Source: Minisyncoccota bacterium (GTDB taxonomy: Bacteria > Patescibacteriota > Microgenomatia > PFEM01 > JAFGMK01). From it: 41,359 bases of DNA. The notes below the pieces were generated by a model. That model saw only the letters and a list, made by a program, of their open reading frames with translations. It was not told the origin of the DNA and did not search any database. The stretch covers positions 65,115-106,473 of the forward strand of contig JAFGMK010000008.1 in NCBI GenBank assembly GCA_016927565.1, written 5' to 3'. Positions 1 through 41,359 of this stretch are shown in pieces. Position 1 is the stretch's first letter; every line of letters starts with the position of its first letter. The translations under genes were made by a program, and so were the position numbers.

Positions 1-180
1 CCGGAGCGGGGTTTTCCTTTCCAAGTTGTCGCTGAGGATAAGTGGGGTTACAAGTGGGTTAAATGGGTAACTAAAATTGAACTTTCAGATAATACCGATT
101 ATAAAGGTTATTGGGAATCAGCCGGGTACAGTCGGGACGGTGACTTTAGCGGTCCGAAATTTGAAAAGCAACTGAGATAA
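1..180 (+). CDS. C-terminal fragment of a molybdopterin-binding (sulfite oxidase/YedY-like) oxidoreductase domain protein; 5' end outside window
   Basis: Frame 1 is open from base 1 to TAA 178-180: PERGFPFQVVAEDKWGYKWVKWVTKIELSDNTDYKGYWESAGYSRDGDFSGPKFEKQLR*. GYKWVKWV..IE...GYWE..GYS resembles the C-terminal end of the oxidoreductase molybdopterin-binding domain. Not in the ORF track. Confidence 0.65.
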   Translation, partial: PERGFPFQVVAEDKWGYKWVKWVTKIELSDNTDYKGYWESAGYSRDGDFSGPKFEKQLR

Positions 181-191
181 TTGCACTTTTT

Positions 192-1442
192 TTAACTCAA
201 ATTGGATGGGGCAGTTTTTAAAAGCGGCTCTAGAGCCGGGAGGGTCTTGCCAGCCAAAAATTCCAGACTCGCTCCGCCAGCCAGACTGACAAAGGAAAAA
301 TCGGTTAAGGAAGCCGCCTTTCTGGCAATTTCAATTGTATCGCCGCCGGCAATTACTGTCCGCCCCCTTGATTTAGCCAAAGCTTTAACAACTGCTATTG
401 ATCCTTGAGCAAAACGCCCATTTTCAAAAAGCCCCATGGGGCCATTTAAAAAAGCAGTTTTGGTTTCAGCGATTTTTTTCTGGTAAAGTTTTTGAGTTTC
501 CGGTCCGATGTCCAAAGCCGCCCACTTATCAGGAACCAGTTTTTTTCCCAAACCCAACCTCACGGTTTTAGTCCTTTGGGGATTTTCTAAAGAATCGCCA
601 ATAACCAAGTCAACCGGTAAAATAATTTTACTGCCTGACTTTGCTAAAATTTTCCGGGCATAAGCGACCCAGTCTTTTTTTTGTCTCTTTGCCTTATCAA
701 CAAAAACATCTTCAATAAAAGAATGGCCCATCTTGCAACCCTCGGCTTTTAAAAAGACATTGGCTACCCCACCTCCGGTTAAAATAAAATCAGCTCGGGT
801 CAAAAAATTACTAATGGCATCGATTTTATCCGAAATTTTGGCGCCGCCGATAATAATTCCGAAAGGTTTTTTGGGACTGGAAATTAATCCGGAAAGGTTT
901 TTAACTTCTTTTTCCAGATAAAAACCGGCATAAGCCGGCAGATGTCTTAAGATGCCGGTAGTTGAGGCGTGGATTCGATGGGCTTGGGGAAAACCGTCAA
1001 AAACAATCAGGTCTTTGCCTTCGGTCATTTGCCGGGCCAGATGATCGTCATCAGTTGTTTCGCCCGGGTGAAACCGGGTATTTTCCAGCATTAGTATCTC
1101 AGCAGGTTTTAATTTTTTAATTTTTGCCAGAACTTCCGGGCCAATACAATCATCTGTTTTTTTAACCGGTTGCTTAAGTAGTCTTGCTAGTGACCGAGCG
1201 TGAGGATCCGTTCTTAATTTTTCTACCACCCGACCTTCCGGCCGTTTCACCCAAGTCATTACTACCACCTTGGCTCTTTTTTCTAGTAGATACCTAAGGG
1301 TGGGAAGAGTGGCTTTGATTCTTGATTCATCCTTGAGGACCAACCGGCCGTCTTTTTCCCTGACGCCAATATCATAAGGCGAGCGGTAGAGGATGGTTTT
1401 GTCGCTGACATCTGCTTCTCTTAGAGTTTTCAGCTTCATCAT
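192..1442 (-). CDS. pgk: Phosphoglycerate kinase
   Basis: 416 aa; ENTRFHPGE, GGAKISDKI, FLNGPMGLFE and GGGDT-like (AGGDTIE) motifs typical of PGK. Confidence 0.95.
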   Translation of the reverse strand: MMKLKTLREADVSDKTILYRSPYDIGVREKDGRLVLKDESRIKATLPTLRYLLEKRAKVVVMTWVKRPEGRVVEKLRTDPHARSLARLLKQPVKKTDDCIGPEVLAKIKKLKPAEILMLENTRFHPGETTDDDHLARQMTEGKDLIVFDGFPQAHRIHASTTGILRHLPAYAGFYLEKEVKNLSGLISSPKKPFGIIIGGAKISDKIDAISNFLTRADFILTGGGVANVFLKAEGCKMGHSFIEDVFVDKAKRQKKDWVAYARKILAKSGSKIILPVDLVIGDSLENPQRTKTVRLGLGKKLVPDKWAALDIGPETQKLYQKKIAETKTAFLNGPMGLFENGRFAQGSIAVVKALAKSRGRTVIAGGDTIEIARKAASLTDFSFVSLAGGASLEFLAGKTLPALEPLLKTAPSNLS

Positions 1443-1444
1443 TT

Positions 1445-2392
1445 TTATTTGGCTTTTAGAATACAGGTTTTAAGTTTTTCCAGACTTCCCTGATCGAGAA
1501 TTGAAATCGGCAGGATTGCTTTTCTTATGCTTTTCAAGGTTTTAATTTTCAGTTTGACTCTCTTTTTTGATATCAGGTCTGTTTTGGTAAGCAGGATAAT
1601 TTCCGGGATTTTTAAGAGCTTCGGGTTGTAATTCTCAAGTTCCTGCCTGATTTGACGGTAACTTTTTTCCGGGTTTTCAAGCTCACAGGAAAGACAATGA
1701 AATAAAAGGGAAACTCTTTCAATATGCTTTAGAAATTTGATTCCCAAACCTTTTCCCTTAGAAGCTCCTCTGATAAGTCCGGGGATATCAGCGATAATTT
1801 TACCCTGAAGCTCGCCAAGGTTGGGTTCCAGAGTAGTGAAAGGGTAGGCGCCGATTTTGGGGTTGGCGTTGGTTATTTCTTTAAGCAAGCTGCTTTTGCC
1901 GGCATTGGGAAAGCCGATAAGCCCGCAATCAGCGATGAGTTTAAGATTAATGAATAAGTCTCTGGTTTGACCGTCAGAGCCTTTTTCGGCAAACATCGGG
2001 GTGGTGTTGGTAGAAGATCGGAATTCCCAGTTGCCTTTTCCGCCCTCGCCTCCCCGGCATAAAAGAAAACGGTCATCTTTACTTATTATCTCAAAAAGCT
2101 CTTGAGAATTCTTATCCCTGATTACGGCGCCAATGGGAAGTTTGATTTCTAAATCTTCGGCAAATCGGCCGTGTTTTTTATTGGCCATGCCGGGTTGTCC
2201 GCTTTTAGCTTCGATTTTAGAGCTTTTCGAGAGGCGAGAAAGGGCATAAATATCTGAAGTGGCCCGGATATAAATACTGCCGCCGCGGCCACCATTGCCG
2301 CCGTCGGGACCTCTTCTCGTTTTGTAAAAAGAAGCCTTTCCATCGCCGCCGTCACCGGCTTTAAGAGTGATGTTTATCTGGGTAATCAGCAT
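1445..2392 (-). CDS. obg: Obg family GTPase
   Basis: Glycine-rich Obg N-domain (AGDGGDGKASFYKTRRGPDGGNGGRGGSIY), G1 GFPNAGKSSLL, G3 DIPGLIRGA. Confidence 0.93.
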   Translation of the reverse strand: MLITQINITLKAGDGGDGKASFYKTRRGPDGGNGGRGGSIYIRATSDIYALSRLSKSSKIEAKSGQPGMANKKHGRFAEDLEIKLPIGAVIRDKNSQELFEIISKDDRFLLCRGGEGGKGNWEFRSSTNTTPMFAEKGSDGQTRDLFINLKLIADCGLIGFPNAGKSSLLKEITNANPKIGAYPFTTLEPNLGELQGKIIADIPGLIRGASKGKGLGIKFLKHIERVSLLFHCLSCELENPEKSYRQIRQELENYNPKLLKIPEIILLTKTDLISKKRVKLKIKTLKSIRKAILPISILDQGSLEKLKTCILKAK

Positions 2393-2581
2393 AGGATGCT
2401 TTGATTATATCAGTTGGATTATGATCTGTCGTTAGTCATGCCGGGGGACAGATGCGACGGAATTTAATCGATTCTTAAACGACTTAATTATCGACGGGAC
2501 TATTCCGGCTGAAAAGAAATAGGTATAATTTAACCGTTAAAAGAAAGATCGGAAGACTGTTAAATGGCGCCCTGATTCATG

Positions 2582-2690
2582 GTCATTCTGACCCCGCCAA
2601 CGGCGGGGGAAAAATCCTCGCCCCATCATTCAGAGGCCGAAGAATTCCTTTGGGTTCAAGCCGGGGATCCTTCGTTTTACTCAGGATGAC
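2582..2690. repeat. MITE/REP-like imperfect inverted-repeat element
   Basis: GTCATTCTGA at 2582-2591 versus TCAGGATGAC at 2681-2690 (inverse with one mismatch); internal CCCCGCC-aac-GGCGGGG hairpin; GGATCCTTCG..TCAGGATGAC motif. Confidence 0.45.
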
Positions 2691-2800
2691 GGCGGGAAAA
2701 TTTTGGTTCAAGAGTTTCGGGTCGAAGGATTTGACGGGAATATTATTGCTATTTTGTCTGGCGGGTTGGATTATAATAGTATAAAAATGAAAGGAGAAAG

Positions 2801-3358
2801 ATGGAAAAAACCCGGGAAAACCTTTTAAAAGCTTTTATCGGCGAGTCGATGGCTCGGAATAAATATACTTTTTTTGCTTTAAAGGCTCGGTTGGAAGGCC
2901 TGGAGTGGATTGCCCGAGTTTTTGAAGAAACCGCCGATAATGAACGAGCTCACGCCGAAAGAGAATACCAGTTTTTAAAGGATAAAACCGTTGTCACTGG
3001 AGAGTTTGATCTTGGTCCAATTGGCTCCACTCTGGATAACTTAAAAGCTGCTGCTGCCGGGGAAAACTATGAGTGGGGAACGATGTACCCGGAGTTTAAA
3101 AAAATTGCCGAACAAGAAGGTCAGGAAACAATCGCCATTGTTTTTCAAGAAATTTCAGAAGTTGAAGAAAAACATGAAGAAAGATATCTTAAATTAGCTG
3201 GACTTCTTAAAAGGGGTGAGCTTTATAAAGCCGAAGAAAAAATTGCTTGGAAGTGTTTAAATTGTGGTTATGTCCACAACGGCAAAAGCGCTCCGGCCGT
3301 TTGCCCGGCTTGCGGCAAGCCTCAGGGTTATTACCAGCGAGTCGGCTATCATCAATAA
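2801..3358 (+). CDS. Rubrerythrin with C-terminal rubredoxin-like domain
   Basis: Ferritin-like EXXH repeats ([39 protein letters not shown]) and [23 protein letters not shown]. Confidence 0.93.
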
Positions 3359-3390
3359 TAATTAGTTCCGATTTAAGATAAAATAGGCCT

Positions 3391-5157
3391 ATGTCAGAAG
3401 GTCCGGTCGAACAACCGCCTCTTCTAGAACAAGTGAGAAGTGAAAATGGCGCCCTAGCCATAGTTCAAGTTTTAGAAGAAACTCTTAATTTTTCTGGAAC
3501 TGGTTTTGCCATCCCGGGTGGGGGGGGGATATCCGCCACAACCAATTTTGCTTATGCTCGCAGCAGAGTCGCTGATTTTGCGATTCGAACTGCTATTAGG
3601 GTTGACGAAGTGGATACTCTCGAAACACCATCCACTCCGGAAGCTCTGTCTCAAGCAATAATAAGGGGTATCGATAATGACAGGGGAAACAATTGGTCAT
3701 TTGATGTCTTAAGAGACGAACTTGTCCTTTTTGATTGCAAAGACGGTACTGGGATTCTCAGCTACGGTCAGAGGTCAGGTCTGGCTCGTCAAGATCAATG
3801 GAACTTGATTAAGAGCCTTTTCGGAATTGATCAAACCTTATTATTAACTGTCAAGCCGCCCCACCCCAATGCCGGTCAAACCTATTTAAAGCCAGGTAGG
3901 GGCAAAATCCAAAAGATTAATGAAGTCTTAGTCGGATTAGTTGAACAAGCAGCTGCTCAATACAGCACTGAACCAGTCGAGGTAACCGAGTTTCATCCGC
4001 AGACCGGGGCTAGTCAAGGAAGATTTTCCGGCCGAGATATCCGGTTAAGAGCGCCGAGTCGGATCCCTGGGATAAGAGCCGAATTGGTGTTGAACAACGC
4101 CAGTACCCGTAATTGCCTGGGAATGCCCCAGATTACCAGGGGAAAGCTTATTCTTGATCCTTTATTTCTTGCTTCCATGAGAGACTTTTCTCCAGAAGAC
4201 TATGAAAGGTACAAAAAAAGAGTTTTAGAAAATTTTCCAACTGCACCTCTGGGCGGTTGCACAGAATTAAAACCGGTGTCAGCTGAGGAAGGTTATTCTG
4301 CTGGAGATGTGATCGAGCTGGCTCATAACGAGGGTTGGTATCGGGTATTACGAGTTCGCTTGGGAGGAAAAGCCATTGTTTATCAAGCCCGAAAATTAAA
4401 CTGCCAAAAGGGCGAGATTGGTACTCCGACTTGTCTAAAACAAATAACTTTTGGAAGCAGTGATCAGGCTGAACAAGATCAAGCTGCAGCTGAAATTCAC
4501 ACCCTAATAAAACTAAGAGGCCAGGAACATCCAAATATCGTTTCTATTTCCGGAGCCCCCACTAGTATAAAAGGGGAACGTTTTGTCGAACAGGAATGGT
4601 GTGAGGGGCCAACTCTTCAACAAAGAATGGAGGCGGGCGATCTGTCCCGTGGAGAAATAATGGCTGCTATCCAGGGGACAGTTTTGGCTCTTGATCATGC
4701 CCATTCTCAAATCGGCGTCGTTCATCGAGATGTCAAGCCAGCCAACATCATTCTTACCTCCAAAGGAGTTAAAGTTGTTGATTGGGGAATAAGCCGTTCT
4801 CGTGGAGTGGGTCAGGCCGCTGAGGGTACTCCGCCGTTTAGCCCTCCGGAAGCACGGCAGGCTACTAAGGTTACGGGCCTCCCGGACATCGATCCGGCCA
4901 AGCCTTATATTAGTCCCTTGACTGACTCCTATGGTTTGGGAATGATAATCTATCAACTCTTAAGCAGTGATTTAACCAGTCCTTATCGGGATCTTAGTCG
5001 TTTACCGACCAACTTAGAACCTCAATGGCATCAGTTAATTGAGGGGATGACTCGGGAGAGATTAACTTTTGACGGTCAAGAAAAAAATCGTTGGTCAATC
5101 AGAGATGCGCGTAATTTTTTAAAAAGAGAGTTTCCGGCCGATTTCCCCGATTTATAA
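3391..5157 (+). CDS. Serine/threonine protein kinase-like protein with ~300 aa uncharacterised N-terminal region
   Basis: C-terminal kinase motifs: TCLKQITF (beta3 Lys), HRDVKPANIIL, DWG in place of DFG, TPPFSPPEA (APE region), DSYGLGMIIYQLL. Confidence 0.85.
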   Translation: MSEGPVEQPPLLEQVRSENGALAIVQVLEETLNFSGTGFAIPGGGGISATTNFAYARSRVADFAIRTAIRVDEVDTLETPSTPEALSQAIIRGIDNDRGNNWSFDVLRDELVLFDCKDGTGILSYGQRSGLARQDQWNLIKSLFGIDQTLLLTVKPPHPNAGQTYLKPGRGKIQKINEVLVGLVEQAAAQYSTEPVEVTEFHPQTGASQGRFSGRDIRLRAPSRIPGIRAELVLNNASTRNCLGMPQITRGKLILDPLFLASMRDFSPEDYERYKKRVLENFPTAPLGGCTELKPVSAEEGYSAGDVIELAHNEGWYRVLRVRLGGKAIVYQARKLNCQKGEIGTPTCLKQITFGSSDQAEQDQAAAEIHTLIKLRGQEHPNIVSISGAPTSIKGERFVEQEWCEGPTLQQRMEAGDLSRGEIMAAIQGTVLALDHAHSQIGVVHRDVKPANIILTSKGVKVVDWGISRSRGVGQAAEGTPPFSPPEARQATKVTGLPDIDPAKPYISPLTDSYGLGMIIYQLLSSDLTSPYRDLSRLPTNLEPQWHQLIEGMTRERLTFDGQEKNRWSIRDARNFLKREFPADFPDL

Positions 5158-5292
5158 AAATTAAAACCAGGAACTAACCAAATGAAACCCGAGATCATTA
5201 AAGTCAACTTAGAAAATATTTTCCAAATATCCGCCGATTTGTTTTTTTAAGCTCTCAAAACATCGGCTCCTTGACTAAGGAAAAGAAGATTT

Positions 5293-6411
5293 TTGCATAT
5301 TTTTAAAAAAGAAGAACAAATGAATGGCGCCATTATCGGTTGCGGCAATATAGCATTTTTCCATGCCCGGGCTTATCCGCAGGTAGAGAAAGTCCGACTG
5401 GTTGCCGTGTGCGATAAAAATCTTCACCGGGCCAGAAAAATCGCCTCCTTGGCGAAAAACTGTCAAATTTTTACTGATTATAAAAAGATGCTGAAAGAAG
5501 TAAATAATCTGGATTTTGTTGAAGTTTTGACTCCCCACTCGACTCATCTGGAGATAGTTAAAGAAATCGTCAAAAAAGGCTTGTCCGTCAACTTGCAAAA
5601 AGTCCAGACAGTTACTGCCAAAGACTATAAGGAAATGCTAAGGATTTGTGAGAAAAAAAAAGCCAGACTGAGAGTTTTTGAGAACTTTAGATATTATCAG
5701 CCTTACCGATTTGCCAAAAAACTGATTGATAAAAGCAGGATTGGTCAGGCTGAGAGGGTGCAAATAAATAAAATCGGCGGTTCTAAATGGTCACAAAACT
5801 ATCAATATCATTGGCTCCGGGCGCGGAAATGGCGGATTACTCAAAAAGAAAACTACTCCCATCCAGTCTTGTTTGATGATGGCTATCATAAACATAGCTT
5901 GGTCGAGTTTTTTCTGGGCCAAAAAATAACTAGAGTGAGGTCGTGGTGCGGTTATAAAAACATCCTTCCCGGCTTAAAAATTGACAGTCCGGCCGCAGTT
6001 GAATATTTTACCGACAGAGATGCTTATGGACTTTTTAACACTATTAATACCAAGATGAGGATTCCTCATCACTTTTATCCCTGTGATGAGGAAATAGAAA
6101 TTGTCGGCACTGGGGGAGTTATTAAAATTTACGGCGGTCATGGCCTGCTATTTTCCGAAAAGAACAGAAGTTCAATCAGGCAAGGAGTGTATTTGATTGA
6201 TCAAAAAGGCAAGTGGCAGTTTTTCAATTCTTTTGATTTGGATATTCGACAGTCATTTGTGGCCGGCCTGGCCGAGTTTGTAAAGTTTATCAAAGGTGAT
6301 ATTTCCGAAAAAGACCTGATTTTTAACCAGGAAGATGCTTTCCAAACTCTAAGAATTGGTTTGGCAATTATTAATAGCCTTAAAAAAAATGGCCGGATAG
6401 TTAAAGTCTAG
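5293..6411 (+). CDS. Gfo/Idh/MocA family oxidoreductase (start may be 5320)
   Basis: N-terminal Rossmann GAIIGCGNIAFFHARAYPQ...VAVCDKN; VEVLTPHSTHLEIVKEIVKKGLSVNLQKV. Confidence 0.88.
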   Translation: MHIFKKEEQMNGAIIGCGNIAFFHARAYPQVEKVRLVAVCDKNLHRARKIASLAKNCQIFTDYKKMLKEVNNLDFVEVLTPHSTHLEIVKEIVKKGLSVNLQKVQTVTAKDYKEMLRICEKKKARLRVFENFRYYQPYRFAKKLIDKSRIGQAERVQINKIGGSKWSQNYQYHWLRARKWRITQKENYSHPVLFDDGYHKHSLVEFFLGQKITRVRSWCGYKNILPGLKIDSPAAVEYFTDRDAYGLFNTINTKMRIPHHFYPCDEEIEIVGTGGVIKIYGGHGLLFSEKNRSSIRQGVYLIDQKGKWQFFNSFDLDIRQSFVAGLAEFVKFIKGDISEKDLIFNQEDAFQTLRIGLAIINSLKKNGRIVKV

Positions 6412-6422
6412 CGGTTTTAGAC

Positions 6423-7700
6423 TTGATTTTGCTCGGTAAAATGCAAAAAAGAAAGATTTTTCAGGTCAGCGAGTTTAATGAATTTATCAGCGTTTACCTT
6501 GAGCAGGTGGGTGAAGTTGTTGTTGAGGGAGAGTTAAGTCAAATCAGAGTTAACCAGGGTAAATGGGTTTTTGCTACCGTCAAAGATAAAGAAGCCAGTG
6601 TTGATGTTTTCGGACTTGTTTTCAAAATCGGCGGTTATGACTTGCTTGAACCGGGAATGTTGGTTCATGTCACCGGCCGTCCCCGGCTCTATGCAAAAAC
6701 CGGCCGATTCAGCCTTTTTGCCAAAAAAATCACCCCTGCGGGTGAGGGTGCCTTAGGAATAATTTTCGAAAAGCTTAAAGAGAAACTGGGAAAAGACGGC
6801 CTTTTTAATCCGGAAAGGAAAAGGCAGATTCCCGAATTTCCTCAAAGAATCGGTCTAATCACGGCTCCTGACTCTCGTGCCTACGGAGATTTTATTAAAG
6901 TTTTAAAACATCGGATGGGAGGGCTGAAGATATTTTTTTATCCGGTTAATGTTCAGGGAGAAAATTCGGTTGAATCTATTGTCAGGGCTTTCAGTTATTT
7001 TAATAAAAAAAAGCCGGGTTTGGAAGCGATTGCTTTGATTCGGGGAGGTGGTTCTTTAGAAGATTTGAAATCCTTTAATGACGAGAAGATGGCGAGGGCG
7101 ATTTTCTCAAGCAGAGCTCCGGTAGTTTGCGGGGTCGGTCATGAAGATGATCTATCCATTGCTGATCTGGTGGCTGACTTGCGGGCCTCGACTCCCTCAA
7201 ATGCCGCCGAATTAATGGTCAGAGACAGAGCTGAAGTTTTGGGCCAAGTAAATTATCAGGTCAAGACAATGGACACTCAGCTGGAAAATATTATTAAAAA
7301 GGATAATTTAAGATTGGCGGGGAGTATTCAGTTATTAGGAAACCAAATCGCCAGGCAGGCCGAAACTGCTCATCGCGTTATTGTCCGTTTTTTTTATCAA
7401 TTCTTCTTTTTGAAAAAAAGCTTGGAAAATTTTAAGCGCGCTCTGGCCAGCGACCAGGAGAAACTTTATCAAGTAGTTGATTTTTGGCTTGAAAACAAAA
7501 AAAACAAGCTGGAAAATCTGACTCGTCTACTGAAATCGTTTAATGTTTTAAAAACTTTACGGAGAGGTTTCAGTGTTACTTTTGATCATCGGGGAAAGGT
7601 TTTAAAAAACAGCTTGATGGTTAGGAAAGGGGGCAAAATAAAAACGATTTTATTTAGTGGTAGAATAACCTCAGAGATATTAGATGTTGCCAGGAAGTAA
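6423..7700 (+). CDS. xseA: Exodeoxyribonuclease VII large subunit
   Basis: OB-fold N-terminus; GLITAPDSRAYGDF, IALIRGGGSLEDLKSFNDE, VVCGVGHEDDLSIADLVADLRASTPSNAAEL. Confidence 0.95.
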   Translation: MILLGKMQKRKIFQVSEFNEFISVYLEQVGEVVVEGELSQIRVNQGKWVFATVKDKEASVDVFGLVFKIGGYDLLEPGMLVHVTGRPRLYAKTGRFSLFAKKITPAGEGALGIIFEKLKEKLGKDGLFNPERKRQIPEFPQRIGLITAPDSRAYGDFIKVLKHRMGGLKIFFYPVNVQGENSVESIVRAFSYFNKKKPGLEAIALIRGGGSLEDLKSFNDEKMARAIFSSRAPVVCGVGHEDDLSIADLVADLRASTPSNAAELMVRDRAEVLGQVNYQVKTMDTQLENIIKKDNLRLAGSIQLLGNQIARQAETAHRVIVRFFYQFFFLKKSLENFKRALASDQEKLYQVVDFWLENKKNKLENLTRLLKSFNVLKTLRRGFSVTFDHRGKVLKNSLMVRKGGKIKTILFSGRITSEILDVARK

Positions 7701-7702
7701 AA

Positions 7703-7963
7703 ATGACCAAATCTTCATTTGCGACTGATTTTAAAGAACTTGAAAAACTGGTTGAGGAATTTGAAAAAGGAGAAATTGATATTGAGCAGGGGATGATCAA
7801 ATTTAAAAAAGGCCTTGGATTGGCGCGAAGTCTGAAAAAAAGACTAAGCCAAGTTGAAAACGAAATTGTAAAAATTAAAGAGGAATTTGAGGATTTAGAC
7901 CCTGATTCTGAAGACAAGAAAGAGATTGCGGTTTTAAAAAAAACTAAAAGCGCTCAGAAATGA
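7703..7963 (+). CDS. xseB: Exodeoxyribonuclease VII small subunit
   Basis: 86 aa directly after xseA; FKELEKLVEEFEKGEIDIEQGMIKFKKGLGLA matches XseB. Confidence 0.9.
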   Translation: MTKSSFATDFKELEKLVEEFEKGEIDIEQGMIKFKKGLGLARSLKKRLSQVENEIVKIKEEFEDLDPDSEDKKEIAVLKKTKSAQK

Positions 7964-7996
7964 TTTCAGGCGAATTTCGGCTGGGGAGGGCGGCTA

Positions 7997-8638
7997 ATGG
8001 CGGTTGAACTGACCGATATTGCCAAAAAGGCGGGCGAAAGATACAGTTCTTATGCCGAAGAATATGTCCGGATATACTGGGATGATCATTCTGATCAGGT
8101 TTACCTGGATAAGTTTTTAAGAAGAATCAGAAAACCGGGCTTAATTTTGGATATCGGTTGCGGCCCGGGCAGAGAACTCCGGAAATTAATTTGTGCCGGT
8201 TATTGGGCGGTGGGGATTGACGCCTCAGAAAAGATGCTTCAAATAGCAATCAAAAATAATCCGGCGGCCAAAGTTTATCAAATGGATGCTTCCCGGCTTA
8301 ATTTTCCCAATAACTATTTTGACGGGGCGATCTCTCTTTATGTTTTAGATCATCTGCCGACTCCCCGGCTTTTAAAATCCTTCAGTGAAATTTTCCGGGT
8401 TTTAAAAAATAGCGCTCCTTTTTTATTGATTTCCTGCGACGGTGATTTTGAGGGAGAAAGAAGAGATTTTTTGGCGCCGAGTAAAACAATTTTCCGGAAC
8501 TTTAAGCCGGTCGATTGGCTGGTAAAAGCTTTGAAGAAAACCGGCTTTTCAATCTATTTTTCCGAAGTAAGAAAGCTTCCCGATATTGGCCTTGAAGATC
8601 CCGCCGAAAAACGGTCAATCATTATTGCGACAAAATAA
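7997..8638 (+). CDS. Class I SAM-dependent methyltransferase
   Basis: ILDIGCGPGRELRKL, VGIDASEKMLQIA, YFDGAISLYVLDHL. Confidence 0.88.
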   Translation: MAVELTDIAKKAGERYSSYAEEYVRIYWDDHSDQVYLDKFLRRIRKPGLILDIGCGPGRELRKLICAGYWAVGIDASEKMLQIAIKNNPAAKVYQMDASRLNFPNNYFDGAISLYVLDHLPTPRLLKSFSEIFRVLKNSAPFLLISCDGDFEGERRDFLAPSKTIFRNFKPVDWLVKALKKTGFSIYFSEVRKLPDIGLEDPAEKRSIIIATK

Positions 8639-8657
8639 ATTTTTGAACGGGATATCT

Positions 8658-9260
8658 TTAATTGCGGCTGAGATAATTAAGATATTTTTTATCCGCTTCG
8701 ATCGCTTTCCTCAGGGCCGACCGGATGATCTTGGTCCGGCTTTTGTTCAGGTTGAATTGAGCCCAGTCCAGATAAGCCCTCTCGGTCCGGTTTAGAACGA
8801 GGTGGAAGCGGTTGGTTTCAGTGGCATTTTCGTATTTTTTCAAGAAAGCTTTTAAAGTTGACTTTAAGTTTTGTCCGGTATATTCCGAAATCTGCAAAAT
8901 ATCCGACTCAATTCCGTGGATAAACATCTGCTTGAAATGGCGGTGTTTTTGACCCTGCCAAAGGACCAGGGTTGGTTTCCGGAATTGCAAAGCTCGGGTA
9001 ATCTGATGGCCGGTGCTAAAATTGGAAACAGTATCTTCAACTATTACCACATCGGCTTCGTAGATTGCTTTAATACATTCCTGATAGATCTCTTTGATAT
9101 CGCGGATATTGGTTTTGCCGTTAAGGATTTTTTTTTCAGTGTGCGGCAACCAGTCACGGGTAAGTAAGTGCTTTTGACTGACTAAAAAGTCACGGATAGA
9201 AAAATAGCTGTGCCGATATTTTTTAAATTCAGCTGTCGAACAAGTGAAATAAATCTTCAT
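8658..9260 (-). CDS. Nucleoside 2-deoxyribosyltransferase-like protein with C-terminal RHH-like segment
   Basis: MKIYFTCST..., ADVVIVEDTVSNFSTGHQITRALQFRKPTLVLW resembles the NDT fold; C-terminus RFHLVLNRTERAYLDWAQFNLNKSRTKIIRSALRKAIEAD resembles ribbon-helix-helix. Confidence 0.65.
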   Translation of the reverse strand: MKIYFTCSTAEFKKYRHSYFSIRDFLVSQKHLLTRDWLPHTEKKILNGKTNIRDIKEIYQECIKAIYEADVVIVEDTVSNFSTGHQITRALQFRKPTLVLWQGQKHRHFKQMFIHGIESDILQISEYTGQNLKSTLKAFLKKYENATETNRFHLVLNRTERAYLDWAQFNLNKSRTKIIRSALRKAIEADKKYLNYLSRN

Positions 9261-9266
9261 TATTTA

Positions 9267-9295
9267 ATTATAAGCAATGTGCTTTTTATGTGCAA
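9267..9295 (-). promoter_or_regulatory. Sigma70-like promoter for the 9260 (-) gene with overlapping ATGTGC repeats
   Basis: Minus strand TTGCAC (9295-9290), 17 nt spacer, TATAAT (9272-9267); ATGTGC at 9277, 9288 and 9297 on the plus strand. Confidence 0.65.
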
Positions 9296-9341
9296 GATGT
9301 GCATTTACAAAGACAAGGCCAATTTTGTAAACTGAGACCCA

Positions 9342-9959
9342 ATGAAAAAACTGGAAAAACTGATTGTTGCCAGCCACAATCCGGCTAAGGTTAAAAGATA
9401 TTATCAGCTTTTAACAAAGATTGCCGTCCGGGTTTTTGGCTTGGCCGATTTGGAGATTAAGGAAAAACCTCGGGAAGACGGCCAGACCGCTGAGGCAAAT
9501 GCCGAAATCAAGGCTAAATTTTATAGTCAAAAATGCCATTTGCCTGTTTTTGCTGAGGACGAAGCGCTTTATGTGGATTTCTTGCCTGAGGACCAACAGC
9601 CTGGGGTTCATATCAGGCGGATTGATGGAAAAACTGAGGTTGATGACGATGAACTTTTTGCCTATTGGGAAAAAATAATCAACTCAGTTTCCAGAAGTAA
9701 ACGGACCGGTCATTGGCACATTGCTTACACCTTCCTGATTCCGGATAAAGAGGCGAAAACTTTTGCGATTGACTGGCCGATTGTCTTTTTCTCGCCTCCT
9801 TCGGGAATAAGAATTCCCGGCTGGCCGATCAGTAGTTTAGCCGGCCCGCCAGAATTCGGCAAGCCTCATAGCGAGTTAACCAAAAAGGAAAAATGGTTTC
9901 GCAGTCAAAAAAACCATCGGCTTATCTTAGCAAAGTTTAAGGAACTCCTAGCGACCTAG
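9342..9959 (+). CDS. Non-canonical purine NTP pyrophosphatase (RdgB/HAM1)-like
   Basis: VASHNPAKVKRY, EDGQTAEANAEIKAKFY, FAEDEALYVD. Confidence 0.72.
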   Translation: MKKLEKLIVASHNPAKVKRYYQLLTKIAVRVFGLADLEIKEKPREDGQTAEANAEIKAKFYSQKCHLPVFAEDEALYVDFLPEDQQPGVHIRRIDGKTEVDDDELFAYWEKIINSVSRSKRTGHWHIAYTFLIPDKEAKTFAIDWPIVFFSPPSGIRIPGWPISSLAGPPEFGKPHSELTKKEKWFRSQKNHRLILAKFKELLAT

Positions 9960-10053
9960 GGCTTCATTTCCGATTTTCAGATATTTATGATTCAGCAGTT
10001 ATAATGATCCTATGATTGCGAATTTCAGCAAGACTTGGCATTTAAAAAATTAA

Positions 10054-10146
10054 ATGTCTCAAAACCCCGCCTTTGAACAAAGAGTTGCCTGCCATCAGAA
10101 ACATGAAAAAACTGCCAATGATGGCCCGATTTCCCTAAAAAACTAA
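10054..10146 (+). other. Short ORF (30 aa), possible gene fragment
   Basis: MSQNPAFEQRVACHQKHEKTANDGPISLKN*; absent from ORF track because of length. Confidence 0.3.
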
Positions 10147-10176
10147 CAGAAAAGATTATAAAAAAAGAGGAATAAA

Positions 10177-10204
10177 TAGTTCAATGATTCAGATCATTGA
10201 ACTA
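10177..10204. repeat. Palindrome copy 1
   Basis: TAGTTCAATGA TTCAGA TCATTGAACTA. Confidence 0.8.
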
Positions 10205-10215
10205 CTTTGGGGATT

Positions 10216-10377
10216 ATGACCGAAATTGAACTCGAATTAATTCGGCTGGTTAGATTCTTGCCGCCCGATCTAAAAGATCGTTGGTCAGCACTGGTTCGCC
10301 AGGCTTATCTTAAGAGTAGTGATTCAATGATTAAGGTATTCGCAGTTCCCGATCCTAGCAGTTTCTGGCATATCTGA
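10216..10377 (+). CDS. Small ORF, 53 aa, unknown
   Basis: MTEIELELIRLVRFLPPDLKDRWSALVRQAYLKSSDSMIKVFAVPDPSSFWHI*; begins 11 bp after palindrome copy 1. Confidence 0.35.
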   Translation: MTEIELELIRLVRFLPPDLKDRWSALVRQAYLKSSDSMIKVFAVPDPSSFWHI

Positions 10378-10423
10378 TTCTTTGTATTAAAAATTAATTT
10401 CGGCAGCTGATATAATAGGATTA

Positions 10424-10690
10424 TGATGAAATTTAAACAGGCCAAGTTGTTGACTATGCTTATACTGCAAAAGGGGGATTTGTTCCCCAAGCTTTGAAAA
10501 AGTTCTTTTCAAAATAAATTCCAAGAAGCGGAACAGATTTTGCCTGAAATTAGAGTTTTGATTCCAAAGGAATAATCAAACACAAATTAAAAGAAGCCGA
10601 AAAACACCATCAGGGCTGATTTTAAATTGAAGATAATTATTTAAAACTGGCCTGCTTGAGTGATTTGTCCGGCCGTTTGTTAAAAAATAG
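10424..10690 (+). pseudogene. Probable decayed coding sequence, frames interrupted
   Basis: Protein-like strings in shifting frames: QVVDYAYTAKGGFVPQALKKFFSK*, FQEAEQILPEIRVLIPKE*, IIKHKLKEAEKHHQG*. Confidence 0.35.
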
Positions 10691-10743
10691 GGTCTTGTGT
10701 TTTGGCTATCAGCAACCGCCTGATGATCATTGCGAAGAAAAAA

Positions 10744-11052
10744 ATGACTTTTGAGAGACGGGTTTACCAAATGGCTAAAAAAATTCCCCTGGGGAAGGTA
10801 ACTACTTACGGTCGAATTGCCCGGCTGGCCGGCAGGCCAAAAGCGGCTCGAGTCGTCGGCAGGTTAATGAAAAATAATCCCTATGCTCCAATGGTGCCCT
10901 GTCACCGGGTGGTTGGTTGGAACGGAAAACTGGTTGGTTTTTCCGGCGGGAAAGGGATTAAGACTAAAAAGAAATTACTCCTTCAGGAAGGAGTAATTTT
11001 TAAAAACAAAAAAGTTGATCTGGCCCGATCCGGCTGGCAATTAAGTTTGTGA
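10744..11052 (+). CDS. MGMT family protein (O6-alkylguanine-DNA alkyltransferase C-terminal domain only)
   Basis: IPLGKVTTYGRIARLAGRPKAARVVGRLMKNNPYAPMVPCHRVVG retains the PCHRV active-site motif; the track start 10702 is probably too early. Confidence 0.88.
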   Translation: MTFERRVYQMAKKIPLGKVTTYGRIARLAGRPKAARVVGRLMKNNPYAPMVPCHRVVGWNGKLVGFSGGKGIKTKKKLLLQEGVIFKNKKVDLARSGWQLSL

Positions 11053-11137
11053 AATTAAGCAAAAATCTGTTCAGGCAATTAAAGAAAGTCTTTAGCCGGT
11101 TGAATTATAAAAAAATCGCTTAAGCAGAGGAGGAAAA

Positions 11138-11497
11138 ATGACCAAAACTAGTTTTATCGAAGTTTGTCTTTATGAAGTTAGGCCAGACAGAACCGAAGAA
11201 TTTGAAATGCTGATCAAAAAAGTACTAAAACACCACCAGGAATTTCCTGGAGTAAAAGATGTCCGTTATCTTAAAAGAACTTATCGGCCGGTTAGTTTTA
11301 GCGGCGCCAAACGGGCCGAGCCAGCGATTAAATTAACCAGAAAACCCCAATCCGTGACCTATGTTCTGTGCTGGGAGTTAGATAATCCTGCTGTCCACGC
11401 TAAGGCAACTCAGTCCGGCCTTAAGCACTTTTTTAAAGAGTTTGCCCGCTGTTTAATCAAGCCGCCAAAAATTATCTTGGGGGAAAGAATTAATTAG
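11138..11497 (+). CDS. Small protein, possible ABM-like dimeric alpha/beta-barrel
   Basis: FIEVCLYEVRPDRTEEFEMLIKKVLKHHQEFPGVKDVRYLKRTYRP; SD-like AGGAGGA upstream of ATG. Confidence 0.5.
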   Translation: MTKTSFIEVCLYEVRPDRTEEFEMLIKKVLKHHQEFPGVKDVRYLKRTYRPVSFSGAKRAEPAIKLTRKPQSVTYVLCWELDNPAVHAKATQSGLKHFFKEFARCLIKPPKIILGERIN

Positions 11498-11507
11498 ATG
11501 TAACTGC

Positions 11508-11564
11508 TTACTCTCTTTGACAATCCGGGGTCCTTGTCTTTGTTTTAAAAGTGTGAGTAATTAC
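11508..11564. repeat. Dispersed repeat family E, copy 1
   Basis: TTACTCTCTTTGACAATCCGGGGTCC...GTGTGAGTAATTAC. Confidence 0.55.
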
Positions 11565-11675
11565 AATTAGATTTTTGGTTTTGACGTCAAAGCTTTAGAG
11601 TGGGATAATTAAACCCAACAGACCAAAAAAAGTAGTTGGTAAAAGAAACTTCTTCTTTGGAATTGCGATTAAACT

Positions 11676-12065
11676 ATGACCAGTGAAGGCAATCGTTCCA
11701 TAGATGAGATGAAAAAATATCAGATTGACAATCTTAAAAACTACCAAAAATACAAAGGTTGGATTTGCGGCCATTTTCTGCCCGAAGGAATGGTTAATAA
11801 AACTTCTGCCCTCGAGGTCAAGGTCAATACCCTCAAACCAGGCGAAACCGAGCCTGAACATTTTCACCCCCGGGGTAAAACCGTCATTTTTATTGTCAAG
11901 GGTAAAATGAAATGGCGCTTTGATGGTCAGGAGTATGTCTTAGGAAAAAACGATTTTGCTTATCTTAAAGAAAGAGTCCGCGAAATGATTGTTGAAGTTT
12001 ATGAGCCCACTACCATTATCAGTATCAGAGTTCCCAGCGTTCCGAATAATAAGGTTGAAGCCTAA
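11676..12065 (+). CDS. Cupin domain protein (start may be 11709)
   Basis: LKPGETEPEHFHPRGKTVIFIVKGKMKWRFDGQEYVLGKNDFAYLKERVRE. Confidence 0.7.
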   Translation: MTSEGNRSIDEMKKYQIDNLKNYQKYKGWICGHFLPEGMVNKTSALEVKVNTLKPGETEPEHFHPRGKTVIFIVKGKMKWRFDGQEYVLGKNDFAYLKERVREMIVEVYEPTTIISIRVPSVPNNKVEA

Positions 12066-12077
12066 AACAACCGAAGA

Positions 12078-13157
12078 ATGAGCGAATCTCGTCTTGTCAC
12101 TATTAAGAAAAGACTCCAAAAAGAGATTAGAAAAAAACTTTTTCCCGGCTGTGTTTTCGGATTAGTTAAAAACAACCACCAAACAATTTTTTCCTGCGGT
12201 CATTTTACCTATGCGAAAGATTCCGCCGAAGTTAAAAATGGTTCAGTCTTTGATCTTGCCTCAATCACTAAATCCGTTCCCACTGCCTGCTTAGCGCTTT
12301 TATTAATTGAAGAGGGAAAACTAGGCCTTGATGACCAATTAATTAAGTATCTTCCCGAATTCAAAAACTCAGATCGGAAGCTTGTCCTGATCCGCCATCT
12401 TCTTACCCACACTCTTGATTTTAACCGCTCGTTCCGGTTGTCTGCTTTAAAAAACAAGAAACCGGCTCAGATTCTTGAAGCTATTTACACTACCGAGTTC
12501 CAAACCAAACCGGGCCAAAACTTTTATTATGCTAACGCCAACAGCGTTTTGTTGGGTCTGGTGGTTGAAAAGATCTTTGGCCAAAGCCTAGATAAAATCG
12601 CTCAAAAAAAATTCTTTAAACCGCTGGGAATGAAGAAAACAGCTTTTCATCCCTTAAAGCTTTTTAGCCGAGACGAAATCGTTCCCACTGAAATCGATCC
12701 CTGGCGCGGCCGGGTGATTCAGGGCGAGATTCATGATGAAAGTGCCTGGGCTTTGAGGCCCAGGATTATTGCCGGTTCCGCGGGCCTTTTTTCCACTGCC
12801 GGTGACCTGCTGATTTTTTTGAAAATGATTTTAAACTACGGGACCTTGGCCGGGAAAAAATACTTTAAAAAAGAAACGATTCAGAAAATGATTACTAATC
12901 AAATTAACGGTCTTGGCCTAAGTACTGGTCTGGGCTGGGAAATTAATCAACCAAAATTCATGGGTCATTATTGCGGCGAAAAAACGTTTGGCAAAACCGG
13001 TTTCACCGGTTGTTTCTGCCTGGGTGATATTAAAAAACAAGTCGCCTTTGTTTTTCTCTGCAACGCCACCTATCCCAAGAGAAAACCAAGGCAAGTTTAT
13101 TCAAAAAACATCAACCAACTTCGGGCCGATTTAGCTAATCTAGTATTAAAAGATTAA
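12078..13157 (+). CDS. Serine hydrolase, beta-lactamase/class C family
   Basis: SxxK in VFDLASITKSVPTACLALLL; YxN in FYYANANSVLLG. Confidence 0.88.
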   Translation: MSESRLVTIKKRLQKEIRKKLFPGCVFGLVKNNHQTIFSCGHFTYAKDSAEVKNGSVFDLASITKSVPTACLALLLIEEGKLGLDDQLIKYLPEFKNSDRKLVLIRHLLTHTLDFNRSFRLSALKNKKPAQILEAIYTTEFQTKPGQNFYYANANSVLLGLVVEKIFGQSLDKIAQKKFFKPLGMKKTAFHPLKLFSRDEIVPTEIDPWRGRVIQGEIHDESAWALRPRIIAGSAGLFSTAGDLLIFLKMILNYGTLAGKKYFKKETIQKMITNQINGLGLSTGLGWEINQPKFMGHYCGEKTFGKTGFTGCFCLGDIKKQVAFVFLCNATYPKRKPRQVYSKNINQLRADLANLVLKD

Positions 13158-13268
13158 TAACTAATGGAGATCCCAGGAGGTCCCAAAAAGGTCGGTCTCT
13201 TTAGAGTCTGACCGTTAACAAGGCTTAAATAAGATGATTTATAATAAAACAAAAATATTATTAAAAGA

Positions 13269-13922
13269 ATGAATGAAAGGGAAATAAATAAATTAGCCTT
13301 AAAAATCTGGTGCTATCACCGGGTCGGTCACAAGCTTAAAAAGGCCGACTTAATTATGGTCATGGGTAGTCATGACACGAGAGTGGCTGAGAGAGGCGCT
13401 GAAATTTTTTTAAAAAAATATGCCCCATTGATTGTTTTTTCCGGTGGCTTGGGTAACTTAACCAAGGGTAAGTGGCGCGAGTCTGAAGCGAATAAGTTTG
13501 CCCAGATTGCCCTTAAGATGGGAGTCCCTAAAAGCAAAATCCTAATCGAAAACCAGTCAACTAATACTGGTGAAAATATAATTCTTACCAGAAAGCTATT
13601 AAAAGAAAGGAGAATTAAACCCAAAAGTCTGATTCTGGTCCAAAAGCCCTATATGGAAAGAAGAGCTTACGCCACTTTTAAAAAAAGATGGCCGGAAGTT
13701 AAGCTGATAGTGACTTCGCCGCGGATTTCCTTTGCCGATTATCCTAATAAAGAGATTAGCCAAGAAGAGGTTATCAACATCATTGTTGGCGATCTTCAAC
13801 GGATCAAGCTTTATCCCCAGAAAGGCTTTCAGATCTATCAAAAAATTCCGTCTGATGTCTGGCAGGCCTATCAAGAATTAGTCAAAGCCGGTTATACTAG
13901 TCATTTAGTTTCGGAAAATTAA
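13269..13922 (+). CDS. YdcF/DUF218 family protein
   Basis: KADLIMVMGSHDTRVAERGAEIFLK, IVFSGGLGNLTKG, NQSTNTGENIILTRKLL, ILVQKPYMERRAYATFKKRWPEV. Confidence 0.85.
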   Translation: MNEREINKLALKIWCYHRVGHKLKKADLIMVMGSHDTRVAERGAEIFLKKYAPLIVFSGGLGNLTKGKWRESEANKFAQIALKMGVPKSKILIENQSTNTGENIILTRKLLKERRIKPKSLILVQKPYMERRAYATFKKRWPEVKLIVTSPRISFADYPNKEISQEEVINIIVGDLQRIKLYPQKGFQIYQKIPSDVWQAYQELVKAGYTSHLVSEN

Positions 13923-13971
13923 AAGTTGAAATCAAACATAAATCGAGTTTGCCAAAGGAGAATTTTAAAAA

Positions 13972-15612
13972 ATGAAAACTGACGTTAAATCAGCCATGGC
14001 TGACATTATTAAAAATGAGGAGATTGAATATATTTTCGGCTACACCGGTGGTCACATCATGCATCTTTGGGAAGCAGTTAATCAGGCGGGTTTAAAATTA
14101 ATCCTCAACAAACAAGAAGGTAATGCCGTTTACATGGCCGACGGTTTTGCCCGGATTACCAAAAAACCATCAGTTATCTTAGCCACAGCCGGTCCGGGAT
14201 CAACTAATATGACAACTGGCTTGGCAACCGCTTATCTCGATTCCATTCCCTTAATAGCCATTGGTGCCAATGTCTCCACTTCCTCCTTTGGCCGCAATGC
14301 CCTCCAGGATAGTTCCGGCCGGGGTCGAGCTATCGAACAGCGTTTAGTTTTCAAAGCGGTTTGTAAACAAGCCATGCTGGCGCCGAGCCCCCAGGCAGTG
14401 CCTCTTATGGTTCAAGAAGCCTTCCGGACAGCTGTTTCTGGCCGGCCCGGCCCGGTTTATATCGAGATTCCGGTTGATTTTTGGAAAGAAAAGATAGACT
14501 ACCAAAGAATAAAACCAGATCGGTATAAAAATTCAAATCTGCCTGATTGTCCTTCAAAAGACTCTCAAAAAATTTATCAAAGACTTTTTAAAGCCCAAAA
14601 ACCCTTAGTAATTATTGGTGAGGGTGCCCTGGAGCCAGATATTCAAAAGGCTTTAAAGAAATTCCTTAATAACACTGGTGTGCCTTTTGGAGTTTCACCA
14701 ATGGGAAAAAATGCCATTGACGAATATGATTATTTGTATTTAGGTGTTGCTCGCTCGATCGGTAAAACTCAAAAGATTTATGAATATATGAAGCAATCAG
14801 ACTTTATTCTTTTTTTAGGCGATCGGATGCAGGAGTGGGAAACTGACTGGTATAACCAATCCCTTATCAAAAAGGCAGTCTTGGCTCAGGTTGAAAGTGA
14901 TTATCAGGAAATTGGCCGGGTTTTTCCGGTTAACCTGTCTGTTGTTGGCAGTATCGCCAGTTTTTTAATCCAAGCCCCAGAAAAAAGTCACCCTAAAGCC
15001 GATAAACTAAAAAAACTGGTCCGCACTCTCCGGCAAAAGTATCCCCGGATTAAAAGAATTCCCGATAAAGATGGTATTAGCCCTCTTAATCTTAATAACA
15101 TTGTTGAAGAGAGGGCAAGCAAAGACGCCTCAATTGTTTGTGATACCGGTTACGCAAAGTCAATGGCGATTCTAAAATACCGTACCCGGCTTAACCAATC
15201 CTTTATTACGGCTGATAAAAACGGACCAATGGGTTATTCAGTTCCGGCTGCTTTGGGAGTTGCCCTGGCTACCGGCAAAGAGACAATTTGTTTTGTTGGC
15301 GATGGTGGTTTTCAGATGACCTTAAATGAGTTGGGGACAGCTATGAATTATAATCTGAAGGTCATTTATATAATCGAAAACAATGGTGGCTGCGCCTCAA
15401 TTGTCAATTTTCACACCAAAACTTACGGTCATTATTGCGCGGCAGACTTTAAAAATCCAGACTATGCCGACTTGGCCAAGAGCTATGAGATGGAAGGATT
15501 TCGGGTTGAAACCAGTCAAGAGTTCGAGAGAGCTTTTCTAAAAGCTCAAAAGAGCCAAAAATCAGCGATTATTGATGCTAAGCTTAACCAAAAGCTCATG
15601 ATTTGGGAGTGA
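13972..15612 (+). CDS. Thiamine pyrophosphate-dependent enzyme (acetolactate synthase-like superfamily)
   Basis: NKQEGNAVYMADGFARI, ATAGPGSTNMTTGLATAYLDSIPLIAI, C-terminal TPP motif GDGGFQMTLNELGTAMNYNLKVIYIIENN. Confidence 0.9.
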   Translation: MKTDVKSAMADIIKNEEIEYIFGYTGGHIMHLWEAVNQAGLKLILNKQEGNAVYMADGFARITKKPSVILATAGPGSTNMTTGLATAYLDSIPLIAIGANVSTSSFGRNALQDSSGRGRAIEQRLVFKAVCKQAMLAPSPQAVPLMVQEAFRTAVSGRPGPVYIEIPVDFWKEKIDYQRIKPDRYKNSNLPDCPSKDSQKIYQRLFKAQKPLVIIGEGALEPDIQKALKKFLNNTGVPFGVSPMGKNAIDEYDYLYLGVARSIGKTQKIYEYMKQSDFILFLGDRMQEWETDWYNQSLIKKAVLAQVESDYQEIGRVFPVNLSVVGSIASFLIQAPEKSHPKADKLKKLVRTLRQKYPRIKRIPDKDGISPLNLNNIVEERASKDASIVCDTGYAKSMAILKYRTRLNQSFITADKNGPMGYSVPAALGVALATGKETICFVGDGGFQMTLNELGTAMNYNLKVIYIIENNGGCASIVNFHTKTYGHYCAADFKNPDYADLAKSYEMEGFRVETSQEFERAFLKAQKSQKSAIIDAKLNQKLMIWE

Positions 15613-15684
15613 GAATCGAATTTTGGCTTTTTTCCCAACAACAAGAAAATTATTCCTGTAAGAAATTTTACCCCAAGGGTTTAA

Positions 15685-15711
15685 TAGTTCAATGATTCAG
15701 TTCATTGAACT
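15685..15711. repeat. Palindrome copy 2
   Basis: TAGTTCAATGA TTCAGT TCATTGAACT. Confidence 0.8.
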
Positions 15712-15746
15712 GGATTAAGTTGAAGGTAAAATCCAGTTTTAATAAT

Positions 15747-15816
15747 GTCTTGGTTGTTTTATGCTTAGGAAGCTGAAACAAAAAACCAAGACCCTAAAAT
15801 TGGGCCTTGGTTTTTT
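15747..15816 (+). terminator. Intrinsic terminator with possible competing antiterminator stem
   Basis: AAAAAACCAAGaCCC (15780-15794), loop taaaatt, GGGcCTTGGTTTTTT (15802-15816); GTCTTGGTT (15747-15755) is perfectly complementary to AACCAAGAC (15784-15792). Confidence 0.65.
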
Positions 15817-16000
15817 AGATGATCCCTCAAAGGTTTTGGAGGAGCTAGGGCCCTGGTAAATAAATAGCTAAGGACATTTTGAGATTTGTTATTTGTTTGG
15901 GTCATATTTAAGTTACTTATCATTGTTTGAATTCTAATTTTTTCTATCTCTTTTTTCTGTAAGCGAAATTACCAAGCTATGTTAAAATCCTTTAACCAGC

Positions 16001-16447
16001 ATGATCTTTACTTTTTTTCCAAGGCCAAGCAGTTTCCTGGATTATCTCCCTCAATTAGTTCTGCTGTTAACCCTTTTGGCAGACACCTTTGAATTTATCC
16101 GGGGAGATAAAAAGAAAGTTAAAATTTCTTTTAAAACCTTATTGGCTGTCGGCGGACTTTTTATTTATTATGCCCTTCTTTTAAATTCCGGAATCGAGGT
16201 GACTAAGATTTTATTTGACCGGGAAATCCAAAAAGGATCGGGATCTTGGGTGGCAATTTCTGCTTTAACCCTGGGTTATTTCTTAACTAAAATGCTTTAT
16301 TTAAAGATAACTTCAAAATCAAGCCGGACAAAAATATCCATTAGCTACCAAGTTTTTCTCCGCTATTTTGTTTTTACTACCGGGGCAGTGATTTTCTTTA
16401 TCTTTATTTTTTTTGGATTAGGCTTAGCGATAAGGGTGTTAAAATGA
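16001..16447 (+). CDS. Predicted multi-pass membrane protein
   Basis: 148 aa with several hydrophobic segments; overlaps the start of the helicase gene. Confidence 0.6.
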   Translation: MIFTFFPRPSSFLDYLPQLVLLLTLLADTFEFIRGDKKKVKISFKTLLAVGGLFIYYALLLNSGIEVTKILFDREIQKGSGSWVAISALTLGYFLTKMLYLKITSKSSRTKISISYQVFLRYFVFTTGAVIFFIFIFFGLGLAIRVLK

Positions 16448-17610
16448 TTCTCTCAAGTGACAAGAAAACTGCGATCAAAAAAATGATTAGCTGGTTTAAA
16501 GCCAAAAATAAAAAAAGGGCTTTTGTTACCTTGGGCGGGTATGCCGGTACTGGTAAAACTACCCTGATTGCCGCTTTGAGAAAAGACTTGAAAAAAATTG
16601 ATCCAAAGCTAAAAGTCGGCTTTGCCAGCTTTACCGGCAAAGCGGCTCGGGTTTTGCGCCTCAGATTAAAAGAGGGGAAGGCAGTTTATTCCCAAGACAT
16701 GGTTGGCACGATTCATTCCCTGATCTATTCCCCCGTCACCAACGAAAAAGAGGAAATAATTGGCTGGGAGAAAAAGAAGTCCATTGATCGGAGTTTGATT
16801 ATCATTGACGAGGCTTCCATGGTTGACGGCCTTATTTGGCAAGATCTACTCGGCTACAGCGTGCCGATTATTGCTGTCGGCGATCATGGCCAGCTTCCGC
16901 CAATCCGCGGCAATTTTAATCTGATGAAAAAGCCGGATTTTTATTTGACTAAAATCCATCGCCAAGCCGCCGAAAATCCGATTGTTGATCTTTCAATCCA
17001 GGCTCGGGAAAAAGGCCGGATTAAACCCGGTTTTTATTCCGACCAAGTGAAAAAATATTCAAAAGAAGAAGAAGATATCGAAACAACGGTTAAGGACTTT
17101 TTAGGCGGTTATAATCGGGAAACTTTAATTCTTTGCGGTTACAATCATACCCGAAAAAAACTCAACAACTTTATCCGTCAGGCGCTTGGTTTTTCCGGCT
17201 CCTTACCTCAGATTAACGATCGGGTAATTTGTTTGCGGAACAATCACCAAAAAAAAATCTACAACGGTATGTTGGGAACAATCATTGGCTTAGAGGAGAG
17301 AGGTCAAGAATGGTATAAAAGCCAGATCAAGATGGATGGGGAAAACAAGCCTTACCGGGGCTTGATTTCAGCTAATCAGTTCAACGAGCGCGACTCTTTA
17401 AATTTTACTCAAAAAAGAGCTCAAATTATGGCGGGTGACTTGTTTGACTTTGGTTATGCCTTGACGGTTCATAAGGCCCAGGGTTCCCAGGCCAAAAGAG
17501 TGATTTTGTTTGAGGAGAGATTTCCTCAGATGACCAATGATGACTGGCGCCGCTGGCTTTATACCGCTGTTACTCGTGCCGAAGAGGAGCTTTATATCTT
17601 TGGGAACTAA
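16444..17610 (+). CDS. RecD-like SF1B DNA helicase
   Basis: Walker A GGYAGTGKTTLIAAL; IIDEASMVDG; AVGDHGQLPPI; ALTVHKAQGSQAKRVIL; TAVTRAEEELYIFG. Confidence 0.9.
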   Translation: MILSSDKKTAIKKMISWFKAKNKKRAFVTLGGYAGTGKTTLIAALRKDLKKIDPKLKVGFASFTGKAARVLRLRLKEGKAVYSQDMVGTIHSLIYSPVTNEKEEIIGWEKKKSIDRSLIIIDEASMVDGLIWQDLLGYSVPIIAVGDHGQLPPIRGNFNLMKKPDFYLTKIHRQAAENPIVDLSIQAREKGRIKPGFYSDQVKKYSKEEEDIETTVKDFLGGYNRETLILCGYNHTRKKLNNFIRQALGFSGSLPQINDRVICLRNNHQKKIYNGMLGTIIGLEERGQEWYKSQIKMDGENKPYRGLISANQFNERDSLNFTQKRAQIMAGDLFDFGYALTVHKAQGSQAKRVILFEERFPQMTNDDWRRWLYTAVTRAEEELYIFGN

Positions 17611-17622
17611 TTCACAAACACG

Positions 17623-17655
17623 ATCCCGGATCCTCAGCTTTTTTCGATCCGGGAT
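17623..17655. terminator. Perfect 10-bp stem-loop between helicase and nuclease genes
   Basis: ATCCCGGATC (17623-17632), 13-nt T-rich loop, GATCCGGGAT (17646-17655). Confidence 0.5.
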
Positions 17656-17684
17656 TGAATCGTTGATTGTGCTAAAATAAAATC

Positions 17685-18578
17685 ATGACTACGCCAGGTA
17701 AAGATGCTGAGCTGGATAAATTTACTGCTGTTTGGGTTTCTCATTCCTCAATTACCGACTATCTTAATTGTCCGCGGTCGTATTTTTTAAGAAATGTCTA
17801 TAAAGATCCCCTGACTAACCGGAAAGTATCTTTGATTAATCCGTCTCTGGCTTTGGGCCAGATCATCCACGAAGTTTTGGAATCGTTATCGGTTTTACCG
17901 CTTGAAAAACGGTTTGATATCCCTTTGCTGGAGCGTTTTGACCGGGCCTGGTTAAAGGTGGCCGGAGAAAGGGGTGGTTTTGAAAGTGAGGCCCAGGAAG
18001 AAAAATATCTCAATCGGGGACGGGAGATGCTGCGCCGGGTGATTAAAAATCCCGGGCCTTTAAAAAAACTGGCGGTCAAGATTAATAAAGACCTGCCCTA
18101 TTTCTGGCTTTCCGAAAAAGACAATCTGATTCTTTGCGGCAAAATTGATTGGCTGGAATATTTACCCGAAACCGATCAGGTCCACATTATTGACTTTAAA
18201 ACCGGCAAGAGTGCAACCAAGAATGAGTCGCTTCAATTACCGATTTATCGTCTCTTGGCGGCCAATTGTCAGGAAAGGGGGGTTGCCAAAGCCAGTTATT
18301 GGTATCTTGAACTGGAAAATGAGCCGGTTGAACAAGCTCTCCCTGACCTTGACGAGTCCTTTCAAAAAGTCTTAAAAATTGCCAGAAGAATCAAGCTCGC
18401 TCGCCAACTTTCCAAATTTGATTGTCCCCAGGGAAAAGAAGGTTGCCGCTATTGTCTGCCTCTTGAAAAAATCCTTACCGGCGAGGCCAGCCTAGTTGGT
18501 GTTAATGACTTTGGTCAAAACGTTTATACTTTGAAAAAGGCCGCTAGTGATAAGATCGGCGAAAGTCAGTTGTTGTAA
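17685..18578 (+). CDS. PD-(D/E)XK nuclease, Cas4/RecB/AddB-like with putative Fe-S cysteines
   Basis: YLNCPRSYFLRNVY, GQIIHEVLESL, LCGKIDWLE...HIIDFKTGK, LQLPIYRLLA, C-terminal CPQGKEGCRYC. Confidence 0.85.
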   Translation: MTTPGKDAELDKFTAVWVSHSSITDYLNCPRSYFLRNVYKDPLTNRKVSLINPSLALGQIIHEVLESLSVLPLEKRFDIPLLERFDRAWLKVAGERGGFESEAQEEKYLNRGREMLRRVIKNPGPLKKLAVKINKDLPYFWLSEKDNLILCGKIDWLEYLPETDQVHIIDFKTGKSATKNESLQLPIYRLLAANCQERGVAKASYWYLELENEPVEQALPDLDESFQKVLKIARRIKLARQLSKFDCPQGKEGCRYCLPLEKILTGEASLVGVNDFGQNVYTLKKAASDKIGESQLL

Positions 18579-18673
18579 GAGCTATCCGGGGGTGTCCCGT
18601 ATTATTCGTCTCGAGGATGAAACTTAAAACCATTAACATTCCCCAAAACAAGTTTTATCGTGAAACGATTTTA

Positions 18674-19834
18674 TTAAATCCTTGCTGTTTCCTGACTCAA
18701 TCGCCTCTCCGCCAAAACTCTTTTTAATTCTTCGATCTCTTGCTTTCTTTCCGCTTCGATCGCCCAAAGATTTAAGGTCCTGTCTAGTTCCGTCGATTCT
18801 CTGCTCCAATTCTCCTTCGGGTCTACCTCGGGGTCAGCGGCTAAAATCACCTGCATTTGCCCAAAAAAATACCTGCCTTCAGTACTGAAACCGCCCCAGC
18901 TTCTTCCCGTCATCGATAGCAGCGCCAGGGAAAGATCTCGAAAAGCCGTCTTGTACTCCTGAGGATTATATCTTCCTCCTTCGATTTCATTTAAGACCCA
19001 CCTTACTGCTCCTACAGTTTGGAAAAAGCCAATAAATTGATTGCCGGGCGGTAACATTAGCGGATGTCCCTGATCGTCAGTTGAATACTCAAGCCATAAA
19101 AGGGCTCGAAAAGCAGCTGCCATTCGCTGCGGGTGGTCAGGTGGGTAAGACTCGATTTTGGGAATTGCCGTGGGGTAAAGCCGCCATCGGGCTGGACTAG
19201 CGGCGGCGGTCATCTTTCCGTTGGGATCCAGACTTGCAAAAACGCCCCCATACATGGGCCATAGTTCTCCCTGGGTTTGCCAGGAGTCAGCCGCGTCAAT
19301 AAAGGTGGCCATTCCCTTTTTGCTTTTAACCGCCACTAATTCAGCTCCTCCTGAAACTTGGCAGGGTTCAATTTCTAAGCCTGCCATTTCCAACTGATAG
19401 CCCAATTGCCGCAAATCAACCCCGCTGGTAAAAAAGTCAATGTCCGGCCGGGATTTCTCTACCGGATATTTTCTTAAAAAACGAACCAGAGGGCCCAATC
19501 TTAATCGGTCATGAACAAAGAGGCTGTTTAATTCTCCAATTACCTGAATGTTGTTGGTTTTACAGCCGAACATCTCGTTTCTAACCTGCCGCCCGCCCAT
19601 TTTAATTTGCCCGCCCTGACTAACTGTTTCCAGCAGAGTTTCGCTCAAGCAAGCCGCCTCGTCAGCCGCAAAAACTACCCTTAAAACTTCCGCCAAACTA
19701 ATTTCTCTTTCCTCTCTTACCCACAGTTCGGGCTTTTCCTGACAGGCTCTTTCATCATAAGGCGGATTTTTGCCAATCCCAATCCAATAAAACTCATCAG
19801 TTTCTGGACTTCTCCTTCTTTCTACCCTTTCCAT
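18674..19834 (-). CDS. Hypothetical protein, possibly nucleotidyltransferase-like
   Basis: 386 aa intact ORF overlapping its upstream neighbour by 13 bp; RPDIDFFTSGVDLRQLGYQLEMAGLEIEP weakly recalls NTase folds. Confidence 0.6.
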   Translation of the reverse strand: MERVERRRSPETDEFYWIGIGKNPPYDERACQEKPELWVREEREISLAEVLRVVFAADEAACLSETLLETVSQGGQIKMGGRQVRNEMFGCKTNNIQVIGELNSLFVHDRLRLGPLVRFLRKYPVEKSRPDIDFFTSGVDLRQLGYQLEMAGLEIEPCQVSGGAELVAVKSKKGMATFIDAADSWQTQGELWPMYGGVFASLDPNGKMTAAASPARWRLYPTAIPKIESYPPDHPQRMAAAFRALLWLEYSTDDQGHPLMLPPGNQFIGFFQTVGAVRWVLNEIEGGRYNPQEYKTAFRDLSLALLSMTGRSWGGFSTEGRYFFGQMQVILAADPEVDPKENWSRESTELDRTLNLWAIEAERKQEIEELKRVLAERRLSQETARI

Positions 19835-20931
19835 TGATAGCCCCTTTTCTTAAGTGTGACTAAAAGGGCAGGATCGATACCGGCTTGGGCTAGTTTCTTG
19901 CGGAAGCGAGAAATAGCCTGATCTATCATCCATAGACTCACCTCATTTGATTTTTTGGGCCAAAGAAGTTTTATCAAATCATTCTTGGTGATTAATTGCT
20001 GCCGATGTTTTGAAAAATAGCGCCAAAGATTTTTTTCCTGAGAAGATAGGATTTTGGGCAAGACTTTTTGGGGGTTTTTGCTCAAAGAAAGGCGATGTTT
20101 GGCAAAAAAGTCTAAATCCCAAACTCCTAGATCCTCCAAATCCTTTTGAGTCGGTGATTTAACTTTACTGGCTGCCGTTGCCGCTCTAGTCTCAATCGCT
20201 GCTTGGTAACTTTTCGGCAAACAATTCCAAATATTGACTAGCTTCAACTCGACATTTGGGCTCTCTCCTCCGCTTCTTAAACATTCCTTGGTTACTTGCA
20301 GGATCCCGCCATAGTTTTTAACAATTTCTTTTTCAGTTTTGGGAGTTAGTTTGAATCCATATTGGACCAATCTTGCTTCAAGGTATTTTTTTAAAAGGTT
20401 GCCCCTAATTACCGGCATCATCTTCAGCCGGTTAGCTAGTGTTATCATCTCTGGATGTTTTTTAAGGATTTTTTCAAACCAGGGTTTATCAGCAGTATTA
20501 AAGATAATGTGAATCCGACGGCGGTTAATAGTGTTTAAAGCCAAAAGCAGTTTCAAAACCGCCATTCTTTCTTTTTGAGGAAAATTATCAATCCGGCCTA
20601 CGACTAAAACCACTTCTTTACCCTTGTTTAAAAAACTTAGGCAAGCTTTCTCTAACTTTTCAGAATTCTGATAGCCCGACAAAGAAATTAAAGCTGAAGC
20701 GGTTCTTTTAAGCGTCAGGTGACCCCAAAGCTGGATTATTTGCAGATGACTAATTAACCCTCCCAAGTTTTCTTTTAAAATCGCCCGGCTTTTAAAAAGA
20801 TCAATGTTTACCGTTGTCATCCCGCTGCCGGGAAACCAAAAAAAGATCCCATTTTCTCCGTATTTAATCGGTTCCAGAAGGTTTCTGGCATAGTTTTTCG
20901 TAATCAGAGAGTCGATTTTAGAAAGTCCCAT
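19822..20931 (-). CDS. P-loop ATPase-like protein with C-terminal OmpR-type winged helix
   Basis: FFWFPGSGMTTVN (P-loop-like, Lys replaced by Met), VVLVVGRIDNF Walker B-like, C-terminal DLIKLLWPKKSNEVSLWMIDQAISRFRKKLAQAGIDPALLVTLKKRGYQWKG. Confidence 0.7.
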   Translation of the reverse strand: MGLSKIDSLITKNYARNLLEPIKYGENGIFFWFPGSGMTTVNIDLFKSRAILKENLGGLISHLQIIQLWGHLTLKRTASALISLSGYQNSEKLEKACLSFLNKGKEVVLVVGRIDNFPQKERMAVLKLLLALNTINRRRIHIIFNTADKPWFEKILKKHPEMITLANRLKMMPVIRGNLLKKYLEARLVQYGFKLTPKTEKEIVKNYGGILQVTKECLRSGGESPNVELKLVNIWNCLPKSYQAAIETRAATAASKVKSPTQKDLEDLGVWDLDFFAKHRLSLSKNPQKVLPKILSSQEKNLWRYFSKHRQQLITKNDLIKLLWPKKSNEVSLWMIDQAISRFRKKLAQAGIDPALLVTLKKRGYQWKG

Positions 20932-20943
20932 AATATGGTCAGG

Positions 20944-20972
20944 ATTATAGCTTTTATTGTCAGGTTAGTCAA
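20944..20972 (-). promoter_or_regulatory. Promoter for the 20931 (-) gene with overlapping inverted repeats
   Basis: Minus strand TTGACT (20972-20967), N17, TATAAT (20949-20944); TGTCAG (20958-20963) / CTGACA (20977-20982) and TGACA-ggcca-TGTCA (20978-20992). Confidence 0.6.
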
Positions 20973-21026
20973 ATTTCTGACAGGCCATGTCAAGCAAAAA
21001 AGGCTTAGAAAGAATATATTTTCCCC

Positions 21027-21668
21027 ATGAATAAAAAAGCCAAATCTCATTTTGTTTTTGATTTCGATGACACGCTGGCCGACTCCTATAGTTTTAATCA
21101 GCAAATGTTTGTCGAGACCTTTGATCCTTATCTTGAACTTTCACACGAAAGAGCCCAAGCCTATCTGCGCGGGCTACACTTTAAAAATCGGGGAGCGGCG
21201 ATGATTAAAATCTTTGAAAAGGCGCAAAAAAAATTTAGTCTTAAGGTAAGCCCTGAAATCTTGGTCCGGAAGAATGATCAACTTCATCAGAAGAACTTTG
21301 GCCAAATCAAGCTTTTTCCCGCTGTCGTCAAATTTGTCAGACTTTTGAAAAAACAACAAAAGGAACTTTTTATTTGCACTAATCGTGATGTCCACTCAGC
21401 CGAATTAATTTTAAAAAAATATCATCTTAAAAAGCTTTTTAGCGAAGTCGTTTCCTGTAAGGATGCCGGTCGGGAAAAACCTGACCCTTTTTGCCTTTTA
21501 AAGCTGGTCAAAAAAACGGGCCAATCTAAAGAAAATTTTATCTACTTTGGCGACTCAAATGTTGATTTTCAGTTCGCCGACAACGCCGGTGTTGACGCCA
21601 TTATTATTGATCATTATCTAAATCAAAAAAGTTTTTATGAAATTATCATTCAGACATTTTTGGATTAA
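21027..21668 (+). CDS. HAD family hydrolase
   Basis: FVFDFDDTLAD, LFICTNRD, KPDPFCLLKLVKK, FIYFGDSNVDFQFADNAGVD. Confidence 0.88.
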   Translation: MNKKAKSHFVFDFDDTLADSYSFNQQMFVETFDPYLELSHERAQAYLRGLHFKNRGAAMIKIFEKAQKKFSLKVSPEILVRKNDQLHQKNFGQIKLFPAVVKFVRLLKKQQKELFICTNRDVHSAELILKKYHLKKLFSEVVSCKDAGREKPDPFCLLKLVKKTGQSKENFIYFGDSNVDFQFADNAGVDAIIIDHYLNQKSFYEIIIQTFLD

Positions 21669-21669
21669 A

Positions 21670-21816
21670 AATCAGCGCGCAATTCGCCTTCAAGGTGAAA
21701 TTCGTAGCTGTCCTGAGGGTGTTTCCGGTTTAATTGTGGCCTGGAAGCAGAATCCCTCCTGTGAAACGGGGTCTCGTCAACAGTGAGGGTGACTCCCCGG
21801 AGCGCAGGATTTCTTA
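21670..21816 (+). mobile_element. Putative IS200/IS605-family remnant (degenerate tnpB 3' end / omegaRNA-like right end)
   Basis: In-frame tail ...NQRAIRLQGEIRSCPEGVSGLIVAWKQNPSCETGSRQQ* followed by GTGAGGGTGACTCCCCGGAG; resembles tnpB 3' tails, no intact transposase. Confidence 0.4.
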
Positions 21817-21843
21817 ACTAAAAGGCCAAATTTTTGTGTAAAC

Positions 21844-22470
21844 ATGGCTAAAAAAAATCGCCTTGTCTTCGACTTTGACGATACTCTGGCTGATGGTCAG
21901 GTCTTTTGCGGCCAAACGATGGCCCAAACGGTCATTTTTTTTGAGAGTCAAATTGACCCTCGATCAATAATTCGACATCATTACTCGGAAAGAGGCCGGT
22001 CGATTGTGGAGCTCTATCGTTCTGCTATTAAAAAGTTTAACCTCAAAACTCCAATAGATGAATTGCTTCAAAAAGATGCCGAAATTATGGCCGGCCAATA
22101 TCGGCGGATAAGTCTTTTTGAGGGGGCGAAAGACTCTCTTCAATTTCTAAAAGAAAAAGACAAATTTCTTTATATCTGCACCAATCGGAGTTTGAAAAGC
22201 TTAATTCCCCTCCTTAAACACCATCAGGTATGGGGTTTTTTTGACGAAGTAATTTCCTGCCTTGATGAAGGCTTCGCCAAACCTCATCCGAAGTGCCTAA
22301 TCAAACTGATCAAAAAAACTAACCAGAATAAAAAAAGCTTTTTATATCTCGGTGACAGTCAAAAGGACCAACTCTTTGCTCAAAATGCCGGCGTTGATTT
22401 TTTAATTTTTAACCAATATCAAAACGGCAAGAAGTTTTTTGTTAATTTTAGCCGGGCTTTTCTCGGCTGA
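21844..22470 (+). CDS. HAD family hydrolase, paralog of 21027-21668
   Basis: LVFDFDDTLADG, YICTNRS, KPHPKCLIKLIKKT, FLYLGDSQKDQLFAQNAGVD. Confidence 0.88.
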   Translation: MAKKNRLVFDFDDTLADGQVFCGQTMAQTVIFFESQIDPRSIIRHHYSERGRSIVELYRSAIKKFNLKTPIDELLQKDAEIMAGQYRRISLFEGAKDSLQFLKEKDKFLYICTNRSLKSLIPLLKHHQVWGFFDEVISCLDEGFAKPHPKCLIKLIKKTNQNKKSFLYLGDSQKDQLFAQNAGVDFLIFNQYQNGKKFFVNFSRAFLG

Positions 22471-22494
22471 AATTAATTGGCAGAGGCAACTATT

Positions 22495-22525
22495 TAGCCG
22501 GGTCTTCTTCGGCCGGCTTTTTCCT
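22495..22525 (+). terminator. Stem-loop terminator after HAD gene
   Basis: AGCCGG...CCGGCT followed by TTTTT. Confidence 0.6.
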
Positions 22526-22586
22526 GATTAATCATTCTTTATTTTCTGATTTTGTACTGGCCTCGCCATACTTCGGTTAATAGTAT

Positions 22587-22635
22587 TTGCCCTCACCGCA
22601 GATCGACATGAATCAGAGGGCAATTAATTTTTTTG
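22587..22635 (+). terminator. Stem-loop terminator-like structure upstream of mscL
   Basis: TTGCCCTC (22587-22594) / GAGGGCAA (22616-22623) followed by TTAATTTTTTT. Confidence 0.5.
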
Positions 22636-22694
22636 TAATAACCGGTCAAGTAGATTATGATAGTAAACAAGATGCCGAGAGGGGGTGAGATTTC

Positions 22695-22994
22695 ATGAAA
22701 GGATTTCTGAATTTTATTCGCGAACAGGGAGTGGTTGGTTTGGCAGTTGGTTTTATTCTTGGCGGTGCTGTTTCTAAGGTTGTCGCCTCGCTGGTTGAGG
22801 ACATTATCAATCCGATCCTGGGGGTAGTTTTGGGGGCGGCAGGGGGATTGGAAACCGCTGTGCTTAAGCTTGGCCCGGTGGAAATAAAATTGGGAAATTT
22901 TGTCGGGGTGGTAATTGACTTTTTGGTAATTGCCTTGGTGGTTTATTATGGTGTTAAAGCTTTGGGTTTAGAGAAATTGGACAAAAAGAAATGA
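22695..22994 (+). CDS. mscL: Large-conductance mechanosensitive channel
   Basis: FIREQGVVGLAVGFILGGAVSKVVASLVEDIINPILG. Confidence 0.9.
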   Translation: MKGFLNFIREQGVVGLAVGFILGGAVSKVVASLVEDIINPILGVVLGAAGGLETAVLKLGPVEIKLGNFVGVVIDFLVIALVVYYGVKALGLEKLDKKK

Positions 22995-23009
22995 GTAAAA
23001 CCGCTCCTG

Positions 23010-23044
23010 CGGGGTGTCTTTTTATTACACCCCGAAAGGTGTAA
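23010..23044 (+). promoter_or_regulatory. Two overlapping, mutually exclusive hairpins in mscL downstream region
   Basis: CGGGGTGT (23010-23017)/ACACCCCG (23027-23034) versus TTACACC (23025-23031)/GGTGTAA (23038-23044). Confidence 0.45.
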
Positions 23045-23080
23045 CAAAAGTCTTTTTTAAAAAAAAGGAGGTGAAAATTT

Positions 23081-23344
23081 ATGACTGCCAAAAAAAATTT
23101 TACCACCGAAAAGGCCAAAGAAATTGGTGAGCAGCTTGGAATTAAGTGGGATAAATTTGACGTTGAGCAATTCCGGATGGGGATGGATATAGAGCTGGAG
23201 CATGGTTTGGTTGATTCCAATACCAATGTCTCCAATGACGACCCCTTAATCACCGGCAAAATTGCCTTGGCTCATCTTAACGAGTTTCCCGACTATTACA
23301 CCCGGCTTAGCCAAATGGAAGAAGAGGCCGAGAAATATTGGTAG
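23081..23344 (+). CDS. Small conserved protein (DUF5661-like)
   Basis: 87 aa; strong SD AAAGGAGGTG; FTTEKAKEIGEQLGIKWDKFDVEQFRMGMDIELEHG...KIALAHLNEFPDYYTRLSQMEEEAEKYW. Confidence 0.7.
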   Translation: MTAKKNFTTEKAKEIGEQLGIKWDKFDVEQFRMGMDIELEHGLVDSNTNVSNDDPLITGKIALAHLNEFPDYYTRLSQMEEEAEKYW

Positions 23345-23447
23345 GAATTGCCAGTAAAATTTTGCCGGCTTTAAGGGTCCGTTCTTTTCCCATTCTCTTT
23401 TCCGTCTTTTGTTTTTAAAACTCCCTTCTAGCTGGTAAAATAAGAAA

Positions 23448-24437
23448 GTGATGACAAATATCCAGTTTTTGCAAAAAAAACTAACCCGGATTTCCCGCCA
23501 AACCGGGATCTCTTTGAAAAAGATTAAAGACTGTTTATTGATTCTTTCTTCAGGCAAGCCCGTTCTTAACAATGAACTTCTGCGCCGGGTTGGAATAGCC
23601 CGGAAACCCCTGAACCAAATCAAAAAAAGCCTTTCTTTTCTTTTGATCCCTTCTTCATCCCAAACTCAAGTTAGATCTGATTATTTGGTAATGCTCCAGT
23701 CGCTCTTTGAAGCCGATTATTTTCCCGAAGAAAATGTTTGGTCCTTTTTAAAGAACCAGGATTACTCAAGAATTGTTAAGTTGTTTAACCAATATCAAAA
23801 TCAACAACCGGCTTCTCGAAGAGAGCTGGACCAATTTACGGCAACACCCGAAACCGTTGCTCGGCGGGCTTGTTTGCTGGATTTCTTTGAAGATATCGCC
23901 GACAAAAAAATTTTAGTTTTGGGCGATGATGACTTTACCTCTGTCGCCTTGGCCAGTTTTGGAAGTGCCTTGGAGGTGGTGGTTTTAGAGATTGATTCCC
24001 GGATTATCAAGGGAGTCAGTTTTGTTACATTAAAAGAAAATCTTGAGATTAAGGCCCAAATCTATGATGCCCGACAACCGTTGCCAGAGTCTTGCCGCAA
24101 TCATTTTGATATCGTTTTAACTGATCCGCCCTATACCCCGGCCGGAATCAAACTATTTTTGTCCAGGGCGATTCAGGCCCTTGATCCCAAAAATCAGGCG
24201 GCTCGAATTTATTTATGCTTCGGTGCCAGCGACCGGGCCAAAGAAAGGGTTTTGCCAATTTATCAAATCCTGATTGAATCCGGCTTGATGACTCGCTGGA
24301 TTTTTGATAAATTTAACCGTTACCGGGGGGCGGAATCAATCGGCAGCACCAGTTTTTTGATTGTTGCTGAGGTAACACCTAAGACTAAACCGCTAATCAA
24401 AGGAGAATTCAATGGATCGATCTATACCACTAATTAA
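23448..24437 (+). CDS. BpsA-like branched-chain polyamine (aminopropyl) synthase
   Basis: N-terminal helix-turn-helix-like region; ILVLGDDDFTSVAL and VLTDPPYTPAGIKLFLSRAI signatures; adjacent to AdoMet decarboxylase. Confidence 0.75.
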   Translation: MMTNIQFLQKKLTRISRQTGISLKKIKDCLLILSSGKPVLNNELLRRVGIARKPLNQIKKSLSFLLIPSSSQTQVRSDYLVMLQSLFEADYFPEENVWSFLKNQDYSRIVKLFNQYQNQQPASRRELDQFTATPETVARRACLLDFFEDIADKKILVLGDDDFTSVALASFGSALEVVVLEIDSRIIKGVSFVTLKENLEIKAQIYDARQPLPESCRNHFDIVLTDPPYTPAGIKLFLSRAIQALDPKNQAARIYLCFGASDRAKERVLPIYQILIESGLMTRWIFDKFNRYRGAESIGSTSFLIVAEVTPKTKPLIKGEFNGSIYTTN

Positions 24438-24762
24438 ACATTTCGTTGCTTTGATCAAGATGGATCCTTTCGACTCTTCCGGGAGATTTATTGAGAGCCT
24501 GGCTCAAAAGGTGATCGGGAGTTTGGATTTAAAAGTAGTCCAAAAATTTGAGCATACCTTTAAACCCGATGGAATTACCTTGGGATTTGTTTTGGCCCAA
24601 TCCCACCTGGTGATTCATACCTGGCCCGAGTCAGGCACCATTCATATTGATCTGGTTGCCTGTAGTCCAATTAAAGAAAAAAAATTCAAACAAGCTTTAA
24701 TCTCTTTTCTGGATAAGCAGAATATTCAATTAATTGAAGTGAAGGCCGTAAATTTTTTCTGA
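24412..24762 (+). CDS. speD: S-adenosylmethionine decarboxylase proenzyme
   Basis: LAQSHLVIHTWPESGTIHIDLVACSP retains the pyruvoyl-forming Ser and HTWPE motif. Confidence 0.88.
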   Translation: MDRSIPLIKHFVALIKMDPFDSSGRFIESLAQKVIGSLDLKVVQKFEHTFKPDGITLGFVLAQSHLVIHTWPESGTIHIDLVACSPIKEKKFKQALISFLDKQNIQLIEVKAVNFF

Positions 24763-24920
24763 CCACAAGACTGCCGAGCTCTGTCCGGGGTTAAATTTTA
24801 AAATGGCCGAAATAAATCCGACAATTAAGCTTATTACCGAGTCCTGTATTTACTTCCTGCAGAAAGCCGGGCAAAAAGAACGACTTATTTAATTTGGTAG
24901 GATAATGTCTGATTCTTAGC

Positions 24921-25631
24921 TTGAGAATTAACAAAATCAATCAGGAGAAAAAAATGAACAAAGAAAAAAGTTTTTGGATTATGCTGGTGCTACTTGTCTT
25001 GGGAGTGTTCGTTTTGGCCATTGTCCCTTTAGATAAGAGGCAAGGCCAAGTCTTGCCGCCTGATCAGGATTCAGCCGGTGGAGAAACGGAAAACAAATCG
25101 CTTGATTTTGTAGAAGAAGAAGGTTTATCATCACCGGTAATGGAAATAGACCAAGCGAAAAAATACCAAGCAGTCTTAACTACTTCAGAGGGACAGGTCA
25201 AAATTGACCTTTTTACCGATCAAACGCCGATTACGGCTAATAACTTTATCTCTCTGGCCAGAAAGGGATTTTATAACGGGACGATTTTTCATCGGGTCAT
25301 CAAAGATTTCATGATTCAGGGGGGGGACCCTCAGGGTGATGGCAGTGGCGGCCCGGGTTATCGGTTTGACGACGAGCCTTTCGAGAGTGAATATACTCGA
25401 GGGACTCTGGCAATGGCTAACGCCGGCCCGAACACTAACGGCAGCCAGTTCTTTATCATTCATCAGGACTATCCTTTGCCCAAGAATTATGTTATCTTTG
25501 GCCGGGTAGCTGAGGGGATGGAAGTAGTTGACCGGATTGCCGAGGCGCCAACCAAACCGAGCCCTTCTGGAGAAAATTCAATTCCCGTTAATCCGATTAC
25601 GGTGAGAACCATTGAAATAATTGAAAACTGA
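24921..25631 (+). CDS. Cyclophilin-type peptidyl-prolyl cis-trans isomerase with N-terminal membrane anchor
   Basis: FWIMLVLLVLGVFVLAIV anchor; GFYNGTIFHRVIKDFMIQGGDPQGDGSGGPGYRFDDE, GTLAMANAGPNTNGSQFFI. Confidence 0.93.
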   Translation: MRINKINQEKKMNKEKSFWIMLVLLVLGVFVLAIVPLDKRQGQVLPPDQDSAGGETENKSLDFVEEEGLSSPVMEIDQAKKYQAVLTTSEGQVKIDLFTDQTPITANNFISLARKGFYNGTIFHRVIKDFMIQGGDPQGDGSGGPGYRFDDEPFESEYTRGTLAMANAGPNTNGSQFFIIHQDYPLPKNYVIFGRVAEGMEVVDRIAEAPTKPSPSGENSIPVNPITVRTIEIIEN

Positions 25632-25727
25632 AAAATCCCAAAATCCAAACCCTGATTATAATTCCCGCAAAACAAATTTGGAGGTTTTTTTAACTAGAAA
25701 TTACTGAAATTTGATTTGCCCTTGTTA

Positions 25728-25755
25728 TAGTTCAATGAACTGAATCATTGAACTA
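25728..25755. repeat. Palindrome copy 3 (inverted relative to copy 2)
   Basis: TAGTTCAATGA ACTGAA TCATTGAACTA. Confidence 0.8.
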
Positions 25756-25782
25756 ATTATAAAGGTGGAAGATTACTGACTC

Positions 25783-26271
25783 GTGATGATTAAAAGCCTT
25801 CTTTCAGATTTTTCCTGGACAATTTTGTTTCCCAAAGACAAAAATTATCAGGGGACTTTAAATAGCCTTCATGACCAGCTTCTAAAAAAGCACGGCCCGG
25901 ATTACCAGTTTTTTGACTATTTCCGGCTTGATCAAAAACTTCTAGATTTTTACCAATCTTTAAACCTAGATTCGCTCAATATCTTCACCAGCGGTCAGGT
26001 TCAAAACCATTCCCAAGTCAAAAAGGTCTTAAAACCGATCTTTGGTTATATCTTTTCAGCCGAAGTTTTGGGGGCCGGTAAAACTGATCCGGCCTCATTT
26101 ACTTTGGTAGCAGAAAAATTAAACTTAAAGCTAAAGGAGATTTTGTTTATCGATGACCAGGAAAAATATATCGAGGCCGCCAAAAAAGCAGGCTTGGTCA
26201 CCATCCTTTATCGGGGGATAAAAGACCTGAAGGTTAAAATAAAAAACCTTCCCCGATCATTGCTTAGATGA
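25783..26271 (+). CDS. HAD-like family protein with altered motif I
   Basis: LLSDFSWTILFPKD, NIFTSGQVQ, KTDPASFTLVAEKLNLKLKEILFIDDQEKYIEAAKKAGL. Confidence 0.78.
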   Translation: MMIKSLLSDFSWTILFPKDKNYQGTLNSLHDQLLKKHGPDYQFFDYFRLDQKLLDFYQSLNLDSLNIFTSGQVQNHSQVKKVLKPIFGYIFSAEVLGAGKTDPASFTLVAEKLNLKLKEILFIDDQEKYIEAAKKAGLVTILYRGIKDLKVKIKNLPRSLLR

Positions 26272-26533
26272 TTTGAATCATTTAAGTAGTTAAGAACTAA
26301 TAAGACAAGTTATTTTTAAGAAATGACAAGTAGTATGGGTCGAAAGATTGCCCGGTTATGATTGCCTTCAACCGACACTAGCTTAGTGGCTTGGAGTTTT
26401 TTGGATTTTTAAGCCATTTTTTTGAGGGCCTTTCTGGTAAATGCCATTTTCCTTTGTTTAAAAAACTGCCACCAACGAAATTACTTTCCTAAGAACAGCT
26501 CAAAGCCTAGCGATTTTCTACCTTTAACCACCC

Positions 26534-26562
26534 TTGACAAGGTGTATAGTTTACTATACAAT
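26534..26562 (+). promoter_or_regulatory. Promoter/operator of XRE regulator
   Basis: TTGACA (26534-26539), N17, TACAAT (26557-26562); overlapping palindrome TGTATAG-TTTA-CTATACA (26543-26560). Confidence 0.8.
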
Positions 26563-26579
26563 CTTTTCAGGAGTTAATT

Positions 26580-26825
26580 TTGGAGCTGGCTAATCATTTA
26601 CGTCAATATCGGCTTAGGCATAGAAAAATTTCCCAACAAGCTCTGGCTAATGCGGTTGGAGTTACCCGGTTGACGATCCATTCGGTTGAAACCGGCAAAT
26701 TTATTCCCTCGACCCTTCTGTCTTTGAAAATCGCCCGATTTTTTAAAGTCAGGGTCGAAGACATTTTTTTTATTAAGAAAAAGAATTCGGGAGGCGAAGA
26801 TGAAAAAACTGGCCGGGACGGTTAA
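26580..26825 (+). CDS. XRE-family helix-turn-helix regulator (TTG start)
   Basis: LRQYRLRHRKISQQALANAVGVTRLTIHSVETGKFIPSTLLSLKIARFFKVRVEDIFF. Confidence 0.9.
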   Translation: MELANHLRQYRLRHRKISQQALANAVGVTRLTIHSVETGKFIPSTLLSLKIARFFKVRVEDIFFIKKKNSGGEDEKTGRDG

Positions 26826-27693
26826 AATTTTAAGCGTTTTTGGGGGCTTGTGCTCTTCTTTTTTAATTCTCGGCGGTTATTTCTTTTTGGAAACCTTCCG
26901 GCCCAGAATGATTCTTTTTGAAACCCTGACTCCGAGCGAAGAATTTTCCTTAAATTATGTTGGCGTCGGCCTGTTGTTTCTTTTGGCATTTTTTCTGATT
27001 TCTTTTTTTCGGGTCCTGGAATTTTTAAAGGATGCCAAAAGGATCTCTTTTGCCCGGCTTTTTTTATTAGCCCTTTCAGTCTTGGCCTTTATCTTTGTTT
27101 TTGGAGATTTCGCTCTTTTAAGCGATATTAACAAGCAATACCGGCATGGTCTGGCTCAGCCGGAGTGGCCGGTTTTGTATTTAGTAATGGGCGGGCAGTT
27201 AATCAGCGTCTTGATTCTGACAATTGCTCATCTTTTGGCCTTTAGGAAAAAAAGGACTGCCAAGGTAGAAAAAGATATTAATGTTTTTATGATAGCTCAG
27301 TATCTCGGTCTGTTTTGCGGTACCATTGGATTTTGTTTTATCGTTTTGAATTTCTTTTTCCCTCGGCCGTTATGGATGATCAAGCTTCATGTGAGTTTAA
27401 CTTCGATTTTTTTTCTGATGCCTTATGTTTTAACTGTTGGTTTTTGGCTTTTGATCAAAATTAGGGAAAAGGGTGCATGGCTTGATGAAAAACAGTTTCA
27501 GGATGTTGGCCGGGCTTCATTTTTAACTCTGATTGTCAGTTTGCCGGTAATGAGTTTTCTGTTTTTCTGGGACTTCTTCAATCCCAATGATGTTTTATCT
27601 GCCTTATGGTTTCCTTTTTATGCCCTGCTCAATCTGGCGTTGTTTTCTTTTTTTAACCTTTATCAAAACCGCAACTTAATTGGGAAAAAATAA
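26800..27693 (+). CDS. Multi-pass membrane protein paired with XRE regulator
   Basis: Hydrophobic segments throughout; overlaps the regulator gene by 26 bp. Confidence 0.7.
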   Translation: MKKLAGTVKILSVFGGLCSSFLILGGYFFLETFRPRMILFETLTPSEEFSLNYVGVGLLFLLAFFLISFFRVLEFLKDAKRISFARLFLLALSVLAFIFVFGDFALLSDINKQYRHGLAQPEWPVLYLVMGGQLISVLILTIAHLLAFRKKRTAKVEKDINVFMIAQYLGLFCGTIGFCFIVLNFFFPRPLWMIKLHVSLTSIFFLMPYVLTVGFWLLIKIREKGAWLDEKQFQDVGRASFLTLIVSLPVMSFLFFWDFFNPNDVLSALWFPFYALLNLALFSFFNLYQNRNLIGKK

Positions 27694-27755
27694 TTTTGAC
27701 TGGGACTTGACTTGTTTTCTTCAACCTGCTTATTTTTAAAGGCAGGCAGTCTTGG

Positions 27756-30140
27756 ATGAAAAAGAAATTAGATCTTTCCCGAATTATTACTCACGAGGAA
27801 ATAGTTAACCGTAATGGGGGAGGTTTCTTTCGCCATGGTTTAAGCCATCGTTTGCGGGTTTTAATTTTGGCAGTGCTGATTGCCGAAGAGTTTGAGAAAG
27901 CGGTAGATTTAGAATCAGTTGTTTTAGCGGCCCTATATCACGATATTGGCCGAAAAAGCGATTTTGATAATCAAGAACACGGGGAGGCCTCGGCTCGTTG
28001 GGTTAGGGAAAATCTTGCCAGCTTTCATCCTGAAATAGGCAGGGAAAAGCGGGAAAAAATTGCCCGGCTTTGTCAGCAGCATAGCCGGGAAGACGAACCC
28101 GGGATTGCTGCTGATCCCGAACTTCAAGTTTTGAAAGATGCGGATGCTTTAGACAGGGTTCGCTTTTTTGTTTTTTCCCGATTGAAAAAGGGTTTTTTGA
28201 GAACAGCGGCGGCTCGCCGGATTCTGAGCCGGAGAATTCCGCAGAAACTTATCAAGGCCAGCGGGGGATATAAATGTGAACTTTATCCCGAGAAGGGGTA
28301 TCAAGGGCTTTGCCGGGCGGTTTTGAAGCTGGGACTGCCGGTCAGGTTGCCGCTTAATCCGCTTCTAAGATTGACTAAAGAGGAGATCAAAAAAATCCTT
28401 AACCACTTAGGCAAAAGAGAGAGTCGGGCGGAAGCCAAAAAATTTTTTTCCCCAGCGGAGATCGAACTGCTTGGCCTTTGGCTTTGTTTGAGAAAAAAAA
28501 TCAGCGCCAGAAAAAAGCAAAGAAAAGAGATTATTGCCCGGGCGTTTGAAAAGTCAGAGATTTGCCAGACGGAAAGAAAACTGATTGATTTATCAAAAGA
28601 GATTAAAACTCAGCAGGAAATTTTTACCAGGAAACTCGATCAGAATGAAGGGCAAATTATCTCTACTCTCCGCCTGCTGAAAAACAGGTTTCGGGAAATT
28701 AAGAAGATTGGCCGGCTCCACCGGGCTTTTTTAAACCATCACGTGCGTCTGGCGGCGGACAAAAACCAATCACTTTCGAATCTTTTTTTAAAGAATTCCC
28801 ACTTGGCCAGAGAAAAAATTAATCCGGCCGCTTATCTTAAATCAAAGAAACTGAGTCGTTTAACTAAGCTTTTTTTGGCTAGTTGCCAGCTTAGAAAAGG
28901 TGATTCTTGCCGGGCATCCACGGCAATCTTTCTTATCAATCGCAATTTTCTTCGCGGTCAGCCTAATCGTCTGGCGGTTTACCGGCTGCTTATTGGTTTG
29001 GGCCAGAAAAAGGCTTTAAAGCCGGAGGCTAAAAAGCATTGTCTTGGATTAATGGTGATTAAAAACAAAATAGCTGCCGATTTGGTCGTAGAAAAGGGAA
29101 TAGAAACTTTAACCGAAGAGATTAATCCCTATTTTACTTTCTTTTTTGATCAGCAAAAGGAACATCAGCAGGAGGTGGTTTTGTTAATAAGGACATTTTG
29201 GTATCTGTTGGGGCCGAACCTAAAATTCTGGAATCGCCAACTTCTGCCGATTCTCCTCAATCGATCCCTGGGTAATTTGGCTGTGCTGAAAAAGACTGTT
29301 AAACTTTTAGGGTCGGAGAGTTTGGAAAATAAATGGCTTTTTCTTGTCCGGGCAGAGCTTAAAAACCGTCGCAAAAAGGAGCCGTACTACGAGACGATCA
29401 TCGAGTACATCGGAAAAAGATCGGACCAGAATTACCGCCAGACTATGCGAAAATTAGGTCTGAAAAGAATTTCCAGGGCAAAAGTGGCAGGATCTGATTT
29501 TGAGCTTTGTATTAATCTGCCGAGCGATATCTTAGCTGAAATTATCCAGAAGGAGCAAAGGTTTTTTAATTTTTTTAACAAGATGAGAGAGGAAAAACCC
29601 CGGGCGCAAATTTCCAAGCTTTTAGAGCCGGTGATCATGCTGCCCCGGCTAAATTCATTTAAAGAAACAGCCGCTTTAATCAGGCAGCCGAATCGTTCTT
29701 ACCAACAGCCTATTTACGGTTATCTTGCCAGAAGTAGCTTAAATTTTCCGGCTCAGGAAAGATATGCCAATATCCTAAATAAACAAATGATTCGGCTTTA
29801 CGGCAGCACGACGGTTATCCTGAAAAAAGAAGTTTGCCGGAGGACGATTTTTTCTCTTTTAGATGCGGTTTATTCTCATCGGGAAAAACACGTTGCCTAT
29901 GAGGAGGCCAAAAAGCTTCGCATTGCCCTGGATAAGCATTTTTTGAAAATTCATTTTAAGCATAAGTTTTTTAGTTTTTTTGTCACCTATATTGAGGCTA
30001 AATTTCTGGGAGGAGTCGGTGTTAATGATTTTGCTAAGATCAGAATTCCCTTTTTAGCCTATTTAAAGCATAAAAAAATTCTTGCCAAACTTAAAAACCA
30101 ACAGCCGGAGTTGAAGATTGAGCCTCTCTATCCTTTTTGA
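27756..30140 (+). CDS. HD-domain phosphohydrolase-like protein with ~600 aa uncharacterised helical C-terminal region
   Basis: HGLSHRLRVLIL...AALYHDIGRKSD...CQQHSRED...LKDADALDRVR. Confidence 0.75.
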   Translation: MKKKLDLSRIITHEEIVNRNGGGFFRHGLSHRLRVLILAVLIAEEFEKAVDLESVVLAALYHDIGRKSDFDNQEHGEASARWVRENLASFHPEIGREKREKIARLCQQHSREDEPGIAADPELQVLKDADALDRVRFFVFSRLKKGFLRTAAARRILSRRIPQKLIKASGGYKCELYPEKGYQGLCRAVLKLGLPVRLPLNPLLRLTKEEIKKILNHLGKRESRAEAKKFFSPAEIELLGLWLCLRKKISARKKQRKEIIARAFEKSEICQTERKLIDLSKEIKTQQEIFTRKLDQNEGQIISTLRLLKNRFREIKKIGRLHRAFLNHHVRLAADKNQSLSNLFLKNSHLAREKINPAAYLKSKKLSRLTKLFLASCQLRKGDSCRASTAIFLINRNFLRGQPNRLAVYRLLIGLGQKKALKPEAKKHCLGLMVIKNKIAADLVVEKGIETLTEEINPYFTFFFDQQKEHQQEVVLLIRTFWYLLGPNLKFWNRQLLPILLNRSLGNLAVLKKTVKLLGSESLENKWLFLVRAELKNRRKKEPYYETIIEYIGKRSDQNYRQTMRKLGLKRISRAKVAGSDFELCINLPSDILAEIIQKEQRFFNFFNKMREEKPRAQISKLLEPVIMLPRLNSFKETAALIRQPNRSYQQPIYGYLARSSLNFPAQERYANILNKQMIRLYGSTTVILKKEVCRRTIFSLLDAVYSHREKHVAYEEAKKLRIALDKHFLKIHFKHKFFSFFVTYIEAKFLGGVGVNDFAKIRIPFLAYLKHKKILAKLKNQQPELKIEPLYPF

Positions 30141-30141
30141 C

Positions 30142-31230
30142 TTACGAACTCATTTCTTCTTTAAGATAATCCTGGATTTCTTGCCAGTTGCCTGCTCCCG
30201 ATTTGGGAATAAGGATGAACTGGCCGATGGGGGAAGTCGAGGCGGTTAAGACATTCTGATCGGTCAAATTGATTTTTTTAATCTCATATTCCCCCGGATC
30301 AATCCCCAGCTTTAAAAATTGAGGAATAGTTTCTTGATTGATATCGGTTTGGACTAAGGAAATGGCCTGGCGGTAGAAATCCAGGGGGTTTTTAAAAATT
30401 TCCAGGCCTAAAAGCTTATTTTTCAAGCCAATCAAAACTGCCTGCTGACGCTGGCTTCGGGCAAAATCGCCTCCGTGTTGGCTGGAGCGACGGGAGCGGA
30501 CAAATTTTAAAGCTGTTTCTCCGTCCATCACTTGAAGGCCGGCTTCAAAGTAGAGGTGGTCAAATCGGCAGGAAAGAGCCCGATCAATTTCTGTTTTATT
30601 TTTGGTTGCCAAAACCTTGCCAAATTCTTCATCCGACAGACCGCAGGCGTCATTTTCCCGGCCCTTAATCGGATAAAAAGGATCATCAAAGGCAATCGGA
30701 ACATTTACCTCAATGCCGCCCAACCGGTCGATCAGGCTGGTAAAACCGCCAAAATTTATTGCGGCAAAAAAATCAACCGGCAATCCCGTAACCTCATTAA
30801 CCACTTTTTTGCTTAAAGATCCGCCGCCCTGAGCAAAGGATTCGTTGATTTTTTCCCAATGTTCGGTTTGGAAATCGGCGGCCAGATTGACCCAGAGATC
30901 GCGGGGAATCGAGATTAAGAAAGCTTTTTTGGTTTCATAATTAAGCTGAATTAATTGCAGGGTGTCAGCCAGATGACTGCCTGAGTGTCCGGGCCCGCCA
31001 TAGCCGATCAGGAGGGTGTTTATAAAGCCCTTTTCGTAAATATCAGGAGCGGGCGGGATCGGTTCAGTCGGGACTGAATAGGGAGTGGCGGTTAAATTTA
31101 AAGGGGGAATCGGCGAAAGCGGTTCTTTTGATTCGGGCCGGTAAAAAAGGGCAAAAAGACCGGCTGTCAAAAGACCGATCAGCAGCGGTCCCAGAATAAA
31201 CCAGTTCTTTTTTTCAAGTTTAAATTTCAT
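30142..31230 (-). CDS. LytR-CpsA-Psr (LCP) family protein
   Basis: N-terminal TM; NTLLIGYGGPGHSGSHLADTLQLIQLNYETKKAFLISIPRDLWVNL; KFVRSRRSSQHGGDFARSQRQQ. Confidence 0.92.
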   Translation of the reverse strand: MKFKLEKKNWFILGPLLIGLLTAGLFALFYRPESKEPLSPIPPLNLTATPYSVPTEPIPPAPDIYEKGFINTLLIGYGGPGHSGSHLADTLQLIQLNYETKKAFLISIPRDLWVNLAADFQTEHWEKINESFAQGGGSLSKKVVNEVTGLPVDFFAAINFGGFTSLIDRLGGIEVNVPIAFDDPFYPIKGRENDACGLSDEEFGKVLATKNKTEIDRALSCRFDHLYFEAGLQVMDGETALKFVRSRRSSQHGGDFARSQRQQAVLIGLKNKLLGLEIFKNPLDFYRQAISLVQTDINQETIPQFLKLGIDPGEYEIKKINLTDQNVLTASTSPIGQFILIPKSGAGNWQEIQDYLKEEMSS

Positions 31231-31245
31231 GATTTAAATAGATTA

Positions 31246-31319
31246 GTAATTATTCACGCTCGCGGATTTCTCTTTTGGAACCGGCGGGAATCCGGTTGTC
31301 AAAGAAACTGAGCCATTAC
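31246..31319. repeat. Dispersed repeat family E, copy 3 (opposite orientation)
   Basis: GTAATTATTCAC...AATCCGGTTGTCAAAGAAACTGAGCCATTAC; reverse complement shares CTCAGTTTCTTTGRCAA..CCGG with 37895 copy. Confidence 0.5.
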
Positions 31320-31370
31320 CTGAATTATAACACCCGGGGAATATTTAAAAACCTATGGTAGAATGAGAAG

Positions 31371-31850
31371 ATGATTGTTTTGGGGATTGATCCGGGGATT
31401 GCTCTGACCGGCTGGGGATTAGTCAGAAAAAAAGCAAATCCCGAACTGATTAACTTTGGCTGTATTAAAACTCTGCCTGAAGTTCCTTCCCAGGAAAGGC
31501 TTTTTAAAATTTTTGAAGATTTGGAAAAGATTATCAAAGACTATCGGCCGAAGATAATGGTAGCGGAAAAACTTTTTTTTAACACTAATGCTAAAACTGC
31601 TTTAGCGGTCGGTGAAGCCAGAGGAGTGATAAAGATTTGTGCAGTCAGAAACCGCCTTCCTCTGGTAGAGTTTACTCCCCTTCAGGTTAAAAACAGTCTG
31701 ACCGGGTACGGTCGGGCGGAAAAAAAGCAGATTCAGGCAATGGTCAAGATTTTGCTTGGGCTTTCTGAGATTCCCCAGCCGGATGATGCGGCGGATGCGC
31801 TGGCGGTTGCTTTAACTTATTGCTTTTATCACCCAAATTTGGAAAAATGA
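31371..31850 (+). CDS. ruvC: Holliday junction resolvase RuvC
   Basis: VLGIDPGIALTGWGLV, VAEKLFF, DDAADALAVALTY. Confidence 0.95.
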   Translation: MIVLGIDPGIALTGWGLVRKKANPELINFGCIKTLPEVPSQERLFKIFEDLEKIIKDYRPKIMVAEKLFFNTNAKTALAVGEARGVIKICAVRNRLPLVEFTPLQVKNSLTGYGRAEKKQIQAMVKILLGLSEIPQPDDAADALAVALTYCFYHPNLEK

Positions 31851-31859
31851 GAAAGAGCG

Positions 31860-32432
31860 ATGATTGGTTATTTAAAAGGAAAAATTCTGGAAAAGGATCC
31901 GGAAAGGCTTTTGCTGTTGGTAGACGTGGCCGGAGTGGGTTTTTTAATGGCTGTGCCGGATTATGTTTGGCAGAAGAGTGTTAAAGGCGAGGAAAAAGCC
32001 TTTTTGGTTTATACTCATCTTCGCCAGGATGAAATTTCTCTTTACGGTTTTTTGAAGCCGGCCGACAAAGAGATCTTTGTAAAAATGATTTCGGTTTCCG
32101 GCATCGGGCCTCGTTTAGGTTTGGCGATTCTCTCATCCGGCCGTGGGTCTCAGCGGATTATCAAAGCTATCAGCGAGGCGGAAGTTGACTTTTTTGTAGC
32201 GGTCAAGGGGTTGGGCAAAAAAAGCGCCCAAAGGTTGATCGTTGATTTAAAAGAGCAAATAGGCGGCTTGAAAGAATTGGAATTTGAAACCGAGCAAGAT
32301 CAGGATCTTCTTGAGGCTTTGAAGGGGCTTGGTTTCTCCAAAGAAGAGATTAAAAAATCAATAAAGGGAATCAGCAGAGAATTGCCTCTGGAGGAAAAAC
32401 TCCGTCGAGCCTTAAAGCAGTCACATGAGTAA
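31860..32432 (+). CDS. ruvA: Holliday junction branch migration protein RuvA
   Basis: [40 protein letters not shown]. Confidence 0.95.
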
Positions 32433-33447
32433 AAAGATGCCGCTTGAAACAATCAATCAGGAAGAAGTTTTTGAAGAAAGTTTGAGACCCAAAAAGATGG
32501 ATCAGTTTTTGGGACAGGAGAAAATTAAGCAGAAATTGGGAATTTTTATTCAGGCAACACAAAAAAGAAAGGAGCCGCTTGATCATCTCCTTTTATACGG
32601 GCCGCCGGGTTTAGGCAAAAGCACTCTTGCACATTTGGTTGCGGCTGAGCTGGGGGTTAATATTCGGGTAACTTCAGGCCCGGCAATTGAGCGGAGTGGA
32701 GATCTGGCCAGTATTCTTACCAATCTTTCTGAAGGAGAGATTCTTTTTATTGATGAGGTTCATCGTTTGAACAAGCCGGTTGAGGAGTCTTTATATCCGG
32801 CCATGGAAGATTATTGTCTGGATATAATTCTCGGCAAGGGTCCTTCAGCCAGGACGGTCCGGCTGGAATTGCCTAAGTTCACTATTGTAGCGGCGACAAC
32901 CCGGATTGGGCTGTTATCTTCGCCGATGCGGGATCGGTTCGGAGCCATTTTTAGAATGGAATTTTATTCAAATGAGGCTTTGGCTAAGATTCTGGAGCGA
33001 TCCGCTAAAATTCTGAAGGTTTCCTTAGAGTCCGAATCGGCTTTAATTCTGGCCGGCCGTTCCCGGGGAACACCCAGAATTGCCAATCGGATTTTAAAAA
33101 GAGTCAGGGATTTTGCTCAAATCAAAAATCAGGGAGTGATCGACCGGCCGATTCTTAATGAGGCATTGTCAGTTTTGGAGATAGACGAGTTTGGTCTTGA
33201 CAAAGCTGATCGGGATTATCTGACAGCACTTTGTCTGGACCATCAGGGCGGCCCGGTTGGGGTGGAAACTTTGGCGGTAACAATTTCCGAAGATACAGGG
33301 ACAGTTGAAGAGGTAATTGAGCCCTTTTTAATGCAGCGGGGTTTTTTGAAAAGAACCCGGAAAGGCCGGGTGGCTACTCCCAGGGCTTTTAAACATTTAA
33401 AATTACCGTTGTCAAAACAAGAACAGGGCAGACTTTTCAGCGCTTGA
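32425..33447 (+). CDS. ruvB: Holliday junction branch migration helicase RuvB
   Basis: [44 protein letters not shown]. Confidence 0.97.
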
Positions 33448-33456
33448 TTTTTTAAA

Positions 33457-33981
33457 ATGAAAAAGAAAAACCAGTCAAAACAAACAGTCCGGCCGGGAAG
33501 GCTTTTCGGGATTACTTTTTTACTCTTAATCTTAGTCTTTTTTTTCTCACTGAGGGGGAAAAGACAAGATTCGGGTGACTGGCGGACATATCGGCATCCG
33601 GAGGCTGGTCTTAAATTCAATTACCCGAAAGAGTATGTGGTAACTCCGGGAGGCGGGGGAATTTATCTGGGTCAAGAGGGATTGCCGACCCTGCTTTATG
33701 TAAAGATAATAGAGAATGAACATCAACTTAATCCGAAGCAGTGGCTTGAAAGTCTGTGTGATGAATGCCGGCAGGAAATTGTAAAAAATCATCAGCTTTT
33801 GGAGCTGGAGTTCAATCATCTCCCGGCACTAAAATTAGTAAGGATCCAACCGCCGGGGACCGAAACGGAGTTTTTTTTTGTGATTGCCACGCCGGAAAGA
33901 ATTTATCATTTTAGTTTTAGCCCCGGACCTGAGGAGCAGGAGCTACCTGAAGCGATTTTGTCAAGTCTCCGGCTGTCTTAA
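33457..33981 (+). CDS. Membrane-anchored hypothetical protein
   Basis: N-terminal TM LFGITFLLLILVFFFSL; extracytoplasmic domain TYRHPEAGLKFNYPKEYVVTPGGGGIYL. Confidence 0.6.
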   Translation: MKKKNQSKQTVRPGRLFGITFLLLILVFFFSLRGKRQDSGDWRTYRHPEAGLKFNYPKEYVVTPGGGGIYLGQEGLPTLLYVKIIENEHQLNPKQWLESLCDECRQEIVKNHQLLELEFNHLPALKLVRIQPPGTETEFFFVIATPERIYHFSFSPGPEEQELPEAILSSLRLS

Positions 33982-34007
33982 AAAAAATTTATTAAAGGAA
34001 GAACTGA

Positions 34008-34709
34008 ATGGCTAAAAAGAAAAAAACAAATAAATCCGGGTTTAAAAGACTCTTTTTTTGGGGTCTGCTGCCGGCTTTGGTTTTGGCCGGTTTAGTGCTG
34101 GGATCTTCAATCAGATCGGTTAATCGGGAAAGCGATCGCTGGGTAAAAGAAACTGCTCTCTTAGGCGAATTTGATCCTGAGGCAAAAATTGCTTACTTTC
34201 AAAACGAATTAAGACATTTTGATTTTGAAGAAATTTTTCCGACCTCTCAAAGTCTGGCATTTAAAAAAGGTGCTGTTTTGGGAACTTCTGCGCCTGAGCG
34301 GTGGGTAGAGGTTGATCTCTCTGAGCAACGGCTTTTTGCCTATGAGGGTGATCAATTGGTTTGGGATTTTGCCGTTTCGACTGGAAAATGGGCAAAAACT
34401 CCGACGGGAGATTTTCGGGTTTGGCTGAAATTAAAATATACTAAGATGAGTGGCGGTTCAAAAGAGAAAAGAACCTATTACTATCTGCCGAATGTCCCCT
34501 ATGTGATGTATTTTTATCAGGGATATGGATTGCACGGAACTTACTGGCATCAAAATTTTGGCGAGCCGATGAGTCACGGTTGTGTCAACATGGCGACTCC
34601 GGAAGTAGAAAAAATATTTTATTGGAGCTCGCCGGTTTTACCTCCGGGTAAGAAGTCTGTCCGTGCTACTAAGGATAATCCGGGAATGAGGGTGGTTATT
34701 CATGATTAG
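34008..34709 (+). CDS. L,D-transpeptidase (YkuD domain)
   Basis: WVEVDLSEQRLFAYEGDQLVWDFAVSTGK; catalytic HGTYWHQNFGEPMSHGCVNM. Confidence 0.93.
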   Translation: MAKKKKTNKSGFKRLFFWGLLPALVLAGLVLGSSIRSVNRESDRWVKETALLGEFDPEAKIAYFQNELRHFDFEEIFPTSQSLAFKKGAVLGTSAPERWVEVDLSEQRLFAYEGDQLVWDFAVSTGKWAKTPTGDFRVWLKLKYTKMSGGSKEKRTYYYLPNVPYVMYFYQGYGLHGTYWHQNFGEPMSHGCVNMATPEVEKIFYWSSPVLPPGKKSVRATKDNPGMRVVIHD

Positions 34710-34785
34710 TGATTGACAGCTAGCAGACTATATGCTAGACTGCCAAATTATGGAATCAGTTATTTGTTGTTAGGATTTTTTAATC

Positions 34786-37269
34786 ATGGCTTTATTGCTA
34801 GGAAAAAACAAATCGGATTTGAAGGATTCTTCAAAAAAACGCGGGCGGCAAAAAATTAGTTCTAATCATTTCTCGGATCTGCCTTTGGTGCCGGTAAGAG
34901 GAACCGTGATTTTTCCCCATACGGAGCTGGCTTTAACTTTTGGCCGGCCGCGGTCAATTGCTGCAGTTGAGGCGGCTTCTAAGAAAAATAACCTTCTTTG
35001 TCTGGTAAGTCAGAAAGACGCCCAGATTGATCGACCGGGAGAAAAAGATCTTTATTCGATTGGAACTCTGGCCAAAATCATCAGGCTTTACCCGGCTGAA
35101 GAAGCGGTTTACGCTCTGGTTAAAGGCTTAAGCCGGGTGGAGATTCGGGAGTTTACTCAGGATCAGCCTTTTTTTCGGGTCAAAGTGAAAATCCTGCCGG
35201 AGATTTTAACGGCTGATAACGAAACTCAGGCTCTGGCGGCTTATTTGAAGAGAAGCTTCAGGAAGGCGGTTAATTTAGGCAAATCAGTTGAGTTAACGAC
35301 AGTAATGAAGTTAATGACTTCAGAGATTGATTTATCGGAATTGGCTGATCAGATTGCGTTAGCATTGGATGTTTCAACTGAGGAGAAACAAGTCCTTTTA
35401 GAAACGCTTCAGGTTAAAAAAAGACTGGAAAAAGTAGTTAGTCTTATTTCCCATGAACTTAAAGTTTTAAGGCTGGAGCAAAAGATCGCGACCAAGACTA
35501 AAGATAAGTTTGAGAAATCAGCCCGAGAGGCAATGTTGAGAGAAAGGAAGAAGGTAATCGAAAAAGAATTGGGCGAGGCAGATGAAGAGGAGCAGGAAAC
35601 CAAAGAATTGAGACTTAAGATCAGAAAAGCAATGATGCCTCGGGAAGTAGTAGTCAAAGCTAAAAAAGAATTGAAAAGGCTTTCTCGCCTTTCGCCCAAT
35701 CATCCCGAGAAAGGCTACATCAGAACCTATCTTGATTGGCTGGTCGAATTACCCTGGTCTAAGTCAACTCCCAATAAGACCCGGATTGAAAAGGCGGCTA
35801 AAATTTTGGATGAAGACCATTATGGTTTGGATAAAATAAAAGAGAGAATTATCGAATATCTGGCGGTAATGAAGCTGAAAAGCCGGAATGAGACAGGGAA
35901 GCAGTCCAAACAAGTGAAAAAGAAATTATCTTCTGGACAAAGGAAAGAAGTGGGTGGCCCGACTATCCTTTGTTTTGTCGGCCCGCCGGGAGTGGGTAAA
36001 ACCTCAATCGGAAAGTCAATTGCCCGGGCTTTAGGGAGGAAATTTGTCCGGATGAGTTTGGGTGGAATCAGAGACGAAGCGGAAATCAGAGGCCATCGCC
36101 GGACCTATGTCGGTGCCATGCCGGGCCGAATTATTCAGGGAATTAAAAATGTCGGCACTCGCAATCCTGTCTTTATGCTTGATGAGATCGATAAAGTGGG
36201 GGCTGATTTTCGGGGTGATCCTTCGGCGGCCTTGCTTGAGGCTTTGGATCCGGAACAAAATTTTGAATTTTCCGATCATTATCTTGAGGTGCCCTTTGAT
36301 TTGACCGGAGTGATGTTTATTACCACGGCGAATGTTCTTCATACAATTCCGCCGGCTTTGAGAGACCGGATGGAGGTGATCCGTTTTCCCGGCTATACCG
36401 AAGACGAGAAATTTTTTATCGCCAAGAAATTTCTGTGGACCAAACAGCTGAAAGCCAATGGTTTGGGGGAAAAAGAAGTGGCGATCTTAGATGAGGTTTT
36501 AAAAGAGATAATTTCCCGTTATACCCGGGAGGCGGGGGTAAGAGATTTGGAAAGAAATTTGGCTGCTATTTGTCGGAAGCTGGCACGGAAGACGGCTGAG
36601 GGAAAGAAAATGATTAAAGCAGTTGCCAGAACTGATATGAGAAAGTTCCTGGGCCCGACTAAGTTTACTCCGGTTCTGGCGGAAAAAAAGGATGAGGTGG
36701 GAATGGCGACTGGCTTGGCCTATACTGAGGCCGGCGGTGATGTTTTGTTTATTGAAGTAGCTTTGATGCCGGGAAAAGGAAGTTTGCTTTTGACGGGCAA
36801 ATTGGGCAAGGTAATGAAGGAATCGGCCAAAGCGGCTTTTTCCTATGTCAGAAGCCGCTGGCAGGAGTTGGGGCTGAAAAAGGATTTTTACAAAAGCTTG
36901 GATATCCACATTCATGTTCCTGAAGGAGCGACTCCTAAAGACGGGCCTTCGGCCGGGATTGCGATTGCTTCGGCTCTGATTTCGGCTTTTACAAAACAGC
37001 CGACTTTTAAAGATGTTGGTTTAACCGGAGAGATTACCCTTAGAGGCCGGGTTCTGGAGGTGGGAGGGATTAAAGAAAAGGTCATTGCCGCTCATCGGGC
37101 CGGTCTGAAAACGGTGATTTTGCCGAAGGAAAACAAGAAAGATCTGGAAGATGTTCCCAAAAAAGTCTTAAAGGATATTAAGTTTATTTATGTTTCCCAC
37201 ATGGATCAAGTTCTGAAAGTAGCGATTAAACCGGCAAGCAAAACTTCAAGGCAGTCTCCGGCCAACTGA
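34786..37269 (+). CDS. lon: ATP-dependent protease Lon
   Basis: [22 protein letters not shown]; catalytic [15 protein letters not shown] and [14 protein letters not shown]. Confidence 0.97.
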
Positions 37270-37292
37270 AGTTGTGGTGAATTATTTCAGTT

Positions 37293-37805
37293 TTAAACTT
37301 CCCTGAAGAGGGCTGGTTTTCTTAAAGCCGGACAAATGATCAGGCCCAAGCCGATTCCCAGGACCCCCAGGGTGGGAATCAAGAAACCGCTTGTCGGCAT
37401 TGCCGCCGGAGTGCCTGTTTCACTACTGACAGGTGCTCCCAATTCGGAAGGGCCGCTTGATCCGGTGGTTAGAGTGAAAGAAATCGTTGTTCCTTCTGAG
37501 GTAAAGATCAGATTATGGTCAGCATTAGCCAAAGCTTCGGGTGGTAGCCAGCTCCATTGTTCGCTGGCATTGACTGTTGTAGAATAAGAGGTGCCGTCAA
37601 GGGTGACACTCACGCTGGCGCCATTGGTACCGGTTCCGGAAAAGGTTGGTTGATTGCCGGTGTACCACATTTGCGAATAAATTTGCGAAGAAACATCAAG
37701 GGCGCCAATTGAGTTAAGTTTAAACTCGGCGGCGCAAATCGGGGAAGTGAAAATCAGGAAATTAATCAAAAGAAAACTGAAAACAACGGGCAGTTTAAAT
37801 TTCAT
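37293..37805 (-). CDS. Secreted Ig-like domain protein with C-terminal membrane anchor
   Basis: Signal peptide MKFKLPVVFSFLLINFLIFTSPICA; Ig-like TFSGTGTNGASVSVTLDGTSYSTTVNASEQWSW; C-terminal PTSGFLIPTLGVLGIGLGLIICPALRKP. Confidence 0.72.
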   Translation of the reverse strand: MKFKLPVVFSFLLINFLIFTSPICAAEFKLNSIGALDVSSQIYSQMWYTGNQPTFSGTGTNGASVSVTLDGTSYSTTVNASEQWSWLPPEALANADHNLIFTSEGTTISFTLTTGSSGPSELGAPVSSETGTPAAMPTSGFLIPTLGVLGIGLGLIICPALRKPALFREV

Positions 37806-37873
37806 TTCCTCTCCTTTAAATCAAATTAGGTTAGATTATATCCATTAAATACTGGTTTGATTGGGATGTCAAG

Positions 37874-39583
37874 ATGAAGGCAAAAAGGCGTTTACTCAGT
37901 TTCTTTGGCAATCCGGGGTTATTCGATTCCGGATCGAAATCTGCAGACGGTCGGGGGTCGTTACCTTTGTCAAAGAATATGAGTAATTACGCGGAAAGAC
38001 AAGTCAGATTGGCGGGTAAGGTAATTTCGATTAAAAATGCCCTGATATGTTTTTTAATTGGCTTCCTGGCTTTTGCTCTTAGATTCTTTCCCACCTTTCT
38101 GGCCTGGTTAAAGAGAGGTGAAAAAGTTTTCATCGGAACCAACTCGCTTTTGACCCAGGAGGATGTTTGGGTTTACCTGGGCGACATTATGGTGGGTAAA
38201 AAGGGCCACCTCCTTTTGAGGCCCCTTTTTGGCTCCGGTTTATCAAAGCCGCTTTGGGTTAAGCTCCAATATGTCTACCTCGGACACTTGGCTCGGTTTC
38301 TAAAACTGTCTCCCGAGCCGGTGATGATTTTAGCCTCTTTTTTCCTGACTATTCTTTTGGCCTTATTTCTTTATATTTTTAGCCGCTTATTTTTTTCAAA
38401 AAATGGTTGGCGTTTTTTAGCTGTGGCTATGGTTTTGCTAATCGCCCCTTTTGAAGGTTTTTTTCAAGCGGAGGCCTCAACCTACCTTTCTTTGCTGATG
38501 CCTCATTTTGTCTTGGTCCACCTTTGCCTAATTCTACTCATTTATCTTTTTTTACTAAAAACCTGGCCAAAACCAAGGGCCTTTTTTTATTTTTTTGGCT
38601 TCCTGGCAGGTTTTTTTCTTTCCTTGGTCCATTTTTTTATGACCGGGTTGGTTATTTTTATCTTTGTTTTAGGGATGATTTTTTGGCCGATTTTCAGAAA
38701 AAAAGAAAATATTTACTTATCAGGCCTTCTCTTCTTAGTCTTTCTGCCTTTTTTTATCCTTATTATGCCGACTTTGATAAATAATTCTTTTTTTGGTGGC
38801 TGGGATGAGGGGTATCGGGTCACTTTCTCAGAATTGCTTTACAATCTGATTCCTTTTATTCCCCTGCTTGGCCTTTCTTTTAAACCGGCTAAAAAAGACC
38901 CTAAGATCGCCTTTTTGGTTTTAACTTTTTTAACTCAAGCCGGGCTTTGCCTTTTATTGCCGGTTCCGGCGGCTCAAATCAGAAGCCGCCAGCGCTTTTT
39001 CGAAGGGGCCTGGATCTGGGTTAATCTTCTTTCTCTAATCGGGTTTTATTCCCTTTGGCAGCAACTCCGAAAAGGGATTCAGCCGGTTTATCTAAAAATT
39101 GTTTTTTTGATCTGTTCCCCCCTTTTTTTAAGCGGTAATTTAGGCGTTCTTTCGGCTGAGTTGGGTTGGATCAGACCAGAAAATGTCCGGCTCTATGCCA
39201 CTCGGGCTGAAGCCTTGGCCTGGCAATTTTTAGAAGCGCGATGTGATTTTTCTCAGGTGGTTTACGCCAGTTTGCCGCGGGGGATTTATCTTCCTTCAAA
39301 GACCGGCTGCCGGAGTTTTATCGGCCAGCGGAGCGAAACTCCGAACTATAAAACTGAATTCTTTAAACAGAAATCGATTTTGGCCGGTGAGGTTGGACCG
39401 GATCAGTTAGCTGATTATTTTAAAGAAAAGAAAATTGATTATATTTTCTTCTCCAGTCGGGAAAACGAATCAGCGGGGATGGAGCCGGTAGGGGGTTTTA
39501 GAGAAATTTACGGAAACGAGGAGTTTGTCATTTACGAAGTAAATTCACCCCCGGGGCGTCTTTATCTTTCACCCCAGGGGTGA
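37874..39583 (+). CDS. Multi-pass membrane protein, array copy 1 (start uncertain: 37874 or ATG 37979)
   Basis: LAFALRFFPTFLAWLKRGEKVFIGTNSLLTQEDVWVYLGDIMVGK...EALAWQFLEARCDFSQVVYASLPRGIYLPSKTGCRSFIGQRSETPNYKTEF. Confidence 0.78.
   Translation: MKAKRRLLSFFGNPGLFDSGSKSADGRGSLPLSKNMSNYAERQVRLAGKVISIKNALICFLIGFLAFALRFFPTFLAWLKRGEKVFIGTNSLLTQEDVWVYLGDIMVGKKGHLLLRPLFGSGLSKPLWVKLQYVYLGHLARFLKLSPEPVMILASFFLTILLALFLYIFSRLFFSKNGWRFLAVAMVLLIAPFEGFFQAEASTYLSLLMPHFVLVHLCLILLIYLFLLKTWPKPRAFFYFFGFLAGFFLSLVHFFMTGLVIFIFVLGMIFWPIFRKKENIYLSGLLFLVFLPFFILIMPTLINNSFFGGWDEGYRVTFSELLYNLIPFIPLLGLSFKPAKKDPKIAFLVLTFLTQAGLCLLLPVPAAQIRSRQRFFEGAWIWVNLLSLIGFYSLWQQLRKGIQPVYLKIVFLICSPLFLSGNLGVLSAELGWIRPENVRLYATRAEALAWQFLEARCDFSQVVYASLPRGIYLPSKTGCRSFIGQRSETPNYKTEFFKQKSILAGEVGPDQLADYFKEKKIDYIFFSSRENESAGMEPVGGFREIYGNEEFVIYEVNSPPGRLYLSPQG
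37891..37990. repeat. Dispersed repeat family E, copy 2
   Basis: TTTACTCAGTTTCTTTGGCAATCCGGGGTT...CCTTTGTCAAAGAATATGAGTAATTAC. Confidence 0.5.
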
Positions 39584-39584
39584 A
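39568..39584. repeat. Palindrome at array junction 1
   Basis: TTCACCCC-A-GGGGTGAA spanning stop TGA 39581-39583 and start GTG 39580-39582. Confidence 0.75.
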
Positions 39585-41199
39585 TGCTTATTTGAAAAGA
39601 AGCCTTGATATGGAACAAAAAACCCTCAATTCCGGATCGGAAGAAGCCCTCGATCAGGGATCTTTGCCGGGAAGAAAAAAGCTCAAGGATCTGCTTTTTG
39701 TCTTTCTTGTCGGTACCGGCGCTTTTAGCTTGCGCTGGCTACCGACTTTTTTAGCCTGGCTGAAAAGGGGAGATAAGATTTTTCTGGGAGCTAACTCGCT
39801 GATTAATCCGGTTGATATCTGGGTTTATTGGGGAGGGGTTCTCCAGGGTAAAGTTGGTTATTTTCTCTCCGCTGATATCTACGGTTCCCGGGGACAAGAG
39901 GGCCTTCTTTTGAAGATGTTTTACCTCAGCTTTGGCCACTTAGGCCGCTTCTTAAATCTGAAAGTTGAGGTTGCCTATCTAGTAGGATCTTATTTAGGGA
40001 CACTCCTTTTGGCCTATGCTTATTATAAATTATCCTCCCTCCTTTTTCGGGATACCTTCTGGCGCCATTTGGCTTTTTTGGTCGCTCTGGCAGGAAAGCC
40101 ATTTCTGCTCCGCCTTCCAGATGAGGCTTATTCGGCGGCCTCATTTTTTATCCTAAATTTTCCCCATTATATTTTTGACCATTTAGGAATAGTAACTATC
40201 ATTTACCTCTTCTTAAGAGAAAACCAGCCAAGCAAAAAATTGTTAATTTGGGGACTCCTGGCTGGTTTTTTACTTGGCCTGGGACACTTTTTTATGGGTT
40301 GGCTAGTCCTTTTTTTATTGGCCGCGACAATGGTAGTCCTGCCGGCTTTCAGGAAAAGAAAAAACCTCCTATTGATCTTGGTTGTTTTGGCGGCGGTTTT
40401 AACGATGACTCTTTTATCGTTCCCGACACTTTTAAAAAGCTATTATGGGTTAGAGTTGACCAGCTCGGCTGCCGGCACATTCGGACTTAAAAATTTAATC
40501 TGGCCGCTGGTTTTTTTCGTCCTCCTCGCCCTCCTTTTTTTAGTGCAAGGCAAAAAAAGGCCCTGGTTGTTATTTTTTTCGCTGGCGCCGATTTTTCAAT
40601 TGCTGTTAATTCTTAGTTGTCCCTTTGTTTGGCGTTTGCGATTGTTTAACAGTTTATTGATCCCCACTTCCTTTTTATTGATTGCTGTCAGCCAGCTTAT
40701 TGGTCATCAATTGTCCGGGAATAAGACTGTTAAAAAAGTTCTTTTTATTTTTTTGCTTGCCTATTGTTTTGTTGACAGCTTTTATTTATTGCTGTCCGAA
40801 ATTAGTTGGATTCGTGATGACAATCCGTTTTTATACGTTACTCAAAGTGAGGCTCAGGCCTGGCAATTTCTCAAAAAACGCTGCGATTTCTCTCAAGTGA
40901 TTTACGCCGACTGGCTGCGAGGAATATATCTGCCCGCCAAAACCGGCTGCCGGAGCTTAATTGGGCTTAAAAGCGAAACCCCGGATTATAAAGCCGGAGT
41001 TCTTAAGCAAGTATCAATTTTATCGGGTCGGGTTAATCCCGATAATCTGGTTGACTATTTTATCGAAGAAGGAGTCAATTATATTTTTCTGACTCACCTC
41101 CAAGCCCGATCCGCCAATCTGGCAGCGGTGGAAAACTTAAACCTGCTTTATGAAAACGAGGAGTTTGTCATTTACGAAGTAAATTCACCCCCGGGGTGA
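39580..41199 (+). CDS. Multi-pass membrane protein, array copy 2 (GTG start)
   Basis: Paralog of 37874-39583: FSLRWLPTFLAWLKRGDKIFLGANSLINPVDIWVYWGGVLQGK...QAWQFLKKRCDFSQVIYADWLRGIYLPAKTGCRSLIGLKSETPDYKAG. Confidence 0.8.
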   Translation: MNAYLKRSLDMEQKTLNSGSEEALDQGSLPGRKKLKDLLFVFLVGTGAFSLRWLPTFLAWLKRGDKIFLGANSLINPVDIWVYWGGVLQGKVGYFLSADIYGSRGQEGLLLKMFYLSFGHLGRFLNLKVEVAYLVGSYLGTLLLAYAYYKLSSLLFRDTFWRHLAFLVALAGKPFLLRLPDEAYSAASFFILNFPHYIFDHLGIVTIIYLFLRENQPSKKLLIWGLLAGFLLGLGHFFMGWLVLFLLAATMVVLPAFRKRKNLLLILVVLAAVLTMTLLSFPTLLKSYYGLELTSSAAGTFGLKNLIWPLVFFVLLALLFLVQGKKRPWLLFFSLAPIFQLLLILSCPFVWRLRLFNSLLIPTSFLLIAVSQLIGHQLSGNKTVKKVLFIFLLAYCFVDSFYLLLSEISWIRDDNPFLYVTQSEAQAWQFLKKRCDFSQVIYADWLRGIYLPAKTGCRSLIGLKSETPDYKAGVLKQVSILSGRVNPDNLVDYFIEEGVNYIFLTHLQARSANLAAVENLNLLYENEEFVIYEVNSPPG

Positions 41200-41201
41200 A
41201 T
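41183..41201. repeat. Palindrome at array junction 2
   Basis: ATTCACCCC-C-GGGGTGAAT spanning stop TGA 41197-41199 and start GTG 41196-41198. Confidence 0.75.
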
Positions 41202-41359
41202 GCTTATTTGAAAAGGAACCTTGATATGAAACAAAAAACCCTCAATTCCGGATCGGAAGAAGCCCTCGATCAGGAATCGTTGCCGGGAAGGAAAAAGCTT
41301 AAGGATCTGCTTTTTGTCTTTCTTATCGGTACCGGCGCTTTTTGCCTGAGGTGGCTCCC
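41196..41359 (+). CDS. Multi-pass membrane protein, array copy 3, N-terminal fragment truncated by window end
   Basis: MNAYLKRNLDMKQKTLNSGSEEALDQESLPGRKKLKDLLFVFLIGTGAFCLRWLP... nearly identical to the N-terminus of copy 2. Confidence 0.85.
   Translation, partial: MNAYLKRNLDMKQKTLNSGSEEALDQESLPGRKKLKDLLFVFLIGTGAFCLRWL

Follow-up and report, generated by a model that had tools for sequence, protein, structure and literature searches.

BpsA (EC 2.5.1.128), the branched-chain polyamine synthase of Thermococcus kodakarensis and Thermus thermophilus, is confined to thermophiles according to a 2026 review (PMC12979288). Roles are named for Asp159, Asp160, Asp225, Glu259, and Tyr290 of the T. kodakarensis enzyme (Tk-BpsA); the first two position the aminopropyl group of decarboxylated AdoMet (dcAdoMet), and a C-terminal acidic cluster (residues 339-345) carries aminopropyl groups (PMC12979288). 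The class 1b AdoMet decarboxylases (AdoMetDC, SpeD) include those of A. aeolicus and T. maritima (TM0655), the latter with Ser63, His68, and Cys83 (PMC10407285); the phage AdoMetDC P2559S is also listed as functional (PMC9992855). Where a genome encodes SpeD but no SpeE, the SpeD often proves to be an ODC or ADC (SpeDC or SpeDA), and this pattern is a flag for neofunctionalization, CPR bacteria included (PMC10407285). In Candidatus Pelagibacter, AdoMetDC is part of a functional fusion with an aminopropyltransferase of the SpeE type (PMC11107197). We found no open-access literature on BpsA-SpeD pairs or fusions, or on BpsA in Patescibacteria.

The window, which is the whole stretch of 41,359 nucleotides analyzed here, encodes a BpsA-like protein and a SpeD. 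With BpsA the former shares the PF01861 domain, GDDD, the D225, E259, and Y290 equivalents, and the overall fold. However, its clade is separate and from non-thermophile lineages, the C-terminus is shorter and lacks the acidic carrier cluster, and speD overlaps with or is fused to the gene. The SpeD retains the pyruvoyl Ser, the His and Cys, the Phe and Pro of HxFxPxG, and the HTWPE of class 1b AdoMetDCs, but has a Gln for the cleavage-site Glu, scores below TIGR03330, and falls in its own clade with BpsA-linked SpeDs. Like SpeDC and SpeDA, it comes from a CPR genome without SpeE; unlike them, it is without the HSF/HTF-type and insertion features and has an aminopropyltransferase partner. The Pelagibacter fusion, from a streamlined mesophile, combines AdoMetDC and an aminopropyltransferase as do fused relatives of the window pair, whereas the window genes only overlap. 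Its AdoMetDC comes first with a SpeE-type partner, while here the partner is of the BpsA type and precedes SpeD.

The gene pair and its genome

The bpsA-like gene (23448..24437, plus strand) codes for a 329-aa PF01861 (BpsA_C) aminopropyltransferase homologue, as judged by ORF, Pfam, PDB, AF2, and Foldseek analyses. Its start codon is GTG, or an ATG 3 bases downstream. The speD gene (24412..24762, plus strand; ORF, Pfam, and PDB) starts with ATG and codes for a 116-aa class 1b AdoMetDC proenzyme. Its ATG has its own upstream Shine-Dalgarno-like sequence, AAAGGAG, within the bpsA 3' end (24399..24405, plus strand). The initial annotation had described two genes overlapping by 26 bp; both ORFs are real and the overlap is exactly that long. 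Chance or misannotated ORFs were ruled out by the Pfam and PDB matches and by the co-occurrence of bpsA and speD in dozens of other genomes. A phage origin was also rejected, the sole match to the BpsA protein in a phage collection being MT839461, an unverified faecal scaffold that is probably not phage, as was a plasmid origin, matched by one Nonomuraea replicon only. Apart from bpsA and speD themselves, the stand-alone window pair has no conserved neighbors common to relatives. At 21027-22470 of the window are two apparent paralogues, tandem genes for HAD-like hydrolases of 213 and 208 aa, and a third HAD gene is found at 25783-26271.

The genome is small, as first proposed, with 1.19 Mb in 31 contigs (96.5% complete), and encodes one SpeD and one BpsA. 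We searched it for PF02773, PF01941, PF02784, PF01276, PF00491, PF01564, and FolE, the last as the sole Que-side family. No match was found in this 96%-complete genome to AdoMet synthase, either MetK (PF02773) or archaeal (PF01941), to the Orn/Arg decarboxylases (PF02784 and PF01276), or to arginase/agmatinase (PF00491). The SpeE active site has a DSxDP-type motif. The genome's sole match to SpeE (PF01564) is a weak one (27.5 bits) to a 218-aa protein adjoining serS, which has LVDIYLG in that place and was not accepted as a SpeE. The absence of speA, speC, and speE, earlier remarked on for the window, extends genome-wide for the families searched: no ODC/ADC, agmatinase, or convincing SpeE was recovered. 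Because no genes for AdoMet synthase or for putrescine, agmatine, or spermidine synthesis were found, both AdoMet and the acceptor appear to be scavenged, with a host or neighbors the probable source. The reliance on imported substrate suggested by the initial annotation is supported by the same missing genes. Most bpsA-speD relatives also lack an AdoMet synthase.

The BpsA-like protein and gene clusters in relatives

The BpsA-like protein matches PF01861 with 150 bits (cut-off 27; E 9e-44) and the BpsA chains of the PDB with an E value of 3.5e-23; weak methyltransferase Pfam matches were also obtained. It consists of an N-terminal helical HTH-like domain and a Rossmann-type catalytic domain. 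The GDDDFTS and DPPYT signatures initially reported are present at residues 159-165 (23922..23942, plus strand; alignment to 5xnc and conservation) and 226-230 (24123..24137, plus strand; alignment). In the profile alignment with 5xnc, D161, D162, D226, D262, and Y292 of the window protein align with D159, D160, D225, E259, and Y290 of Tk-BpsA, the E259 position being an Asp (Asp262) and Y316 lying outside the alignment. On alignment, a check named in the initial annotation, the conserved catalytic residues of GDDD and DPPYT are kept. The AF2 model of the protein has a pLDDT of 94.1. In a Foldseek search of the PDB, the best nine matches were all BpsA-family (E 8e-21 to 1.5e-18), with 5xnc at the top (7.9e-21) and the next match at 1e-10. 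The global TM was only ~0.6 and the rmsd high, consistent with the modeled protein having a different domain arrangement or C-terminus.

The C-terminal acidic carrier cluster or DEE motif is absent from the window protein, which has two acidic residues past position 305, and is missing across the whole window clade. In its place these proteins share FNRYxGAESIGS and a C-terminal IYT. In the tree, with a midpoint root for drawing only, the Tk and Tt BpsAs are across a 96/91 branch from the window clade. By its sequence the window protein belongs to the BpsA_C superfamily, and we call it only BpsA-like because the acidic carrier cluster, a defining feature of BpsA, was tested for and is absent. 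The BpsA match first proposed held at the level of the family (PF01861, GDDD/DPPYT, and fold); in the phylogeny suggested as a check on it, the protein did not group with the characterized Thermococcus and Thermus enzymes.

These results bear on whether the protein is a true branched-chain polyamine synthase that, using the dcAdoMet made by SpeD, converts imported spermidine to N4-aminopropyl- and N4-bis(aminopropyl)spermidine. We regard this as possible but doubtful. GDDD, DPP, and the E259 (as Asp) and Y290 equivalents are all present, the nearest solved structures by Foldseek are BpsA with N4-aminopropylspermidine, and the genome is without linear polyamine synthesis, all in keeping with such an enzyme. 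Arguing the other way are the separation from the Tk and Tt enzymes, the clade-wide lack of the acidic cluster or DEE motif, and the reported restriction of BpsA to thermophiles (PMC12979288), yet several relatives are from groundwater-type metagenomes and gut. The branched polyamine product of the initial annotation is not supported, given the separate clade, the missing acidic cluster, and the placement of the pair of several relatives within a preQ0, carbamoyltransferase, and glycosyltransferase (GT) gene cluster, which would not be predicted if the product were a polyamine.

That cluster is found in several lineages. Downstream of speD, the loci of Woesebacteria (L019 and L027/L166) and Amesbacteria (L025/L167) have folE, queD, queE, and queC and then a NodU-family carbamoyltransferase gene (L019:4986-9996, L166:8363-17555, and L167:10043-18161). 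A GT2 gene comes after the carbamoyltransferase in L166 and L167, where the stretch reaches further, and L166 has extra genes for SHMT-like, kinase-like, and KsgA/Erm-family methyltransferase proteins. Shapirobacteria (L177:4690-13526, L035, and L037) encode the carbamoyltransferase, GT, SHMT, kinase, and KsgA-like proteins, with a queuosine-precursor transporter and QueC also in L177. Two DPANN loci (L039 and L044) have a bpsA-like gene directly ahead of carbamoyltransferase, KsgA-like, PIG-L, GT, and QueC genes, while UBA6130 (L021/L168 and L023) has folE with DegT aminotransferase and GT genes. FolE is encoded in 4/9 bpsA-speD genomes versus 4/128 others (p 6e-4, phylogeny ignored); in those four it is always directly 3' of speD, in one case frameshifted. 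From its gene content, this looks like a conserved Patescibacteria/DPANN cluster for 7-deazaguanine-based biosynthesis, in which the KsgA/Erm-like methyltransferase possibly serves for ribosome self-protection.

In ultra-small bacteria and DPANN, the BpsA-like clade might then tentatively be assigned aminopropyl transfer in an undescribed biosynthetic pathway that involves a preQ0-type 7-deazaguanine, the carbamoyltransferase, a glycosyltransferase, and the KsgA/Erm-like methyltransferase. If true, dcAdoMet would aminopropylate a nucleoside or a sugar/polyamine conjugate and not a free polyamine. The window protein would on this view be an aminopropyltransferase that tailors a 7-deazaguanine nucleoside or another conjugate, and the window pair a reduced form with a scavenged acceptor, which we consider rather unlikely. 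The recurrence of folE-queD-queE-queC, carbamoyltransferase, GT2, SHMT-like, kinase, KsgA/Erm-like, and PIG-L genes near bpsA(-speD) in Woesebacteria, Amesbacteria, Shapirobacteria, and DPANN, along with the FolE enrichment, points to such a role. However, the window genome encodes no FolE and none of the cluster genes is beside the window pair; in the rest of its contig (C9) the only one is a distant carbamoyltransferase (C9:3910-5628) in other company. The pair also stands alone at four other loci in as many lineages (L170, L171, L172, and L022), and in the DPANN clusters the BpsA-like protein has GDND, with no speD adjoining its gene.

SpeD and its association with BpsA

SpeD matches PF02675 (AdoMet_dc) with 64.7 bits (cut-off 25; E 1.1e-17) and the T. 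maritima and A. aeolicus AdoMetDCs in the PDB. We call it a diverged homologue because it scores 56.1 bits against NCBIfam TIGR03330, under the equivalog cut-off of 75.65, a family-naming threshold and not a catalytic feature. As first annotated, the pyruvoyl Ser is kept: Ser64 (24601..24603), the predicted cofactor source, aligns with T. maritima Ser63, as do His69 (24616..24618) with His68 and Cys84 (24661..24663) with Cys83, all on the plus strand. The cleavage-site Glu is replaced by Gln. Phe50-Lys51-Pro52 (24559..24567, plus strand; alignment) belong to HxFxPxG, which is kept in AdoMetDC and lost in ODC/ADC-like homologues. Both candidates for the Pro conserved in bona fide AdoMetDCs, P52 and P72, are present.

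In keeping Ser64, His69, Cys84, Phe50/Pro52, and HTWPE, the window SpeD resembles the T. maritima and phage P2559S AdoMetDCs. The ODC/ADC-like homologues, for which we used the second SpeD of Microcystis phage MaAM05, LR756501, CPR loci L100-L105, and Woesearchaeota L149, differ in having HSF/HTF and extra residues inserted ahead of the Gly. With respect to the SpeDC diagnostics (Gln, Thr, Phe, and Tyr), the Phe of HSF/HTF and the TQPYV-type segment of those homologues are absent from the window SpeD. The validated phiN3 AdoMetDC is an outlier to the HxFxPxG/HTWPE pattern, and this rule thus has exceptions. In the SpeD tree, the BpsA-linked SpeDs are a supported set (99/94) apart from the ODC/ADC-like sequences, with P2559S inside it on a long branch. 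A divergent SpeD clade (ETSSVTAHFSE...NIFSC) that groups with the phiN3 AdoMetDC is common in class relatives without BpsA (L099, L109, L111, L114, L118-L120, L123, and L150).

We surveyed 137 class-level genomes, including Woesebacteria, Amesbacteria, Shapirobacteria, and Chisholmbacteria, relatives by which the window genome is placed in Patescibacteria and probably in Microgenomatia. BpsA_C is encoded above cut-off in 11 and SpeD in 32. All nine genomes with a GDDD-type BpsA, the window genome among them, also code for SpeD, compared to 23 of the other 128 (Fisher p 8e-7, phylogeny ignored); the two with a GDAD-type BpsA do not. In a scan of genome contigs, speD overlaps or directly follows bpsA in most named Patescibacteria, and in Daviesbacteria L032 a speD of the same type is elsewhere in the genome. 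A single ORF encodes both proteins as a fusion in WWE3 (seven loci), Shapirobacteria L038, Clostridia L092, and faecal scaffold L016, and the SpeD domains of L092 and L016 are canonical AdoMetDCs. The AF2 model of the WWE3 fusion has a low pTM (0.57), and therefore we make no claim of domain contacts. L016 is the phage-collection record MT839461.1; its fused BpsA-Zn-ribbon-SpeD is like that of gut Clostridia, and it is probably bacterial and misfiled as Bacteriophage sp.

The Asp predicted to bind dcAdoMet co-varies with SpeD. At the position of Asp161, two Shapirobacteria have Ala and Woesebacteria L018 has Gly, and these three genomes encode no SpeD. The residue is Asn in DPANN L039 and L044, where SpeDs are only of other types, and His in actinomycetes, with no SpeD adjoining. 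Among Patescibacteria with GDDD, 26 have a SpeD and two (L017 and L023) have only a broken speD frame, versus zero with and three without SpeD where GDDD is lost (p 0.002, by hand and not tree-corrected). The functional pairing first suggested, with AdoMetDC supplying BpsA, is backed by the operon, the gene fusions, and this co-variation.

In several relatives bpsA is intact while speD is damaged (L007, L017, L023, L025, and L030). L017 and L023 keep GDDD with a broken speD frame, L007 has Pro for the catalytic His, the Cys is lost in L030, and speD is truncated in L025. Since speD is broken in L017 and L023 and altered in L007, some relatives, as read from these genes, hold a BpsA without a working SpeD.

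Other arrangements were also encountered. A second kind of SpeD-BpsA cluster occurs in Woesebacteria Ch104a (L136:3919-6510), where the gene for a third SpeD is followed by those for a radical SAM protein and for a BpsA that is longer (389 aa) and Thermococcus-like. The actinomycete BpsA-like proteins (L040-L095; Nonomuraea, Saccharopolyspora, Streptosporangium, and others) have GDHD in place of GDDD, a C-terminal extension of ~200 aa without a Pfam match, and no speD nearby; they probably have a different activity.

It is improbable that the window SpeD is a neofunctionalized SpeDC or SpeDA beside an AdoMet-dependent methyltransferase, with a pairing not for aminopropyl transfer. The published flag of SpeD without SpeE, CPR included (PMC10407285), the weak methyltransferase matches, and the Gln ahead of the cleavage Ser would fit such a pair. 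Yet Phe50/Pro52 and HTWPE are kept where the ODC/ADC-like proteins have HSF/HTF and the insertion, and the tree places the window SpeD apart from them, both of which disfavor an ODC or ADC. A BpsA partner accounts for the missing SpeE, the fused SpeD domains of L092 and L016 are canonical, and the dcAdoMet-specific Asp co-varies with SpeD. Decay of the pair, with its function lost in the window lineage, is the least probable reading: despite the damaged speD genes of the five relatives above, neither window frame is broken, every catalytic residue is in place, the Shine-Dalgarno sequence is good, and the AF2 confidence is high.

A predicted aminopropyl-transfer module

The reading we favor, with a probability of roughly 0.7, is that the pair encodes a translationally coupled module for aminopropyl transfer from SpeD to the BpsA-like protein, both activities being predicted from homology. 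SpeD would self-cleave between Gln63 and Ser64 to give the pyruvoyl enzyme, which would decarboxylate AdoMet to dcAdoMet. The BpsA-like protein would bind dcAdoMet via its GDDD motif and move the aminopropyl group onto an amine acceptor, with AdoMet and acceptor probably scavenged from a host or neighbors. A hand-off of substrate from SpeD to its partner would be favored by the coupled translation of the window genes and by the fusions seen in relatives. Since the acidic C-terminal relay is lacking, the aminopropyl group would be expected to pass directly or via another carrier. As acceptor we rank a scavenged polyamine, for example spermidine, first and give it about an even chance. A nucleoside or conjugate is the second choice and a live alternative, because the pairs of several relatives sit in the preQ0 cluster. 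The product may be either branched or linear, since the acidic relay of Thermococcus BpsA is missing.

The initial annotation considered a branched-polyamine pathway in a small genome to be worthy of note. What emerges here is a distinct clade of BpsA-like proteins with an AdoMetDC of their own, either as a pair or as a fusion, that is widespread in Patescibacteria and also found in gut Clostridia. It would represent a second design of BpsA-type aminopropyltransferase, apparently relay-free. A BpsA partner may explain one kind of SpeD without SpeE in CPR bacteria with no need for neofunctionalization, and bpsA-speD marks a conserved, uncharacterized gene cluster in CPR and DPANN.
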